The notes under the pieces were generated by a model. It did not search any database. It was not told the origin of the DNA and worked only from the letters and a program-made list of their open reading frames with translations. Below, piece after piece: positions 1 to 64,000 of a stretch of 64,000 bases of DNA. The position numbers and the translations under genes are program-made. Within the stretch, counting starts at the first letter, position 1. Every line of letters starts with the position of its first letter. Source of the stretch: Pseudobacteriovorax antillogorgiicola (GTDB lineage: Bacteria; Bdellovibrionota_B; Oligoflexia; Oligoflexales; Oligoflexaceae); assembly GCF_900177345.1 (NCBI RefSeq), contig NZ_FWZT01000030.1, forward strand, positions 1 to 64,000, written 5' to 3'.

Positions 1-92
1 GCAACCTTAATCTTATCAGCGTTTGCCCATCTTCTAAGAGTATCAGGATGAACTCCGAGTTGTTTTGCTGCTTGTGTCAGTCGTACTTTCAT
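1..92 (-). CDS. MerR/IS607-like helix-turn-helix protein, N-terminus only
   Basis: The reading frame starts at the ATG complementary to 90-92 and runs off the left edge, so only about 30 residues are visible. They contain a helix-turn-helix (QAAKQLGVHPDTLRRWANAD) beginning at the very N-terminus. This layout is typical of the MerR-like domain that starts IS607-family serine recombinases, and also of small excisionase-type proteins. Without the missing part (a resolvase catalytic domain or not) the two cannot be separated. If it is IS607, it would be the only mobile element in the window. The gene is divergent from the reductase at 251. Confidence 0.55.
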   Translation of the reverse strand, partial: MKVRLTQAAKQLGVHPDTLRRWANADKIKV

Positions 93-134
93 ATCCGAAA
101 ATATATGCAATTAGCATAGTCATGTCAAGAATAA

Positions 135-250
135 TCTAGAATATTTCTAGCTGCTTCTAGCCCCGGATCTGAAAACACCTTCCTAACTGTTTCTAGCAAT
201 GATAGCCTTCATTTCCTAGACGGTAAACGAATTGGAAAGGTGTTTCTAAA
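135..250 (+). promoter_or_regulatory. TTCTAG repeat cluster upstream of the reductase
   Basis: The intergenic region repeats the hexamer TTCTAG. CTAGAA (136-141) faces TTCTAG (145-150) as an inverted repeat with a 3-base spacer. Direct copies lie at 155-160 and 191-196, and degenerate copies at 213-219 and 244-249. The 145 and 155 copies are one helical turn apart. A multi-site operator or an element end are both possible. The ribosome binding site GGAAAGG lies at 234-240. Confidence 0.4.
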
Positions 251-1456
251 ATGAAGACTTTTGATCTTGTTTTGTACGGTGCGACGGGCTTTACGGGGAA
301 GCAGGCGGCTCAATACCTTAGAAATAGGGCTCCTCGGGACCTAAAGTGGGCCATCGCGGGACGTAATCAAGACAAGCTCAAGGCATTGGCGAAGGAGCTT
401 GGTCTGCCGGAGTCTTCGATTATTGTTGCTGATAGTCAAGATCGGACTGCCATCGAAGCTATGGTAGGGCAGGGGCGTGTGATTGCCAGCACGGTGGGAC
501 CATTCGCAAAATATGGAGCCATTCTAATTGAAGCATGCTGTCGCAGCGGAACGCACTACCTTGATATCACAGGTGAGACCCCCTTCATTAAAGATATGAT
601 CAAGCAGTGGGAGCCCGAGGCGCAGCGTACTGGTGCCAAGCTCATTCCTTTTAGTGGCTTTGACTCGGTTCCTTCTGATATCGGTGTCTACTACGCTGTT
701 TTAGAGATGAAAGCGCTAGGGGTTGGTGTAAAAAGAATCGATTCCTACTATAAAATGAAGGGCGGCTTTAATGGGGGAACGATCGCGTCAGCGCTTCATA
801 TGGCTGAAACAGGGCAAAACCGAAAGCTCCTTGATCCTCTATTGTTGACCCCTCAGAAACTAAAAAGCGATGAAGAGAAACGAGAAAGCTACCAAACTAC
901 TAAGCCAGTTTATGTTGAAGCTTTGGGGGGATGGTCGCCTCCATTTTTTATGGCTCCAATCAATACCGCAGTCGTAAGGCGCAGCTACGCTCTCTTTCGC
1001 CAGGCTGGGTTCGTCTATGGCAAGCAGTTCCGTTATGCTGAGCGCCTTGCACCCATGGGATCGAAGTGGAAGGCCCAACTGGTGACCGGGGGCTCAGTGG
1101 CGTTTGCGGTGACTATTAGTTCTGGACTGGGCCGCAAACTAGTTGAGAAAGTCGCCCCTGATCCAGGTGAGGGGCCATCGCAAAATGCCATAGAATCGGG
1201 CTTTTTCTCAAACACAATGATCTGCACTGGCGACAACGGTAAGCAGTACAAGGCAATGCTAAGCGCTCAGGGAGACCCTGGAAATCGGGTTACGATAACT
1301 ATCCTTTGCGAGTCTGCGATAACTTTAGCTACCCAAGAAGCTAAGTTGGAACAAAAAAAGGCAGCTGGATTTCTGACTCCAGCTTTTGCTCTTGGCAAGC
1401 ACCTGATGAATCGTCTAGAAGAATCAGGCTTTGTGTTCAGCTTCAAGCAAGTCTGA
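251..1456 (+). CDS. Saccharopine dehydrogenase-like / trans-acting enoyl reductase family protein
   Basis: A 401-residue NAD(P)-dependent oxidoreductase. The N-terminus carries a Rossmann nucleotide-binding turn (GATGFTG, residues 10-16), followed by an AGRNQDKL stretch. A GFDSVPSDIGVYY motif near residue 135 is typical of the saccharopine-dehydrogenase-like family that includes mycobacterial trans-acting enoyl reductases. The length fits that family (about 400-420). The substrate cannot be read from sequence; lipid or fatty-acyl reduction is the usual role for this subgroup. The ATG at 251 follows GGAAAGG by about 10 bases. A 2Fe-2S ferredoxin begins 25 bases downstream on the same strand, suggesting a shared transcript and perhaps a redox partnership. 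Confidence 0.75.
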   Translation: MKTFDLVLYGATGFTGKQAAQYLRNRAPRDLKWAIAGRNQDKLKALAKELGLPESSIIVADSQDRTAIEAMVGQGRVIASTVGPFAKYGAILIEACCRSGTHYLDITGETPFIKDMIKQWEPEAQRTGAKLIPFSGFDSVPSDIGVYYAVLEMKALGVGVKRIDSYYKMKGGFNGGTIASALHMAETGQNRKLLDPLLLTPQKLKSDEEKRESYQTTKPVYVEALGGWSPPFFMAPINTAVVRRSYALFRQAGFVYGKQFRYAERLAPMGSKWKAQLVTGGSVAFAVTISSGLGRKLVEKVAPDPGEGPSQNAIESGFFSNTMICTGDNGKQYKAMLSAQGDPGNRVTITILCESAITLATQEAKLEQKKAAGFLTPAFALGKHLMNRLEESGFVFSFKQV

Positions 1457-1480
1457 AGCGTCTAAGGTTGAAGGGCATTT

Positions 1481-1783
1481 ATGGCCGAACAAGTAACTAT
1501 TGATATCAAGAAAAAAGGCGAGACTCGTGGCTTTCAAATCCGGCGTGGTCTCGGGATGATAGCGCTTAAAAAACACAGCGATTGGCTGGAGTTTGATTGT
1601 CAAAAAGGTGATTGTGGGATTTGTATCTTTCATATTCGACAAGGTGCAGAGAACTTGAGTCGGCCAACTGACGTTGAAGCAGATTTTCTGAAGGCGATGC
1701 ATGCTGAAGCGTCGGAGCGCCTCGCATGCCAGTGTCGTGTCTTTGGTCCTATCCAGATCGAGTTGGATGACTATGACCCCTAA
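1481..1783 (+). CDS. 2Fe-2S plant-type ferredoxin
   Basis: A 100-residue protein with the cysteine pattern of plant/adrenodoxin-type [2Fe-2S] ferredoxins: CQKGDCGIC (C-x4-C-x2-C) around residues 46-54 and the last ligand in the LACQC segment near residue 85. It would be a soluble cytoplasmic electron carrier. It lies 25 bases behind the reductase at 251. Its TAA stop (1781-1783) overlaps the stop of the convergent addA gene, so the two coding regions share 4 bases and there is no terminator between them. Confidence 0.85.
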   Translation: MAEQVTIDIKKKGETRGFQIRRGLGMIALKKHSDWLEFDCQKGDCGICIFHIRQGAENLSRPTDVEADFLKAMHAEASERLACQCRVFGPIQIELDDYDP

Positions 1784-4700
1784 GACTCGGATTTATCCTT
1801 AGGTGTAAGAGAAAATCCCAAAGTCTCCTTCGTCTGCAAGCGCTGGCTCTGATATTCCTGATGGGTATAGACCAATTGATTGGAACTTATATAGCAAACG
1901 GCCCCATTGACCTTGGCTCCCGGGTATAGTGCCTTTATAGCTTTTACATAGGCTAGGATTTGCTGGTCGTAGGCTTTTCTCAGGGAATATTCAAAAAGAT
2001 CATCGCCTTTTTGGGGTTCGGATGTCTTATAGTCGATCACGCTAAATTCTTTGTTGCCTTCACGAACAAGCAAGTCGATGGTCCCACGGATCAGCTTATC
2101 ACCATCTAGGTAAACAATATCTCTTTCTGGCCACACCTCCTCAATTTGAGTCAACGATTGCCAGAGTGGTGATTTAAGAAACTGATGGATCTCCTCAAAA
2201 ACCATTTGTCCGACCTGCTGGAAGCGTTCTTTAGGGCCATGGCTATAGAGGTCAGACCATTGCTCTTCATCGGGGATAGCTTGCTTGCGGACTACGTTTT
2301 CAAGGGCTTCGTGAATAAACGTTCCAGCCTCGGTCGCAAAGGGGCTAAATCGATGATTGGTTTCCGAGCTAGCGTCATCTGGTTTGGTTAAAAGTCTGTT
2401 GGGAGCTAGGGTTTTGATTTCTAACTGTACAGCTGGTTTTTGCTGTGGAATGTGCCAGGGTCGATGGCTATCTATGTCTCTTTCTGCCTGGCTTGTTTCG
2501 ATCATAGTTTTCTTTCCTGACCAAGAAATCTCTTTATAAAAAAAACTGACGTCACCAAGGGCTTGTTGCTCAGCGTCAAGCGTCTCAAGGCTTTTTTCTA
2601 AGTGCTGCAAGAAGCCATGCTCCTTCCTAGAGTCTGCTCGCCGGCTTCCGGTAAGAAGAAGGTGGTGCTTTGCTCTAGTGAGGGCAACGTAGAGCAAGCG
2701 CAGGTTTTCGTCGCGATCATCGTTCAGGACGCGATCGTAAATCTGTTTGAAGGGAGCGAAGTCTACGGGCCGATCGTTCTGCGTTCCAACATAGCTTAGG
2801 CCAGTTTGCGCTCCACTGCTATTCTTTACCCAATAGGGATCTCGTTTTTCCCAGGCCTCGCCCAGACCAATGACGACAACCAAGGGAAACTCTAAGCCTT
2901 TGCTCTTGTGAATGGTCATCAGATTGATGGCCCGGTCTGAGGGTGAAGACGCGCCGATGCTATCCTCTTTGGCTTTTTCTTCCAGGAATTGCAGCAACTG
3001 TTGGAGTGATGTGCAGTTTTGGTTTTCTTGCTCGATGACCATGTCGAGAAGCTTTTGTAAGTTGGCCTCACCGTAAAGCCCCTCGGTGCCGCCAAAGCTT
3101 GTCTTGTAGAGACTCACAGGATTCAGGTCATGATAGATCTGAATGAAGAGTTCGCTTGGGCTGACGTGAGTGGCTCGATTCATCAATTCTAGAAGAGTTT
3201 TGGCAAACTGTGAGCCACGCTGCTCTAGGTCGAATAGTATTGAGCAAACGGTCTCCTGGGGGGTCTGGGCGCCTTTCTGGGCAACGATAGCTTCGAGTAT
3301 GGGCTTCTCCGCTTGATCACAAAGTGGAGATTTGATCACAGCCATAAATGAAAGAAGGTCACTCTGGAAGCAAAGAAATTTAACTAAATGGATCAAGTCT
3401 CGAACCTCTTGGCGATCAAAAAATCCCCGACTTTCTTCCCGCCGTGACTCTAAGCCTTGGTCGCGAAGAGCTTTCTCTAAATGGGGCACATGAGTGCTTG
3501 CCCGGTAGAGAATGGCACAGTCCTGGGGTTCTAAAGGTCGCATGCCACCAGTGGCCTTGTCGAAAACTAAGGTTTCTTGATTGCTTAGCTGGTCTTTGAG
3601 GTATTGAGCCACAAAAGAGACTTCTTGTTCGATAGCATTTACATCTTCAAAAAGTGGGCTAACAGCGATTGTCCCGTAGTTGGGTATAGCTATTTGATTC
3701 GGGCTGAAAGCTGCTGTTTGATGAACTGGAAAATCGTTCCAAAATGGAGGGAATACCTGATTAACGAGATCAAGAACCAGCTGACTGGTTCGATAAGAGT
3801 GATTCAAAGGAATCTCTTTGACCCCTCGCTCACCTAGTTCCTCAGCGGCAGTTAGAAGGATACTAGCGTCAGCTTCCCGAAAGCCATAGATAGACTGCTT
3901 CTCATCGCCCACAATAAATACCGTTGAAGGCGTGCCGCTCTTCTGTTCCAATCCTTCTCCGGATAGCATTTCGTTGGCTAAGTTGCGAAAGATCGACCAT
4001 TGCAATCGGCTGGTATCTTGAAACTCATCGAGCATCATATGTTTGATCTGCTGATGGATCAGAAATCTAGCCCCTTGAGCATCCGGATTGGCGAAAAGGT
4101 TATAGCAGCCTTTGGCGGTATCCTCGAACTCCATGAGCCCTTGCTGATGCTTCACCTGATCGCGATAGATACTATAGCCCTTGAAGAGACGACACAAAAT
4201 CGAGCCAATATCATTTAATGATGCAATTCGTTGACCATCGCGAAAGGCTGCGAAAGCTTCTTCCACCTCAGAAATTTCATGGGCTAAGGCCTCGCGCTTC
4301 TTGCCGCGAATGGTGGCTCCAGATACCTTAAAGTCTTTGGTTAGAAGCCGCAAACTTTGCAAGCTCTCGACGCTCCGCTCAGTCAAGGCTGTTAGAAAAA
4401 GATCCCGCTTGGCAGCTGATGTTTGCTCAATGATGTTTTTAAGCGGGATCACCATGGCAGCGATCAGCTCTGGCCATGTCTGTGGCAAGGTCTCGTAGCC
4501 TTTGGGGCTAGGGATCGGCTTGAATGCTTGGCCATGGGCGACTTCAGATAGCCAGAAGTACGTTTGGTGCCTCTGGATTCCCTGAACTCTCGCCTCCAAT
4601 TCAAGGGGTGTTAATGCCATCTTTTTTTGTGGTTGAGAGTCAAATAGGTCAAAGCAGATCTTCTCCCACGCCAAGCGATCGATTCTTTGGCTCTGAGTCT

Positions 4701-5169
4701 CTGTGGCCATATCTAGATTTGGAGGTAGAGCCTGCTTGCGATCGCCACGGCTTTCTACAGGAAATTTACGGACCCACTCCAAGAACGTAGAGTCTATGGT
4801 GTTGACGCGAAGGCCCTGGGTGCAGCTCAATATTGTTCGGGCAGTCTGTGACGCCGATAACGGCTGACTCATTGAGCGCTTTGTGTTGATCTGCTCCTGC
4901 CTGTAAAACTCAGCCATTGACTGATCAAATGATTCCGCCAGGGCCTGATCTTGCAAGAGCTGAGCGCAGATTTGAAGAATCCGCTCACGCATCTCTGCGG
5001 CAGCCTTCTTGGTGAAGGTGATCGTTAAAATAGATAGCGGATGGGCCCCTGAGGCGACAAGAAAAAGAAAGCGTCGGCTGAGCTGATAAGTCTTGCCGCA
5101 GCCCGCTGAGGCTTTTACAACACAGCTAATATAAGGATTCTGCGGGTTGGGTCGTGTTTCTTCGGTCAT
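1780..5169 (-). CDS. addA: AddA-type helicase-nuclease subunit (RecB-like)
   Basis: An 1129-residue UvrD/RecB-superfamily helicase with a C-terminal PD-(D/E)XK nuclease. Visible motifs in order: Walker A ASAGCGKT (residues 20-27); Walker B/DEXX MMLDEFQDTS near residue 380; VGDEKQSIYGFR (motif III); TIHKSKGLEFP (motif V); LLYVALTRAKHH (motif VI); and at the C-terminus the nuclease residues FIHEALE, GTIDLL and VIDYKTS near residue 1045. It processes double-strand breaks for recombination together with AddB. Its ATG overlaps the addB stop by four bases (5166-5169), so the two are translationally coupled. Length and domain order are those of AddA; RecB is a less likely alternative because the partner is AddB-like and no RecC or RecD is present. 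Confidence 0.92.
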   Translation of the reverse strand: MTEETRPNPQNPYISCVVKASAGCGKTYQLSRRFLFLVASGAHPLSILTITFTKKAAAEMRERILQICAQLLQDQALAESFDQSMAEFYRQEQINTKRSMSQPLSASQTARTILSCTQGLRVNTIDSTFLEWVRKFPVESRGDRKQALPPNLDMATETQSQRIDRLAWEKICFDLFDSQPQKKMALTPLELEARVQGIQRHQTYFWLSEVAHGQAFKPIPSPKGYETLPQTWPELIAAMVIPLKNIIEQTSAAKRDLFLTALTERSVESLQSLRLLTKDFKVSGATIRGKKREALAHEISEVEEAFAAFRDGQRIASLNDIGSILCRLFKGYSIYRDQVKHQQGLMEFEDTAKGCYNLFANPDAQGARFLIHQQIKHMMLDEFQDTSRLQWSIFRNLANEMLSGEGLEQKSGTPSTVFIVGDEKQSIYGFREADASILLTAAEELGERGVKEIPLNHSYRTSQLVLDLVNQVFPPFWNDFPVHQTAAFSPNQIAIPNYGTIAVSPLFEDVNAIEQEVSFVAQYLKDQLSNQETLVFDKATGGMRPLEPQDCAILYRASTHVPHLEKALRDQGLESRREESRGFFDRQEVRDLIHLVKFLCFQSDLLSFMAVIKSPLCDQAEKPILEAIVAQKGAQTPQETVCSILFDLEQRGSQFAKTLLELMNRATHVSPSELFIQIYHDLNPVSLYKTSFGGTEGLYGEANLQKLLDMVIEQENQNCTSLQQLLQFLEEKAKEDSIGASSPSDRAINLMTIHKSKGLEFPLVVVIGLGEAWEKRDPYWVKNSSGAQTGLSYVGTQNDRPVDFAPFKQIYDRVLNDDRDENLRLLYVALTRAKHHLLLTGSRRADSRKEHGFLQHLEKSLETLDAEQQALGDVSFFYKEISWSGKKTMIETSQAERDIDSHRPWHIPQQKPAVQLEIKTLAPNRLLTKPDDASSETNHRFSPFATEAGTFIHEALENVVRKQAIPDEEQWSDLYSHGPKERFQQVGQMVFEEIHQFLKSPLWQSLTQIEEVWPERDIVYLDGDKLIRGTIDLLVREGNKEFSVIDYKTSEPQKGDDLFEYSLRKAYDQQILAYVKAIKALYPGAKVNGAVCYISSNQLVYTHQEYQSQRLQTKETLGFSLTPKDKSES

Positions 5170-8033
5170 TGCTGCTCTCCGCTTACAAACTCATTCAAGT
5201 CGGCTTGGTCTTCAAGTTGAACCCGATAGCGGGGATCATCCTTTCGGCAGATATCTTGGTATTCGCACATTCCACAACAGCTAGGGTCTGCATAGAACCT
5301 CTCCTGGTCTAGGACTTGCTTCTCTCGCCAGGTCCAAGTCCGAACCGTTGCATCAAGAATTTGGGGCAACGACGGGCTGCGCTGGTTCGCGAGGCCCCGT
5401 TCTTGGGCCTTGTCGCGGCACTCGTCACCAACTCCATGGGTGCTCCACTCGCCCTTGATAATATTCCAATAGCCGACAATCATCTGCTTGATATCTAAGT
5501 CCCTATGGTAGCCTTGGACGACAAGTGCGTAGAAGGCTAACTGTGGGGAAATCCCTAGCTGGGTTTCACGTCGGGTTGGATTCCCTTTGCGTTTATAGTC
5601 TGTGAGCATTGTGAGGCCATAGGAGAAGTCGATACTGTCGATACTACCCTGGCAGTCACGGACAAGGTTTCGAATCTTGAGAGTTTGTCTACGGCGGCTC
5701 ATGGTACCCAGAGAAGCCTCTTTCATACCACGAGAAAGTGTCACCAGCGTTTCACCAAAAAAACGATCGATATGGTCTACGAACGCTGGCCAGGAATGTT
5801 GAATCAAGTGAAAGTAGACCGGCTTGGATTGGATGCCAGCAGGGCCGATCATGATGGTCAGGCGTTCCAGCCGTGAAAGTGCGATGGACCGGAAATCGTC
5901 ACGAGCCACACCATGCCAGGAAAATAGTTCAGCTTCATCATAGGTACCCCTAAAAAAGACCTCTAAAACCTTATGGAGCCATTCTCCTTCCGCTCTAGGA
6001 TCGTCCCGACGGAAAAAGTCTAGGGGTTGGATCTGCGCCTTACTAAGCAAAAAGCGATAAGGGCATCGAATCAGTTTTTCCAAAGAGCTGGCAGACATTT
6101 TAGTCCATAACGAATCCGGCTCCACAGCAACTAGGCCCTCGTGATAAGGGGTTAGTACTGACTCTGGTGTTGGTTTGCCGATGGTTTGCCAAAAGTCTTC
6201 CGGTTGAAACGGTAGTTTGTGAAGCGCAAGGCGATTCTCTGCTTGGAGACGTTCGATAAATCGAGATCGAACCGTAGGCTGCCCTGCGACATACTTGCTT
6301 CTGAGAAGATATAGCTTCGGTATTCTCGCCTTGAGCAGATGAAAAGTTTGATCTTCCATCGCTTCGAGACTATCCCAGCCGGGAAGCCCCATCTCTTTTT
6401 TAAGGGTATTATCAAGTAGCTCATCTTTGGGCAAGCCCTTGGGGAAAGTACCTTCATTACAGCCTAATATGATCACCGCTGAGAATGGGTAGTAGCGTGA
6501 TTCGGCAAGATTGATGACCTGAACTCCTTGAAGGGGTTCTCCAGTGACTCGGACTTCAGCAGCAAGCAAAAAGCGGTCGATGAAATCAAAAAAATCCCGG
6601 CGGTTGAGAAGCTCGCTACGCAGGCTCCCAATGTCTTCCAAAGCCCTTTCAAAACTTGAAACAGCATCTAGTAGAGACGGCTTGTCAAGCTTTGTCAGCT
6701 TCTCCCCAAAACAACGATTAAACCACCTAAATAGGGTTGTCACCCAGTGATCAAGTGGATGATCACCGCTGGCAAAATCACGGCTAAGCTCTTGGAGGCT
6801 TACAAGCAGCTCTTCTGATTCTCCGTCACCCCGTAAAAAATGCTCAAGGGTGGGGGCATTGGATCGGGCTAGGTTCCAAGTCAGGGCTTCCATACTGATT
6901 TCGTGCTGTTCCAGCAACCACGAGGTGGTATACGGGTCGCGCATCCAGTCGAGCCAATTTTCTAGGCTAGGGTCCTCGACACAGTGCATCATCCGCTGTA
7001 GCCACCGGCCCAACTCTGTGTTGCTCAAGCGACTTGTCATAGCAAGGTTTGCACCAGCGAAGCTAGCTTCCTGCAACCTAGAAAATAACGGCCCGTAGAT
7101 TCCCTCGTTGGTTAATAAAACTCCAATTTGAGACGATTCGTGGCCTTGAGCCACGAGATCGCTAATCAGCTGAACGACGGTGGCGAGTTCTGCAAAAGGA
7201 GTGTCCACTTCAAGAAGTTCAGCCTGTTCTTGCGGGTAGCTTATACCATCTGCTTGGCAGGTCTTGTGATCATCAAGGAAGTTTTCAACATGCTGGCAAA
7301 GCAAGTCAAGTGGCGAGCTGCGATGATAAATATCTGGTTTCTTGCTCAGCCAAATCTCGGTGTTTGCTTGCTGGCAGACTACCTTTAGAGCAGGTAACCA
7401 TGAGGGAGCGACGCTTGTATAGGCAACCAGATAAATTTTTTCGTATTGGCTCAACTGCTGATGAATGGCCCCTTGACAGCAGCTAGCCATGGCCACTCGT
7501 TTTCCTTGGCAAAGCCGGCCTTGAGCTTCAAGGTAGGACTCGACTTTTAATAGGACATCTTCGATTTCATCCAGACGATAGATTAAACTGTCGATATAGT
7601 TTGGGTCCCGGTAGATATCCTGACGAATGAAGTTTCGGCCTTTTTCAAAGCCATCGTCTCGGCAATCGTTATCGTAAAGCTCTCCCAGAATGAGACGAAG
7701 CTCTCTTTCATGGCCAGGTTGCAGGTACTTATAAGTCTCTCGGTGTAAGGTCCGCTGAATGATAAATTCCAAACTCGTCTCAGAGACTACAGATCCGTGG
7801 GTTGTCGGACGGGCCTGCTGAATGATAGCCTCCAGGCTACTTATCTTTGGGGGAATAAAGGCGGCCCAGTGACGAGCGAGTCTGGCAATCAAGTGCGTTC
7901 CCAATCGTTGCGTCGGCAAAAGGATCAGGGTACGGCTCAGATCCTTGCTTGAACTTTTGCTCAGTACGTCTGCAAGGCTTGATACCAGACAGACTTCTGG
8001 CTTATGCAAGACCAATTTGGCTTGGGATGGCAT
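5166..8033 (-). CDS. addB: AddB-type nuclease subunit
   Basis: A 955-residue partner of AddA. The N-terminal inactive helicase-like part begins with LILLPTQRLGTH and has no GxxGxGKT Walker A, as in proteobacterial AddB. The C-terminal PD-(D/E)XK nuclease shows EGEWLHKVLE and MLTDYKRKG. A cysteine upstream (LIRCPYRFLL) and three near the end (CCGMCEYQDIC) match the split iron-sulfur staple of AddB nucleases. It is the first gene of the addBA operon, with a sigma70-like promoter at 8084-8112. It lies head to head with the diguanylate cyclase gene across a 580-base gap. Confidence 0.9.
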   Translation of the reverse strand: MPSQAKLVLHKPEVCLVSSLADVLSKSSSKDLSRTLILLPTQRLGTHLIARLARHWAAFIPPKISSLEAIIQQARPTTHGSVVSETSLEFIIQRTLHRETYKYLQPGHERELRLILGELYDNDCRDDGFEKGRNFIRQDIYRDPNYIDSLIYRLDEIEDVLLKVESYLEAQGRLCQGKRVAMASCCQGAIHQQLSQYEKIYLVAYTSVAPSWLPALKVVCQQANTEIWLSKKPDIYHRSSPLDLLCQHVENFLDDHKTCQADGISYPQEQAELLEVDTPFAELATVVQLISDLVAQGHESSQIGVLLTNEGIYGPLFSRLQEASFAGANLAMTSRLSNTELGRWLQRMMHCVEDPSLENWLDWMRDPYTTSWLLEQHEISMEALTWNLARSNAPTLEHFLRGDGESEELLVSLQELSRDFASGDHPLDHWVTTLFRWFNRCFGEKLTKLDKPSLLDAVSSFERALEDIGSLRSELLNRRDFFDFIDRFLLAAEVRVTGEPLQGVQVINLAESRYYPFSAVIILGCNEGTFPKGLPKDELLDNTLKKEMGLPGWDSLEAMEDQTFHLLKARIPKLYLLRSKYVAGQPTVRSRFIERLQAENRLALHKLPFQPEDFWQTIGKPTPESVLTPYHEGLVAVEPDSLWTKMSASSLEKLIRCPYRFLLSKAQIQPLDFFRRDDPRAEGEWLHKVLEVFFRGTYDEAELFSWHGVARDDFRSIALSRLERLTIMIGPAGIQSKPVYFHLIQHSWPAFVDHIDRFFGETLVTLSRGMKEASLGTMSRRRQTLKIRNLVRDCQGSIDSIDFSYGLTMLTDYKRKGNPTRRETQLGISPQLAFYALVVQGYHRDLDIKQMIVGYWNIIKGEWSTHGVGDECRDKAQERGLANQRSPSLPQILDATVRTWTWREKQVLDQERFYADPSCCGMCEYQDICRKDDPRYRVQLEDQADLNEFVSGEQQ

Positions 8034-8083
8034 GAATCTATCCTTAGGCTTGATGAGGCGTGTCTGAAATAACCAGGCCGCTC

Positions 8084-8112
8084 AGTATACGCGATTTCGC
8101 AGTCACACCCAA
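8084..8112 (-). promoter_or_regulatory. sigma70-type promoter of addBA
   Basis: On the minus strand a -35 box TTGGGT (8112-8107) and a -10 box TATACT (8089-8084) are separated by 17 bases. Transcription would start near 8077, leaving a leader of about 45 bases before the addB ATG at 8033. Confidence 0.6.
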
Positions 8113-8324
8113 GCTATCACGATATTTCTTGCAGCGAGAGAGACAAAAATTTTTAGAGAGGGTGGTAGGGACACAAAAAAAGATGTTTGTCACCTTCGCT
8201 GAGTTTAACTGTAGAAAAATTTTCTTAACCACAGGGGGTTCTGGAACAGTTGCTGGCTAGGCATTCTAGGGGCTAGTTATGCCAAATATAGAACCCTAAC
8301 GCGCTATTCTCAATAAAAAATTCC

Positions 8325-8353
8325 TTGGCTCCGGCAGTGATATGCTTTATACA
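8325..8353 (+). promoter_or_regulatory. sigma70-type promoter ahead of the cyclase leader
   Basis: A -35 box TTGGCT (8325-8330) and a -10 box TATACA (8348-8353) are separated by 17 bases. A start near 8360 would give a leader of about 250 bases before the cyclase ATG at 8615, or a separate small RNA. Confidence 0.5.
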
Positions 8354-8408
8354 TAAGAGCAAATATTAAAATTAAATACGACTCTTAGCGTGGGGCACAG
8401 GCGGAGCG

Positions 8409-8523
8409 GTAAACAAAAGTTTACTGTTGAGGGACTAGGCGAGCAGAGGGCAAAAAGACAGGCCTCCCCGTTATGCGGGGAGGGCCTCCCCTTCAAAAAG
8501 ACTGATGAATGATCGTCTTTTTG
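8409..8523 (+). ncRNA. Structured leader or small RNA with alternative hairpins
   Basis: Three stems can be drawn. GTAAAC (8409-8414) pairs with GTTTAC (8419-8424) across an AAAA loop. CCTCCCCG (8463-8470) pairs with CGGGGAGG (8476-8483). CAAAAAGAC (8494-8502) pairs with GTCTTTTTG (8515-8523). A second copy of CAAAAAGAC at 8451-8459 could compete for the same GTCTTTTTG, giving two mutually exclusive folds. It matches no riboswitch consensus I recognise, including the c-di-GMP ones. It may control the cyclase at 8615 or be a separate small RNA. Confidence 0.4.
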
Positions 8524-8614
8524 TCGCATGTTCTAGGTGGCTAGTTTTGCGTGCGGTCAAGTTAGGGCTTGAGTAAACCGATGATACGGCGAATAGCATT
8601 TCAACGGGGAACTC

Positions 8615-10069
8615 ATGAAGGCCTTAGGCAACAAGATTGTTCAGATCTATGTGTTTGCAGCATTGTTGCCGTTGATCGTCTATCTGATTCCAACGCTAGC
8701 GAGCAAGCTCTTTGTCAGTAAAGGGATCATGAGCTTTCTTTCCGATATTCCCTACATTGGCTTTCTAGCAGTGGGCTTTCTTGGCTATCGTTTGAATCAG
8801 ACGCGCATCCTGTTTAGCTCTGGTTTTCTTTTTATAAGCTATCTAATTTTGCAGCATATCCATACCGGAGAACTCGAACTTGACGGTTTGAACAATCATA
8901 GTTTGATTAAGATGCTTGCCATCGGAACGCCGGTTGCTATCTTGGTTATGTTTCTCCAGAAAGAAACTAGACTCAAGGACTGGCGAAGCCTAGGGCGCTT
9001 TGCTTTGGCCATGGGACCTTTTTTTCTATTTGCCATACTATATCGTTGGCTTCCAGAAACTTTTGAAAGCACGGTAAACTTTAGTATCATCCAAGTTCCT
9101 TGGTTAAGCATTCCTCAGTTTGCCTTGCTATCTTATTTGGCCCTTCTATCAGGCTTGTATTGGATCTCTGATCAAAAGATCGGTCTCTATGTGATTGCCA
9201 TGATGATTGCGATGTTTCCTTGTTTAACAGCCTATCAGATTAGTCTGATGGAGGGTGTAGAGCAGCGTAATATGATTGCTAACACAATTTTTGCCTTCAG
9301 TGTCGTTTGTGGCATCTTGGTCGATGCGATGTTTCGCATGTACTGGCAGCGTGTCTATCTCGATGAGCTTACCGGGATTCCAAATCGGCGCGCACTCGAC
9401 GAATATCTTTATACGCTCGATGGTGAATACTCCATAGCGATGGTCGATATCGACTATTTTAAGAAGTTCAACGATGCCTATGGTCACGATGAAGGTGACA
9501 ATGTCCTTCGCTTGGTTGCTAAAACTCTTTACCACGAAGCCAAGATGAGAATCTATCGCTATGGTGGCGAAGAATTTTGTGCCGTGTTCGAAGGAGTTGA
9601 TAGCGAAGACAGCTACATGTTTGCCAATAAGATGAGACGGCTGGTACATAACAAGAAGTTCTATATTCGCTCTGAAGAAGATGAACCAGTGAAGCGCAAT
9701 CTTTTGAGTCTTCATCTGAGCCAAAAAAAGCCTCGCTACAGTGCTATGAAGGCAGATGATAATCCTGAAGAAAAGGAAGAGGCCAAGAAAGCTGCTGCCA
9801 AAAAAGCTGCGAAGAAGAAAGCTAGTAAGAGCAATGGCCTCAAAGTTTATGAAGAAACCACCGATGATGGCGGAGTGGAGCAGTTTCTAAGAATCTCGGT
9901 ATCTATCGGTTTAGCTAGCCCTACTCCAGATTATTCCAATCCATTTGAAGTGATTAAGCTTGCGGATCAAGCACTCTATAAAGCCAAAGAACAGGGTCGA
10001 AATTGTGTGGTCATTGCGAATAAACCCAACCCGGTTGCCTCTAGCCGAGATCAAGACTCGGCCTCCTAA
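8615..10069 (+). CDS. Membrane diguanylate cyclase (GGDEF) with a charged insertion
   Basis: A 484-residue protein with about eight membrane segments in the first 240 residues, followed by a GGDEF domain that makes c-di-GMP. Catalytic features are present: DELTGIPNRR near residue 250, VDIDYFKKFND (metal aspartate), and the signature GGEEF at about 317-321. There is no RxxD inhibitory site five residues ahead of it (EAKM instead), so product inhibition at an I-site is unlikely. Between GGEEF and the final SVSIGLA strand (about 428) the domain is interrupted by roughly 75 extra residues containing a Lys/Ala-rich run. This resembles the histone-like protein at 27537. The ATG follows GGGGA. The N-terminal sensor is not a family I recognise. 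Confidence 0.9.
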   Translation: MKALGNKIVQIYVFAALLPLIVYLIPTLASKLFVSKGIMSFLSDIPYIGFLAVGFLGYRLNQTRILFSSGFLFISYLILQHIHTGELELDGLNNHSLIKMLAIGTPVAILVMFLQKETRLKDWRSLGRFALAMGPFFLFAILYRWLPETFESTVNFSIIQVPWLSIPQFALLSYLALLSGLYWISDQKIGLYVIAMMIAMFPCLTAYQISLMEGVEQRNMIANTIFAFSVVCGILVDAMFRMYWQRVYLDELTGIPNRRALDEYLYTLDGEYSIAMVDIDYFKKFNDAYGHDEGDNVLRLVAKTLYHEAKMRIYRYGGEEFCAVFEGVDSEDSYMFANKMRRLVHNKKFYIRSEEDEPVKRNLLSLHLSQKKPRYSAMKADDNPEEKEEAKKAAAKKAAKKKASKSNGLKVYEETTDDGGVEQFLRISVSIGLASPTPDYSNPFEVIKLADQALYKAKEQGRNCVVIANKPNPVASSRDQDSAS

Positions 10070-10171
10070 CCTCATTAAGATTCTATGCACTGTAGAATTA
10101 GACTAAAAAAAATCTCTGATTGTCCGACAGAGGACCTAGAAACAGCCTGAGACAAGTTAAAGGAGTCTATC

Positions 10172-10765
10172 ATGATCTCTCGCTTACTTCTGGTAATAGC
10201 ATTCGCTTGGTCGTCCTCAAGCTTTGCTCAAGAAGGATTCATGCTTGATTTCAATGCCTTCTACTTCCAGAAAAAAGAGGAACGAAGCAATACAGCCGGT
10301 ACCGAAACTATCGACTACGAAACAGAGTACTTGTTCTTAGGGCTAGGTATCTGTTATCGCACTGGGCCTTGGTGTTTTGGGGGGAAGTATCTGCGGGGAG
10401 AAATAGGCAATATCAACAATAATGGGATACTAGATGGGAATATCGAGCTAGAGGGTTTTGGTGCAAGCCTTGGCTATGTTGCGGATGGCTTTGTTGGTCA
10501 GGCCACATATTTGTTTGAGGCCGAAAAACGCTTTGGAGACAGCGGCATTGGTGGTAACACCAATACGGAGTATCCTGCAAAAGAAGCTCTTATGGTCGAT
10601 TTGGGCTATGGCTTTAATATTGGTAGCACATTTTTTGGGCCAAATCTCAAATGGTTCCAATTTAAGTATGATAAGCGGACCGTCAACGGACAGTCGGAGA
10701 GCTTAGCAAGGACAGAAAAAGATGAGTACCTCTTGCCGATGTTCTCCATTTGGACCTTTTTCTAA
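10172..10765 (+). CDS. Exported small beta-barrel-like protein
   Basis: 197 residues with a clear signal peptide (residues 1-19, ending SSFAQ). The rest alternates in short glycine- and aromatic-rich strands (LGLGICYRTG, GFGASLGYVADGF) and ends in a phenylalanine (IWTFF), as outer-membrane barrels usually do. About eight strands would fit this length. I do not recognise the family. The ATG follows AAAGGAG. It stands alone between the cyclase and the convergent M28 peptidase. Confidence 0.6.
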   Translation: MISRLLLVIAFAWSSSSFAQEGFMLDFNAFYFQKKEERSNTAGTETIDYETEYLFLGLGICYRTGPWCFGGKYLRGEIGNINNNGILDGNIELEGFGASLGYVADGFVGQATYLFEAEKRFGDSGIGGNTNTEYPAKEALMVDLGYGFNIGSTFFGPNLKWFQFKYDKRTVNGQSESLARTEKDEYLLPMFSIWTFF

Positions 10766-10792
10766 TGCCTAACTATTTAGTCGGCTTCATGG

Positions 10793-12382
10793 TTATGGAT
10801 CGCTAAGAACAATATCACGCTTTTGCAGTAAATCATCACCCTGATCGTATGCCCATACTCGCCATTTCTGGCCCGCAGCGAGATCGAGTGCCTGCTCACC
10901 ATAGAAGATTCTTCGCGTGCCACGATCAAGGAATTGCTCTAGCAGGAGTCGTTCTTGGCTGCAATCTGATTGAGTCGCTTCATCAATTTGGCAAAGTTCA
11001 ACGGTTGCTACGTCCGTCGAGGTGCCAGCTGCAAGGTAGATGCCGCTGCTGATCGCTAATGCGATATCGCTCCCTGCACTTGAAAAGAGACTTTCTTTTT
11101 CGCTGGCATACTCGCTTGATGCTGCATTCACCCCGGCGTAGTGGTGTAAGAAAAGGAGGGCAAGCTTTGAAATTTGAAGGTTAAGGGCGTAGTTGTTGAA
11201 CTGAGATGATGTGTCTAGACTCGAATGGATGTATGGGTTGTATCCTGGGATTGACTCAAAGCCAAAAAGAGCTGGAACACCACGATCAGACCACGATTTA
11301 TGGTCTGAGGTTCCTCGGCTGAGCACGGCAAAGGAGTATGCTCCATCGAGATAGTTTTTGATGAGATTAACTGCACTGCGACGCAGGTCTCGGGAGGTGT
11401 CGGTTTCAACAAGAAAGATGGTTGGATCTTCACCATTGGGGCCATACATAGTCATATCGATTTGCATGGCCCCGACGACAGCTTTTCCAGAACTTACGTA
11501 GTCATCAGCGATATCGCCACTCCCCCATAGGCCTACTTCTTCCGCAGCATAGGCTTGTAGCTCGATTGTCCTTGCAAAGCTAAGGTTAAGGCTATTGATA
11601 ACCTGAATCATCTCTACCAGTATTGCTACTCCGCTAGCGTCGTCGTCAGCCCCAGGAGCGTCGCTATTATTTAAATTGTTGATGCTATCCAGGTGAGCAC
11701 CGATCACTATAGTTTCCTCAGGGAGACTGGTTCCTGTGAGCCTGGCGATAACACTGTTTTGGCTCGTGATGTCATGTTCGTATGCTTCGATGGTAAATAG
11801 GCTGTTGGTATTGGCGGCGGTCATCAGGGACGATACTGTTTCACTGGCCACAGTGCCAGTAGTATGAAACCGTGTGCCTAGGTTCACTAGGGTTTCGATA
11901 TGACTTAAAATCCGATCTTGATCGATACTTTCAAGGCTGCTTAGAGGTGCGTCTAAAGTAGCTAGGGAACTGTAAACCGGTGCGATCTCGTTGTCAGCCT
12001 GAGTTAGTTGGCGGTTCAGGGGAAATGTTTCGATAAGCCCACACTGTCCCCCTAATTGATGGATGGCGGGCGCTAAGCTCGAAATCAATCTAAGGTCGGA
12101 AGAGCTAATGGCAGCGATATCGAAATAGAAGTCATAAGTCCTGCGAGCGAGAATACGTTCCGAAGGTACCAAGTCGAGAAGATTGCTATGACTCGGGAAC
12201 TTGATAACAGAGATCAATTGATCCTGCTGTCTTAGAGTTTGTTGGCTGACAAAGAGCTGAGTCTGTGCGTCCTTCCATATCAGGCGGCCATTGGCTTGTG
12301 TCTCGAAACTAAAGGATGGATCCATTCCCATAGCTGGTAGCGCGACTATGAAGATTATCAATAGATAACTTGGGCATCTCAT
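10793..12382 (-). CDS. Secreted M28 zinc aminopeptidase
   Basis: 529 residues. A signal peptide (1-19) is followed by a pro-region and a peptidase family M28 core. The di-zinc ligands are recognisable: the His in IGAHLDS (about 228), the Asp in GADDDASG (about 247), the catalytic Glu pair in AYAAEEVG, an Asp in MQIDMTMYG, and the His in TSDHKSW. This is the arrangement of bacterial leucyl aminopeptidases such as the Vibrio enzyme. A C-terminal region of about 120 residues after the core probably forms an extra domain. It would act outside the cytoplasm, releasing amino acids from peptides. Its ATG overlaps the stop of the small upstream gene (12382-12570), so the two are coupled. Confidence 0.88.
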   Translation of the reverse strand: MRCPSYLLIIFIVALPAMGMDPSFSFETQANGRLIWKDAQTQLFVSQQTLRQQDQLISVIKFPSHSNLLDLVPSERILARRTYDFYFDIAAISSSDLRLISSLAPAIHQLGGQCGLIETFPLNRQLTQADNEIAPVYSSLATLDAPLSSLESIDQDRILSHIETLVNLGTRFHTTGTVASETVSSLMTAANTNSLFTIEAYEHDITSQNSVIARLTGTSLPEETIVIGAHLDSINNLNNSDAPGADDDASGVAILVEMIQVINSLNLSFARTIELQAYAAEEVGLWGSGDIADDYVSSGKAVVGAMQIDMTMYGPNGEDPTIFLVETDTSRDLRRSAVNLIKNYLDGAYSFAVLSRGTSDHKSWSDRGVPALFGFESIPGYNPYIHSSLDTSSQFNNYALNLQISKLALLFLHHYAGVNAASSEYASEKESLFSSAGSDIALAISSGIYLAAGTSTDVATVELCQIDEATQSDCSQERLLLEQFLDRGTRRIFYGEQALDLAAGQKWRVWAYDQGDDLLQKRDIVLSDP

Positions 12383-12570
12383 CAGGGCAGGTCCGAAATA
12401 GTAAAACTAGAATCTGGCCAATCGTCTTGGCCATTCCAGTCATCAGGGATGTAAGTACTATCACCTATAGGATCTGTTGAGTCTGATTTTTGTCCGCACT
12501 GCCATTGAGCAAGCAATATGCAAGTGCTGATCACAACTAAGCCGCTGAACGGAATCTTTCTTTGGGTCAT
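12382..12570 (-). CDS. Small exported or membrane-anchored protein
   Basis: The ATG complementary to 12568-12570 is chosen because AAGAGG lies about 8 bases upstream; the longer frame to 12663 has no such site. It gives 62 residues with a hydrophobic N-terminal segment (GLVVISTCILLAQWQC) and an acidic tail rich in Asp and Trp. The cysteine after the hydrophobic stretch is not in a good lipobox (QWQC), so lipidation is doubtful. Its stop overlaps the start of the M28 peptidase gene. Family not recognised; a small partner of the peptidase is possible. Confidence 0.5.
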   Translation of the reverse strand: MTQRKIPFSGLVVISTCILLAQWQCGQKSDSTDPIGDSTYIPDDWNGQDDWPDSSFTISDLP

Positions 12571-12874
12571 GAGTAGCCTCTTGGTATTTTCAAAAGAATA
12601 ACCTTTCCAGGGGAAAAGGTCTAGGTGCCCCACGGGCGTTTTAAAATAGATTTTCCATGACAATCAATGGCTTGAGGCTTTGCCAATAAGTGGGAATCAT
12701 AGCGCTTTGGATTTTCACAACGGCCTTATGGTGCTCAGTTAAGTTAAATAATAACAGTATCTTAACCTTGATTCTCGGCTCTTGCTGCCCAGCCTCATTA
12801 AAATTCTAGATTTTAGGTAAATTTTGAAGGGATCTCTCCGAATGAGGATTCATGACTTTGAGGAGAGCGATACA

Positions 12875-13591
12875 ATGTCTGCCAAGCCACTTATCTGGAT
12901 CATCGACGACCAGCCAGAGTTCCTTAACAATCTAGAGCTTGCCTTTAAGATTTTTTATGAGGTCAAGTCGTTTGTAACCAGCGAAGCTCTCCTAGCAGAG
13001 ATCAGTAAGCCTGATGTCCAGTATCCACAGCTTCTCGTAAGTGATCTGGTCTTAGAGAATGATACGCTTCTCATTCACCTCCTCGAACGGGAGGATATGC
13101 AGAATTTTCTTAAAAGAAGCCAGATACTGGTTCTATCTGGGAATCCCAGTCAGGAGGTGATTACACGCTTACTGGAGCTTGGAGTGATCGACTTCATTAG
13201 TAAACCAGCAAATATCGATGAACTGATCGTGAAGATTAATCGAGCGATTGCCAAGCCTAAGCAAGATAATGGGTTGGTCTCCTATCACAGTGAGATATCC
13301 ACTGACCCTACCAACCGCATTGTTCATTGTGAGGGGCGGTCAGCCGAGGAGCTAACGGGTCGAGAGTTTCAAGTGCTCACTGCAATCTTAAGAGCAGGAG
13401 AAGACGGTCTCGGCAAGAAAGATTTGATCAAAGAGGTTTGGTCGGGCAAGGCCATCGATCCCAGTGCCCTATCGGTTCACCTCACATCCCTTCGTAAAAA
13501 GATCAAAGAAATCGGAGTGAATGTCACCTATAACCGTTCTACTGACACCTACTCGATCGCGATCGCAGATTCCATGAAACAGGTTTCGTAG
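12875..13591 (+). CDS. OmpR-family response regulator
   Basis: Start chosen at 12875, where GAGGAG precedes ATG by about 9 bases and the receiver begins immediately; an in-frame ATG at 12842 is possible. The 238-residue protein has a receiver domain with acidic pair D11-D12, phosphoacceptor D57 (LLVSDLVL) and the FISKP lysine, then a winged-helix C-terminal domain (LTGREFQVLTAIL, VHLTSLRKKI). It would bind DNA when phosphorylated. The kinase gene follows after 7 bases, so this is a classical two-component pair plus extra genes. Confidence 0.88.
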   Translation: MSAKPLIWIIDDQPEFLNNLELAFKIFYEVKSFVTSEALLAEISKPDVQYPQLLVSDLVLENDTLLIHLLEREDMQNFLKRSQILVLSGNPSQEVITRLLELGVIDFISKPANIDELIVKINRAIAKPKQDNGLVSYHSEISTDPTNRIVHCEGRSAEELTGREFQVLTAILRAGEDGLGKKDLIKEVWSGKAIDPSALSVHLTSLRKKIKEIGVNVTYNRSTDTYSIAIADSMKQVS

Positions 13592-13598
13592 CTGAGGT

Positions 13599-14864
13599 AT
13601 GAAAGCCATTGACCTTGACCACGAGCATCAAATGGCCAGAGCCTGGCTCTCGTTTTTAGCCTTAAACCTTTGTCTTAATGCTAGCCTTCAGTATTTCTAT
13701 GGCGACCTGGTTTTTTGTGGGATTCTTATCCTTTTTTGCTTGGCTTGTATTGGTATAAGTTTTTTGAAGGGGCCCTTGTTAGAGTTTCGAGCCTACTATA
13801 CTTGGACTCATGTGGTCTATCTATCGACAGGTTTTTTTTCTGGGGCTTGGTCGGGTGCTATCTTTTTCCATCTAATGCCCTTGATAGCTCTTAAACTTTT
13901 TCCCGTTGCCCGTCGTCGACAAAGGAACAAACTAGCAATTTTCGGCAGTATCGCTCTCGTATCCCATTTTACCTTCTTAATGGGGCAAGGGGCTACCTTT
14001 CACATCTATGACATCATCCTACATTTTATTCTTTTTTTGGGAGAGATATTCGGATTGATTTGGGTTTGGGCCAAGCAAAAGAGTGCCGAAATTCAGCGGC
14101 TTACTGCCAAAGATCAAAGGTCAAAGTCACTACAGGTCTTGCTTGGAGTTTTCTGTCACGACCTTTCCACACCTATGATGGCTATCAGTCTTATCTGTTT
14201 TCAAAAGCGGCATAGCCCGATTCTTTCCGAGGAGGAAAAAGGTGCGTGGAATGAAGTTCATCACTTGATCGAACGAGAACGCTATCTCATAGAGAATATC
14301 AGGAAGGTAGAAAAGATCGCGTCTGGAGTTTCGGAAACGATGGATCTCAACTGCGTTTTCCCCGAAGACCTTTTTGAGAAAATCGAGGATATTTTTGGCG
14401 AGCGATTGCAAGGCAAGGACATCTCTTTCAAGTTCTTGAAGGAGTCTGAGGATAGCGACCCATTGGGTTTTCTTGCCGATGAAAATATCCTGATCTACAA
14501 CATCATCACCAATCTCATGACTAATGCCATCAAGTTTTCCGACCGTGGAGGTACAATCACTTTAGGTGCCTACCGGCAAGGGAATTCCGTATCTGTCTAT
14601 GTAGAGGATCAAGGCGTTGGCATGAGTCAGGAACATGTAGCCAATCTGCTTGAAGGTAACATCCTGCGAAGTACCCAACGAGGAACAGAAAATGAAAAAG
14701 GGACCGGCCTTGGGATCAAGATTGTCAAAAACTTTGTGGAAGTCCTAGGCGGAACATTAGCGATATCGTCTCGGCTCAAAGGTGATGACCCTGAAAATCA
14801 TGGAACTCGGTTTGTCGTGTCATTTGTGGAAGCCCCTGCCCAGGAGGCGACACATGTTGCATAG
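13599..14864 (+). CDS. Membrane sensor histidine kinase
   Basis: 421 residues. The first 165 are mostly membrane segments (about five), with little exposed sensor. The dimerisation helix carries the phosphorylatable H187 in CHDLSTP. The ATP-binding domain has an N box (NIITNLMTNAIKFS), a G1 box (VEDQGVGM) and a G2 box (GTGLGIKIV). It is the likely kinase for the regulator encoded just upstream. The downstream gene starts inside its last 11 bases, and encodes a related but degenerate kinase. Confidence 0.88.
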   Translation: MKAIDLDHEHQMARAWLSFLALNLCLNASLQYFYGDLVFCGILILFCLACIGISFLKGPLLEFRAYYTWTHVVYLSTGFFSGAWSGAIFFHLMPLIALKLFPVARRRQRNKLAIFGSIALVSHFTFLMGQGATFHIYDIILHFILFLGEIFGLIWVWAKQKSAEIQRLTAKDQRSKSLQVLLGVFCHDLSTPMMAISLICFQKRHSPILSEEEKGAWNEVHHLIERERYLIENIRKVEKIASGVSETMDLNCVFPEDLFEKIEDIFGERLQGKDISFKFLKESEDSDPLGFLADENILIYNIITNLMTNAIKFSDRGGTITLGAYRQGNSVSVYVEDQGVGMSQEHVANLLEGNILRSTQRGTENEKGTGLGIKIVKNFVEVLGGTLAISSRLKGDDPENHGTRFVVSFVEAPAQEATHVA

Positions 14865-16206
14865 CCAGTCTCTCAAGGAACTGCATCGACAAGTTGATCT
14901 CTTTGCGCAAGATCAACGCTATAAATCCTGGTTTTGCAAGACAGTCAACCATGTTTTCGTGAACCCACTTGCGGCTGGGGTTATTGGAATTTTTGCCTTA
15001 GTTTATGGTGCCCTGAGACTCTCTGCGCCCAATGGACTGCCGTCTCTGATACCCATGGGATTAGTATTTCTAAGTTTGATACCGCCCTATACGAAGCTGG
15101 GGCGAGGCTTTATCGGAGTGCTGCCCTTCTCATATTTCTCCGTGCAGCGCTTTATCCTCATGGCTGGTTTTGCCTTCGATTTGATCTATTACACACCTAA
15201 CGCCCTCTCGCATACGATCACGCCACCTTTATGTATTTCACTCATCTGGTCTACGGGGCTTTCTCATAGCTGGGCACGGGCCATCGAGCGAAATAGTTTA
15301 GAAACCGCGTTCTTTGCTACGGTTTATGGCTACACCTATCAATTCATAGCAATGGATTTTGGAGTTTTAGCACTAACCTTATTTTTTGGCCTAGGATTGA
15401 GCTTTCTCCTGCAATTTGGGTTTAAGCTTGGCTTCTATGTGATGCATCACCAGGACTCGCAAGCGTCTAGAGATCCGAATCGGGTAAAAAGCCTAGAGGC
15501 TCTGATCCGTAGCCTAGCCCATAGTCTCGGTGGTTTCACGATGACTATAGATCTGATAGCATTTCGCAACTTGAATTCTCCCGATCTACCTCAGGAACTT
15601 AAAGAGGAATGGCAGGATATCCAGCGGAGCATACAGGAGCTGAACGCTGTTGTTCGTGATATCAGAACCATCCAAAAAATAAGTGCCGGCGAAAGTGAGG
15701 TTCAGAAGGAGCATGTTTCGCTTCACGAGGTTTTCGAAGATCTTTATGAATTATTCAGCCCCAGAGCCTTGCGTAAAAATCTGAGTATTCACTCGAATAT
15801 ATCGTCTGCAAGTAACTCCTGGGTTTGGGCCAATAAGCAGGTCTTAGTGGAAAACATCTGTTCTGCATTGATTGCGAAGTTGATCGAGAGATCGCGGGAA
15901 TGGGATAACCTTATTATAAATGCTTACAATAGTGAAAGTGAGTCTGCCCTGTGCTTGACCACTGAAGAGTGTGCTCCCGATGATTCAGGAATCAAGGCCT
16001 TCTTACAAGAGGACGTAGAGCGCCCTGGTCTCGAAAACACCGGAGGAATTCTTTATCTATCGATCGTAGATATTTTTGCGAGGCAGGTGGGAGGGCACTT
16101 CTTTGTCATCTCTCCCCAAGACGGCAGTCGGACTTTTGCTTATGTTTTGATCTTCCAAAATATAAATCAAATCGAACTGAAGAAACTGAAGCGTCAAGCT
16201 TCATGA
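14854..16206 (+). CDS. Degenerate histidine-kinase-like membrane protein
   Basis: The ATG at 14854 is preceded by AGGAGG and overlaps the end of the kinase gene, giving 450 residues. The layout copies the upstream kinase: about six membrane segments in the first 200 residues, then a long helical region with a relic histidine box (SLAHSLGGFTM) and a coiled dimerisation-like stretch. The ATP-binding part has lost the recognisable G1 and G2 glycine boxes. The N box is also altered (VENICSALIAKLI where NLLxNAIKF is expected). It is probably a pseudo-kinase that pairs with or modulates the real one, or a decayed duplicate. Confidence 0.65.
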   Translation: MLHSQSLKELHRQVDLFAQDQRYKSWFCKTVNHVFVNPLAAGVIGIFALVYGALRLSAPNGLPSLIPMGLVFLSLIPPYTKLGRGFIGVLPFSYFSVQRFILMAGFAFDLIYYTPNALSHTITPPLCISLIWSTGLSHSWARAIERNSLETAFFATVYGYTYQFIAMDFGVLALTLFFGLGLSFLLQFGFKLGFYVMHHQDSQASRDPNRVKSLEALIRSLAHSLGGFTMTIDLIAFRNLNSPDLPQELKEEWQDIQRSIQELNAVVRDIRTIQKISAGESEVQKEHVSLHEVFEDLYELFSPRALRKNLSIHSNISSASNSWVWANKQVLVENICSALIAKLIERSREWDNLIINAYNSESESALCLTTEECAPDDSGIKAFLQEDVERPGLENTGGILYLSIVDIFARQVGGHFFVISPQDGSRTFAYVLIFQNINQIELKKLKRQAS

Positions 16207-16218
16207 AAGGATACGACG

Positions 16219-16728
16219 ATGAAACAATCGGGACTTTACTTAATGTCGTTGACTTTAGCGGGTTGTGGATTTGATACTGATCAGTTCATTAATATCGAGA
16301 TGTATGGAGTCTATACATCCCCGACCGATGCTGCCGGAGATACAACTCCACAGAGTTTGGAAGTTGAACTGACTAGCGTGGCTCTTTTAAATGCTTCGGG
16401 CAACGAGCAAACAGTTCTCTACAGTGGCGACCCGGTCGAGCTTACAGTCGTCGATCGATCCCAGTTGATTTACCAGAAAGACCTAGCTGACTATCAGGAT
16501 TCTACGTTTATCCAGACTATTGTCACCTTTAATACAAGTTACATCGCTAACGTCAAAGATTTAGACCCTGTCACGGACGAGCTTAGTACCGGGACAGTCG
16601 TGTCAGAAGATTCGTTTGTGGTTGAAACGGGTAAGAGTGTCACCTTCTCGCTCAAGGTTTCTTGGCAGAATACGGTGCTCGGAACAGAAGTGGTGACGGA
16701 CCCTACCTTTGAATTGGTTCTCGAATAG
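16219..16728 (+). CDS. Lipoprotein, family unknown
   Basis: 169 residues beginning with a lipoprotein signal and lipobox LAGC (Cys at residue 16). The residue after Cys is Gly, with no Asp at +2, so sorting to the outer membrane is likely. The rest looks like a single beta-rich domain (VELTSVALLNASG, VSWQNTVLG). It follows the degenerate kinase by 12 bases and begins after AAAGGA, so it belongs to the signalling operon and may be its periplasmic sensor or regulator. No family recognised. Confidence 0.6.
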   Translation: MKQSGLYLMSLTLAGCGFDTDQFINIEMYGVYTSPTDAAGDTTPQSLEVELTSVALLNASGNEQTVLYSGDPVELTVVDRSQLIYQKDLADYQDSTFIQTIVTFNTSYIANVKDLDPVTDELSTGTVVSEDSFVVETGKSVTFSLKVSWQNTVLGTEVVTDPTFELVLE

Positions 16729-16801
16729 GCTTTTTGGATGGAGGGATTGTTAGATTCTGCTACTATGAGCCGTGTATCGATTAATCTGGTGTTGGTGACT
16801 C

Positions 16802-17878
16802 ATGGAAAAGCAGAATCTCATTGTTCTTTACGGTGGCAGATCCACCGAGCACGAAGTTTCTTGTCGGAGTGCTAAGTTTGTTTTGGACCATTTAGATACG
16901 TCAAAATATGAATTAACACCGATCGCGATCACAAAAGATGGGCGGTGGTGCTTGCAGGATATTGAGACCTTACGTAGCTGTACCGAAGCAGTCTTGCCGA
17001 TCGATGAGGCAGGGCCAGATTTTGAACAGCTTAGTCTCCATCATGGAGCTAATGTAGATAAACCCGTGGTTGTGTTCCCTATACTTCATGGGACCTTCGG
17101 CGAAGATGGCTGCACCCAAGGGTTTCTGGAACTAAAATCCTTTGCCTATGTTGGTCCGGGGGTACTAGGCTCAGCCTTAGCCATGGATAAGATTATTGCC
17201 AAAAAGCTCGTGGAGCTAGCCGGGGTGACGGTAGTTCCGTACGTAGATTTTCACCTTTCAGACTGGAAGGTTTCATCCGCCGAACTCCTGGCTACCATCG
17301 AAAAAACCTTGCGATATCCGCTGTACGTAAAGCCTTGTAATTTGGGTAGCTCAGTTGGTATCACGAAGGTTAAGGCCCCAGACCAGTTGAAAGCTGCTAT
17401 CGAAGAAGCCTTGACCTTTGATGATAAGGTTCTAGTTGAAACTGGCATTGACGCACGGGAAATCGAGTTCGCGGTACTTGGCGGACAGGAGCCAAAGGTC
17501 AGTGGAGCGGGGGAAGTAGTGGCCAAGAAAGACTTCTATACCTACGCTTCAAAGTATGAGGACAAGGATAGTTCTGACATTCTGATTCCTGCTCCTCTAG
17601 CGTCCGAGCTGGTCAAACAAGGTCAGGAGATCGTGGTGAAGGTGTTTAAAGCATTGAACCTGTACGGACTGGCGCGGATAGACTTATTCCTTGATAAGGC
17701 ATCTAACGAGCTTTACTTCAATGAGGCTAATACCTTACCTGGGTTTACTAGCATCTCTCAGTATCCTTTGCTTTGGAAGGAGGCTGGCATTGATGGCTCT
17801 AAGTTACTAGATGAATTGATTCAATTAGCATTGGATCGATGGAGCAGGCAGCAGGCCTTGAAGCGTTCTTACAGTTAA
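16802..17878 (+). CDS. ddl: D-alanine--D-alanine ligase
   Basis: 358 residues, the length of DdlA-type enzymes. It joins two D-alanines with ATP to make the dipeptide for peptidoglycan. Motifs: VLYGGRSTEHEVSCRSA at the N-terminus, HGTFGEDGCTQGFLELK, the ATP-grasp segment KPCNLGSSVGITKV, and the metal/active-site end FNEANTLPGFTSISQYP. It acts in the cytoplasm. It stands alone between the signalling operon and the pal-like gene. Confidence 0.95.
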   Translation: MEKQNLIVLYGGRSTEHEVSCRSAKFVLDHLDTSKYELTPIAITKDGRWCLQDIETLRSCTEAVLPIDEAGPDFEQLSLHHGANVDKPVVVFPILHGTFGEDGCTQGFLELKSFAYVGPGVLGSALAMDKIIAKKLVELAGVTVVPYVDFHLSDWKVSSAELLATIEKTLRYPLYVKPCNLGSSVGITKVKAPDQLKAAIEEALTFDDKVLVETGIDAREIEFAVLGGQEPKVSGAGEVVAKKDFYTYASKYEDKDSSDILIPAPLASELVKQGQEIVVKVFKALNLYGLARIDLFLDKASNELYFNEANTLPGFTSISQYPLLWKEAGIDGSKLLDELIQLALDRWSRQQALKRSYS

Positions 17879-17911
17879 GAACATGTTATTCCGGACCAAT
17901 TCAGAAAGCTC

Positions 17912-17939
17912 TTGAAGATATGTCATAAAAGCGTATTAT
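17912..17939 (+). promoter_or_regulatory. sigma70-type promoter of the Pal-like gene
   Basis: A -35 box TTGAAG (17912-17917) and a near-consensus -10 box TATTAT (17934-17939) are separated by 16 bases. The start codon at 18003 is about 57 bases beyond the expected transcription start. Confidence 0.55.
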
Positions 17940-18002
17940 GCGGATCGACCCACACCAGTGGGTTTCCCATTGATCCTGTATTTTGCTGACTAGGAGTTTT
18001 CT

Positions 18003-18521
18003 ATGTTGTTTCGCGTATCAAGCCCCCTTGCTCTTGCCCTCGTTTTAAGCCTCGGACTGAATGCCTGTGCTTCTGATGAAGTTCCCACTGAAGAAGTCGT
18101 CAATGTAGAAGAAGAAGTAGATACGAACCTGGACACTCCAGCTGAGCCACCTATGGACGACATGGCCATTCAAGATGAAGTGCCTGCGTTCGATCTCAAT
18201 TCGACAACGGTTTCCTTTGGATATGATGAGTACACCGTGAATCCTGATAGCTATGGTGCTCTAGATTCTCTTGCCAGTTATCTGAAGGCAGACTCAACTG
18301 TAACAATCACAATTGAAGGTCATTGTGATGTTCGAGGATCTACTGAATATAACTTGGCATTAGGTGATCGTCGGGCTGAATCTGTGAAGGACTACCTTCT
18401 AACACTGGGTGTTGCTGCATCCCAGCTTTCAACCATCAGCTATGGTGAAGAAAAGCCATTGAGCCCAGGAAACACCGAAGCTGATCATGCACAGAATCGT
18501 AGGGTTCAATTCTCACAATAA
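18003..18521 (+). CDS. Pal-like OmpA-family lipoprotein
   Basis: 172 residues: a lipoprotein signal with lipobox LNAC (Cys 22), an acidic linker of about 40 residues, and an OmpA-type peptidoglycan-binding domain. That domain has the signature TIEGHCDVRGSTEYNLALGD and a conserved NRRVQF end. It would tether the outer membrane to peptidoglycan. It is not next to tolB or other tol genes, which is the usual setting of pal, so it may be one of several OmpA-like lipoproteins. TAGGAG precedes the ATG. A strong terminator follows. Confidence 0.85.
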   Translation: MLFRVSSPLALALVLSLGLNACASDEVPTEEVVNVEEEVDTNLDTPAEPPMDDMAIQDEVPAFDLNSTTVSFGYDEYTVNPDSYGALDSLASYLKADSTVTITIEGHCDVRGSTEYNLALGDRRAESVKDYLLTLGVAASQLSTISYGEEKPLSPGNTEADHAQNRRVQFSQ

Positions 18522-18526
18522 ACCAG

Positions 18527-18554
18527 AAAGGCTGCATTTATTGCAGCCTTTTTT
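18527..18554 (+). terminator. Intrinsic terminator after the Pal-like gene
   Basis: AAAGGCTGCA (18527-18536) pairs with TGCAGCCTTT (18542-18551) around a 5-base loop, followed by a T run. Confidence 0.85.
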
Positions 18555-18710
18555 GATTTCCTCTACTAAGCCCTCCAATCTGTGTTTTCATCCAACCCTT
18601 TGGTAGTCAATCGCTTCCAATTCTCCTTGCTCCTCTCTTGACGATCTAGTGAAACAAAGCCTAGCTTGCCCTCTGACCATCTTAAAAAATTGAAAAAGGG
18701 AGTTGTCGCA

Positions 18711-19421
18711 ATGTATACACGATTTATACAGCTGATAACGGGAGTTCTGGTACTTCTTGCAGGAAAATCTTGGGCTGCCGAAATGAGTATGTCTCAGTCA
18801 ACTAAAATCGAAACCTCGGCATCAGTCGATGTGGTATCAGCCTATATCTTTCGGGGGGCCACTCTGAATAAAGGGGCTGCTGTCCAGCCAGGGGTTGAAA
18901 TGGCCATAGGTGGCGCGACTATCGGAGTTTGGGGAAGCCAGGCAATGGACGCAGAGGAAACGGAAACCGAGCAAGAAGTTGATGTTTACGCCAGCTATGA
19001 CATTGATCTATCTGGAGCGACCCTTACTTTTGGAGCGGTGGAATATATTTACCCGGGCGAGGATATCGATAATGATCGCGAAGTATCCATAGGAATCGGT
19101 TTCGATACCTTTCTGTCGCCGTCCATCGCGGTAAACTATGGAATTGGAGGTGCTGTTGAGGAAACAAGCTACACCGAATTTGGAATTGAGGAAGGTGTAT
19201 TTGAAGAGGGAGACTTCTCTGCTAGCTTAGGCGCCGCTGTAGGCTATCTCGATCCTGAAGGGGGAACTGCTGGCTTTTCACACACTCAGCTTATTGCATC
19301 AGCGTCGTTTTCAATGATCTCTGCTTCGCTGAACTACTTCTTAGAGATGGATGACGAAGTGCAAAGCTTTGAAGACGCTGAAGAATTTTATGTGTCTGTG
19401 GGAACAGCATACGCATTTTAA
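18711..19421 (+). CDS. TorF-like outer-membrane protein
   Basis: ATG at 18711 chosen because GGGAG lies about 9 bases upstream and a signal peptide starts there (cleaved near SWAAE). The 236-residue product begins its mature part with SVDVVSAYIFRGATLNKG, close to the start of the conserved family TIGR02001/TorF putative porins. It continues in alternating strands and ends in a phenylalanine (GTAYAF). It is likely a 12-strand-class barrel in the outer membrane; the substrate is unknown. It is convergent with the fructosamine kinase gene and shares a terminator hairpin with it. Confidence 0.65.
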   Translation: MYTRFIQLITGVLVLLAGKSWAAEMSMSQSTKIETSASVDVVSAYIFRGATLNKGAAVQPGVEMAIGGATIGVWGSQAMDAEETETEQEVDVYASYDIDLSGATLTFGAVEYIYPGEDIDNDREVSIGIGFDTFLSPSIAVNYGIGGAVEETSYTEFGIEEGVFEEGDFSASLGAAVGYLDPEGGTAGFSHTQLIASASFSMISASLNYFLEMDDEVQSFEDAEEFYVSVGTAYAF

Positions 19422-19436
19422 ACGAAGCCTCCATTC

Positions 19437-19467
19437 AACAAGGGTGGCCTTTAGTGGCCACCTTGTT
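19437..19467. terminator. Shared hairpin between convergent genes
   Basis: AACAAGGGTGGCC (19437-19449) pairs with GGCCACCTTGTT (19456-19467) with one bulged G. It overlaps the last codons and stop of the minus-strand gene. T tracts are weak on both sides, so efficiency is uncertain. Confidence 0.55.
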
Positions 19468-20326
19468 CTGATATGAGACTCTTGATTAGCTTCCTTGTCT
19501 GAGTAAGGTAAGCTGATCCGAAAATATTTACGTGGTTGAGCAGGTGGTACAAGATGTATATTTGAACCCTAGCTTCGAAACCTGGCTCACGAGGCCATTC
19601 CTCATCGTAAGCCCTAAAAAAGTCGTCTGAAAAACCACCAAACAAAATCGCTAGCGACAAGTCTGCTTCCCGATGTCCCCAGTAAATGGCAGGATCAATA
19701 AGAATTGGAGAACCTTGCTTATCCCAAAGAACGTTTCCTGACCAGAGATCCCCATGAAGGAGGCTGGGCCTAAGATCGCTTTGTTCACTGAGTAAGGACT
19801 CCACAACGGATACTAGCTGGTCTTCTAAGCTCTGCAAATCAGCTGGCCAAAGCCCTCGTTTTCGCAACCAGTAAATTTGAGGACCCAAGCGGGCTTTTAA
19901 GAAGAACTGTGCCCAGGTGCGATCCCGACACTGGTCGTTGATCTGGAGCGTAGAGCCGATAAAGTTATTGCGATCGAGGCCCCAATATTGATGGGAGTTT
20001 TTATGAAGGCGTGCGAGTTGAGTTCCCAAAGCTTTGAAGTCAGCCCGATCCAAACTACCGGGGCTAATGTATTCAAGGACCAAGTAGTGTTTATCTTCAG
20101 AAATGATTTTAGGTGTGCGAATACTTCCAGATTCTCTTAAGCGACGTAAGCCATCCGCTTCAGCCCCTATGCTAGGCTCTGTCGATTGGTCAATTTTTAA
20201 GAAGAAGCGTTGGCCATTGTCTAGGGTGATGAGGCGGCTATCAGAAACAGATCCACCGAAGGCCTGGCTAATATCGACGATCGACGAAGAAAGACTCTGC
20301 TCAACCTGGAGGAAAATCGGTTCCAT
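19451..20326 (-). CDS. Fructosamine kinase family protein
   Basis: A 291-residue aminoglycoside-phosphotransferase-fold kinase of the fructosamine-3-kinase family. These enzymes phosphorylate sugars on glycated lysines so that the adduct falls off, a protein-repair role. Motifs: FFLKID (ATP lysine), LARLHKNSHQYWGLDRNNFIG, the catalytic LLHGDLWSGNVLW and metal-binding ILIDPAIYWGHREADL. The ATG at 20326 is preferred because CAGGA precedes it; an ATG five codons upstream (20341) lacks a good site. Confidence 0.88.
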   Translation of the reverse strand: MEPIFLQVEQSLSSSIVDISQAFGGSVSDSRLITLDNGQRFFLKIDQSTEPSIGAEADGLRRLRESGSIRTPKIISEDKHYLVLEYISPGSLDRADFKALGTQLARLHKNSHQYWGLDRNNFIGSTLQINDQCRDRTWAQFFLKARLGPQIYWLRKRGLWPADLQSLEDQLVSVVESLLSEQSDLRPSLLHGDLWSGNVLWDKQGSPILIDPAIYWGHREADLSLAILFGGFSDDFFRAYDEEWPREPGFEARVQIYILYHLLNHVNIFGSAYLTQTRKLIKSLISEQGGH

Positions 20327-20440
20327 TGTGTAGTCCTGCATGTGATGACGTAGCTTTACGAACTATGATAGAGTTTGCAGTTCCAAGATTCTAGTGAGAA
20401 CTAAAACTCCATCAGATAAATCATACGATGCATCGGTACC

Positions 20441-21391
20441 TTAGATCTTAGCTTTAAGGTAGAAGCGATAGGGGGCTGGATGACCTTCAATGGTCTTGGT
20501 CCCGCAAGGGCTTAGAGACTGGGCCAGGCTGTTGATAGGAGCCCAGGGGCTCGAACGCTGCTCGTCTGTAGAAAGTTGCTCACTAAAGATGACCTCAATT
20601 TTTTGAAAGCCAGCCCGTCGGACCCAGTTTTCAAGGCAAGAAAGCGTTGGCAGGAACCAGATACCACGGGCTCCCGCGTACTTTCCTGGTGGGACGAAAG
20701 CTACCGGCTCGTCGCCGGCGATTCCCTGGCAGTCGATGAATAGCTGTCCACGTTTCCTGAGGCTCTCTCGCATTTTACGCAGAAGCCCGATAGGGTCTGT
20801 GTGATGGTACAGAATTCCAAGGCAGAAAATCGTATCGAAGGACTTTGGAAATAAGTCCATGTGCTCAACACCAAATAACTCAAAGTAGAGGTGGCTTTGC
20901 TGGGCATAGCGATTGAGCAGTTGAAAATTAAACCAATGTTTTGCAACGGGCTCGAACCCAATAACGGCTTTTGGTCGCTCTGGCACCATTCGAAACATGA
21001 AATAGCCGTTATGACAACCGATATCGGCAACCACATGATCTTCTAAGGAGCCGATAGCTGGCTGAAGTCGCTGCCACTTAAGGTCGGAGCGCCACTCACT
21101 ATCGATCTGTGTTCCAAACAGGTTAAATGGGCCCTTTTTCCAGGGAATAAAGGCTTTGAGGCTTTCTTCAAGCTGTTCTTGAGGAATCATTCGCTGCGAG
21201 TCTAAGTGAAAGCCAACCGTTGCCTCATCGAAGGTCCATGAGTTTGGATCGATGGCTGGGGCTTGCTCTAAGGCCTTTCGATAGGGGGCGAAGCGAGGCT
21301 CCTCAAGTTGAGCCATCCTCTCATCGCGAAGTTCCTGGATGCGATCAGCATGGTCAGATGATACGAGTGGGAGCCATGGAATATTGGTCAC
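20441..21391 (-). CDS. cmoB: tRNA U34 carboxymethyltransferase CmoB
   Basis: 316 residues. CmoB transfers a carboxymethyl group from carboxy-SAM to 5-hydroxyuridine at the wobble base of tRNA. Sequence signs: WRSDLKWQRLQPAI, the SAM-fold motif VADIGCHNGYFMFRM, FDTIFCLGILYHHTDP, and GRKYAGARGIWFLPT-like segment PGKYAGARGIWFLPT, all characteristic of CmoB. It begins with GTG at 21389-21391, one base overlapping the cmoA stop, so the pair is coupled. Confidence 0.93.
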   Translation of the reverse strand: MTNIPWLPLVSSDHADRIQELRDERMAQLEEPRFAPYRKALEQAPAIDPNSWTFDEATVGFHLDSQRMIPQEQLEESLKAFIPWKKGPFNLFGTQIDSEWRSDLKWQRLQPAIGSLEDHVVADIGCHNGYFMFRMVPERPKAVIGFEPVAKHWFNFQLLNRYAQQSHLYFELFGVEHMDLFPKSFDTIFCLGILYHHTDPIGLLRKMRESLRKRGQLFIDCQGIAGDEPVAFVPPGKYAGARGIWFLPTLSCLENWVRRAGFQKIEVIFSEQLSTDEQRSSPWAPINSLAQSLSPCGTKTIEGHPAPYRFYLKAKI

Positions 21392-22149
21392 TAGGAGTAT
21401 CCTTTAAACGCTACAAGAGACATGAAGTTGTTCCATTTCATGACCGAATCGCAATGGCTGAAACCGGCTTGGCCCAAAAAATCCTTGTGCTCTTGCTCAG
21501 TGAATGGAATGAGCACATTGTCCAAGGCTTCCTTTTTCTTTTCGATCTCGGTGCGGCTATAGCCTTGACGCTCTTTGAACTCTTCGTAGATTTTTGTCGA
21601 AGTTTCTTGAAACTGCGGATTATCAAAGCGTACCTTCTCACTGACAAACAAGATACCACCTGGGCATAGCCCATCATAGATTTTTTGCAGAAGTGCGAGT
21701 CGCTGGGTGATCGGCAAAAATTGCAAGGTGTAGTTGATGATCACCACAGAGGCATTGCTGATGGCAACGTTCATGACGTCGTCGCAGATGAGCTGGTAGC
21801 GATGCTGCTCGGGAGCGTGATCAAGCTTTTCTTCAGCCTTGGCAATCATGGCTGACGAGTTGTCGACACCAAAGAAAGTAACCGGCTTTTCTAGGCGCTG
21901 AGCGAGGTGGATCATGGTTGTTCCCGTGGAACAGCCAATATCATAAATGTGGCTACCAGCTTTATAATAATCGAGAGCCCAGTCTCCTAAATAAGTCGTC
22001 ACATCGCAATAAAGAGGAATGGAGCGTTTTACCATATCATCGAAAACGCCAGCTACTTCGGCGTTGAATGCAAACGGTTTTGGATATTGTTTGCTGGCAA
22101 ACAGCTCATCTTTCTTGCTATTTAAAACGAGTCTTGGAATTTCTTGCAT
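21391..22149 (-). CDS. cmoA: Carboxy-S-adenosyl-L-methionine synthase CmoA
   Basis: CmoA makes carboxy-SAM from SAM and prephenate for CmoB. Signs: FNAEVAGVFDDMVKRSIPLY, the SAM motif IYDIGCSTGTTMIHLA, VVIINYTLQFL, and GILFVSEKVRF. The frame continues upstream to a TTG at 22218, but the ATG at 22149 gives 252 residues, the length of known CmoA, with GGGAG about 13 bases before it. The start is therefore a judgement. It is upstream of and overlaps cmoB. Confidence 0.92.
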   Translation of the reverse strand: MQEIPRLVLNSKKDELFASKQYPKPFAFNAEVAGVFDDMVKRSIPLYCDVTTYLGDWALDYYKAGSHIYDIGCSTGTTMIHLAQRLEKPVTFFGVDNSSAMIAKAEEKLDHAPEQHRYQLICDDVMNVAISNASVVIINYTLQFLPITQRLALLQKIYDGLCPGGILFVSEKVRFDNPQFQETSTKIYEEFKERQGYSRTEIEKKKEALDNVLIPFTEQEHKDFLGQAGFSHCDSVMKWNNFMSLVAFKGYS

Positions 22150-22311
22150 AACTGGCTTTGTCTCCCGTTGAGAATCGAGGCCCCAAGCTAACACAGGGCG
22201 CTGCACCTTAAAAGCCAAAAACCAAGACTAATTCGCATAGCGTAGAGCCATTCCGTCGTTGCCTTATCCGCAGGAATGGACTAAGAATGGGTTCCAAGCG
22301 AAAGGTGTGAA

Positions 22312-23094
22312 ATGAAAAAAAATCAACTATCACAGTTAGATGAGATTTCTTTACAGAATTTGGAAGTACGCTGCCTTGTGGGTATTTACCCCCGAGAGAG
22401 GCTGGAGCCGCAGCCTGTTATATTGAATCTGAGCTTGTATCTTGATACCAGGAGGGCTGCTCGGCAAAGATCCCTAGATTATTCAGTAGATTACGCGGCC
22501 CTATCCGAAGAACTTAAATTCCTCCTCCAAAATTCGCGATTTCGCCTCTTGGAGACTGCTGTTGACGCAATAGCTCACTATGTATTGAGTGCCCAGTATA
22601 TCGACCGCCCATTGGCTCCCATCGAAGCAGTTCGGGTGAGCATTGAGAAACCAAAAGCGCTCCCAGGATGTACCTTGCCTCGACTCAGTATCCTAAGGGC
22701 CAAGGAAGACCTCACAGAATCCTGCAGATATAGCGACAAGCTCTGCGTTGTGCATAAAAATCCTGATTCTGCGATTGTTAAGCTCCAGCTGGGGCCTGGA
22801 GAAACCAGCTTGTTGCCCACGGAGCCAAACCTTGAAGTTGTCGATACGGCTTTGAGCCCATGGTTGCTGGGAAATGGTGAGCCTTGGGCTGTGCACCAGG
22901 TGGTCCCGCGCTCCACAATTCGGCCCCGTGTGGTAGTAAATCAGAGCACTAAAGAGACTGGAACTCTCCTCACAGTGTTACGCCGGAAGCAGGATGGCCA
23001 GGATATTAGTGACGATTTCTACAGGCTTTTTTCGGTAATAGGCGAAGTCTCACCAAGTGCATTCGTCGAGGGTTACCAAAAAGCAAGATTCTGA
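22312..23094 (+). CDS. FolB-like dihydroneopterin aldolase fused to an unrecognised domain
   Basis: 260 residues. The first 125 match the dihydroneopterin aldolase/epimerase family of folate synthesis: ISLQNLEVRCLVGIYPRERL, LDYSVDYAALSEEL (substrate tyrosine), RFRLLETAVDAIAHYVL and VRVSIEKPKALPGC (catalytic lysine). FolB alone is about 120 residues. The second half is beta-rich, with a possible cupin-like pattern (VKLQLGPGETSLLP, PWAVHQVVPRSTIRPRVV). I do not recognise it. No other folate gene is adjacent. The extra domain may give the protein a different pterin role. Confidence 0.75.
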   Translation: MKKNQLSQLDEISLQNLEVRCLVGIYPRERLEPQPVILNLSLYLDTRRAARQRSLDYSVDYAALSEELKFLLQNSRFRLLETAVDAIAHYVLSAQYIDRPLAPIEAVRVSIEKPKALPGCTLPRLSILRAKEDLTESCRYSDKLCVVHKNPDSAIVKLQLGPGETSLLPTEPNLEVVDTALSPWLLGNGEPWAVHQVVPRSTIRPRVVVNQSTKETGTLLTVLRRKQDGQDISDDFYRLFSVIGEVSPSAFVEGYQKARF

Positions 23095-23157
23095 AAGGTC
23101 ATGGTGAATTGTTTTTAACCGTTAAGAAGCCAAGGTCGTTAATCTTTGGTGGAATTC

Positions 23158-23538
23158 ATGACCCAAAAAAAAGTTACATTGCTTCTTGTCGACGATGAGA
23201 AGATGAACACTATGATCCTAAGTCGCAGGCTTAGGAAAGAAGGCTTTGACATCGATGAGGCAGGGGATGGCCAGCAAGCCGTTGCGAGTGTACTCAATAA
23301 GCACAAGCCAGATTTGATACTCATGGACCTGATGATGCCTGTCATGGATGGCTGGGAAGCTACCAAGCAAATCAAGCAAAAATTCCCAGATGTTAAGATA
23401 ATCGCTGTGAGTGCGAAGGTGGATGAAGAGTTCCACACGATCGAGCAGGGTTTTGACGGCTTCTGCGCGAAGCCGATCAACTTTAAGGTTCTGATCAAGA
23501 AAATCGAACAGGTGCTTAACTTAGATTCCGCAGCCTAG
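23158..23538 (+). CDS. Single-domain response regulator
   Basis: 126 residues, only a receiver domain: acidic pair D12-D13, phosphoacceptor D57 (LILMDLMMP), VSAK switch residue and CAKP lysine. There is no output domain, so it works as a CheY/Spo0F-like phospho-carrier or protein-binding switch. ATG at 23158 follows GGTGG. There is no kinase beside it. Its TAG stop overlaps the stop of the convergent hydrolase in the palindrome CTAG (23535-23538). Confidence 0.88.
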   Translation: MTQKKVTLLLVDDEKMNTMILSRRLRKEGFDIDEAGDGQQAVASVLNKHKPDLILMDLMMPVMDGWEATKQIKQKFPDVKIIAVSAKVDEEFHTIEQGFDGFCAKPINFKVLIKKIEQVLNLDSAA

Positions 23539-25001
23539 CGCTGGCTGAATAGCAGGAGCCACTCCACAAAGCGTGACTGTGGGATCACCTTACAGTAAAA
23601 CGCTCCACCAAAATTCCCAACGGCGTCGGTGCTGGTTTCTACTGAATAGGTGTTAAGCTCCCATCCCTTACGGCCTTTCTTGAGGCTCGGAAACGATCCA
23701 ATAGCCCACTGATCACCACGGTCTTTGATGGATTCTGTAATTTTTAGCAGGCTTGATGTCACTGTTCTTGTTTTCTTGCCTTCGTCGGACATTTCGCCCA
23801 ATAGATAGAAGTCATCTGCAGAGAAGCTTGCGAGGACTTGAGACTTCTGGTCGGGAGTTAAGCTTTTATAGGCCCGTGAAAGGGTCTCAAAGTTCAGGCG
23901 GGCACAGCTGCTGGCCGGGCGTTCGGGAGACATCTCTGTAGCCGTAATGATGGCGGCTTGAGAGCGCAGTTTACAGCCCACAACTTCGGGACTTAGGTAG
24001 GTATTCTGCGATACATCAACAAGGTTTAGGGATGCCTCAAGATAAGTTGGTATATATAGGTTGAATTGGTCATCGATTGAAGACTTGTCAAAGACGAAAG
24101 CAGCATAGTCAGTTTTATTTCGATAAATTTTTTCAGTAAGGTTGAGTCTCTGCCAGTCCTTGGTAGACAAACCCGCGACGGCTTCCTGAGATCTTTTACA
24201 GGTGCCGTCATCATCTTGCCAGGCCTTTAAGATTGGGTTGAGTGCTTGGGCCGTTTGTGCAGTGTATGCCTCAAGGGATAGTTGACCTGTGAGCTGTTGA
24301 TCCATAAAGCCATTGATAACGTCTGCGATTTGACGATGGGCCGTATCCAAGGGTGCTAGTGCAGTGAGATCGTCGTTCAGTTCCGAACCGTCTGCAAATT
24401 GCATATGGTTAATCTTCGGAAGTAGGATGACAGGCTTTTGTAAACGTTGTTCGGGATCGAGCTTCTGCGATTTAAGAAACTCTCGACCAATGAAGCTAAA
24501 GCCTGTTAGCCCATCCCTTTCACCTCCAAGTGTAAGAACTGGAATTGGATAACTCGCTAGATCTTTGCCGATCAGGGGAGTTTCTGCCAGGTAGCTGCCC
24601 ATTAGAACAAGGCCTGCTAAACCCTTTGACTGAGCCGTGTCAGATGCTGCGATTCCGCCATGAGAGTGACCTGCTAAGAATGTCTTTGTTTTGGCTTGAG
24701 ATAAGCCCAAGTCTTCAAGTTCACGAAGGACGCGATCGATTCGTGCACCGGTTTGCAAAGGGTTAGCGAAGTCACCAAAGAACTTGGCAATATATACTTG
24801 CGTGGGTCTCGATGCGTTTGCTTGGATCTTCCGTGCCAGAGCTAGGTATTTGCCACTTTCGATATATGCTCCGGGAAAAATGACAACAGCTGCCTCGGGA
24901 TCTTCGACTTCTAGCACTTTAAAGTCGGATCGATCTTCCACACTGGCGTAAAGAAATGTTGGTAAGAAGGTTAAAAAACATAGCAAGGCAAAAGTTTTCA
25001 T
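23535..25001 (-). CDS. Exported alpha/beta hydrolase
   Basis: 488 residues with a signal peptide (1-19). The first half is an alpha/beta-hydrolase fold: AAVVIFPGAYIESG (oxyanion region), the nucleophile elbow FLAGHSHGGIA, TLGGERDGLTG (acid region) and LLPKINHMQFADGSE (catalytic His). The second half, about 230 residues with several cysteines, has no recognised family and may be a separate periplasmic domain. The substrate is unknown; lipid or ester hydrolysis outside the cytoplasm is the plain reading. Confidence 0.7.
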   Translation of the reverse strand: MKTFALLCFLTFLPTFLYASVEDRSDFKVLEVEDPEAAVVIFPGAYIESGKYLALARKIQANASRPTQVYIAKFFGDFANPLQTGARIDRVLRELEDLGLSQAKTKTFLAGHSHGGIAASDTAQSKGLAGLVLMGSYLAETPLIGKDLASYPIPVLTLGGERDGLTGFSFIGREFLKSQKLDPEQRLQKPVILLPKINHMQFADGSELNDDLTALAPLDTAHRQIADVINGFMDQQLTGQLSLEAYTAQTAQALNPILKAWQDDDGTCKRSQEAVAGLSTKDWQRLNLTEKIYRNKTDYAAFVFDKSSIDDQFNLYIPTYLEASLNLVDVSQNTYLSPEVVGCKLRSQAAIITATEMSPERPASSCARLNFETLSRAYKSLTPDQKSQVLASFSADDFYLLGEMSDEGKKTRTVTSSLLKITESIKDRGDQWAIGSFPSLKKGRKGWELNTYSVETSTDAVGNFGGAFYCKVIPQSRFVEWLLLFSQR

Positions 25002-25079
25002 AGTCTTTCCCTAATTTGTGAAGATTGAAGTTAGGGAGGACTTTAGGGCCAGAGTACTTTGCTGTCAAATTTTAAAGAA

Positions 25080-25670
25080 CTAGGCGATTTTCACGTCATT
25101 GTTTCTAGGTTCGGGAATTTTTTCCACAATTGAATCGAGTCCCAGGGGACGAATAACTAAGTTAAACTGACAAGATATTTTAGTTGCGCCAATGAATAGC
25201 CGCGTGCTCAATAAGCCATACGGTCCTTCAGACATCTGACCACGAATTGGCTTTAGTGGTTCACGGTATACCGGTACACAGCTGGAGTGTGTGAGAGAGA
25301 ACTGGTCATCAATAATGCCAAGAAGTCGGTTGCAGACAAGATTTGTGAACTCCTTTGCGACATCCACCATGAACTCGTACTTATTACCAATGTCTTCGCC
25401 ATCAGAAAGCTGATTCGCGAGCAGCTTAAGATCGCGTTTGAGCAGAAAGCATGCGCCTTCACCTATGTTGGTACCCTTATATACTATATGAACGCTCACA
25501 CTCTCTTCGTCATTATCGACGACGGAGAGCTCGGGAAGTTCTTCAAACTTTACATCGCTAAAGTTGGTTTCCAAGTCTAGATACTCATCGATAGTATGCG
25601 TCACTTCATGAAGCCCCGCTTGGAGCAAAGAGTAAAGATAGTCTTTCTGGTAGCCGCTTAACTTAGACAT
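25080..25670 (-). CDS. CheX/CheC-type phosphatase-like protein
   Basis: 196 residues from the ATG at 25670 (an in-frame TTG lies six codons upstream). It contains the consensus [D/S]-x3-E-x2-N-x22-P of the CheC/CheX/FliY phosphatases: DVAKEFTN followed by exactly 22 residues and the proline of CVPVYREP. Those enzymes dephosphorylate CheY-like receivers. Only one such motif is present, as in CheX. It is transcribed away from a single-domain receiver at 25868, a natural substrate. No chemotaxis operon is in the window. Confidence 0.75.
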   Translation of the reverse strand: MSKLSGYQKDYLYSLLQAGLHEVTHTIDEYLDLETNFSDVKFEELPELSVVDNDEESVSVHIVYKGTNIGEGACFLLKRDLKLLANQLSDGEDIGNKYEFMVDVAKEFTNLVCNRLLGIIDDQFSLTHSSCVPVYREPLKPIRGQMSEGPYGLLSTRLFIGATKISCQFNLVIRPLGLDSIVEKIPEPRNNDVKIA

Positions 25671-25867
25671 AATGAACTCGCTTTCCAACTCAGTTCGACC
25701 ATACCAACCTGTTCGGCATATTCCGTATTGGCTAAATCAAAATATAGCAATCTTTTGCGACTTATATCAGAGCCTTACCATAATGTAGAGAATGCTGGTC
25801 CAATTTCTCCTAAAACCCTGAGTTTTTATGCCGTTGCAATGAATGGACATTGGAACTGGAGGAGCTT

Positions 25868-26221
25868 GTGAAACAAATTCTGATCGTCGATGACTCGATG
25901 TTATCCCGAAAAAAAATCGCTAAATATATTGAAAGCCAAGGTCACCATGTTATTACCGCATGCAATGGCATCGAAGCCTTGAATACTCTGGAGCAGCATG
26001 AAATCGCACTCATTGTTTCCGATATCAACATGCCTGAAATGGATGGTCGGGAATTTTTTGAGAAGCTCCTAGAATCACGGGCAAACTCTAAGAACGTGCC
26101 TATTGTCTTCCTGTCATCTATGGCACATTCTAAAGTCCGTAAAGAGCTCCAGGAGCTGGGAGCCTTAGCTGTGATCGAAAAGAAATCTCTACAGGACCTA
26201 GACCCTTACCTGGCAGCTTAA
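25868..26221 (+). CDS. Single-domain response regulator
   Basis: 117 residues from a GTG preceded by GGAGGAG, a strong ribosome binding site. Receiver features: acidic pair D8-D9, phosphoacceptor D52 (LIVSDINMPEMDG), SS switch residues and a lysine in AVIEKK. No output domain. It is divergent from the CheX-like gene at 25080-25670, which may encode its phosphatase. Its stop is 10 bases from the end of the convergent PLP enzyme gene. Confidence 0.88.
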   Translation: MKQILIVDDSMLSRKKIAKYIESQGHHVITACNGIEALNTLEQHEIALIVSDINMPEMDGREFFEKLLESRANSKNVPIVFLSSMAHSKVRKELQELGALAVIEKKSLQDLDPYLAA

Positions 26222-26231
26222 GGTCCTAAAG

Positions 26232-27383
26232 TTAAAGAGCCGCAAGTGATTGCGCGATATCACTCTTGAGGTCCTCGATGCTTTCAATACCCAGTGATAA
26301 GCGAACTGAAGTCTGGTCAAGCCTTGCTCGTTGTCGTTGGTCTTCGCTAAGATCCATGCCATAAAAATAAAGGGCCGGGGCTACCAGAGACTCTGTGGAG
26401 CCAAGACTCGCTGACAACGTGAAAAGTTTCAGCCCATCGATAAAAGCTTCCAGAGATGAAGACTTATTTTTAAAATTGAACATCACTACTGTGCCTCCAT
26501 CTGTTGGGAGCTGATCCTTCAGGTAGTCGAGCCCTGGGTAAAACACATCCCCCACCTGTGCTTGCTCTTGAAGCCAGACCGCTAGGGCAAGGGCGTTTTG
26601 AGCCTGCCTCTCATAGCGGAGACGATAAGTTTTCATGCCCCTTAAAATGAGAAAGGCTGCATGAGGGTCCAACACAGAACCGATTTCGACAGCATGTTCA
26701 AAGATCTCCCTGATTACGGGTTCACGTCCAAGCAGCGCGCCGCCCATGACATCGCTATGTCCTCCCGCATATTTTGTCAGGCTATGGATATATAAGTCGA
26801 CATCAAGATCTTGATTCTTGTGGAAGCCTGCAAATGTGTTGTCAAGGATTGTAGTGAGTTGGTGCCTCTGGGCGATTGCGACAAGCTCTTTGTTATTTGG
26901 GACCTTGAGCTGAGGGTTGGTAGGAGATTCCCAGATCATGAATCGAGTTTCAGGTAGAGCGGCCGCTTCGTTAATTTGGTCGAGATCGTCAAGTGACAAC
27001 TTGATACCTTCGACGCCAAATTTTTTTAGAGTTTTCTCGATCAATATCCTAGTGGGGCGATAGGATTCGATAAAGTATATGATTTTATCGCCCTGCCTAA
27101 GAAGGCTGAATAAGGCAGTTGAAATTGCCCCTACACCGGAGCTAGTCGCGAGTCCTGCTTCGGTACCTTGGGCTTTGGCGAGCAGTTGCTCCAGCTCGAA
27201 GACCGTTGGATTGCGGTATCTTGAGTAAAAATAACCAGGGCGTTGGCCTTCGAAGAGACCTTTCACATCAGCAAGTTTCGGGAAGGTGAACTTTACTGAT
27301 TGGTAAATTGGAGACACCAAGGGTCGGTTGTCGTGAGGTATGGGGTCAAGTTGGAAGTGATTAGTCAGGGTTTCCAAGTTCAT
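26232..27383 (-). CDS. Cys/Met metabolism PLP-dependent enzyme
   Basis: 383 residues of the cystathionine gamma-synthase/lyase family (trans-sulfuration group). Signs: YSRYRNPTVFELEQLLA, GLATSSGVGAISTALF, the segment WESPTNPQLKVPN and the PLP lysine in YIHSLTKYAGGHSDVMGGAL. The family includes cystathionine gamma-synthase, beta- and gamma-lyases and O-acetylhomoserine sulfhydrylases, which cannot be separated by eye. It acts in cytoplasmic sulfur amino-acid metabolism. Confidence 0.88.
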   Translation of the reverse strand: MNLETLTNHFQLDPIPHDNRPLVSPIYQSVKFTFPKLADVKGLFEGQRPGYFYSRYRNPTVFELEQLLAKAQGTEAGLATSSGVGAISTALFSLLRQGDKIIYFIESYRPTRILIEKTLKKFGVEGIKLSLDDLDQINEAAALPETRFMIWESPTNPQLKVPNNKELVAIAQRHQLTTILDNTFAGFHKNQDLDVDLYIHSLTKYAGGHSDVMGGALLGREPVIREIFEHAVEIGSVLDPHAAFLILRGMKTYRLRYERQAQNALALAVWLQEQAQVGDVFYPGLDYLKDQLPTDGGTVVMFNFKNKSSSLEAFIDGLKLFTLSASLGSTESLVAPALYFYGMDLSEDQRQRARLDQTSVRLSLGIESIEDLKSDIAQSLAAL

Positions 27384-27469
27384 TTGTAGGCTCCAGAGAT
27401 GACTACGTTAGAACTTGTGTTATCACGATTAGGCTTCCCATTGCCAATACTTGTGTGCAGGCAGGTTTC

Positions 27470-27494
27470 AAGAGCCTGGCACTGCCAGGCTCTT
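27470..27494. terminator. Hairpin after the histone-like gene
   Basis: AAGAGCCTGGC (27470-27480) pairs perfectly with GCCAGGCTCTT (27484-27494) around a 3-base loop. It lies downstream of the minus-strand histone-like gene. The T tract on the minus side is poor, so it may act partly as an RNA-stabilising end. Confidence 0.6.
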
Positions 27495-27536
27495 TTCGAT
27501 GGATAGGGCCAGTCGAAAAAATTGCAGGGTTTTTGG

Positions 27537-28286
27537 TCAAGCAGCTTTCTTTGGAATATCCTTACGGACGTAAACATACTGCTGGCTGTCTTGATTGAGC
27601 ACTTTTACGTAGTAATGCTCAGATGTCTCGAAGAGAACCTCGCCCTTTAAGCCACCTTTAAAGGTGAAGATGCCAGCTGGTTTTTTGCTGGAAGTTTTCT
27701 TAGCAGCAGGCTTCTTCTTCGCCGCGGGCTTCTTTGCTGCGCTAGCTTTCTTACCTACTTTCTTTTTAGTAGCTGTTTTCTTAGCAACTTTTTTCTTAGT
27801 CGAGGTTTTCTTCTTAGCTGAGGATTTCTTTGCAGCTTTCTTTTTTGCTACTTTTTTCTTAGCAGTTTTTTTCTTTGCAGCTTTCTTTTTTGCTACTTTT
27901 TTCTTAGTCGCCTTTTTCTTGGCAGTTTTTTTCTTTGCAGCTTTCTTTTTTGCTACTTTTTTCTTAGTCGCCTTCTTTTTAGCCGTCTTCTTCTTTGTTG
28001 CTTTTTTTGCTACTTTTTTCTTAGTTGCCTTTTTCTTTGCAGCTTTTTTCTTAGTTGCCTTCTTTTTTGCTACTTTTTTCTTAGTTGCCTTTTTCTTGGC
28101 AGTTTTTTTCTTTGCAGCTTTCTTCTTGGCTACTTTTTTCTTCGTCGCTTTCTTTTTGGCTACCTTCTTCTTAGTTGCCTTTTTCTTTGAGACGGCTTTT
28201 TTCTTTTTCTTCGTTGTTGTTTTCTTTGCAACCTTCTTCTTAGTTGCCTTCTTCGCTACCTTCTTTTTTGCTTTTTTCTTAGCCAA
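27537..28286 (-). CDS. Histone H1-like Lys/Ala-rich protein
   Basis: 249 residues. About 195 of them are tandem five- to six-residue units of the type [10 protein letters not shown] (Lys with Ala, Thr, Val). This resembles eukaryotic histone H1 tails and the bacterial AlgP/Hc1-like proteins that bind DNA non-specifically. The last 50 residues form a distinct small domain ([34 protein letters not shown]). It starts with TTG at 28286 behind a strong AAGGAG. The DNA is itself repetitive, so its length may vary between strains. Likely a nucleoid protein. Confidence 0.85.
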
Positions 28287-28360
28287 GACGCTTCTCCTTT
28301 ACTCCACAAACCAAGGGTTAAATATTTAAAATTAATACATCTTTTAGATGTTGTAGTGCC

Positions 28361-29572
28361 CTATATAAGCCTGGGGTTGAAATGCTTCGCGACCGTTGGG
28401 ATCGGCTTGCCTGCCATAATTTTTGCAAGCAGTTTTGCACTTCCATGGGCCCAGGAAAATCCGTGTCCCGTAAAGCCTGCCACTGTATATATCAGAGGCG
28501 AACTTGTTGGGCCAATAAATGGGAATCCTGTCTTTGATGAGGCCATGATTCCTGCCCAAGAATATTCCCACTCTAGTGTTTCGTCAATTTTGTAATGATG
28601 TTTAGCAAAATTCTTAAGGCCGTCCTCAACAAGTGAATTGGGCGCAATATCGTAGGTGCCCAATTCCCCACCCGGTGTATGATTGCGCCAACCACCAAGC
28701 ATCAAGCGATTGTCTTCGGTGACCAGAGCGTATTCGTAGCCATGATCGAAACTATGGGGATATCGCACAGGAAAATCGTGTTTGAGCGGCTTAGTTGTGA
28801 GAATTTGGCCACGGAATGGTTCTACCAGTTTGTGTTCTGAAAAGAACCTGGATAGCAGTGGCGAGTAAGCATTGGTGGCGATGACGGCAGCATCGAAAAT
28901 GATCGTATTGCCATCTTTTAATGTGACTTGAACTTGGCCTTCGGCTTCTTCCACGCTTATAACTTCACAGCCCGAGTGATACCGGACGCCCCGATCTTGG
29001 CAAGTTTGAATCAAACCATTACGAAATTTTACGGGATGAGCCTGGGCAGAGCCCGGTTCGTAGCGCCCGCCTGTAACATTTTTGAAACCTAGGCTTGTAA
29101 GTTTGTCTATGTCGACAAATTCACTCTCAAATCCGGCATCTCGGAGCAATCGAATCGATTCGTGGATCTCGTGGACTTCGTGATCATCGACGGCGACCAC
29201 AAGATATCCGTTTTGCTGGTAGTCGCAACGAAGGTCCAGATCCGAGACTGTTTTCTTAACTTCGTCGCAGATCTCGATAGAAAAGTTCCAAATATCACGA
29301 GCAGTCTCGGCGCCATGAAGGCTTTGGAGAGCTTGCATAGACTCTACGGTTCCATGCAATATATGACCGCAATTACGGAATGTTGCAGCCTTTTCTGGCT
29401 CGAAGTCCAGGATTGAAATTTGATCAAACCCTTCTTGCTGAAGAAAATAAGCAGCGCTCGCGCCGGCAAGACCAGAACCGATCACGCAAATGCCTCCTGG
29501 CTTTGGAAGGGTTTTTGAGCCTTCCCGCGCAGGAACATCTAACCAGTAAGGGTGTGAAGGTATTGAGGGCAT
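28361..29572 (-). CDS. FAD-dependent oxidoreductase of the D-amino acid oxidase family
   Basis: 403 residues from an ATG preceded by AAGGAG (29572). The N-terminus has an FAD-binding dinucleotide fold (ICVIGSGLAGASAAYFL, then ILDFEP). The middle shows AAVIATNAYSPLLS and EPFRGQILTTKPL, and the C-terminus the second FAD contact (TVAGFTGHGFSWAHGSAKLLA). This is the DAO superfamily of amine/amino-acid oxidases, similar in layout to gamma-glutamylputrescine or glycine oxidases. The substrate is not readable. Confidence 0.85.
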   Translation of the reverse strand: MPSIPSHPYWLDVPAREGSKTLPKPGGICVIGSGLAGASAAYFLQQEGFDQISILDFEPEKAATFRNCGHILHGTVESMQALQSLHGAETARDIWNFSIEICDEVKKTVSDLDLRCDYQQNGYLVVAVDDHEVHEIHESIRLLRDAGFESEFVDIDKLTSLGFKNVTGGRYEPGSAQAHPVKFRNGLIQTCQDRGVRYHSGCEVISVEEAEGQVQVTLKDGNTIIFDAAVIATNAYSPLLSRFFSEHKLVEPFRGQILTTKPLKHDFPVRYPHSFDHGYEYALVTEDNRLMLGGWRNHTPGGELGTYDIAPNSLVEDGLKNFAKHHYKIDETLEWEYSWAGIMASSKTGFPFIGPTSSPLIYTVAGFTGHGFSWAHGSAKLLAKIMAGKPIPTVAKHFNPRLI

Positions 29573-29699
29573 TTTGAAACTCCTTAGTCTGATCTTGAAC
29601 ACATAACATGTTGCAAAGGTTATAAAAATTCAAGGCTTTAAAAAACTTCAGGAATTGGCTACATTCGGCTTTTGATTCGGATCGAGAAAATGAGGCAAC

Positions 29700-30755
29700 A
29701 TGAGACAATTGAAGGCCGCCTTGGTTGGCATGGGAAACATGGGCAGGAACCACTTGAGGGTTCTTAATGAAAGCGACGCATTCTCACTCAAAGCTATTGT
29801 CGAGCCGAATCCTCCGTCGCCTTTGCCAAGACTGCGAGAGCCACTTGCTTGGTTAGATTCCATCGAAGATCTCAAATCGTTGGACCTAGACTGTGTGATC
29901 GTTGCAACTCCCACTGAAACTCACTACGAGATCGTAAAAAAGTTGATCCCAATGGGATGGCATATCCTAGTTGAAAAGCCAGCGGCTAGCACCTACGAAC
30001 AGGCCCAGGAGCTTACCAAGTTGGCGGCAGAACGAGGTGTTTTTCTTGCTGTTGGCAATATCGAACGCTGCAATCCTGTGGTTTCGAAGTTGAAAAAAGT
30101 CTTAGAAGAGGGGGTTATAGGGACTCCTGTTCATTTGAATGCCACACGAGGGGGAGCCTTTCCCAATTCTGTGAAGCCAGGCAATAATGTAATTCTCGAT
30201 TTGGCTGTCCACGACTTGGATGTATTTCGGCTGCTTTTAGGGCCTTTGGCAGTTCAGGGGAGCGTTGCTCACGCGACAGCCTTACCTGGAATCCTGGATA
30301 CGGCAGAAGTCACCGTGGCCAATGGCGAGGGAATTACAGGTGCTGTCCATGTAAACTGGCTAAGCCCCCAAAAAATAAGAGAAATCCGAGTCACAGGCAC
30401 CAAAGGTGTTTGTATCGTCGACTACATTGGACAAACTTGCCGTGTCTTCGGTCGCGACTTAGCTGAAGACAATCTTCGCTCCGCAGGGGAGTTTGAGATC
30501 CATGATCATCCATTTTGCACGCTGGCAGAGTTTCACGTTGAGCCTGGGGAACCTTTGAAGGTCCAGCTTGAACAGTGGCAGCGCTGCTTAGAAAAGCAAG
30601 ATCACAACCTTGCAACTGGGGATCAGTTATCAGAATCGGTGGCATTAGCAGAGCAGTCGATCGTCCTCGCTCAGGGTGGCCTTGAGCCAGGGTTCTTCAA
30701 GGCCGATGCTTGGAAGCCTCACTTTTCTGCCGATCGTCAGCCCTTGCCAAACTAA
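29700..30755 (+). CDS. Gfo/Idh/MocA family oxidoreductase
   Basis: 351 residues. N-terminal Rossmann fold (AALVGMGNMGRNHLRVL), the family motif EKPAA with its lysine (HILVEKPAASTYEQA) and a later DLAVHDLDVFRLLLG that supplies the catalytic His/Asp. These enzymes oxidise or reduce sugar hydroxyls with NAD(P). It lies 9 bases upstream of lpxB, and the two are surely one transcript. A sugar-nucleotide role in lipid A or O-chain biosynthesis is therefore likely. GnnA, which oxidises UDP-GlcNAc for 3-amino lipid A, is one possible identity, but no GnnB-type transaminase is beside it. Confidence 0.82.
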   Translation: MRQLKAALVGMGNMGRNHLRVLNESDAFSLKAIVEPNPPSPLPRLREPLAWLDSIEDLKSLDLDCVIVATPTETHYEIVKKLIPMGWHILVEKPAASTYEQAQELTKLAAERGVFLAVGNIERCNPVVSKLKKVLEEGVIGTPVHLNATRGGAFPNSVKPGNNVILDLAVHDLDVFRLLLGPLAVQGSVAHATALPGILDTAEVTVANGEGITGAVHVNWLSPQKIREIRVTGTKGVCIVDYIGQTCRVFGRDLAEDNLRSAGEFEIHDHPFCTLAEFHVEPGEPLKVQLEQWQRCLEKQDHNLATGDQLSESVALAEQSIVLAQGGLEPGFFKADAWKPHFSADRQPLPN

Positions 30756-30764
30756 AGAGACACT

Positions 30765-31943
30765 ATGGCCTCGTTTTTCTTATCCGTTGGTGAGCCTTCA
30801 GGAGACGTCTTGGGGGCTGAGCTTGTAGCTGCACTGAACGACATCATGCCCCATGCTCACGGGTTTGGGATCGCAGGACCCAAGCTGCGCAATCTTGAGT
30901 ATGAAGAAATCGCTGGGATAGAAGAGCTTTCGGTGATGGGCTTTGTCGAGGTCATCAAGCACATTACCTATCTCAAGCGACTGGAAGATCGTTTGCTGAT
31001 GGAAATAGATCGCCGACAGCCTGACTTTGCCGTCTTGGTGGACTACCCTGGATTCAACATGAGATTCGCTGAGTTTCTGAAGGTCCGCAAGATTCCTGTA
31101 ATTCAGTTTGTAGCACCGCAATTATGGGCATGGAAAGAGGGCCGCACCAAGAAACTGAGAGATGTGACGGACCTTGTCATGGGTATCATGCCTTTTGAGG
31201 AGACTTTCTTTAACGATCGCGATGTGAACTTTAAATATGTTGGAACACCACAGGTGGATCGTGCCGCGGCTGCGAAGCATCGGCCCGCGGACTTCAAGCT
31301 TTCTAAGCCGACGATTGGTTTTTTTCCTGGGAGTCGGCGCAGCGAGTTATCGAAGATGCTGCCGATGGCCCTTGCAATACGGGATGAAGTCCGTAGCCAA
31401 TGGCCTGATAAGTTTCAGTTTGCGATTTCAATGGCTCCCTCACTGGATGTATCGCTGTTCAATCAAGCCTTATCTGCTGATGAGAGCTCAGATTTACTCA
31501 GTGAACTTAGTTTAGGGCAATCGGCATTGTTGGGGGACACATCCTTTGTAAGAGGGGAGTCTTTGGATCTGATGGCTTCTGTGAATTCTGCTTTAGTGAC
31601 CTCTGGTACGGCGACTTTAGAGTGTGCTCTCACAAATTGCCCACTTTGTGTGGTCTACCGTATGAGTCCTTTGAGCTATCAGCTGGCCAAGCGGTTGGTA
31701 AAGCTGCCCCATATTAGTCTTGTGAACTTGGTTGCAGGAAGAGAAATCATCAGGGAGTTCGTTCAAGAGTTTACTTATGAAGAGGTTGCCCAGGAGTTAG
31801 CAGCACTAGCATCAGATGGTGATCGGCGAGAAACGGTTCTCGGCGACTTGACTCATCTGCACACACTAGTGCAAGGGGACTTGTCTAGGTGTGCCGCTTT
31901 GGCGGTTCAATCTTTTATGAATTCTCGGCAGTCAAATATATAA
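30765..31943 (+). CDS. lpxB: Lipid-A-disaccharide synthase
   Basis: 392 residues, GT19 family. It joins UDP-diacylglucosamine and lipid X to form the lipid A disaccharide on the cytoplasmic face of the inner membrane. Signs: FLSVGEPSGDVLGAELV, FGIAGPKL, LVDYPGFNMRFAEF, PQLWAWKEGR, GFFPGSRRSELSKMLP and VTSGTATLECAL, all typical of LpxB. The other lpx genes are outside the window. It follows the oxidoreductase by 9 bases. Confidence 0.94.
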   Translation: MASFFLSVGEPSGDVLGAELVAALNDIMPHAHGFGIAGPKLRNLEYEEIAGIEELSVMGFVEVIKHITYLKRLEDRLLMEIDRRQPDFAVLVDYPGFNMRFAEFLKVRKIPVIQFVAPQLWAWKEGRTKKLRDVTDLVMGIMPFEETFFNDRDVNFKYVGTPQVDRAAAAKHRPADFKLSKPTIGFFPGSRRSELSKMLPMALAIRDEVRSQWPDKFQFAISMAPSLDVSLFNQALSADESSDLLSELSLGQSALLGDTSFVRGESLDLMASVNSALVTSGTATLECALTNCPLCVVYRMSPLSYQLAKRLVKLPHISLVNLVAGREIIREFVQEFTYEEVAQELAALASDGDRRETVLGDLTHLHTLVQGDLSRCAALAVQSFMNSRQSNI

Positions 31944-32267
31944 AGATATGTTAAAGAATTCGTCCAAAGCTCAGCTCAGTGATCTGGTCTGATTTGGCAG
32001 ACTTGGTTTTACGCCAAGAAATTTCACTTCATAGAAGACATGGGTGAAATTAGGGTGTTATCTTTTGTTTTAGGAACTTGAAAACGCTATTGTCAATAAT
32101 CGTCGCGTCTTAGCTATATAAATTTTATATAAAAACTTGAAATTTATAACCATAAATTCTAGACACATACCCCTTGGCCTAGAAAGTGAAAAAAAGCTCT
32201 TGCACGTTTTTTGACGCTAAGTAAAATGGTCGCACCTTGGACCTCATAACCGGAAGGAATTCACATT
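31944..32267 (+). promoter_or_regulatory. Regulatory region of the ABC importer
   Basis: A 324-base AT-rich gap without a supported gene. It holds a near-perfect palindrome TATATAAATTTTATATA (32115-32131), a perfect inverted repeat AATTTAT-AACC-ATAAATT (32141-32158), and a promoter with -35 TTGCAC (32200-32205), 16-base spacer and -10 TAAAAT (32222-32227). The palindromes sit about 40-110 bases ahead of the -35 box, where an activator would bind. They do not match the Fur consensus well. Confidence 0.5.
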
Positions 32268-33563
32268 ATGAAACGATGGGCACTGGGACTAGCAATCTCG
32301 CTTGCTAGCACATCTCTCTTTGCGGCTGACAAGCTAATCATCATTTCTCCGCACCGAAAGTCGATCCAACAGGAGTTCATTCCAGCTTTCAAGGATCACT
32401 ACAAGAAAACCTTCAAAACCGATGTTGAGGTCGACTGGCTAGACCAGGGTGGGACGTCTGACGACGTGCGCTTTCTCAAGGCCAAATATGCTAAGAATCC
32501 TAAAACCTCTGGTGTAGATGTTTTTTGGGGTGGCGGTTCGGCCACTTTTGTTGAGTTAAGCCAAGCAGGTTTCTTGGAGCGGTATGACCTTCCCCAAGAC
32601 CTCGCCAGCAAAGTTCCCCAAACCGTAGCGGGCATCCCGTTGTTCGATAAAACCAAGACCTGGTATGGCTCTGCGTTGTCGTCCTTCGGAATCTTCTACA
32701 ATAAGAAAATACTCCAGTTTGATCGTCTTCCCGAGCCACAAAGCTGGGATGACCTTGCTGACCCGAAATTCATGGGTAATATCAGCGTGGCTGATCCGCG
32801 CCGCTCAGGCTCTGCAAATACCATGAATAATATCATCCTCCAAAGTAAGGGTTGGGAGAGCGGTTGGCAGTTACTTACTTCGATTGCTGGCAACACTCGT
32901 AGCTTTACACATTCTAGTTCCGATCCAATCAAAGCTGTTGTTTCTGGCGACGTCGCCTTGGCGATGGCGATCGATTTCTACGCGCAAGCGAAGATTGGAG
33001 ATCTAGGTCCTGAAAATCTTGGTTTCGTGATGCCGAAGGGCCAAACAGTTCTGGACCCTGATCCAGTGGCAATTCTAAAGGGAGCGCCGAACCGAGAAGT
33101 GGCGAAGCGTTTTGTTGAGTATGTTCTGAGTTCCGAAGCGCAGAAACTTTTGATCATGCCGAAAGGTAGCAAGGGTGGCCCTCGAATTGCATCTCTTGGT
33201 CGCATGTCTGTGAACACTGCTGCCTATACAAAGACAGAAGGCCAGCGGATTAATGAATTCAACCCATTTAAGCAGCAAGCCTTCTTGACCCTTGATTTGG
33301 AGCAGGCCACTCGAATGCAGCGGGTTTTTAATGACTTGGTTGGTGCTATCTTGGTTGATACCCATCACGACCTAAAGAAGGGCTGGAAGAAGCTCCACCG
33401 TTCGGGTGCGACACCAGAGAAGATTGCTGCCTTCGCCAAGCCCCCTCTTACAGAAAAAGAGTTTCTTGCGCTCGCTGACAAGTGGGGTGATGATGTCTTC
33501 CGCAATAAGACCATCAACGCCTGGGTTAGCTACGCCAAGCAAAAATATAGCAACGTGAAGTAA
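32268..33563 (+). CDS. ABC transporter periplasmic substrate-binding protein
   Basis: 431 residues with a signal peptide cleaved after SLFAA (about residue 19). It belongs to the extracellular solute-binding family used for ferric iron, spermidine, thiamine and phosphonates. Signs: LIIISPHRKSIQQEFIPAF, VDVFWGGGSATFVEL, GSALSSFGIFYNKKIL and DPRRSGSANTMNNI. A C-terminal extension of about 100 residues beyond the usual domain is unusual. Genes for ATPase and permease follow directly. Iron(III) is the commonest substrate of this arrangement, but the ligand is not proven by sequence. Confidence 0.85.
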   Translation: MKRWALGLAISLASTSLFAADKLIIISPHRKSIQQEFIPAFKDHYKKTFKTDVEVDWLDQGGTSDDVRFLKAKYAKNPKTSGVDVFWGGGSATFVELSQAGFLERYDLPQDLASKVPQTVAGIPLFDKTKTWYGSALSSFGIFYNKKILQFDRLPEPQSWDDLADPKFMGNISVADPRRSGSANTMNNIILQSKGWESGWQLLTSIAGNTRSFTHSSSDPIKAVVSGDVALAMAIDFYAQAKIGDLGPENLGFVMPKGQTVLDPDPVAILKGAPNREVAKRFVEYVLSSEAQKLLIMPKGSKGGPRIASLGRMSVNTAAYTKTEGQRINEFNPFKQQAFLTLDLEQATRMQRVFNDLVGAILVDTHHDLKKGWKKLHRSGATPEKIAAFAKPPLTEKEFLALADKWGDDVFRNKTINAWVSYAKQKYSNVK

Positions 33564-33588
33564 ATTATCGTCTGGGAGCGATTCCTTA

Positions 33589-34683
33589 ATGGAAGTTGTA
33601 TTTAAGAATGTTTTTAAGCGTTACGGCGACTTTACGGCAGTCGATAACCTTGACCTGAAAGTCGAAAGCGGAGCCTTGCACTTTCTACTCGGCCCCTCAG
33701 GCTGTGGTAAGACCACAACCTTGAGAATGCTAGCTGGATTGGAAACTGTGACTGAGGGGCAGTTGTTCTTCGATGGCAAGGATGTGACCAAACAACCTGC
33801 GGCAGATCGCGGGATAGGTATGGTTTTTCAGAACTATGCTCTATGGCCACATATGACTGTCTATAAGAACATTGAGTACGGCTTGAAGCTGCGCAAGCTG
33901 ACTGCCGACGAAGTGAAGCAGAGAATCGAAGACGTTTTGGAAATCACCCAACTCAAAAACTTCGTACATCGCCTTCCAGGTCAGCTTTCAGGTGGCCAAC
34001 AGCAGCGTGTTGCTTTGGCCCGCGCCCTTGCAATTCGTCCTAACGTTTTGCTTCTTGATGAGCCGCTGTCAAACTTAGACGCAAAGCTGCGTAGCGAGAT
34101 GCGAGACAACATCCTACGCATTCACAAGCAGACTGGCATCACGACTGTCTATGTAACTCATGACCAGAAAGAAGCACTGTCTATGGGGACGAGTATTTCT
34201 GTCATGCATGCCGGACACTTGATCCAAACCGCGAGCCCTAGAAATTTATATAATCATCCGAAGACGCCGTTTATCGCAGGCTTTATTGGTGAGACGAATC
34301 TCATCCCAGGCCGGGTGAAGTCTGTCCAAGGTAATCAGTCCGAAATTGAAACAGGGCTGGGAATCTTAAAATCCAATCGTATGTCTGAGCCTATGAGTGT
34401 CGGAGCTGAAGTCAGTGTTTCCATTCGTCCCGAAGCCATTGCCATCGACTGGGGTAAATCGGGACAAGGCGAAAACCCGTTGGGCCTTGCAGTTGAGCAT
34501 CTTACCTATCTTGGCGAGTCGGAGCAGTTCCTCCTTCGGGGTGATGGTGATATTGGCTTGAAGGTTAACTTCTACCATGCTCCTGAGCACAGCTTCCACG
34601 AAGGCGATCAGGTCACATGCTTTATGCCTGCTGATGATGTTCTTGTTCTTCCACCACAAGTAGAAATGGGGCCTGGAACCTAA
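33589..34683 (+). CDS. ABC transporter ATP-binding protein
   Basis: 364 residues. Walker A GPSGCGKTT (about 35-43), Q loop FQNYALWPH, signature LSGGQQQRVALARALA, Walker B NVLLLDEPLSNLD, and switch histidine VYVTHD. The C-terminal 120 residues form the TOBE-like regulatory domain of the CUT1/iron type. It energises the importer from the cytoplasmic side. Its TAA stop shares one base with the ATG of the permease. Confidence 0.92.
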   Translation: MEVVFKNVFKRYGDFTAVDNLDLKVESGALHFLLGPSGCGKTTTLRMLAGLETVTEGQLFFDGKDVTKQPAADRGIGMVFQNYALWPHMTVYKNIEYGLKLRKLTADEVKQRIEDVLEITQLKNFVHRLPGQLSGGQQQRVALARALAIRPNVLLLDEPLSNLDAKLRSEMRDNILRIHKQTGITTVYVTHDQKEALSMGTSISVMHAGHLIQTASPRNLYNHPKTPFIAGFIGETNLIPGRVKSVQGNQSEIETGLGILKSNRMSEPMSVGAEVSVSIRPEAIAIDWGKSGQGENPLGLAVEHLTYLGESEQFLLRGDGDIGLKVNFYHAPEHSFHEGDQVTCFMPADDVLVLPPQVEMGPGT

Positions 34684-36398
34684 TGGCAAATCGAGAAGAG
34701 TCTTCAAAACTAGCTCGCGTGCTGTCCAACGCGGTTGGCTATGGTACCGTGGCCGCCACGATTGCGATCCTGTTTTTCTTTCTTGTCTGGCCAGTAGCCG
34801 TGATTGTGAGTAAGGCCTTCATCAACGATGGCCAATTCACTCTGGAATACTTTCCTCTATTGTTTGCCAACGAGCTTTTCAAAAACTCGATGGTCAACAG
34901 TTTGTGGATCGGGGTTGCAACGACCGTTCTCACAACAATCGTGAGTTTGCCTCTGGCTATCATCAATGCCAAGTACGAGTTTCGAGGGAAGGCTCTTCTT
35001 TCCGGTCTCTTACTCGTGCCTATGGTGATGCCTCCTTTCGTGGGTGCTATTGGTATTCAACGATTTTTTGCTCGGCGAGGATCGGTGAACATTGCACTGA
35101 TGGAGTGGGGAATCATCGATACACCGATCGACTGGCTCGGCCCCGAGAACATGTTCTGGGCGGTTGTGGTTCTAGAAGTGCTTCACCTTTACCCAATCAT
35201 GTACTTAAACCTAACCGCTGCACTAGCGAATATCGACCCCAGTGTTGAAGAAATGGCAACAACACTCGGTGTGCCTCGCTGGCGTCAATACCTTGACATC
35301 ATCTGGCCTCTAGCACGACCAGGCTACTTTGCTGGAGCAATCATTGTCTTTATCTGGGCCTTGACTGACTTGGGAACGCCGCTCTTGGTAGGGTTCCACG
35401 AAACCATACCGGTGCAGATATTTAACATGATTACCGATGTGAATGAGAATCCTATTGGGTACTCCCTGGTCTTTATCGTGATTGCTATGACCGTAGGTTT
35501 CTTCCTCATTTCCAAGTTTGCCTTAGGCAATCAAAAATATGAAATGATGGCAAAGGGCCATGTGACAAGTGGCAAGCGCCAAGCGTCTGGGTTGGGGCTG
35601 GTTTTCATCTATGCCTTAGTTTTGGGAACTGTAATTGCAGCGCTGATTCCTCATATATCGGTAGTGATTACAAGTTTGAGTGACAAGTGGTTTATGACGG
35701 TTCTGCCTGAAAACTACACCCTCAAGTATTATGCTCAGATTTTTGAGGCTGAATTGCCTTATATCAGTATTAAAAATAGTCTTTTCTTTGCTGGGCTTTC
35801 GACGATTGTGGATTTGGTCTTAGGTCTTTTGATCGCCTACGTGATTGTACGCAAGCTTGTCCCATTCCCAAGTCTCTTGGATAGTTTAGTGATGGTGCCG
35901 CTCGCGCTGCCGGGTATCGTTTTGGCCTTTGGCTACGTAGTAACCTATTCAGATACGGCTCTAGATCCCTTAAACAATCCGATTCCCCTCTTGGTTATCG
36001 CTTATGCGATCAGGCGCTTGCCTTACATGGTGCGTTCCGCTGTCGCTGGGCTCCAGCAGACCAGCATCTCCCTTGAAGAAGCATCGGAGACTTTCGGAGC
36101 GTCCCGTTTTCACACCATGCGGAAGATTACCATTCCACTGGTTATGGCGAACTTGATCGCAGGAGCACTACTGTGCTTCTCCTATGCAATGCTTGATGTT
36201 AGCGACAGTCTGATTCTCGCGATGAAAGAGAAATTCTATCCACTAACCAAGGCGATTTACGTGCTGTTCTTGGAACAGGGCAGTGGTGAATTGGTGGCGA
36301 GTGCTCTTGGTATGGTTGGCATGCTCATTCTAACCGTCTGCATCATGGGATCTTCTTTGATCCTAGGCAAGAAGATGGGTGAGTTGTTCCGTTCATAG
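34683..36398 (+). CDS. ABC transporter permease, two fused permease domains
   Basis: 571 residues with about twelve membrane segments. It has two binding-protein-dependent permease domains in one chain, each with an EAA loop: EMATTLGVPRWRQYLDIIWPLARPG (first half) and EEASETFGASRFHTMRKITIPL (second half). This fused layout is typical of FbpB-, ThiP- and phosphonate-type systems. A strong terminator follows, closing a three-gene operon. Confidence 0.9.
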   Translation: MANREESSKLARVLSNAVGYGTVAATIAILFFFLVWPVAVIVSKAFINDGQFTLEYFPLLFANELFKNSMVNSLWIGVATTVLTTIVSLPLAIINAKYEFRGKALLSGLLLVPMVMPPFVGAIGIQRFFARRGSVNIALMEWGIIDTPIDWLGPENMFWAVVVLEVLHLYPIMYLNLTAALANIDPSVEEMATTLGVPRWRQYLDIIWPLARPGYFAGAIIVFIWALTDLGTPLLVGFHETIPVQIFNMITDVNENPIGYSLVFIVIAMTVGFFLISKFALGNQKYEMMAKGHVTSGKRQASGLGLVFIYALVLGTVIAALIPHISVVITSLSDKWFMTVLPENYTLKYYAQIFEAELPYISIKNSLFFAGLSTIVDLVLGLLIAYVIVRKLVPFPSLLDSLVMVPLALPGIVLAFGYVVTYSDTALDPLNNPIPLLVIAYAIRRLPYMVRSAVAGLQQTSISLEEASETFGASRFHTMRKITIPLVMANLIAGALLCFSYAMLDVSDSLILAMKEKFYPLTKAIYVLFLEQGSGELVASALGMVGMLILTVCIMGSSLILGKKMGELFRS

Positions 36399-36422
36399 GA
36401 TCGACTTTTTATTCTAAGCGCT

Positions 36423-36452
36423 AAAAAAGGCCCTTGAACAGGGCCTTTTTTT
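36423..36452 (+). terminator. Intrinsic terminator of the ABC importer operon
   Basis: AAAAAAGGCCC (36423-36433) pairs with GGGCCTTTTTTT (36441-36452) around TTGAACA. Confidence 0.88.
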
Positions 36453-36469
36453 GGCATCGATAAATGACT

Positions 36470-36709
36470 TTAGTAAGTCTTTTTCTTTTCATCACCCTTG
36501 GAAATCTTGCGGTCATCATCTAGATTTTGCCCATCTTTACCTTCCGCTAGCTTTTCTCCCAGGAAGATGCTTTCCCAGAAATTTCTGATCTCAGCGACCC
36601 GATCTTCTGTCATTTCAGGAACGCCTCCACCACCAGGGATTCCCGCTGGGTTGGCGGAAGCTGTGGCGGAAAGTAGGATGCTAGCCAAAAGTGCGCTTGC
36701 TATTTTCAT
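36470..36709 (-). CDS. Small secreted protein, family unknown
   Basis: 79 residues: a signal peptide cleaved after ATASA (residue 19), a short glycine stretch (IPGGGG) and a charged helical tail ending KGDEKKKTY. AAGGAG precedes the ATG. The upstream region contains a perfect -10 box (TATAAT, 36756-36751 on the minus strand) directly beside a palindrome likely bound by the divergent TetR regulator. It is therefore the probable regulated target. No function recognised. Confidence 0.65.
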   Translation of the reverse strand: MKIASALLASILLSATASANPAGIPGGGGVPEMTEDRVAEIRNFWESIFLGEKLAEGKDGQNLDDDRKISKGDEKKKTY

Positions 36710-36729
36710 GAGAAACTCCTTTCGTCAGA

Positions 36730-36747
36730 TTAGAACTCGCGTTCTAA
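36730..36747. promoter_or_regulatory. Palindromic operator, TTAGAAC-N4-GTTCTAA
   Basis: A perfect 7+7 inverted repeat. It lies immediately downstream of the TATAAT box of the small secreted protein gene, where bound repressor would block initiation. TetR-family operators are typically palindromes of this size. Confidence 0.65.
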
Positions 36748-36776
36748 CTTATTATACGGTCATTTTAGAATATTTA

Positions 36777-36796
36777 TTTAGAATTTAAATTCTAAA
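36777..36796. promoter_or_regulatory. Perfect 20-base palindrome TTTAGAATTTAAATTCTAAA
   Basis: A self-complementary 20-mer sharing the TTAGAA/TTCTAA arms of the operator at 36730. A lone half-site TTAGAA lies between the two (36765-36770). It covers the -35 region of the minus-strand promoter and the upstream region of the TetR gene. Autoregulation plus target control is the natural reading. Confidence 0.65.
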
Positions 36797-36913
36797 TTCT
36801 GATGAATTTTTGTACCAGTCGATAATGACATAATTATTTCTACTGGCGATGTAAGTAGGTTTCGTTAAGGAGCAGCTCTTGACCTTTGGTGGTATTTCCA
36901 GCATTCTGCCCTC

Positions 36914-37498
36914 ATGAAAGAAGCGAAGCAGGCCAGAAGCCGAGAAACACAAAGAAAATTGATCCATGCAGCGGAAGAAGTCATTCGTGAGCAGGGAGCT
37001 GAAGGCCTTAAGGTCGATATTTTAACCAGCCGAGCTGGCTGTTCAGTGGGATCGTTTTATAATTTGTTTCAGGATCGTAATGAGATCATCTCGGCGGTGA
37101 TGAGAGAGTTTAAATCTCGCATGATCGAAGAGATCAATAATATTCTATCCTTAGATAAACATGAACGCTCCAGTCGCGAGCAAGTATTTGAAATCGTTGT
37201 TGATTTTGCGGTTCATGTCTACAGTGGCAACGATTCCCTGTTTCGGGTGGCGCAGGGTGCCTATAGTGATATTCCAGAGCTTGTTGATAATGGTAATGAG
37301 ATTGTAGCTGTTGCTGTGGATCGGCTTGCAGCACTGCCGTGTATGCAAGCTTTGGATCGACGAGCCATTGAGTTTTTGGTGAGAATCAATATCGCGAGCT
37401 GCGATCACTATTTATTCTGGCAGAAGCTTCAGTATGAGGACCCTCTGTTTCTGAAAAAAATGCTCCTCAATCTACTTCGAAATGCATATCCCAACTAA
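36914..37498 (+). CDS. TetR/AcrR-family transcriptional regulator
   Basis: 194 residues. The N-terminal DNA-binding domain (RETQRKLIHAAEEVIREQG, then RAGCSVGSFYNLFQDRNEII) is typical of TetR. The C-terminal ligand domain is not assignable. No clear ribosome binding site precedes the ATG, so translation may be weak or leaderless. It is divergent from a small secreted protein gene, with two related palindromes between them. Confidence 0.88.
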   Translation: MKEAKQARSRETQRKLIHAAEEVIREQGAEGLKVDILTSRAGCSVGSFYNLFQDRNEIISAVMREFKSRMIEEINNILSLDKHERSSREQVFEIVVDFAVHVYSGNDSLFRVAQGAYSDIPELVDNGNEIVAVAVDRLAALPCMQALDRRAIEFLVRINIASCDHYLFWQKLQYEDPLFLKKMLLNLLRNAYPN

Positions 37499-37570
37499 GA
37501 ATTGTAAAATGAGTGAAGCAGCACACTGAAGGCGGAAGAAGTTTCTCAAGCAATCGATAATTTGGCGTTC

Positions 37571-37604
37571 AAAAAGAAAAGTGCTGGCAACATTGCCAAC
37601 ACTT
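37571..37604 (-). terminator. Intrinsic terminator on the minus strand
   Basis: Read on the minus strand, GTGTTGGCA pairs with TGCCAGCAC (one G-U pair) around a 4-base loop, followed by TTTTCTTTTT. On the plus strand the same site has a mismatch and no T tract, so it works leftwards. Confidence 0.65.
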
Positions 37605-37696
37605 CGCCGAATGGGGACATCTATCCGGCGGGGCGGATAGAATTCTATTTGTGTAAAAGGTATGGCTCGCATCCATGGCCGTTCTAGGGACCAAAC

Positions 37697-37906
37697 TCAA
37701 TGTACAAGACTAAGAAGCCTTTTTTTGGCAGCCGTTGATGGGATCGGGGTGATCAACGACAGCCGTTGCGCAGGGCTTCCTGGGGCAAACCAGTCTTGAA
37801 CCATTTGCCATGGATCCGAACCATGAGTCACTTGGATTTCCCTATGCAGTGTTATAGGGAGCACCTCGTGCCCAGATAGAAAGAGGTGGATGGTAGGCGA
37901 GGCCAT
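37697..37906 (-). CDS. Doubtful small ORF
   Basis: 69 codons from an ATG with no clear ribosome binding site, bounded upstream by an in-frame TGA. The composition is protein-like (several Trp, His and Pro), and a minus-strand terminator lies about 90 bases downstream. It could be a small gene, the remnant of a larger one, or chance. Confidence 0.25.
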   Translation of the reverse strand: MASPTIHLFLSGHEVLPITLHREIQVTHGSDPWQMVQDWFAPGSPAQRLSLITPIPSTAAKKRLLSLVH

Positions 37907-38275
37907 ATCACGCCATGTTCAGTTCAGCTCCACTCCGCAAATAACAGCTTTCGCTTCAGTGCAAGAGGCAGAGGCCTTGGCTACCAATCCATGAGTACAC
38001 CTATAATATTGCAAAGCTGGGGCCAAGTTCAGCCTAGGCTAAGTCCTCGAAAATAGGTGCTTATAGAGAACAGGAAAAAAACCGATATCTGTAAAAATGT
38101 TGAGTCAGTTTGGACTTTTAAGTCGACGATGTCGTTTTTGAAAGGCATATCGATCATGCCAAGCTGAGTAAAACAGAGGTTGAATTCGTAGCAATGGTCA
38201 TCTCTTATGGAGAATTGGTTCTTGGCAGCAAATTAAGATAAAATTTGAGTAGCTTCTATCGAGTTAGGAAATACG

Positions 38276-39382
38276 ATGCTCAAGTTTTTTAAGATGCTAA
38301 GGGTATGGTGCCTGCTACTCATCAGTATTCCAGCTAGTGCTCAAGAGTTGGACTATGCCTTTGAAACGGCTCGAATTAGGGGGCGGGGAGGAACCTATGC
38401 TGCTCAATACTACGGAAATCAAAGTCCTCGCTTCAATCCTGCAACCCTCGCCGAAGACAATGCTGCCTTTCAACTAAGGCCCCTAGAGATCAATCTCTCT
38501 GTCGGCCGCAATGTTGTTTCAACGATCAATGATGTGGTAGGCCACGATTTTGGCAAAAGCGATACCGATGCAGTGATTGAGTTTATTAGAAAGTTTGAGA
38601 ATAAATTCGGGGACCGACATCTGGGCCGCTTCGAGCTAGAGTTGCTCGCCATGCGGGTGCTTTCTGTGGAAGTGATGCCGTTTGTCAAAAACCAGACATA
38701 TATCGAGCTTCGGCGGCCGACCACCCCGCAGTTTGATTATATCGTGGACACCCAAACGGGGATCTACATTGCCTATGGGCTAAGCTTGGGCGGCGTTGTA
38801 AAGCTGGGCTTCGGGCTAAAACCAATGTTTCGAACTGTCACTACCGGACAATTGATCTTCACTGATGTCCTTGATCTCGAAAATACCGATATTGAAGCCT
38901 TCGCCGACACTACTCAAGGCAATGGTATTGGGGGCGACCTGTCTGCATTGTGGACTCCAATAGCTAGATTTAGGCTTGGACTGATCGTGGAAAACGTTGG
39001 TGACATGGGATATTTTGACTCCGACGATGCACCGAGTAATATCCGGCAAAAGTCCAGTTTGGGCTTCTTGTGGCGCTACCCCATGAGTTCTTGGAACCTT
39101 GATATTCTTGGTGATGTTCAAGATATGGAGAATCGTGATGGCAAGCATTGGTCGCGCCTCTTCCACTGGGGAGCCGAAATTGGCACCAAGGCTTTTAGCA
39201 AGGATCATGACTACGGTGCAGTTGTGGGCATCAACGATGGCTATGGCACTTGGGGGCTTTTTGCTGACCTTTGGATCGCTCGATTAGAAATTGCCCAGTA
39301 CTCTGTTGAACTGGATCGTAATCCGGGAAGTCGTGAGGATGCTCGATATGGTATTAGTTTGCGGACTTCCATGACGTTTTAG
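38276..39382 (+). CDS. TraF/PorV-like outer-membrane protein
   Basis: 368 residues with a signal peptide ending PASAQ (about residue 22). The mature part starts RIRGRGGTYAAQYYGNQSPRFNPATLAED, the asparagine-proline-rich start shared by conjugal-transfer TraF-like and PorV/UPF0164 outer-membrane proteins. It alternates in strands (YIAYGLSLGGVVKLGFGL) and ends SLRTSMTF. It would be a 14-strand-type barrel. TAGGA precedes the ATG. A lipoprotein gene follows 8 bases later and is probably a partner. Confidence 0.65.
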   Translation: MLKFFKMLRVWCLLLISIPASAQELDYAFETARIRGRGGTYAAQYYGNQSPRFNPATLAEDNAAFQLRPLEINLSVGRNVVSTINDVVGHDFGKSDTDAVIEFIRKFENKFGDRHLGRFELELLAMRVLSVEVMPFVKNQTYIELRRPTTPQFDYIVDTQTGIYIAYGLSLGGVVKLGFGLKPMFRTVTTGQLIFTDVLDLENTDIEAFADTTQGNGIGGDLSALWTPIARFRLGLIVENVGDMGYFDSDDAPSNIRQKSSLGFLWRYPMSSWNLDILGDVQDMENRDGKHWSRLFHWGAEIGTKAFSKDHDYGAVVGINDGYGTWGLFADLWIARLEIAQYSVELDRNPGSREDARYGISLRTSMTF

Positions 39383-39390
39383 GAGAAATT

Positions 39391-40287
39391 ATGAAGCTTG
39401 CGACCATGAGCCTGGGGGCTTTATTGTTTTTGTTGAGTTGTAGCACAAATATCTATGAATCACTGGTTACCGATACAGATGATACTGGCAAGATGGAAGA
39501 AGCGGCGAACTTGATTGATGATCAAAAATATGACGAGGCTGTGGCGAAGCTTAACGAAGTTGAAAAAGATAACAATGAAAAACGCTTCCTGCAGGTTGCA
39601 GCGTTGCTGGGGCAGTCAGGATTCAATGTTTGGCAAATTGTGATTGATATTATCGATTCTGGTAGCAGTAGCAGTAAAATTACCTTTGACCGCATCTTTG
39701 ATTCTATATCTGGCAGCGTTTTTGGTTCTGGGGATGAGAGGGATGCTAGAATTGCTGCCATTGGCCAATCGATAACCCTGCTTGATACAGCTCCAGAGGG
39801 GCAGACCCGAGCGACAGCAAACCTTAACTGCTTTCTCGGTGGGGTACTTGCTGTTGTTGCTGTCGATGATGGTAACACGGCTATGAGTGGAGTGAGTTCA
39901 GCTCTTCAATCGATCCAGGATAATGCGACGGGTACTGGAGACAGTACGGAGGAATGTCCAGGTATTGAAGACCTTAGTACCAACCTTGATTTGATTGCTT
40001 CTGTACAAACCAACCTATCCCTAGTGCTTGCGGCCACCAGCGATTGCAGTTTCATCGATTTTTCGGGTTCGGAACTCAATAGCGTTGAGCAACAGATTGC
40101 AGACTTTGTAGATAATGGCGATCAAGGTTGTTCCGAGAATCCTGACTGTGGTGCTGGAGCAGCCTGCCAAGCGCTCAGCCTCGGCTGTGTTCAGTCGGTA
40201 GTCAATGATGATAGTTCGGTGTCGGGTGATGGCACGGTCTCATCTTGTGAAATCGTGCAGAACTGCCTAGGAGCAAGTTGCTTCTAA
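39391..40287 (+). CDS. Lipoprotein with a TPR-like start and cysteine-rich end
   Basis: 298 residues. Lipobox LLSC places the lipidated cysteine at residue 17. Residues 30-55 (MEEAANLIDDQKYDEAVAKLNEVE) resemble one tetratricopeptide unit. The C-terminal 60 residues hold about nine cysteines, likely disulfide-bonded in the periplasm. AGGAG precedes the ATG. It is co-transcribed with the outer-membrane protein upstream. Its TAA overlaps the stop of the convergent membrane protein gene by 4 bases. Family not recognised. Confidence 0.6.
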   Translation: MKLATMSLGALLFLLSCSTNIYESLVTDTDDTGKMEEAANLIDDQKYDEAVAKLNEVEKDNNEKRFLQVAALLGQSGFNVWQIVIDIIDSGSSSSKITFDRIFDSISGSVFGSGDERDARIAAIGQSITLLDTAPEGQTRATANLNCFLGGVLAVVAVDDGNTAMSGVSSALQSIQDNATGTGDSTEECPGIEDLSTNLDLIASVQTNLSLVLAATSDCSFIDFSGSELNSVEQQIADFVDNGDQGCSENPDCGAGAACQALSLGCVQSVVNDDSSVSGDGTVSSCEIVQNCLGASCF

Positions 40288-41060
40288 TGAGAGCTAAGCT
40301 CAATGGCGGTAGGGCCTAGAGGTTTGAAGGGGTAACGAGCTAGAAGCTCTCCATTCTGGTCGGCGAAGTAGAGCATCATTCCTACCAGCTCTGCTCCCTC
40401 AACGCCGCTTGGAAGGCTGAAATTAAGCTGGGAATTCCATCGTTTTCGAAAGCTAAAGCTATTCGCTAGGCTAAGATCCATAATCGAGCCAGATTCCGTG
40501 AGGATGACCTGATCGTTGGGAATTCCAATGAGTTTGATATTGCCGTCTGCAAGCTGAAGCTTAGCAACTCCCCAGGAGTAACCTTTCAAGAGACTTTCGG
40601 AAGTGTTCGAAAGTGAAAACTCGATGCTTGTTCCCCCTCGGGCAAGCGTTGTCATCGTTAGGCGACTGATAAAGAACAGGGGGCTAGCTTTAGCTTCTTG
40701 CCAATCCTTAAGGTTGATGACAGGGGCAGCGGGTTCGGTCTGCATCTGATTCTCAAGCTGAGGAGTATCGTCATATGCTTGCTCGAAGATATTCTCATAC
40801 TGCGACTGGTAATTCAGAACTTGTTCGGTCCGTTCACGGAGGCTGTTGACCAAGTAATTTCGTGATTCAATAAACATTCCCGAGGCGATCACGGCAGCGA
40901 TACCGAATAAGCTCAAGAACACTGCTGTGAGGCTACCGATAACAATAAAGCGACTCGATAGTCGGTGGCGATGTGTTCGTCCGCGGCCTACAAAGTAGAC
41001 AAGCGAGACCGATTCGTTGGACTTTGTGTAGTTAATTACTTTTCGAAGCCAAGACCACAT
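40284..41060 (-). CDS. Single-pass membrane protein, family unknown
   Basis: 258 residues. A positively charged cytoplasmic N-terminus (RGRTHRHRLSSR) precedes one membrane segment (about residues 38-63), then a short coiled region and a periplasmic domain of about 150 residues that looks beta-rich (SIEFSLSNTSESLLKGYSWG, LVGMMLYFADQNGELLARYP). This topology suits a bitopic inner-membrane protein. It is divergent from the Tat-signal protein gene and convergent with the lipoprotein gene. No function recognised. Confidence 0.6.
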   Translation of the reverse strand: MWSWLRKVINYTKSNESVSLVYFVGRGRTHRHRLSSRFIVIGSLTAVFLSLFGIAAVIASGMFIESRNYLVNSLRERTEQVLNYQSQYENIFEQAYDDTPQLENQMQTEPAAPVINLKDWQEAKASPLFFISRLTMTTLARGGTSIEFSLSNTSESLLKGYSWGVAKLQLADGNIKLIGIPNDQVILTESGSIMDLSLANSFSFRKRWNSQLNFSLPSGVEGAELVGMMLYFADQNGELLARYPFKPLGPTAIELSSH

Positions 41061-41175
41061 ATATCAATCCGGTAGCAGGAATAAGAAGACGATTTTATAT
41101 CATCTACTTAAGTCTATTGCAAATCATCTAACCTTTCTTTAGATTAGCCTTCGACCTAAGCGGAGGCAAGTCTTC

Positions 41176-41532
41176 ATGATCGCACCAATCACTCGCCGTG
41201 GCGTTATCAAAATGGGTGTCATGAGCAGTTTTCTGTCAGGAACCCGTTGGGCTTTTGGTAATAACTCACTGCGGGAAGGGCAAGCTCGATCTCATGATGC
41301 AATCACGCAGGCCGAGCTAGATTTCTTGCACAAGATGATCCAAGTGCTTAGCCCCGAGTTTTATGGCAACACCTCCTATCACGACTTGCAGGATCACATC
41401 ATTGTCTTAGATAGGCTCTTATGGGAACTTTTTCCTGATTTCCATTCAGAGTTACGTCAGGGGCTGAGCTTTCTCACCTCGCGCAGCCTGACCTTCGCAA
41501 CTCTAAGCAGCGTCTACTCGCCTTCAGCGTAG
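41176..41532 (+). CDS. Short Tat-signal protein, possibly a truncated gluconate 2-dehydrogenase subunit 3
   Basis: 118 residues. The N-terminus has a twin-arginine signal (TRRGVIKMG). The middle (QAELDFLHKMIQVLSPEFYG, DRLLWELFPDFHSELRQGL) resembles the start of the gluconate 2-dehydrogenase subunit 3 family, which is normally about 180 residues and lies next to a GMC oxidoreductase gene. No such gene is present. After RQGL the frame turns into a Ser/Thr-rich tail. The reading frame shifted by two bases from 41463 instead encodes a helical, protein-like continuation (LAQPDLRNSKQRLLAFSVEE). A frameshift and decay are likely. Confidence 0.45.
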   Translation: MIAPITRRGVIKMGVMSSFLSGTRWAFGNNSLREGQARSHDAITQAELDFLHKMIQVLSPEFYGNTSYHDLQDHIIVLDRLLWELFPDFHSELRQGLSFLTSRSLTFATLSSVYSPSA

Positions 41533-41552
41533 AGGAAATACTTGAAATAAAA

Positions 41553-41587
41553 AAAGATGCCGAAACAAGATTGATTCCGGCATCTTT
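41553..41587 (-). terminator. Intrinsic terminator, strongest leftwards
   Basis: AAAGATGCCG (41553-41562) pairs with CGGCATCTTT (41578-41587). On the minus strand it is followed by TTTTTATTTC; on the plus strand the T run is shorter. It would end a minus-strand transcript and could serve the Tat-signal gene as well. Confidence 0.75.
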
Positions 41588-41609
41588 ATCGAAAAGGATA
41601 TGGCGAATC

Positions 41610-41687
41610 CTACAGGGTGGTCATGGCGTTGAACACTCCTGCTGCTGTCTCTGCCATAGCTGTGGAAAGCTGTAGTAAAGACAACAT
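41610..41687 (-). CDS. Candidate 25-residue peptide
   Basis: ATG at 41687, stop TAG at 41610, 25 codons. The product begins MLSLLQLST, then AMAETAAGVFNAMTTL, an uninterrupted amphipathic helix. An intrinsic terminator starts 22 bases after the stop. The nearest Shine-Dalgarno sequence (AGAGG, 41713-41709) is 21 bases from the ATG. A perfect hairpin (GCTAAT/ATTAGC, 41691-41705) sits between and, if folded, would bring the two to about 6 bases. Possible small membrane-active peptide or leader; function unknown. Confidence 0.4.
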   Translation of the reverse strand: MLSLLQLSTAMAETAAGVFNAMTTL

Positions 41688-41915
41688 TTAGCTAATGGTA
41701 TTAGCCGACCTCTGTGATGATTACAAGTTGAACTTTGCACTTTTAATGGCTGCAAATACTGAGAATCAAGGCCCTTACCCTGATTGTTCCTACCTAGGTA
41801 AAAGTAGCGTAATTTAAAATTTAGGTTATTTTACGAGAAAATCTGGATATCGACCATTCTTGTCGAATAAATTGTAGCAAAATTACAAAACATCGATTAT
41901 GGTCAGGAGGTCTTG

Positions 41916-42035
41916 ATGAGAGTGCAAGCTCTCGTTGTCCAGTTTCACTGGACCTCTAAAGATACTATCTGCCCGGTGACATTCGCAGAATCTAGTTTTG
42001 ATCGAGTGTGCCCCCTTAGAGGGTATCGGAAATGA
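41916..42035 (+). CDS. Candidate 39-residue small protein
   Basis: ATG at 41916 with an ideal AGGAGG five bases upstream; the TGA at 42033-42035 falls in the loop of a strong terminator. The product starts MRVQALVVQFHWTS and has two cysteines and many arginines. Within the coding part the RNA also folds into GAGAG/CTCTC (41918-41933) and the perfect GTCCAGT-TTC-ACTGGAC hairpin (41937-41953). It could be a small protein, a leader peptide or a structured small RNA with a fortuitous start. Stop-inside-terminator is a known layout for short standalone genes. Confidence 0.45.
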   Translation: MRVQALVVQFHWTSKDTICPVTFAESSFDRVCPLRGYRK

Positions 42036-42059
42036 ACTCCTCCGATACCCACTTTTTTT
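42021..42059 (+). terminator. Strong intrinsic terminator
   Basis: GGGTATCGGA (42021-42030) pairs perfectly with TCCGATACCC (42041-42050), followed by ACTTTTTTT. It ends a plus-strand transcript starting in the preceding 200 bases, not the Tat-signal gene, which has its own hairpin. Confidence 0.88.
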
Positions 42060-42224
42060 CCCAATCTTTGTATCAAGCTAGCCAATGAAGTCTTCGTTCG
42101 TAATTAAATCTCATTGATTGTAGTGCCTTGCATCTCCGTACAGCGTCTTTTTAGCTAATCCTCTGCAATCATTAAAGGACTCGTCATTGCTTCCGAAAAT
42201 ACCCATAGATCGATGAGGGTGTTG

Positions 42225-44057
42225 ATGGCGTTGAAGAACTTTCAAAAGAAGATGATCCAAGAATCATATGCCAAGATTCGCAAGATAGATGGAACCCATC
42301 CCTTTAAGGAGTCTGTCCACGGCAGTTTTGTCAGCTATCGAGTTCGCTATCGTGGCCGCGGACGTATCAGCTACTTCAACTTTCCACTGGCGAAAGAGAT
42401 GGGCTTGATCTCCAGTGATCATCCCCACGTTATGAGTCGATCCCTCGAATCGGCGCTCCTAGATACGTTTAGTATTCAGATTATCAATGAATACGATATG
42501 ACTCATGGAACGAAGATCGACCCTAATGATGTCAAACCAAACCAGTACATGGCGACCCGGTATCTACAACTTCAGCACCCAAGTAAAATTGGCATAACAT
42601 CTGGTGACGGGCGTAGCATCTGGAACGGTGTTGTTCGCCACCGAGGTAAAGTCTGGGATGTTTCCTCCTGTGGTACTGGAGCTACGTGCCTTTCACCGGC
42701 AACTGCAATTAACAATAAGTATTTTAGGACCGGCGATCCTGCAGTCAGTTATGGCTGTGGCCATTCCACAGTATCGGAAGGCTTGGTTGACGTCCTTTTT
42801 AGCGAGATACTTACAAAGAATCGGATCGATACGGAACGGGTTTTGTGTGTCATCGCCTATCCCAAGGGCTTAGGGACCACAGTTCGTGTTGGTAAGAATT
42901 TGCTCAGGCCATCTCACTTCTTCAATCACCTTAAACAGGGGCAATATCTAAGGCTAAAGGATGTGGCAGACTACTATATTCAAAGGCAGGTTCAAAACGG
43001 TGACTGGAAAATACCCAAGGGTCAAAATCAATACCTTTACCTTAGGGATCGCATGGTCGAGACCTTTGCTGATATCGCAGCTAAGTTTGAAGCCCATTAT
43101 ATCTTTTGTTGGCTTGACTGGGATGGCGACAATGTACTCGCCGACGGCGGTATTATAGATTTCGGCTCGGTCAGGCAGTTCGGCCTTTACTATCATGAAT
43201 ATAAGTTTGATGATGCAGAGCGCTGGTCGACGAATATCAAGGAACAACGAGGTAAAGCACGCTATACGGTTCAGACGTTCATCCAGCTTGTGGATTATCT
43301 GATAAGTGGTAAGCGAAAGCCGATCCACTCGTTTCGCAACCATCGATCCTTGAAACGGTTCGATCGACTTCTCGAATGGCGGCTTAAGGAAGAACTGCTT
43401 TGGAAAGTGGGTTTCAACGAGCCTCAGATCAAGTTTCTCATGGGATTTGCCAACAAGCACGTTGATCAGTTACTAAAATCCCATAGCTATCTGGAACAGA
43501 TAAAATCTCGCGAGGGGGTTCATCAGGTAGCTGATGGTCAGAATTGCAATATTCTCAGCAACACCCGCAAGTTGCTACTTGAGCTGCCGGGTGCTATGGT
43601 CGATTTAGAGCCTCTCGATCAGCAAGCCTTTCTGAAGATTCTTGGGTCTCATCACAGCCAGTATGAGAGCTTTCCTAAAACCAGAGCCTTGCGGCAGCAT
43701 ATTCAGAAGTTTCAAAAATCCTACATTAAGCTTGTCCAGAAAACTTCAGACAATCAGGGGCGGTCCTCGGCCATCATACTAGCAAATCTTCGTCAGCGGG
43801 CTCAGCAGATCAACCACCCAGAGCGGATTACCGGTGATTCGTTGTGTCTGGTGGTCGAGGAAATCTTGAAAAAGCGTAGCTCTTTTAGCTTTGAGCAGCT
43901 AGAGCAGCTGATCCTTCATTTTGTAAACGAGCAAATTCTCAATCCCGACTTCAAACCTAGTAAGGCATGGCGTGAAGCTGTTCGGCCACCCATATTTTCT
44001 CGGCGCTTTTATCGGCGCATCCTCAAGCTTGTTTCAGATTATCGAGAAGGTTTATGA
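42225..44057 (+). CDS. Divergent SelO-like (UPF0061) pseudokinase-fold protein
   Basis: 610 residues. GAGGG five bases ahead supports the ATG at 42225; an ATG four codons earlier has no site. Parts resemble SelO, the kinase-fold protein that transfers AMP to hydroxyl side chains: SGDGRSIWNGVVRHRGKVWD (about 126-145), a following GCGHSTVSEGLVDVLFSE helix, VRVGKNLLRPSHFFNHL, then the metal site DWDGDNVLADGGIIDFG (about 300-314). In SelO the matching segment reads xMNTDNMSxxGxTIDYG, so the Asn and the D(F/Y)G Asp are kept. The C-terminal half is alpha-helical and unlike anything I know. It is the first gene of a coupled trio. Confidence 0.65.
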   Translation: MALKNFQKKMIQESYAKIRKIDGTHPFKESVHGSFVSYRVRYRGRGRISYFNFPLAKEMGLISSDHPHVMSRSLESALLDTFSIQIINEYDMTHGTKIDPNDVKPNQYMATRYLQLQHPSKIGITSGDGRSIWNGVVRHRGKVWDVSSCGTGATCLSPATAINNKYFRTGDPAVSYGCGHSTVSEGLVDVLFSEILTKNRIDTERVLCVIAYPKGLGTTVRVGKNLLRPSHFFNHLKQGQYLRLKDVADYYIQRQVQNGDWKIPKGQNQYLYLRDRMVETFADIAAKFEAHYIFCWLDWDGDNVLADGGIIDFGSVRQFGLYYHEYKFDDAERWSTNIKEQRGKARYTVQTFIQLVDYLISGKRKPIHSFRNHRSLKRFDRLLEWRLKEELLWKVGFNEPQIKFLMGFANKHVDQLLKSHSYLEQIKSREGVHQVADGQNCNILSNTRKLLLELPGAMVDLEPLDQQAFLKILGSHHSQYESFPKTRALRQHIQKFQKSYIKLVQKTSDNQGRSSAIILANLRQRAQQINHPERITGDSLCLVVEEILKKRSSFSFEQLEQLILHFVNEQILNPDFKPSKAWREAVRPPIFSRRFYRRILKLVSDYREGL

Positions 44058-44725
44058 TGAGGTTATGGATGTTCAGCTCTGGTGAAGCTGAAGACAACGA
44101 GGATATGGATGAAGACCTATTCCATGAGATCGATCGAAAGCGGCCACAAATCACATTTATCCCTGCTCATCAGGATGATGCCTTGATATGCTACGACGAA
44201 TTTATTGAGCGGTTCGCACACTACGACTATATTAAATTTCGGATGCTGGATTTAGAATCCCCAGTGACGCAAAAGGAGCTACGAAAAACATTGCAGTCGG
44301 ACCTGATTTATCTCTCTGGTGGTAATACCTTCCACTTTCTTAAGTATCTTCGCAGTTCAGGCTTTATTAACGAACTGCGATATTATGCTAAGTCAGGTGG
44401 TTTGATAGCTGGCCATAGCGCTGGTGCGATTTTGATGACTCCGCACATTCGAACGGCGAGCTTTCCCTATTTTGACCGAGACGAAAATGAGGTAGGTATT
44501 AAGAATTTCATAGCCATGAGGCTTGTTAAGTTTGAGTTTTTTCCTCATTACGTGAATAATATTCGATATTCAGATGCCCTAGTCATGGCATCGAAAAAGT
44601 GCCATTGGCCTATTTATGCAGCCGCTGATGGAGGCGGTGTCGCGATCACTGATAAGGGGCTGCGAGTTTATGGTAAGGTTTGGGCCTTTTTTCAGGGCAA
44701 AAAATTCAAGATTGGATTTCGATGA
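44054..44725 (+). CDS. Peptidase S51 (dipeptidase E/cyanophycinase-like)
   Basis: 223 residues with the class-I-amidotransferase-like fold of S51 peptidases. The nucleophile serine is in GHSAGAILMTP, preceded by LIYLSGGNTFHFLKYL. PepE of E. coli (about 230 residues) cleaves Asp-X dipeptides; cyanophycinase cleaves aspartyl-arginine polymers. Which substrate applies here is unknown. The start overlaps the SelO-like stop by four bases and its own stop overlaps the next start, so translation is coupled. Confidence 0.85.
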   Translation: MMRLWMFSSGEAEDNEDMDEDLFHEIDRKRPQITFIPAHQDDALICYDEFIERFAHYDYIKFRMLDLESPVTQKELRKTLQSDLIYLSGGNTFHFLKYLRSSGFINELRYYAKSGGLIAGHSAGAILMTPHIRTASFPYFDRDENEVGIKNFIAMRLVKFEFFPHYVNNIRYSDALVMASKKCHWPIYAAADGGGVAITDKGLRVYGKVWAFFQGKKFKIGFR

Positions 44726-45213
44726 AGAGCTTACGCAAACAATATGAAGCATTGATGTCTCACCCCCGGACATTTAAGACTCTTTTGAGTCTTTGGCCGC
44801 CGTTTCTTTTTTCAGGAATTCGTGTGGCAGAGGTAGAGCGCGATTACCGCTATATTCGAATCGAACTTAAGTCTTATCCTTTCAATCGGAATCATTTTGG
44901 AGTGCACTTTGGTGGCTCATTATTCGCCATGTTAGACCCTTTCTATATGTTTATGGTGCTTCATAATTTGGGGCCAAAATACTACGTATGGGACAAAAGT
45001 GGTGAGATCGAGTTTGTGAAACCTGGGCGAGGCACTGTTACGGCTCATCTGCAGGTCGATCAGGGAATGATCGATCTAATCAAATCGGAAACCGGAGCAG
45101 GAGATAAATACCTTCCTGAGTTCTCTTGTGAGGTATGGGATGAGCAGGATGAAGTCGTTGCGATTTACAAGAAAGTACTCTACGTGCGTCTCAAGCCAGA
45201 GCATCGCAGTTGA
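44722..45213 (+). CDS. DUF4442-type hotdog-fold (thioesterase-like) protein
   Basis: 163 residues; ATG overlaps the S51 stop (ATGA). The layout (NHFGVHFGGSLFAMLDPFYMFMVLHNL then GEIEFVKPGRGTVTAHLQV) fits the DUF4442 branch of hotdog-fold acyl-CoA thioesterase-like proteins. These are short, soluble and cytoplasmic. It closes the operon with the SelO-like and S51 genes, an unusual combination. The likely substrate is an acyl thioester, but the family has little experimental annotation that I know of. Confidence 0.7.
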   Translation: MKSLRKQYEALMSHPRTFKTLLSLWPPFLFSGIRVAEVERDYRYIRIELKSYPFNRNHFGVHFGGSLFAMLDPFYMFMVLHNLGPKYYVWDKSGEIEFVKPGRGTVTAHLQVDQGMIDLIKSETGAGDKYLPEFSCEVWDEQDEVVAIYKKVLYVRLKPEHRS

Positions 45214-45265
45214 TCTTTAAATCTGTGGTAACATATGATCACATCTCTAATGCAAGGAGGCGAAG

Positions 45266-46240
45266 GTGAGAGGAATCTGTCTTGTCGGGTTACTCATAGT
45301 TTGGTTAAGCTCATGCAAGAAGCAAGTCTTGGGTCCAGTTGTCGAGCCAGGTAGCTCGAAATTATCCAGTATCATGATTGGTGCCCCTAAGGTGAAGGTA
45401 GATGGCTATGACCAAGCGACAGTTTCTATTACCTGCTTGAACTGTGCGAATCCGAAGGAAGAAGCTGAATCCATGGTCGATCATAGTATTGCCTTTAAAG
45501 AGCCTAAGGCCTTTGAAGAGCTAATGTTAGATCTTAAAAAGTATCGTTTTACGGAAGGTCGATACGTGACAGTAAGGTTGAAATTCTTCAAAGCCGGTGA
45601 GCTAGTTCTTGATACGTGCTCAGGTGGGGCTCAAGGCTGTTCTGACTACCCTCACAAACTAGTGAAGCACGATGACCTTGATCAGTTTGTTATCACAGTG
45701 GTCCTTCAGGATCTTACCGGTGATCTGGTTGAAACATCTGGGCCGGCTCAAGATATTACCATCGCCACTGAAATTATCGGATCAGGAAACGATTTGGCTA
45801 AACTACCTTTTACTACATCGAGAGAGCAACAGGATGCTAAGGCCGGGGAAAAACACTGTGTCGCCGATTACCAGGATGGTGCTCATGGGGGGCAACAGAT
45901 AGATGACCAGTGTGTGTTTGCATATGGGGATACCGTTGTCCAACAGTCTGAGAAGCTGCGCTATGTAAAAGCTGATCCTAGATTCGATTTGATATGGTTA
46001 GCTAAGTCTGAAGCCAGTGGCAAGACTCCCGTGGTGCTAGGTAGCGAGGAGCGTGGTGGGGTTTTCTACCCCATGTTTCTATGTCGGTCTGCAGACAGGC
46101 TTGGTAAAACAAGCTTCAAAGAGGATGGCAGCCGCCAGCTCTGGGATCAATGCTACATAGCCGTCGACGAGGCAGGTACCTCGTTGCAGACTCCTGCTTT
46201 AGTCACAGATTTTGAAATTTTAACCTTTGCTCGATTGTAA
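45266..46240 (+). CDS. Lipoprotein, family unknown
   Basis: 324 residues from a GTG behind an excellent AAGGAGG. Lipobox LSSC gives a lipidated cysteine at residue 17. The mature part is beta-rich with several cysteine pairs (ITCLNCAN, DTCSGGAQGCSDYP). No family is recognised. It lies 52 bases after the hotdog gene and may belong to that transcript. It is convergent with the START-like gene. Confidence 0.6.
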   Translation: MRGICLVGLLIVWLSSCKKQVLGPVVEPGSSKLSSIMIGAPKVKVDGYDQATVSITCLNCANPKEEAESMVDHSIAFKEPKAFEELMLDLKKYRFTEGRYVTVRLKFFKAGELVLDTCSGGAQGCSDYPHKLVKHDDLDQFVITVVLQDLTGDLVETSGPAQDITIATEIIGSGNDLAKLPFTTSREQQDAKAGEKHCVADYQDGAHGGQQIDDQCVFAYGDTVVQQSEKLRYVKADPRFDLIWLAKSEASGKTPVVLGSEERGGVFYPMFLCRSADRLGKTSFKEDGSRQLWDQCYIAVDEAGTSLQTPALVTDFEILTFARL

Positions 46241-46264
46241 ATGCCCTGATTTTGTCTGATATGC

Positions 46265-46687
46265 CTACATGTTTCTTGCGTGCTCATAGAAGGCATTCAT
46301 CATCCGCGGTAGGCTGACAGAAACAAGCTTACTTGTGATTGCCTTTGGAGCAAACACTTTTAAGGCTACATCCACACTATAGGTGACCTTGCACTTGTCC
46401 CCAAGATCCTCGATGAGCCACTCGCCCGAGTTTTTCTTAAACAGGCTGCCAGCGTGTAGATCCCACGCCACCCGCCGAGGTCTATCATGAGTCATCTTCA
46501 GGGTATAGGAGATTTTTTTCACGATGTGGATATTATATTGAATCTTCGCCTGATGTTCGTCCTTTTCTAGAACGTCTATACTATCGACTTCAGACAAGAT
46601 CTTGGGATAGTGCTCGTAATCGAGAAGTGCGTTGTAAAATTGCTTTGCTGGTATGTCAAAAGTCTCTTCTCGTGTTGCCCCTGCCAC
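46265..46687 (-). CDS. START/SRPBCC (RatA-like) protein
   Basis: 140 residues from a GTG preceded by AAGGAG at a 6-base spacing; the frame continues to an ATG at 46762 but has no site there and would run through a terminator. The fold signs are the coenzyme Q-binding/RatA pattern: FDIPAKQFYNALLDYEHYPKILSEVDSIDVLEK and the end LPRMMNAFYEHARNM. Members bind hydrophobic ligands or quinones, or affect ribosome assembly. It lies behind the secreted protein at 46813 with a terminator between them. Confidence 0.7.
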   Translation of the reverse strand: MAGATREETFDIPAKQFYNALLDYEHYPKILSEVDSIDVLEKDEHQAKIQYNIHIVKKISYTLKMTHDRPRRVAWDLHAGSLFKKNSGEWLIEDLGDKCKVTYSVDVALKVFAPKAITSKLVSVSLPRMMNAFYEHARNM

Positions 46688-46715
46688 GGAAAACTCCTTA
46701 ATAATAATAGAAAAA

Positions 46716-46740
46716 GGCTGCTTGATCCAAACAAGCAGCC
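46716..46740 (-). terminator. Intrinsic terminator
   Basis: On the minus strand GGCTGCTTG and CAAGCAGCC form a perfect 9-base stem with a 7-base loop, then TTTTTCTATT. It ends the transcript of the secreted protein at 46813-47544 and separates it from the START-like gene. Confidence 0.8.
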
Positions 46741-46812
46741 GATACTGTAATCTCTTGCTCAATAAGCGTCAATGGCTCGTTAAAACTAAGTTCAGCTAAT
46801 TTGTCAGTTCAT

Positions 46813-47544
46813 CTATAGAATGTCGCCATCGCCATTATCAACGTTCAGGAACATTCCAATCATGATACCTTCGATTCCGTCTTGAATAGCCTTACCTGCT
46901 ATTGTTGGTAGTATATTAATATCAGGGGTTACTGTAGATTCATAGATCAATAGATGCTGATTGCTCGTGCAAAGTTCTGAAGTGCTGCAGTCGACCACAT
47001 GGACCGAACCAATTTGATCTTTAACTCCTTCCGAGCCATCGAGTTCAGCGGCGCCAGCAGGTACTTCTTGCGGCCCCTGATTTTGCACGACAAACTCTAA
47101 GGAAGCTAAAGCACCATCATAGGTCTTGACGACAGTGTTGTGAGTCAAGACGCGGACATTTTGCCAGCCAACGATTGGTGCTGCAATGCGATAGTCAGCG
47201 TAGTGGCGAAGGATCTCTGCTTGGTCTCCTTGTGCTGGAATCGGCGCAAGAACAGCGCTTTGATTGAACTCTAAATTGTCCGTACCAGACGCGAGCGCGT
47301 AACCGGGCCATGCGACAAAGTCAAGGTAACGGCTAGTAGCGCTATCCACAGTGGGAAAATCAGACTTTTCAGCTGCCACAAAGAACTTGATTTTCACAGA
47401 GCCAACCAATGGTGGTGCGGAAAAATCAGAACAAAAGCCCTTGAGCTGAATACTGTCGAGGCAGTCTGCTGGCGCCTCAGGTAGTGCTTTTGCAAATCCT
47501 AAGGTTGATACACTTAAGCCCAGTGCCATCATTGCAATTTTCAT
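46813..47544 (-). CDS. Exported protein, family unknown
   Basis: 243 residues with a signal peptide cleaved near GFAKA (about residue 19). It has cysteines likely to form disulfides (DCLDSIQLKGFCSDF, VDCSTSELCTSN). The end reads GMFLNVDNGDGDIL. It is flanked by terminators on both sides, so it is probably monocistronic and highly expressed. No family recognised. Confidence 0.6.
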   Translation of the reverse strand: MKIAMMALGLSVSTLGFAKALPEAPADCLDSIQLKGFCSDFSAPPLVGSVKIKFFVAAEKSDFPTVDSATSRYLDFVAWPGYALASGTDNLEFNQSAVLAPIPAQGDQAEILRHYADYRIAAPIVGWQNVRVLTHNTVVKTYDGALASLEFVVQNQGPQEVPAGAAELDGSEGVKDQIGSVHVVDCSTSELCTSNQHLLIYESTVTPDINILPTIAGKAIQDGIEGIMIGMFLNVDNGDGDIL

Positions 47545-47572
47545 TTAGTAACCCCTTGTAATTGAAATAAAA

Positions 47573-47595
47573 GGCTCTCACCCCTGGAGAGAGCC
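47573..47595 (-). terminator. Intrinsic terminator of the giant lipoprotein transcript
   Basis: GGCTCTC (47573-47579) pairs with GAGAGCC (47589-47595). On the minus strand it is followed by TTTTATTTC. Confidence 0.7.
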
Positions 47596-47607
47596 GAAAT
47601 AAAACCA

Positions 47608-50600
47608 CTAATCGTAGAGTAAGGACGGTGCGGTTAACCAAAAATCAACCACTTCGGTTTGCTTATCCAGCAGGCCCTCTTTGTTCTCACTAAGATGTAG
47701 CAGAGACTGGAACGAGTTTTTAAGTTCTTCGTGACCCAGTCCATGCCATTGGCCTCGCTCATGGACAAAGCGCAATGTCGCTGAAAGCTGGGGGAGAAGT
47801 GTATCCATATCTTTGATGCACTGACTCCAATCGTCTCTTCTAGCCCGCGAAATTGCGGCAATAGCCTTGTCAAACTGAGCTAGACTACGAGCGTCCCGAA
47901 GGCCGTCGACCCAGAGCTTATTGCTAAACCCAAGACGCGGATCTTTGATCAAGTTATTTAGAGCTTGAGAACCATCGGCATTCTGATGAAGAGGAATCAA
48001 AACGTCAAGGGCTAATGAACTCCAAAAGCCCAGTTCTTGTTCAAAACTGTCGTGTGCTTGCAAATGAAGCCTGGCAATCTTTGGCCAGGCTTTTAATAGT
48101 GGCAACGTCAGCTCTTCTGAAATGCTTAAGAAATTACCCTGGGTTTGATTGGATAGCCCCCGAAGTGGAATCGACATTCCATCAAACGATAGGTTTAGCT
48201 TTTGACTTAGGTCTTCACCCCACGACGTTTGATTCCAGACCACGAACAGCTTTTCCAAGCCATCAGCATTTAGCTCCTTCGTTTCCATATCGAAGCTCAA
48301 GCTTGTGGTTGTGATCCATCTGACAAGAACTTGAATAACTCTAGCCTGCTCCTGGACTGTCCCTAGATTGGCCATTGCTTGATGTAAGGATAGAAAGGTT
48401 TTATCCCATTGCTGGTGATTAAAGACTAGCAGTAGATCCCGGATGCCAAACATTACATCACGATTGATTAGAAAACGACTGGTGAGCAAGCCTTTATCTT
48501 TCCAATCAAAAGAGAGCCCGAAGAGGCCTTGAACAGCTGCGGGAAAGTCCGTGGCTAAGAATTCGTGGGAGCTTGGGCTACTGTGATGACTTAAAGTAGC
48601 AATCATAGTGTGACGGAGGTGCTCATCGCTTAGGATACTATGAGCTAAACTCACAAATAGCTCCACGGCGCTGCCACCCTTTTCTTCGAGTTTACTCTGA
48701 TGGTCTACAAAAATCTGTAGTAACTCGCGAATAACAGGCCTGGAATTGTTGTCTGAGCTGCGAAGAGCCAATTGCTTGCTAAGCTCATTGAACCTTGCTG
48801 ATCCCATGAGTTCTTCTAAGAATCCAGTATAGCTTTCTAGGAGACTTGTATTAGCAATGCGAAAATTGAGAGCTGAAATTTGGAAGTACCAATCTTGGGA
48901 TCCTGATTTCTGACTCAGCAAACCATTGTGAGTTCTAAGCCAGTAATCGGCGCTATGATTCCACCTAGCAGCCTTTACCTTTTCGAAGCGGATTTTACTG
49001 GTTAGCTGATGTAGTTCCGGGCGAAGAATTGGGTTTTTCCCAAGGTTCAGTATATCAGCGAGTACTTGTTTGCCGAAGGTATGCGGAAATCCATCGTGAT
49101 TGATCGCAAACAGTTGGCCCGCTGAGAATCTGCAAGTTTCCTGGTCGATTACTTTTAGTTCAAGAACCTCTTGCCAATCAGGTGAGCTTAGCAATGGGCA
49201 CCACTTGGCGGCTAGAGTACGAGCCAGAAAGTCTTTCAAGACACCATGAGCTAGTATTTCATCATCGGTCTCTTGAGTTAAGTTCATGGGACAAGGTTGA
49301 TCGGCAAGGCTAGAGTTGCGATCCTGGTAGCAGTAGCGATCCAGAATAGCCACACTTGGTTGTGCTAAAGCTATGGAACGATCTCCAGTAAAAGTTAGAA
49401 GGTTTAAGCTTGAAAAAAGCTTAAGTTGCTCAGCCGTTCGAAAAGTACTCGCCTTAAATTGAGACATATTGCGATTTCGACGAAAGACAAACCGCCGGCT
49501 AAAGATGCTGTCTCGTATATCCTCGGGAGGAGGGAGAATGTTTTCTTGGATCTGTTCGAGGCTATCATGACTTCCTAAAACCTTTGGAAAGGTGTTATGG
49601 AATATGGTCCAGGGAAAAAGCTGTTTCGTTGGGTCAGCTAAGAAACTGAGGTTTGTAAATGCTCGCCAGGATTCATGGTCATTATAGAGTCTTTGGCCAG
49701 AAGCCTTGTATGACCCAGGAATATATAGAGGAGCCTTGAGATAGTGAGTAAGCATATAGAGTGAAATCATCCGCTTTTCGGATCGGGAGTAAGGGGAAGA
49801 TGTGAAGAATTGCTTATCTACAGCTTGATAGTTGCGATCTTGATCGTAAAGAGTAGCGCGCCAGGCACTGGGGCTAGAATAGTCAGGCATGGCGGTTAGG
49901 ATGGCCCAGTATTCGAAATCGCTGACAATCTGTTCGCCAATAGAGCTGATTGCCAAAGGAATGTCCTTGGTACTCAAACCGCCGCTTTGAAGGTGCTTAC
50001 TCCAAAGAGACCAGGGTTTTTGATGACCTATTTCGATGTAAGGCTTATCTGCAAATACTTGCTTGGGGGAGATGATATTTGTGTCCTTTAGAATGTAGCC
50101 ACTATCATCAAAACCAACATAATTGAGAACATTTGACCCCAGAGTGATTGTTTGAACTTCAGCTTGCCCCTGTCGGTTACTATGAGGGTTTTTAAAGATG
50201 GAATCGACTTGTTTAAATTTAGAAAGAACTAGTGATAATCGACTCGGATTGGTCTGGAAGCTTGTCTTTAATGAGGCGGGCAGTGTTTCAAGAATTCCTT
50301 CATGTTGAAACCTATCGCGATAGACTTGAATCATCGGTCCATCGGTGTAGAGACCTGCGAATACCCGGCTGGCTCGATTGTCTGCGGCCATGGTCTCGCC
50401 ATCAGGCATTAGGTGATAGAATTGTTCGCCGATACTTGCGAGCTTTTTAACTTTGATAGCGAGGAGACGCTCTAGAAAATCTCTTGAGAAAAGTAAGCCC
50501 TCTTTCTCCAACTGTTGATCAATTTTCATAATATCTATTGCGTAAATACCCCCTTGCTGGCTTTGACTCCAGCCGACAAGGCCTTCCAGGCGTTTAACAT

Positions 50601-52209
50601 CATAGACAGGTCCCGAACTCAGATTCCAGTTCCAAAGGTAGTAAGGATCTCGCTGCAATTCGTTAATAGTCTCAGCCAGGGTTTCAACAACTAGTGCTTG
50701 CGTGAGTTTGGGGTCTTCCTCACTATCGCTTCTAAATGTCAGCTCAGGCGCATAGAGTTTTGTGTAAGCGTCGAGGGGGAGTTGGATACACATGGGCTCT
50801 GCCGATGACGAGCTGCAATCGAAAGAAAGTTGAACACCCATCTTGTGGCCCATAGCAGCGACCATTGGCGGTAGATAGCCGCAAGATAGGTGAGGTCTGA
50901 AATAAGATCCAAGCAGTTCTTGAGCCTCATCGAAGGATGAAAACTTTTCTTCTAAGCTCGGGAGTGTAAGATCATTACAACCTGGAATGACCCCACCTTG
51001 GCGGACTAACTGGATTCCATAGTCGGTGAGTATACTAGTTCCAGCCTTAGCTCTCAATTTGTTCAAGGTCGGATCGAACGCTGGCTCAAGGAGTTTCTTA
51101 GCAGCTTCAGCAGAAGATTTGAAATCTGCTGCACTGCTTTCGTTTAGTTGATAGAGAAATGCAACTAAGTTTTTTATTGGTTGACCTTGGGTACTTAAAA
51201 AGTCGTCGCTGATCTGGAGAAGTTTTCGAGTGCTATCCAAACGCTCCTTTGGGGGGAGACCTTGAATATAGGATATGATTTGGAATAAGCTGCCTATGAC
51301 TGCCCTTAATGATGTATCGCCCGTTGCCTCAAGATACGATTCCCAATGATCTAGGCCTGTTGTAATTTGATCGTTGGGAATTAGTTGAATATCACTTGAT
51401 TCAAGGCAATTTTCATCCTCGCTAGCGGGATTTGTATCTGCCCATGTCTCTAAGCAAGACTTCATGATCTCTTTTTGGTGAGGGGCTGTAAGTGGGATCG
51501 TGTTTTTTGGTGTCAGCTGTGATTCAATAAGGCGCCATAGATTTCGTTTTCGCAAAATTTCAATTGTGACTGGCAGAAGGTGTGGGCGGATAGCATGCCC
51601 TTGAAGCAATTCTTGACTTAGTGCTCCTAGTCTTCCGTCTTGGATATCTGACAGAAAGACCCCAAACGTTTCTAGTAGAGGCCGTAGTTGCCCCTGATGG
51701 CTCCATCGCTCGAACAGCTCTAGCGATCGATTCAGGTTGGTTCCAAGTAAAAGGTTTTGAAGATCGTAGAGCCGCTCTTCAGCAAGATACAAGTCTCGTT
51801 CCTGATCATTCATGCCCCGATCGAAGGCTACACTCAATACAGTTAGGAATGGGTATACCTCTTCTCGATCTTGCCCTTCTGGATTAGGCAATAGGAGGAG
51901 GTCGATGAGGCTTTGAATGCCATCTGGACTTAGCTTGTCGATGGCATTGAGAATGCCTGGAAGGGAGCTTGTGCCAGAGCTGCTCTGATTCGAAGCACAG
52001 TGTAAAATGTTGTAAACGTAGTTTCCTGACAATTCTAAATCACCGAGGATAGAAATCTCGCTACAAGCAAGCTGAGCGCTAGAGGGTTTTTGGTCATCCC
52101 ATGTGTCGTGCTCCGTAGACGACGAGCTTCGACCACAGGCCGTGAGTAGGCTGAACACGGTAAGGATTGATCCCCACCTCAACAATGCAAACTTTTGGTC
52201 AAATGTCAT
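47608..52209 (-). CDS. Giant lipoprotein, family unknown
   Basis: 1533 residues. A lipoprotein signal with lipobox LTAC places the lipidated cysteine at about residue 25. The rest is mostly helical, without clear repeats or a recognisable catalytic motif, and contains scattered cysteines. Proteins of this kind and size in this sort of organism are usually surface-exposed or periplasmic scaffolds. Its ATG overlaps the stop of the FadL-like gene (ATGA), so it is translated with it and may be its partner. The base composition matches neighbours. Confidence 0.6.
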   Translation of the reverse strand: MTFDQKFALLRWGSILTVFSLLTACGRSSSSTEHDTWDDQKPSSAQLACSEISILGDLELSGNYVYNILHCASNQSSSGTSSLPGILNAIDKLSPDGIQSLIDLLLLPNPEGQDREEVYPFLTVLSVAFDRGMNDQERDLYLAEERLYDLQNLLLGTNLNRSLELFERWSHQGQLRPLLETFGVFLSDIQDGRLGALSQELLQGHAIRPHLLPVTIEILRKRNLWRLIESQLTPKNTIPLTAPHQKEIMKSCLETWADTNPASEDENCLESSDIQLIPNDQITTGLDHWESYLEATGDTSLRAVIGSLFQIISYIQGLPPKERLDSTRKLLQISDDFLSTQGQPIKNLVAFLYQLNESSAADFKSSAEAAKKLLEPAFDPTLNKLRAKAGTSILTDYGIQLVRQGGVIPGCNDLTLPSLEEKFSSFDEAQELLGSYFRPHLSCGYLPPMVAAMGHKMGVQLSFDCSSSSAEPMCIQLPLDAYTKLYAPELTFRSDSEEDPKLTQALVVETLAETINELQRDPYYLWNWNLSSGPVYDVKRLEGLVGWSQSQQGGIYAIDIMKIDQQLEKEGLLFSRDFLERLLAIKVKKLASIGEQFYHLMPDGETMAADNRASRVFAGLYTDGPMIQVYRDRFQHEGILETLPASLKTSFQTNPSRLSLVLSKFKQVDSIFKNPHSNRQGQAEVQTITLGSNVLNYVGFDDSGYILKDTNIISPKQVFADKPYIEIGHQKPWSLWSKHLQSGGLSTKDIPLAISSIGEQIVSDFEYWAILTAMPDYSSPSAWRATLYDQDRNYQAVDKQFFTSSPYSRSEKRMISLYMLTHYLKAPLYIPGSYKASGQRLYNDHESWRAFTNLSFLADPTKQLFPWTIFHNTFPKVLGSHDSLEQIQENILPPPEDIRDSIFSRRFVFRRNRNMSQFKASTFRTAEQLKLFSSLNLLTFTGDRSIALAQPSVAILDRYCYQDRNSSLADQPCPMNLTQETDDEILAHGVLKDFLARTLAAKWCPLLSSPDWQEVLELKVIDQETCRFSAGQLFAINHDGFPHTFGKQVLADILNLGKNPILRPELHQLTSKIRFEKVKAARWNHSADYWLRTHNGLLSQKSGSQDWYFQISALNFRIANTSLLESYTGFLEELMGSARFNELSKQLALRSSDNNSRPVIRELLQIFVDHQSKLEEKGGSAVELFVSLAHSILSDEHLRHTMIATLSHHSSPSSHEFLATDFPAAVQGLFGLSFDWKDKGLLTSRFLINRDVMFGIRDLLLVFNHQQWDKTFLSLHQAMANLGTVQEQARVIQVLVRWITTTSLSFDMETKELNADGLEKLFVVWNQTSWGEDLSQKLNLSFDGMSIPLRGLSNQTQGNFLSISEELTLPLLKAWPKIARLHLQAHDSFEQELGFWSSLALDVLIPLHQNADGSQALNNLIKDPRLGFSNKLWVDGLRDARSLAQFDKAIAAISRARRDDWSQCIKDMDTLLPQLSATLRFVHERGQWHGLGHEELKNSFQSLLHLSENKEGLLDKQTEVVDFWLTAPSLLYD

Positions 52210-53489
52210 AGCGAACCCCCCCCCAAGAACGTGTCTGTACTACCTCCGACCTTAGATCCAGTGATTGTTAGTCTTTCTTCATCTAGGAAACTATGCTGCG
52301 CACAAATATCGAGATAGGCAGAACGGCCTTCGGGTAAGGAGGATTCAAATACCTTTAAACCTGCGCCCATAGCTATAACCGTACGATTGAGATCAACGAC
52401 CTTTTCCTGGCCTGTGCTTTGATTGGCGCTTTCATGATGTTCAATACCCAGCCTCAGAGCGAGTTCACTAAAGCTAGTAAGTTGATAGGCAAAGCCGAAG
52501 CGGTAACTCCAAGTATCGTCAAGGCTAAGGTTTGAGCCGGGAGGTGTTTGGGTTAAGCTAGCAATGTCTTCGCCGTCGAGGTAGACGAGAGGTGCTTCAA
52601 AGCCCGACCACCTAGACCATTCTATTGAAGTATAAAAGCCTATTGATCCGTTGCGAAGGGCAAAGCCTAACTTGAAAATTTCTGGATCGTAGAATGGGAC
52701 GAGCCTCGTTTGCAAGGTCACAGGAATCGTTAAGCTACTATCGTCACCTGTAGCGCCCACTGCAAGGCGAGTATCAATCTTAGATTCGGTTTCTTGAGCG
52801 GCTCGATAGCTTGCACCGAGTGACCAAAACCCAGAAGATGTTTCTTGCCGCCACTGGAGTCCCCCGTATGGAGTTAACACAGGGACCATGTCCAAATTAA
52901 AACGTGCAGCGGAAGCCTTATTGTTGAGGGCCATATCCAAACTACCTTTGGCCCGCAAGGTATAGTAGCTGCCGATTCCTATGGAGAACGAATGCCAACG
53001 GGCTGCAAAAGCAGTATAAATCGCAGGTCGCTGCTGGCGATTTGCAAATCTTAGGTAGTTCAACTCATTGGGAGCACTGCCTGAAAGCTGCCCAAAATTG
53101 TCTGACGGCAAGTAAGCTGCAACTCCAAAGTGAAATGCTGGGCTTAGTGCTAGGTTCAAGCCAAAATTAGTCCCAGTTAAGGGAGAAGCTTGCGACGCTC
53201 GATAGCTTGAACGTGGTAAGCCCGATTGATCATCGGTCGAAGAATCATTTAGATCCTTTAAATTGAGCTTTGTGAGCTGATAGCCTACGCTAACTGAAGT
53301 GCCGTCCTGGTTTGTAAGTGATGCTGGGTTTGCGTAGGCTGCATAAGCTCTGTCACCACCAGCTGTCGCAGCATTCCCGAGAGCGACGCTTCTAGGGCTT
53401 ATTCCGTAGGTGTCTACGACGCTTGCTTTGGCTTGGTCAAGGTATAGACTTATAGAAGCCACGCTGACCATAAGCGTGATTCGATACAT
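52206..53489 (-). CDS. FadL/OmpP1-family outer-membrane protein
   Basis: 427 residues with a signal peptide ending DQAKAS. The mature start YGISPRSVALGNAATAGGDRAYAAYANPASL is the hatch region typical of FadL-type hydrophobic-compound channels; NPAxL follows the usual motif. It continues in long barrel strands. The C-terminus is odd: it ends TFLGGGSL after a run of nine Gs on the coding strand rather than in an aromatic residue. Its last codon overlaps the start of the giant lipoprotein gene. Confidence 0.82.
   Translation of the reverse strand: MYRITLMVSVASISLYLDQAKASVVDTYGISPRSVALGNAATAGGDRAYAAYANPASLTNQDGTSVSVGYQLTKLNLKDLNDSSTDDQSGLPRSSYRASQASPLTGTNFGLNLALSPAFHFGVAAYLPSDNFGQLSGSAPNELNYLRFANRQQRPAIYTAFAARWHSFSIGIGSYYTLRAKGSLDMALNNKASAARFNLDMVPVLTPYGGLQWRQETSSGFWSLGASYRAAQETESKIDTRLAVGATGDDSSLTIPVTLQTRLVPFYDPEIFKLGFALRNGSIGFYTSIEWSRWSGFEAPLVYLDGEDIASLTQTPPGSNLSLDDTWSYRFGFAYQLTSFSELALRLGIEHHESANQSTGQEKVVDLNRTVIAMGAGLKVFESSLPEGRSAYLDICAQHSFLDEERLTITGSKVGGSTDTFLGGGSL
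52216..52224 (-). repeat. G9 homopolymer at the gene junction
   Basis: Nine consecutive Gs on the coding strand (C on the plus strand) lie eight bases before the ATG of the giant lipoprotein gene and encode the glycines at the end of the FadL-like protein. The next 8 bases contain both the FadL-like stop and that ATG, so one base gained or lost changes the end of the first protein. Confidence 0.85.
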
Positions 53490-53909
53490 AAATACTCCCC
53501 CTTATTCGATCCCTCAATAGAATAGATACCTTTCAAATCAGGCCGTATAGTTGTGATTTTCTGAAAAGCGATGAGTATCAATGAAACAATTGAGGGTCAA
53601 TTGTAAAGTGGACTTCTATGAACAAAGACAAATTCTTTAAGCCTTTAATATTGGCCTATGACTTTCAAGTCGAACGTTCTCAAGACTATGACATTTTCAG
53701 AAAATATATATAAAAGCTCTTGATTTAAAGAGGATAGCCGATACGTGAAGGTGGTTTATTTTTATTCAACTGAACGGTGAACGGACTCTTCGTCTCTGTA
53801 TTGTTGATCTTGGCTTGCCGCTAATTACCCATGATAGACCATAGTAAACTAAGTTTTGCAGGAATCCCGCCGAATAAACCTTTAGATAGAATTGCTTCAT
53901 GAGGTCATC
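53490..53909. other. Region between the FadL-like and PilZ genes
   Basis: A 420-base gap with divergent promoters expected but not clearly readable. It contains a small plus-strand reading frame, 53618-53713, of 31 codons (MNKDKFFKPLILAYDF...) preceded by a weak GTGGA. No hairpin with a T tract is seen and no other feature is supported. Confidence 0.4.
53618..53713 (+). CDS. Doubtful 31-codon ORF
   Basis: ATG at 53618, stop TAA at 53711-53713. The predicted peptide is charged and protein-like. GTGGA lies about 5 bases upstream. No terminator follows, and it ends well before the PilZ gene. It could be a leader peptide or chance. Confidence 0.25.
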   Translation: MNKDKFFKPLILAYDFQVERSQDYDIFRKYI

Positions 53910-54287
53910 GTGATCAACGAGTCGTTGCTGATGCAAGAGAGGCGAACGGAGGTTCGTTACAGCTTGAATGGCTTGGTCCCCCTTCGGTTAGAACTAGAAA
54001 AGGGACAAGTTTTGGATGCGATTTTTCTCGATGCTTCGACACGGGGATTGGGGATGATCGTCGAGCCCTCACTCAAAGTTGACCAACAGGTCCTTCTCAA
54101 AGTTGGGGGAGGGATACAGCTAAAAATGTCGGTTCGATGGATAAAAAAACCCATGGGACTGACTGCGCCAGGAGTGCCAGTATTCCACCGAGCTGGAGTT
54201 TGCTTGCTTCAAGGTAGTGGTAGTCAAGGGGAAAAGCCTTCGAGCATTTTAGAGATACTTGAGAACTTTCACTGTGTGGATCACTAA
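53910..54287 (+). CDS. PilZ-domain protein (c-di-GMP receptor)
   Basis: 125 residues from a GTG at 53910; a TTG six codons earlier is possible. The PilZ signature is complete: RRTEVR (RxxxR type) near residue 12, then DASTRGLG ([D/N]-x-S-x-x-G) about 30 residues later. It binds c-di-GMP, such as that made by the cyclase at 8615. The protein is PilZ only, so it acts by binding a partner, probably the TPR/receiver protein whose ATG shares a base with its stop. Confidence 0.85.
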   Translation: MINESLLMQERRTEVRYSLNGLVPLRLELEKGQVLDAIFLDASTRGLGMIVEPSLKVDQQVLLKVGGGIQLKMSVRWIKKPMGLTAPGVPVFHRAGVCLLQGSGSQGEKPSSILEILENFHCVDH

Positions 54288-56341
54288 TGATATTCAACTT
54301 GAAACTCATTGAAAATGGTTATCTCCGGGTAGGAGTGATTGGCTCGTCTGAATCGAAGAAAGTGCAAATGCTATCAGCCTTTGATGGCCTTAAGTTTCAA
54401 GAGGTCAGGGGCTTTTCAAGCTTTGAGGAGGTTGAGCCATTCTTATTGCAAGGTAAGATTCATTGGGTATTCTCCACATTCAAAGACGAATCAGGAGCCT
54501 TTCTCTGTGATTTTCTAGATGAAATATACTCTCAGCCCATTGGTCACCCTATGGTCTTCAGTGCCCTCGTTCAGGTTAATGAAACCCATTTCCTACCAGA
54601 TGCCTTCGCCAGAGGTCTCTTTAGCTGGCACCCTGATAAAGGAGTAGCGGAATATAGTCGTCAGAGTCTTTGGCGTCTCAAGAGAAAGGTAGGGCAAGTC
54701 AATGGGCTTGCAGCTATGATCCCATATATGTTCTATCGTTCTTATCTTAAACAAAAGTCCATGTGGGACGAGCTGGTAGATCTTTGTGAGCAGATGATCC
54801 GCTGCTATCGCTATGAAGACGTTATCAAACTCCATCTGGTAGAGGCATATATCCGGGCCGGTCATGGAAAAAAGGGTAAGAGTCTATTGCGTGAGATTGA
54901 ATATTTCGAACCGTCCCTGGCGGGACAGATTGCGGAAGTTAGACGCAATGTTCTGGGTGAGGAGCCAAGTAAGACGGAATCTCTTGCCCAACGCTACCAG
55001 GTCAAACATGCAGTCATCGTCCAAAGCTCACTCGATCAGCGCAACAGCCATCGGGAGATGCTACAGGAATTTGGGTTCGAGCGTGTTGACTGTTTTGAAT
55101 CAGGTGAGGATGCTTGGCGGGTTCTAGCAAAAGAAAAGGTTGATCTTCTCCTCATGGATTGGAAACTTGAAGGTCTCCATGGTAGCTGCCTCCTACAAAG
55201 AGTTAAAATATCGTCTGCTTGGGACTTCCCGGTGATAGTCTACGCAGACCGCTTTAGAGAGCAAGAGTCGCAAATTATCAACCAGTACAGCGTGGCTCAA
55301 GTCCTACCAACGAAAGCTAGCCGCCATCTCAGTTCTATGGGGATATCTTGGTGCTTGGTTCAGAGTAAAGAGCCTACCGAAGCTCTGGGAATCGAAAGTA
55401 AGATTTTTGAGAGACTTGGCAAGAAGGACATTGCGCGGGCCTATCGATACTTTGAAAAGTATCTGAAGGTATCCAGTCGTGACCCTTCCAAAGAGAAGTA
55501 TCTTAAGGCCCAAATCGATCTAGCTGAACGCAACTACTTGGATGCAAAATACCTTCTAATGGAAGCAAACTTCGACTCGAAAGTGAACTCTATCAAGATT
55601 GATACTTTGATGGCTCGTTGCTTGCTTGAGCTTGGGGATTTTCAAGGAGTTCTCAATCTCCTTAAACGTATCAAGAAGAAGAGCCCTCAAAGTATTTTAG
55701 TCCTAGGGATTCTTGCTAAGGCATATGCGCGTCTCGGTGATTTAGAAAACGCAGCCCAGGTGGTTGATGAGGCTCTGGCGATTGATCGAGGGCATCCTTG
55801 GATTCGCCACACAGCAGCTAAGGTACATTTAGCCTTAGATGAGATGAAAGCTGCAAAGTCTGATATGGAAGATGAAGATTGGGAGCCTGTTACCAAGGAT
55901 AGTAACAATCTTGCATCGGTTTACTTTGAGAATAAGATGCAAGAGCGTGGTATAAACCTATTCAAAACACTCATTGATCTTATCCATGGTAGTAAGATAG
56001 CGGCTTCTCTAGAGCCAGTGCTGCTATACAATTTAGCTCTGTCATATAGTTTTCAGGGTGACCGGGAACTGGCCAAAAAACACCTAGAAAAGTGCCTGGT
56101 ATTTAAGAATAGTTTGGTGGTAGAGCTGGCACGGGAGATGAAACAGGCCTTCGAAGATGAGAAGAGCCCTGACCTGTTCTTTTATACCTTCGCAATTGAA
56201 GATGAACACCCCTATCAGGAGTTGGAAGAAGGGCAGGTTACAGGTGAGATATTAAATACCGGAACTGAAATCGATCTTGATGACCGCGTTTTTCTTCGCG
56301 GTCTGGTTCATGCGCCTAGGGCTTTAGGTAAGGCATCCTAA
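54287..56341 (+). CDS. TPR protein with two receiver-like domains
   Basis: 684 residues. Residues 1-110 look like a degenerate receiver fold (LRVGVIGSSESKKVQML...). A second receiver-like domain follows at about 245-350: YQVKHAVIVQSSLDQRNSH, then VDLLLMDWKLEGLHG, which keeps the phosphoacceptor aspartate, and PVIVYADRF. Helical TPR-type repeats fill the rest (about 370-620: ARAYRYFEKYLKVSSRDP, QSILVLGILAKAYARLGDLENA, NLALSYSFQGDRELAKKHLEKC). It is coupled to the PilZ gene (TAATG), so it may be the PilZ partner. Confidence 0.7.
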   Translation: MIFNLKLIENGYLRVGVIGSSESKKVQMLSAFDGLKFQEVRGFSSFEEVEPFLLQGKIHWVFSTFKDESGAFLCDFLDEIYSQPIGHPMVFSALVQVNETHFLPDAFARGLFSWHPDKGVAEYSRQSLWRLKRKVGQVNGLAAMIPYMFYRSYLKQKSMWDELVDLCEQMIRCYRYEDVIKLHLVEAYIRAGHGKKGKSLLREIEYFEPSLAGQIAEVRRNVLGEEPSKTESLAQRYQVKHAVIVQSSLDQRNSHREMLQEFGFERVDCFESGEDAWRVLAKEKVDLLLMDWKLEGLHGSCLLQRVKISSAWDFPVIVYADRFREQESQIINQYSVAQVLPTKASRHLSSMGISWCLVQSKEPTEALGIESKIFERLGKKDIARAYRYFEKYLKVSSRDPSKEKYLKAQIDLAERNYLDAKYLLMEANFDSKVNSIKIDTLMARCLLELGDFQGVLNLLKRIKKKSPQSILVLGILAKAYARLGDLENAAQVVDEALAIDRGHPWIRHTAAKVHLALDEMKAAKSDMEDEDWEPVTKDSNNLASVYFENKMQERGINLFKTLIDLIHGSKIAASLEPVLLYNLALSYSFQGDRELAKKHLEKCLVFKNSLVVELAREMKQAFEDEKSPDLFFYTFAIEDEHPYQELEEGQVTGEILNTGTEIDLDDRVFLRGLVHAPRALGKAS

Positions 56342-56392
56342 GCTAGGTCTTGTATGAGCATCATGCTGCTCAATGTAAGGAAGGACTGTTGA

Positions 56393-57160
56393 TTGATGAA
56401 AACACTACTATGTATTTTGGGAATTCTTTGGGGACATCAACTTATCGGCAAAGAAAAACTTGTAAAGTATATTGCCTGTACTAAGGATATGGTTGGCGAA
56501 GCTTGCAAGGAAACTGCTGAAGAATTTACCAAACTTGCGGAGCAGATTAATAATATTCAAAAGGAACTGGAAAGTAAGGGAAGTGAGCTATCAAAACTTA
56601 AAGAACAAGTAGCAAATAAGGAAAAAGGATTGGGATTAGCTTCAGCAAGGGTTAATTTTTTGATGAAGGACCTTTCTGATCCACTAGAGGCAGCAAGGCG
56701 GTTAAAAGACACTGCTGCCGATACTATTTTAAATCATGGTCTAGAAAAAAGTGAACAATCATTGAGTAGTGATGTCGCTAGGCATCAAGGAGAGTTAAGG
56801 CGATTTGCTTTTGCAAAAGCCAAACTCGCGGTAACAATCAATCGTGTAAATGCATCCAATTATGAACGAAGTAGGCAGCTATGTGAGCGTTCCTGGGCGG
56901 TTTTTGTCGGGCGTGCGCAGAACGTCGTCAATCGCATTGATGAACTAGAGCATCAAATCAGCAGTTATGAAGCGCTTGCTAAAGCATATCCAAAAGTGGG
57001 AACGAACGTCACGCCGGAACAACTGGCTTCTGCTAAGGAGTTTTTAGGGGATGAGTTTCGTCAGAAGTGGAAGCCATCTGCATACGAAAAATCATTTGCA
57101 AGCTATTTTTCGAGTGAGTATGAAACTGTACTTCAAAAGCTTAGAGAGGCAATAAAATGA
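56393..57160 (+). CDS. Exported coiled-coil protein with a Cx8C pair, paralogue 1
   Basis: 255 residues. A signal peptide (about 1-18) is followed by CTKDMVGEAC (Cys 29 and Cys 38, eight residues apart), a coiled-coil of about 60 residues (AEEFTKLAEQINNIQKELES...), and a helical end. It shares a full-length layout with the next gene: Cx8C, coiled coil, SDPLEAARRLKDTAADTIL, and VVNRIDELEHQISSYEALAKAYP. No known family. The ATG follows after AAGGA. It overlaps the next gene by four bases, so both are made together. Confidence 0.6.
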   Translation: MMKTLLCILGILWGHQLIGKEKLVKYIACTKDMVGEACKETAEEFTKLAEQINNIQKELESKGSELSKLKEQVANKEKGLGLASARVNFLMKDLSDPLEAARRLKDTAADTILNHGLEKSEQSLSSDVARHQGELRRFAFAKAKLAVTINRVNASNYERSRQLCERSWAVFVGRAQNVVNRIDELEHQISSYEALAKAYPKVGTNVTPEQLASAKEFLGDEFRQKWKPSAYEKSFASYFSSEYETVLQKLREAIK

Positions 57161-57978
57161 TCAAGTTCGTATTGTTATCGATTTTTTTGGTGCTTGTATC
57201 ATGTAAGACGACAAATCATGATGTCAGTAAAAGAAAGAAAGTAACTAAGTCCGAGATATCAAAGCAAGGTACAAAAATAGAGTACCTAGCCTGCAATCAA
57301 GGGAGTAAGCAAGCTGAATGCTTTGAAGTGAAAGAGGAGCTAAAAAACTTACAAGCATACATAGTACAACTCCAGAAAAATCTAGAGACAACGGATTTGG
57401 AGCTTGCAGCATCTCAGGACGATCTTGAGGCAAAAATGCAAACCCTGCAAAGGACACTCGATAGTGAACAGGCCTTGATAACTAGCCTTCAAGACCCACT
57501 AAAGGCGAGGACCAACATATTATCATCGACTGCCGATGATGTTGTCTGGTTTTCCGACAATACTGACTCGATCGATCGCCATAAACAATGGCACAGCAAG
57601 CTCATGGAGCATTTTGAAGACTATGCAAATGCTATATCGCGATTGAAGGGTGACTTTGGAGATGAAGATGTAGAAAACTACCGAAGGCAAAGTGCGAGCT
57701 TCTTGTCGGATTACTTCCGTGCAAAGAGGTATCTCAATCGAGTTGATAATAATCTAAAAGATCTGGAGAAGTACTTGGCAACTTATGAGGAGATGAAGAG
57801 TTTATATCCGGATCTTAAGATAGACAATGAATTGAGTACGGAAGAGCTGGTGTATGCGAAAGGCCAACTGGAACCGCAAAATAGGGACCAATGGCGAACG
57901 GAAAATTACTATCAAGATCTTAAGAAAAAGATTAACTTAAGGGTTGAGGAAATTTTAGCACAAAAGCCAAGCCAATAG
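57157..57978 (+). CDS. Lipid-anchored coiled-coil protein with a Cx8C pair, paralogue 2
   Basis: 273 residues. Lipobox LVSC places the lipidated cysteine at residue 16. A charged linker leads to CNQGSKQAEC (Cys 46 and 55), a coiled coil, QDPLKARTNILSSTADDVVW, and LNRVDNNLKDLEKYLATYEEMKSLYPDL. These match the upstream protein, but this one is membrane-anchored where the other is free. A duplicated pair making a soluble and an anchored form is the natural reading. Convergent with the M14 peptidase gene. Confidence 0.6.
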   Translation: MIKFVLLSIFLVLVSCKTTNHDVSKRKKVTKSEISKQGTKIEYLACNQGSKQAECFEVKEELKNLQAYIVQLQKNLETTDLELAASQDDLEAKMQTLQRTLDSEQALITSLQDPLKARTNILSSTADDVVWFSDNTDSIDRHKQWHSKLMEHFEDYANAISRLKGDFGDEDVENYRRQSASFLSDYFRAKRYLNRVDNNLKDLEKYLATYEEMKSLYPDLKIDNELSTEELVYAKGQLEPQNRDQWRTENYYQDLKKKINLRVEEILAQKPSQ

Positions 57979-57982
57979 ATGG

Positions 57983-58840
57983 TCAATGAGAAAGCTCGAC
58001 CCGATCCAAGCCATACGCTAATGCGATTAAACCTTTTACCGATCGCGAAACCACCAGCGGAAGTTTTTCAGGTGACGGACTAGCTTCTTCCGAGACTTCT
58101 AGAGTTAAGGCATAGGTCCCATAGACTTTGTAAGCATAATCGATGAACTCGCCCGTAGTTTTGTAGTCATGATAGGACTGCTGATACTTTTCAACTTTCA
58201 TAGCTTGAGCAACAACCCGCCCTAAGTTTAGAAATACCTCTGCATGATTGCTAGCAATTTTCGAGGATCCCCATGGCCATAGAACAGCTTCAATCCCTGA
58301 ATGAAGTGCCGCAGACGCTTTGAAGCGATACTTTTTCATAAGGCTAGAAACTAGTTTCGTCTCCCTTAACTGAAATGGCTCGGATCGAGAGAACGGCGTA
58401 GGGTAGTCTCGGTTGGGATCGATGCCATTGGCTCCGAGCCGACTATTGGCGGCATGCCCATCAGGGTTGACCAAGGGATGGACTAGAAAAACGTACTTCT
58501 TGAGGAGCCGATCGATGATGATGTTGCGATGCTTTCGAGACAAATAGTCAATGGCACCAAGGCTTGCCTCTGTGGATGCTTTTTCATTGCCATGATGAGT
58601 GCCATTCACATAGATCACCGGCGTATCGGGAGCCCTAGACTTTGTGATCAAGACATAATAGATTGGTCGGCCTTCCGTAGACAATCCCAAACGGTGGATT
58701 GAAACATGAGGGTGATGCCGCGCAACTTGATGCAGGTAACGGTTGATATACGACACATCGTGATACCGGTTGAATTGAATACCATTAGTGACTGGAGACC
58801 AAAAGAGGAAGCCGATTGCTGCTAAAAGCAAGCGTATCAT
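57983..58840 (-). CDS. Exported M14-type zinc carboxypeptidase
   Basis: 285 residues with a signal peptide (1-20). Zinc ligands and active site are complete: THHGNE gives H83-x2-E86, the third ligand is H180 in SAALHSG, and the catalytic Glu is E248 in ALTLEVSEE. The arginine region VNPDGHAANSR...GIDPNRDYP is also present. M14 peptidases of this short kind include zinc carboxypeptidases and peptidoglycan amidases/DD-peptidases; which one cannot be decided. It may act in the periplasm or outside. Confidence 0.85.
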   Translation of the reverse strand: MIRLLLAAIGFLFWSPVTNGIQFNRYHDVSYINRYLHQVARHHPHVSIHRLGLSTEGRPIYYVLITKSRAPDTPVIYVNGTHHGNEKASTEASLGAIDYLSRKHRNIIIDRLLKKYVFLVHPLVNPDGHAANSRLGANGIDPNRDYPTPFSRSEPFQLRETKLVSSLMKKYRFKASAALHSGIEAVLWPWGSSKIASNHAEVFLNLGRVVAQAMKVEKYQQSYHDYKTTGEFIDYAYKVYGTYALTLEVSEEASPSPEKLPLVVSRSVKGLIALAYGLDRVELSH

Positions 58841-58947
58841 GGAACCCCCGGATATGTAGATGTTGCTATCTTAATATCTTAAAAAGATCCATGTTGGCTG
58901 TCAAACGAGTATGAACTAGATCTGAAAAATTCAAAAATTTTTGCAAG

Positions 58948-61203
58948 TCAAGCAAGAGCAGACTCGTTGCCAGAGTCCAGTACAAAAAGACATGAAGAGT
59001 TGGTTTTAATAGCCAGGTCTCGAAGGCGATCGGGACCAATATTCCGTGACAGACCGAAGATATTGACATCGGCCCGAGGGGCATGCTCAATTTGATTCTC
59101 GAATTCTCCGTGGTACAGAAAAATATCGGTATTCGTGGGAAGACGAGCATCCTTTGCCAGCGAGTGGAGGAACTCGTGAGCTGGCGCGATGTTCTCTTTC
59201 TTGTTAATCACAGTAACTAAGTTGATTTTCCCCTTCCAGTTGCGGTTGAGCTGGTAGCCTAGGAGAATGGCGAGGTCAAGATTGGCGAGTCTCAAGCCTA
59301 AAGTCCAATCCGGGCTTTGATCCCGAATCCAGATATTGATCTCTCTCTCTCGTCCAAATAAGGTTTGGCCATTGAGAACGAGCATGGCAACACCCATCTG
59401 ATGCTCGTGGGCCACTTCAAAAAGTGCCGCTATTTCCTCCTGGTTAAGATGAGAGGTGTCGATATACAAGATGTTGGGTTTGAAAAAACTACCCTTCAGT
59501 ATCGAAATACCGATTTCAACTCCATGATCGATGGTATTTGAGTCGACTAAGGCGTGAGTTGCAAATAGACCTTCAGCACGAAAGTAGTCGATGATTTCTG
59601 CTAAACGCTTGTTGTCAGGGGCCCGGTTTTTACTACGTACGGTTAGAGCCTGAATCGATCCTTTGGGGGCGACTAGAGACAAAAGAAATCGATACTCACC
59701 TTGAAGCTGTTGGGAGTATTTGATCGGGACCAAAATATCAGGCTTCCAAGCTCGCTCCATTCCCTCGGTTTTGTGACTCTGAACTTGCCTGGCAGCCCAA
59801 TCGGCCAGGCCTATAAAGATTCCTGATCGAACTGTTTCCCATGGTGTCTCTAGCTGTCTTCGTTCAAGGTAGATGTAGAGGGCAATGACGATCGCAAGAG
59901 CCATGAGGCCGAAAATTGGGTGAATCACGGTAATTGCAAACACGCTCGTGATCGTACCAAGGGCAGGAACCCAGATGGGAACTTTAAATGTTGGGCGAAA
60001 GGATACCAAATTAAGGCTTTGCTCAATGAGTACGACGATGTTTAGAGTTGCATAGGTTAACAAAAAGAACATGGTGATCAAGGCGGCAACCCGGTTGAGG
60101 TCGCCTAACAAAAGCGAGATTCCTACAAAGATGCCGTTGATCACCATCGCATTTCGGGGAGTACCTCCTACGCTCTCTTTCGCAATGAAGTCCCCCTTGG
60201 GGATGATTTTGTTTTGACCAAGGGCGGCAAGCACATTCGGTGCTGCGACAAGCGAGCTTAATGTAGCTGAAAAACAAGAGCTGAGCAGGCCTATGAGAAC
60301 TGCTGGGCCCCAAAGTGAGTATTCAGTTGCAATAAGATAGTTGGATTGTAGCTCCTGAGGGGATGCGACAACGCTGTACCACACCATGAGCGTACCATAG
60401 GTAATCAGTGCCACGATCCACGCGGACATAGTACCAAGGGGAATGCTGCGCCGAGAATCTTCGAGTTTTCCCGAAAGGCTGGCACCGACTTTGATCCCGG
60501 TGCCGGCTGGGAAAAAGATCGCAAAGAGAATCCAGATACTTCCGGCTTCAAAATCACCCCAGAGCTGCGGGTTTCGGAATTCCTCAACGCCCCAGAATCC
60601 ACCGATCATGCTTCCTAAGGCAAATACAACCCCGATTAAAACGAGCGACTGCATCTTTAAGGCGAGGTTCTCACTGATGATGGATAGGATCAGCCCACAT
60701 AAGAAGGTGCAGGCAACCACTATCCTTGAGTCGTGATCTGGAAAAAGATAGGTCCAACCTTCGGCAAAGCCGTATATGTAGAGCGATGCCCCTAAACTTT
60801 GGGCCAAATACAAGGGTAAGCCGACAGCTCCTCCTGCTTCTAGACCAAGTGATTGGCTCACGAGTGCAAAGACACCACCTGCTCTAAGGCGAATATTGGT
60901 GGTGATCGAGCTGAATGAGAGGGCAGCGGTCCCAGTGATGATAAATGTCATGAACAAAATGAGAAGGGCTCCCATGAGGCCTGCGTGTCCAACAACCCAG
61001 CCCATCCTGATGTACATCATGACACCAAAAATAGTGAGAATCGTTGGTCGGAATACTCCAACATACGTTCCAAGCTTGCGTAGCTTGATGGGGCTTTCTT
61101 TCGAACCAGCTGCGGAGCTTATAATTTCGAGAGACTGCTGAGCCTCGTCGTGAGAGATTTCTTGTTTGCTTTGGACGCTTGTCATACTTCGCTTTCGTCG
61201 CAT
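58948..61203 (-). CDS. Cation-chloride-cotransporter-like amino-acid permease
   Basis: 751 residues with about twelve membrane segments in the first 470 residues and a long cytoplasmic C-terminal domain. The start KLGTYVGVFRPTILTIFGVMMYIRMGWVVG parallels eukaryotic Na-K-Cl and K-Cl cotransporters (SLC12), and the APC-type pattern continues. Bacterial members are uncommon and ions are not predictable. GGTGG precedes the ATG. It stands alone. Confidence 0.75.
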   Translation of the reverse strand: MRRKRSMTSVQSKQEISHDEAQQSLEIISSAAGSKESPIKLRKLGTYVGVFRPTILTIFGVMMYIRMGWVVGHAGLMGALLILFMTFIITGTAALSFSSITTNIRLRAGGVFALVSQSLGLEAGGAVGLPLYLAQSLGASLYIYGFAEGWTYLFPDHDSRIVVACTFLCGLILSIISENLALKMQSLVLIGVVFALGSMIGGFWGVEEFRNPQLWGDFEAGSIWILFAIFFPAGTGIKVGASLSGKLEDSRRSIPLGTMSAWIVALITYGTLMVWYSVVASPQELQSNYLIATEYSLWGPAVLIGLLSSCFSATLSSLVAAPNVLAALGQNKIIPKGDFIAKESVGGTPRNAMVINGIFVGISLLLGDLNRVAALITMFFLLTYATLNIVVLIEQSLNLVSFRPTFKVPIWVPALGTITSVFAITVIHPIFGLMALAIVIALYIYLERRQLETPWETVRSGIFIGLADWAARQVQSHKTEGMERAWKPDILVPIKYSQQLQGEYRFLLSLVAPKGSIQALTVRSKNRAPDNKRLAEIIDYFRAEGLFATHALVDSNTIDHGVEIGISILKGSFFKPNILYIDTSHLNQEEIAALFEVAHEHQMGVAMLVLNGQTLFGREREINIWIRDQSPDWTLGLRLANLDLAILLGYQLNRNWKGKINLVTVINKKENIAPAHEFLHSLAKDARLPTNTDIFLYHGEFENQIEHAPRADVNIFGLSRNIGPDRLRDLAIKTNSSCLFVLDSGNESALA

Positions 61204-61436
61204 TTAGGACCACCAAAGATCTTGATCAGTTTATCACCAAACTCTAGGAATTCTGTGCCGCCCTTGCAAATCATAGCCTGAGGCAGTATGCAGTGCTCGG
61301 CATAGGACCAAATATTGATAAAATATAGCAAATATATTCAAATATTTTCAGTAATTTATAGGGGAATCTGGCTTTGCGGATCGATTTTTCTTAAAGCCTG
61401 ACGATATTAGGGTTAGGAGCAAATACTGGGGATATT

Positions 61437-61799
61437 ATGAGTCGTATTCTTATAATCGATGACACCCTCGATCTGAGAGACCTTCTCAAGACTTTTTTCG
61501 ATGCCCTGGGGCATGAAGTGCTTGAAGCGAGCAGTGGCCGCCAGGGTCTAGAAAAGATCCGCGAGCACTCTCCTGATATCGTGATTACCGACATAATCAT
61601 GCCTGACATGAATGGTATTGATATGATCAAATCTCTCCGCAAGTTTGACAAGCGTCTTCCCGTTGTCGCCATGTCAGGCTATCAGGACGAGCTGACTAAT
61701 GTGAAGCGGCTTGGTGTCGCAGCTGCGTTCGTTAAACCGCCGAACCTTGAAGAACTTCAGAATCTTGTCGAGCTGGTCCTTGGCAAGAAGAGTGCATAG
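61437..61799 (+). CDS. Single-domain response regulator
   Basis: 120 residues, receiver only: acidic pair D8-D9, phosphoacceptor D52 (DIVITDIIMPDMNG), the switch residues VAMSGY and a lysine in AFVKPPN. No output domain and no kinase next to it. Third such orphan receiver in the window. Confidence 0.9.
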   Translation: MSRILIIDDTLDLRDLLKTFFDALGHEVLEASSGRQGLEKIREHSPDIVITDIIMPDMNGIDMIKSLRKFDKRLPVVAMSGYQDELTNVKRLGVAAAFVKPPNLEELQNLVELVLGKKSA

Positions 61800-61854
61800 T
61801 TCAAAATATTGAATTCAGCGCGAAGTTTCGGTGGCTTATTCTGCATGAGAAAGC

Positions 61855-62322
61855 TCAGTCTTTATAGTAGTCCTTCATCACATTTTTGGTCCAGTCGGGC
61901 TCAATGATCTCGTCTTCAGGTAGAAAGCTTTTTAGCAAAGGTTTAATATCAAGGATGGGTGTACCGGAGATGGCGTCTAAAGCTCTTACAGTTAACGTTA
62001 GTCCTTCAACCTTTAATAACTTACAGCGTGAAACTCCAATTTTATTGAAACGGTTTTTCGTTCTCTGTCCAAAAATGCCGACCTTGGGAAAGCTAGGGTT
62101 GTTCCTTGGATGCCGTGAACCCAGCTCGATCTTTTCGTCGCTGATACGATCCAAATAGAATATAACTTCTAGGTGTGAAAAGCTTTCCAGGTTTGCAGTC
62201 GCATCTGGTTTGAATATAGTTTCATCGAGAATAATTTTACTCTCGACCTGTCCCCAATAATCGTCTTGAATTTCTTTTCTTGGGTTTTCAACATAGCCAA
62301 TTGACTGCATCTCTATTTTCAT
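61855..62322 (-). CDS. TrmO-like tRNA N6-threonylcarbamoyladenosine methyltransferase
   Basis: 155 residues of the TsaA/TrmO (YaeB) beta-barrel methyltransferase family. Signs: IGYVENP at the start, SRHPRNNPSFPKVGIFGQRTKNRFNKIGVSRC and the end GTPILDIKPLL. The best-known member methylates t6A37 of tRNA-Thr with SAM. The protein is shorter than E. coli TrmO (about 235), lacking the second domain, so the exact substrate is open. Confidence 0.78.
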   Translation of the reverse strand: MKIEMQSIGYVENPRKEIQDDYWGQVESKIILDETIFKPDATANLESFSHLEVIFYLDRISDEKIELGSRHPRNNPSFPKVGIFGQRTKNRFNKIGVSRCKLLKVEGLTLTVRALDAISGTPILDIKPLLKSFLPEDEIIEPDWTKNVMKDYYKD

Positions 62323-62506
62323 TTCTTTCCTCGAAAAAAACTTAGCGGATCTGTCCAGGGAACTTCTAGCAGAGTTAGCCGGTTTTAGCTATAAGAGCTT
62401 AGGCTTTCACAATATTTGTGTTTGATTAGCCCTGGCAGGATTCTAAAGTTAATGAGATCGGCGACCCCTTGAAAGGCCTTCATGGTGATGAGGCTTCAGC
62501 CATTAC

Positions 62507-62986
62507 CTACGCAATACTTTTAATCCGATACTCCTGAATCCCACGTGGTGATTCAACGAATATTTCGTCATGCACCTGCTTTTCCAGCAGCTCCTCTCCC
62601 AAAGGTGAGTGCGGAGTGATGACCTCCACAGGATGCCCATCGAAGTCAACCACTGTCCCGGCTCCTTGGGGTCCGAGAAATACGTAGTAAGAGCGCCCGT
62701 CATGTTCTAACTCAACCAAAGCTGATGGCTGGACTTCGTCACCAAGCTGGAACGGCCTTACGGGCAGCTGGCGGTACACCTGTATCACTTGCTGAGCCTC
62801 ACGGACTCGCTCCAGTTGAGCGCTGGCTAGCATGGATGCTTCGAGGGCCCGATGATCGATTTGGCTAAGGGGGACATTTTGCTCTTGCTGCGACTCTCGA
62901 TCTGCATCGGCTGCTGAGTGGGTGAGAATCACAAGGCGCTGCTCCAATTCACAGATGATTTTCTCAAGTAAGTTTTTCTTATTCAC
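62507..62986 (-). CDS. GreA/GreB-type elongation factor-like protein
   Basis: 159 residues from a GTG at 62986 preceded by GAGG; the frame is open to 63031 but those 15 codons lack a site. The start NKKNLLEKIICELEQRL forms the N-terminal coiled coil, and the C-terminal half (SPLGEELLEKQVHDEIFV, then SPRGIQEYRIKSI) is the GreA/GreB FKBP-like domain that binds RNA polymerase. The tip of the coiled coil lacks the usual acidic pair position I can align, so cleavage activity is uncertain. Confidence 0.8.
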   Translation of the reverse strand: MNKKNLLEKIICELEQRLVILTHSAADADRESQQEQNVPLSQIDHRALEASMLASAQLERVREAQQVIQVYRQLPVRPFQLGDEVQPSALVELEHDGRSYYVFLGPQGAGTVVDFDGHPVEVITPHSPLGEELLEKQVHDEIFVESPRGIQEYRIKSIA

Positions 62987-63225
62987 GTTTAGCCTCAGTA
63001 GATTTAGGTTCGACATTTCCGCTTTCACCAATCGGATCGGCTCAAACCTGGCATGAAGTTGATATCCCTTTGGGTATGGATTAGAAGTCAGCTACAAGAG
63101 CCAGGTGAGAGGGTAGAAAAATGTGATTTAAGTTTATGATAATATTATATTTAGTTAAGATTTCTCAGATCTTTGCCCGTTTCTGCCGATAACGGCATCG
63201 GAACACTACATTGGGGGATCGACTG

Positions 63226-64000
63226 TTGAAACAAAAGTTTATCTGGCTTGCTGCCTCGTTTGCTACCGTTTTTGTCACTCAGGGATGTGGCTCTAAGTCT
63301 GACAAGAGAAATGCTGAGACATCAGGTGCTCAGATATCCGCAAACTTCGATCCAGTCAACTGCGAAGGCGATGCATTCATTAGCTACAATTCAGATCTCA
63401 AGCTAGAAGATATTAGCGGCTGTGAAGTGATACGGGGCAATCTCTACGTTCACTATAATGTCGGGATGAGCGATTTCAGTGGCCTCGCTCTATTGAAGCA
63501 AGTGGAAGGTGACTTTAGCATCCTGAACAACGAGGAACTTAGCTCATTAAAGGGATTAGACAAGCTAGAGAGGGTTGGCGGAGACTTCAGTATTTCAAGA
63601 AATCCCACCCTACCGAGTCTTGAAGGTCTCGCGAACTTAACATCAATCGGGAATGACCTTTTTATCGACGGCAATAATCAGCTTGCGGACGTAGCTCAGC
63701 TCGGGACTTTGACAGAGATCGGTGGGAGCCTACTGATCTATCGTAGCCGAGCCCTTAGCGAAATTAAAGGCTTAGGCAGTATCCAATCGGTTCAAGATCT
63801 GGTTCTGATAGAAAACAAGGACTTGGCTTCGGTGGAACTCACCAGTTTAAATACAATTGCTGGTGATTTGCGAATCAAAGATAACAACAACCTACCAAAT
63901 GTAGACTTTTTAAAAACAGTAGGCTCGATTGGTGGAAGCCTTGAGTTGACCGGGAATATTGGGATGACGGGGTTCATCGAGGGAGGAGCCATCAGCAGCA
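63226..64000 (+). CDS. Receptor L-domain lipoprotein, 3' end missing
   Basis: A frame starts with TTG at 63226, preceded by GGGGGA, and stays open to the window end (258 codons). A lipoprotein signal ends in TQGCGS, with cysteine at residue 21 and the atypical Q at -2. The rest is a chain of irregular leucine-rich-like units of the receptor L-domain/FN-type (LYVHYNVGMSDFSGLALL, LSSLKGLDKLERVGGDFSIS, LPSLEGLANLTSIGNDLFID). Such proteins form short beta-helices on the surface. It is partial, so length and C-terminus are unknown. Confidence 0.7.
   Translation, partial: MKQKFIWLAASFATVFVTQGCGSKSDKRNAETSGAQISANFDPVNCEGDAFISYNSDLKLEDISGCEVIRGNLYVHYNVGMSDFSGLALLKQVEGDFSILNNEELSSLKGLDKLERVGGDFSISRNPTLPSLEGLANLTSIGNDLFIDGNNQLADVAQLGTLTEIGGSLLIYRSRALSEIKGLGSIQSVQDLVLIENKDLASVELTSLNTIAGDLRIKDNNNLPNVDFLKTVGSIGGSLELTGNIGMTGFIEGGAISS

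Follow-up and report, generated by a model that had tools for sequence, protein, structure and literature searches.

Genes at the locus

We analysed a 64,000-nucleotide stretch of Pseudobacteriovorax antillogorgiicola (contig NZ_FWZT01000030.1, positions 1 to 64,000), called the window below. The locus of interest holds three open reading frames on the forward strand.

42213-44057, + strand: SelO-like ORF, 614 aa from the ATG at 42213 or 610 aa from the ATG at 42225
44054-44725, + strand: S51 serine peptidase ORF, PepE/cyanophycinase-like, 223 aa (PF03575, E=1.9e-26)
44722-45213, + strand: DUF4442 hotdog ORF, 163 aa (PF14539, E=1e-17)

The alternative SelO-like start at 42225 is at least as good as the first, with GAGGG immediately 5' of it. 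ATGA stop/start overlaps are found at both the SelO-like/S51 and the S51/DUF4442 junctions, in agreement with the translational coupling that a sequence-only reading of this DNA had proposed for the window. A canonical SelO is encoded on another contig of the same genome (405 bits, E=5.7e-121).

A divergent branch of the SelO superfamily

The SelO-like protein matched the Pfam SelO model PF02696 with E=5.7e-7 and 29.1 bits. The gathering cut-off is 22.8, and the other family members found in relatives also passed it, except for one truncated copy (G042). The NCBIfam YdiU and SelO models scored far under their cut-offs (38.3 bits vs 431 and 19.5 vs 850, respectively). A phmmer search of the PDB with the single protein gave no match, so profile and fold methods were needed to recognize the SelO relation. 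An AlphaFold2 model built from 53 homologues reached pLDDT 92 and pTM 0.91. When this model was compared with the PDB by Foldseek, the only significant matches (E < 0.001) were nine SelO/YdiU chains, with E values of about 1e-11 to 3e-12 and TM scores of 0.65-0.71 by target length over 579-596 columns. HHalign of the SelO-like family against canonical SelO proteins of relatives gave a probability of 98.6% (E=1.3e-15, 425 columns). The Pfam, AlphaFold and Foldseek results bear out the sequence-only reading's view of a very divergent SelO-family member with a kinase fold, and the structural comparison that it had suggested recovered the full SelO fold over nearly the whole length. That reading was mistaken in describing the C-terminal 300 or so residues as unlike SelO. 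Because the Foldseek alignments cover so many columns, and the HHalign alignment extends to residue 582-588, the C-terminal half is SelO-like too, insertions aside.

We counted residue conservation over 91 SelO-like sequences. The pseudokinase SelO transfers AMP; its Lys113 and Glu136 bind the gamma-phosphate, Arg176 and Arg183 bind phosphate, and Asn253 and the DFG Asp262 belong to the metal site (PMC8097203). The corresponding features in the window's protein are as follows.

42669..42671, + strand: C153, aligned with Lys113 of P. syringae SelO by HHalign and MAFFT
42885..42908, + strand: R225 to R232 (VRxxxxLLRPSHF), equivalent to the phosphate-binding Arg176/Arg183 of SelO
43110..43133, + strand: WLDWDGDN, residues 300-307, equivalent of the catalytic loop
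43158..43160, + strand: D316, equivalent of the DFG Asp (Asp262 of SelO)

The Lys113/Glu136 pair is absent from the SelO-like family. Position 153 is Cys in 80/91 sequences and otherwise Arg, Ser, Gly or Ala, never Lys, while position 193, which corresponds to the alpha-C Glu136 of P. syringae SelO, is variable (T, S, A, D, G and others). Upstream of residue 241 the family has no Lys that reaches 90% conservation, so the loss of the Lys holds however the sequences are aligned in detail. The rest of the site is kept: R225, R232, D304, D306, N307 (the metal Asn253 of SelO) and D316 are invariant in 91/91 sequences. The metal-site Asn and DFG Asp had been picked out in the sequence-only reading, and both hold across the family. 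Such invariance is not expected of a dead protein. Retention of the metal site and of both Arg residues speaks for an active enzyme that uses nucleotides, and loss of the Lys/Glu pair for a chemistry that has changed relative to SelO.

These residues bear on two more conventional functions. The protein could be an ordinary SelO-type protein AMPylase with other substrates, S51 degrading the AMPylated target or being regulated by it. Its full SelO fold and its equivalents of Arg176/Arg183, Asn253 and Asp262 are what such an enzyme would have, but the Lys113 and Glu136 equivalents are gone, and since the same genome carries a canonical SelO, the role of the SelO-like protein must differ; we therefore consider this reading rather unlikely. 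AMP transfer, which the sequence-only reading had assumed, is not a given once this pair is lost. A true phosphotransferase, which would have regained an Asp at the HRD position and transfer the gamma-phosphate, is improbable. It would account for D302, five residues before the Asn, being Asp in 85/91 sequences with the kinase-like DxxxxN spacing. Against it, five sequences have Ala at 302; these form the f8/g10 clade and retain the S51 partner, there is no conserved Lys, and the Arg pair associated with flipped ATP is kept.

The SelO-like family can also be set against the known branches of the superfamily. It shares with the SelO/YdiU AMPylases (PF02696; 6EAC, 6K20, 6III) a nearly full-length fold, the Arg pair, the metal Asn, the DFG Asp and a GDGR motif. 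It differs from them in the missing Lys/Glu pair, in having WLDWDGDN where SelO has HGVMNTDN, in insertions in the N-lobe and around residues 412-450, and in the adjoining S51 gene and the coexistence with a canonical SelO. The microcin maturation proteins MchC and MceJ are a distant SelO branch (PMC3281104) and are needed for siderophore attachment to the microcin C-terminus (PMC3281104, PMC6776366). We aligned E. coli Nissle MchC with five plasmid homologues; this six-protein alignment was required because a single-sequence comparison was uninformative. In three-way HHalign comparisons, the SelO-like family matched canonical SelO (98.2%, E=5e-14) and MchC (97.1%, E=6e-11, 460 columns) more closely than canonical SelO matched MchC (95.6%, E=1e-8). 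By profile comparison, the SelO-like family is therefore a third branch of the SelO superfamily, intermediate between canonical SelO and MchC/MceJ. We do not place it in the SelO AMPylase equivalog, because the Lys/Glu feature is absent and the NCBIfam scores fall far below cut-off.

Individual motifs show the relation to MchC as well. An N-I-x-M-D-G metal segment preceding D-[FY] is found in MchC/MceJ and in the SelO-like family, and an RP[SA]HF motif is common to the family and MchC, where the canonical SelO of the same genome has RFGNFE. MchC differs in retaining the Lys, in a QVKG motif. MchC loci also contain an MchD-type (HlyC-type) acyltransferase, an exporter and a microcin gene, none of which recurs beside SelO-like loci. 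The E. coli Nissle MchC itself (NZ_CP022686 4627907-4629457, L159) carries the annotation 'hypothetical protein' and does not match the Pfam SelO model; profile comparison assigns it to the SelO superfamily. One relative of the window's genome (G001) has four SelO-type genes (contigs C78, C133, C70 and C94), of which one belongs to the new branch and the other three are canonical-like.

The S51 peptidase and its inheritance with the SelO-like gene

An AlphaFold model of the S51 protein (pLDDT 96.5) matched peptidase E best in Foldseek (2.3e-14), followed by cyanophycinase. The residues expected of a serine peptidase are listed below.

44417..44419, + strand: S122, nucleophile in GxSAGA, invariant (43/43), aligned to PepE Ser120
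44546..44548, + strand: H165, catalytic His, invariant, aligned to PepE His157
44627..44629, + strand: D192, candidate third triad residue, Asp in 42/43, 27 residues after the His

The protein resembles the S51 enzymes peptidase E and cyanophycinase (3L4E, 1FY2, 3EN0) in its fold, with TM scores to peptidase E of 0.71-0.79 when normalized by query length, and in the GxSAGA Ser and the His of a PH motif. It differs from peptidase E at the acid: PepE Asp135 aligns to a gap, leaving D141, D143 and D192 as candidates. The acid of cyanophycinase sits 27 residues past the catalytic His, the spacing of the conserved D192. The S51 enzyme is probably active. A further difference from both relatives is genomic, in that the window-type S51 is always accompanied by a SelO-branch gene, either next to it or elsewhere in the genome; among the genomes searched, this type was never found without one.

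The two genes are inherited together. Among Bacteriovoracia, the class of Halobacteriovorax, which includes predatory bacteria, the SelO-like gene occurs in 104/129 species genomes. The S51 partner is present in 98 of these 104 and in none of the 25 genomes that lack the SelO-like gene. It is adjacent in 96 genomes, 53 of them with the ATGA overlap. The Fisher value for this co-occurrence (2e-21) ignores relatedness, and a fairer figure is the roughly three changes of S51 presence on the SelO-like tree. In the window's order, an adjacent S51 gene (scoring at least 250 bits) was found in 11/13 genomes with the SelO-like gene and S51 in 0/39 without it. Across 80 loci on GTDB contigs, S51 is present in 67: directly downstream on the same strand in 65, mostly with the ATGA overlap, head to head in L089, and sharing one ORF in L086. 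Two of the 13 GTDB loci without S51 stop at a contig edge. The distances between SelO-like proteins and those between their S51 partners correlate with r=0.87. No S51 neighbour was found at 22 canonical SelO loci within roughly 1.5 kb on each side. The shared ORF at L086 (2507-4528; also G078:C137) encodes 673 aa comprising SelO-like residues 8-508 and the C-terminal half of S51; it may be a genuine gene fusion, or it may result from a deletion or from faulty assembly.

Adjacency could in principle reflect inherited gene order with no joint function, and wider neighbours of the pair (PilT, DUF454, CmoB) are indeed syntenic within genera. This explanation is very improbable given that S51 adjoins the SelO-like gene in 36 of 44 clades (<65% identity), against at most 11 for any other neighbour, that both genes are absent together from 25 genomes, and that the head-to-head pair in L089 is an independent arrangement in one lineage. 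We conclude that the SelO-like and S51 genes very probably form one unit.

The association runs in one direction. Partner-type S51 is missing from several genomes that carry the SelO-like gene (G002, G123, G124, G125, G136 and G171), and from the tested Gammaproteobacteria, Acidobacteriota, Myxococcota and Scalindua members that carry it. Many of the genomes surveyed are MAGs, so that missing sequence may account for a few of the absences (G094, L040 and L078 end at contig edges). Since lineages keep the SelO-like gene without partner-type S51, its product can function in the absence of S51. The reverse was never seen, and S51 therefore looks dependent on the SelO-like product. This suggests that S51 would act downstream of the SelO-like protein, an order that co-inheritance does not itself establish. 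The same pattern bears on whether the SelO-like protein is a non-catalytic regulator, serving as a nucleotide-sensing scaffold or as an activator of the peptidase. Loss of the phosphate-binding Lys and Glu and the tight coupling to the S51 gene would suit such a pseudoenzyme. We regard it as unlikely, however, because the metal ligands, the loop Asp and both Arg are invariant (91/91) and the protein is kept in lineages that lack its supposed target.

The DUF4442 hotdog gene is a local, lineage-specific addition outside the conserved unit. The window and G001 (L105), which are sisters in the tree (support 91/69), are the only two places where it adjoins the pair. DUF4442 homologues occur in 24/52 relatives, many of them without the SelO-like gene, and in G002 the homologue lies away from it. 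Our survey of gene neighbourhoods thus upheld only part of the trio that the sequence-only reading had described: the SelO-like/S51 pair is conserved across Bdellovibrionota, and DUF4442 is not part of it, so the survey does not support placing acyl hydrolysis in a single unit with the other two activities. For the pair, a kinase fold and conservation in other genomes were both found, the two points on which that reading had staked its proposal.

An immunity function for the pair is also unlikely. Searches by tblastn against plasmids and phages gave no match and PADLOC gave no defence-family match, and the SelO-like gene is near-core throughout an entire class, vertically stable and inherited with its S51 gene. 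The evidence points to a normal chromosomal trait instead of the immunity-type pathway that had been suggested. As a general system, a three-enzyme pathway of AMP transfer, peptide cleavage and acyl hydrolysis was refuted, the hotdog gene being unlinked elsewhere. Although ATGA overlaps join all three genes in the window and the trio recurs in G001, a three-enzyme immunity-type pathway is extremely improbable given that unlinked gene, the empty defence, plasmid and phage searches and the spread of the SelO-like gene through its class.

Other genes recur near the pair, and we take them to be PilT, DUF454, CmoA/CmoB, an SrkA-like kinase and a DsbA-like protein. We did not count them as partners because each recurs in at most 11/44 clades. 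In 11/44 clades (L018, L021, L045, L068, L092 and others), a gene for a DUF454/YbaN-like membrane protein is located no more than 2.5 kb away; it is convergent in Bacteriovoracia and on the same strand in Acidobacteriota, which are without S51. Downstream of the pair, on the opposite strand, CmoB/CmoA-like genes are seen in 7-9 clades (in L018, L046, L052, L068, L073 and L083, presumably CmoB and CmoA of tRNA wobble uridine modification), an adjacency that may be old synteny. Small conserved ORFs beside the pair, sought as possible peptide substrates, formed groups only among close relatives, and these were mostly ORFs that apparently overlap neighbouring genes. The surroundings of the pair revealed neither a substrate nor a precursor peptide, and no third partner.

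Closer to the window, in the sister locus L105 (3643-5755), the pair is preceded by genes for a TAT-leader protein of 178 aa and for what is probably a GMC oxidoreductase. At the corresponding place in the window (41176-41532) there is only a TAT-leader ORF of 118 aa, and tblastn of the L105 oxidoreductase against the window gave no match. A polyketide-cyclase/START-like gene downstream (46265-46762, - strand) is syntenic with G001 and G002, which indicates that the genes surrounding the pair have long been together within the window's family.

A possible two-enzyme modification pathway

We propose that the pair would constitute a two-gene, chromosomal, cytosolic pathway. The SelO-like protein would most likely bind Mg-ATP in the flipped manner of SelO, though with the Lys/Glu pair gone and no conserved Lys upstream of residue 241, ATP may not bind in SelO fashion, or at all. 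Its AMP chemistry could consist of adenylyl transfer or, as is expected of MceJ/MchC, of forming a carboxylate adenylate and then ligating it; the target of modification would be a peptide, a protein or a small acid. S51 would then act on the product, either stripping the added group or trimming the modified peptide. Among the readings considered, we tentatively favour an ATP-dependent SelO-branch transferase or ligase whose product S51 hydrolyses or trims, while giving it somewhat less than an even chance.

ATP-dependent transfer or ligation is favoured by the retained metal site and Arg residues, by the lost Lys/Glu pair, and by the precedents of MchC/MceJ and SidJ, from which it is seen that proteins with a kinase fold can attach groups to proteins at the expense of ATP. 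SidJ, a pseudokinase glutamylase, is similar by analogy: a kinase fold whose AMP chemistry joins an amino acid to a protein (PMC8548325). It differs in that we found no sequence relation, and it is absent among the significant Foldseek matches of the SelO-like model. A more specific form, to which we assign a low probability, is reversible peptide or amino-acid ligation, in which the SelO-branch protein as writer would activate a carboxylate with ATP and form an (iso)peptide or ester bond that S51 would erase. If true, such a writer/eraser couple would have no described counterpart for SelO.

Targeted searches of open-licence papers found no description of the SelO-like/S51 pair. One study of SelO neighbourhoods does not mention S51 in its main text (PMC10364804), and the available portion of another does not describe a pair with S51 (PMC3281104). 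Our results point to a previously undescribed two-enzyme modification pathway. MchC, a ligation factor, is a second bacterial branch of the superfamily with a known role, and a third branch lying between SelO and MchC in profile space could show how the fold shifts between transferring AMP and ligating. Its missing Lys/Glu pair poses a well-defined question for biochemistry, and through the constant S51 partner the product becomes directly accessible to genetics.
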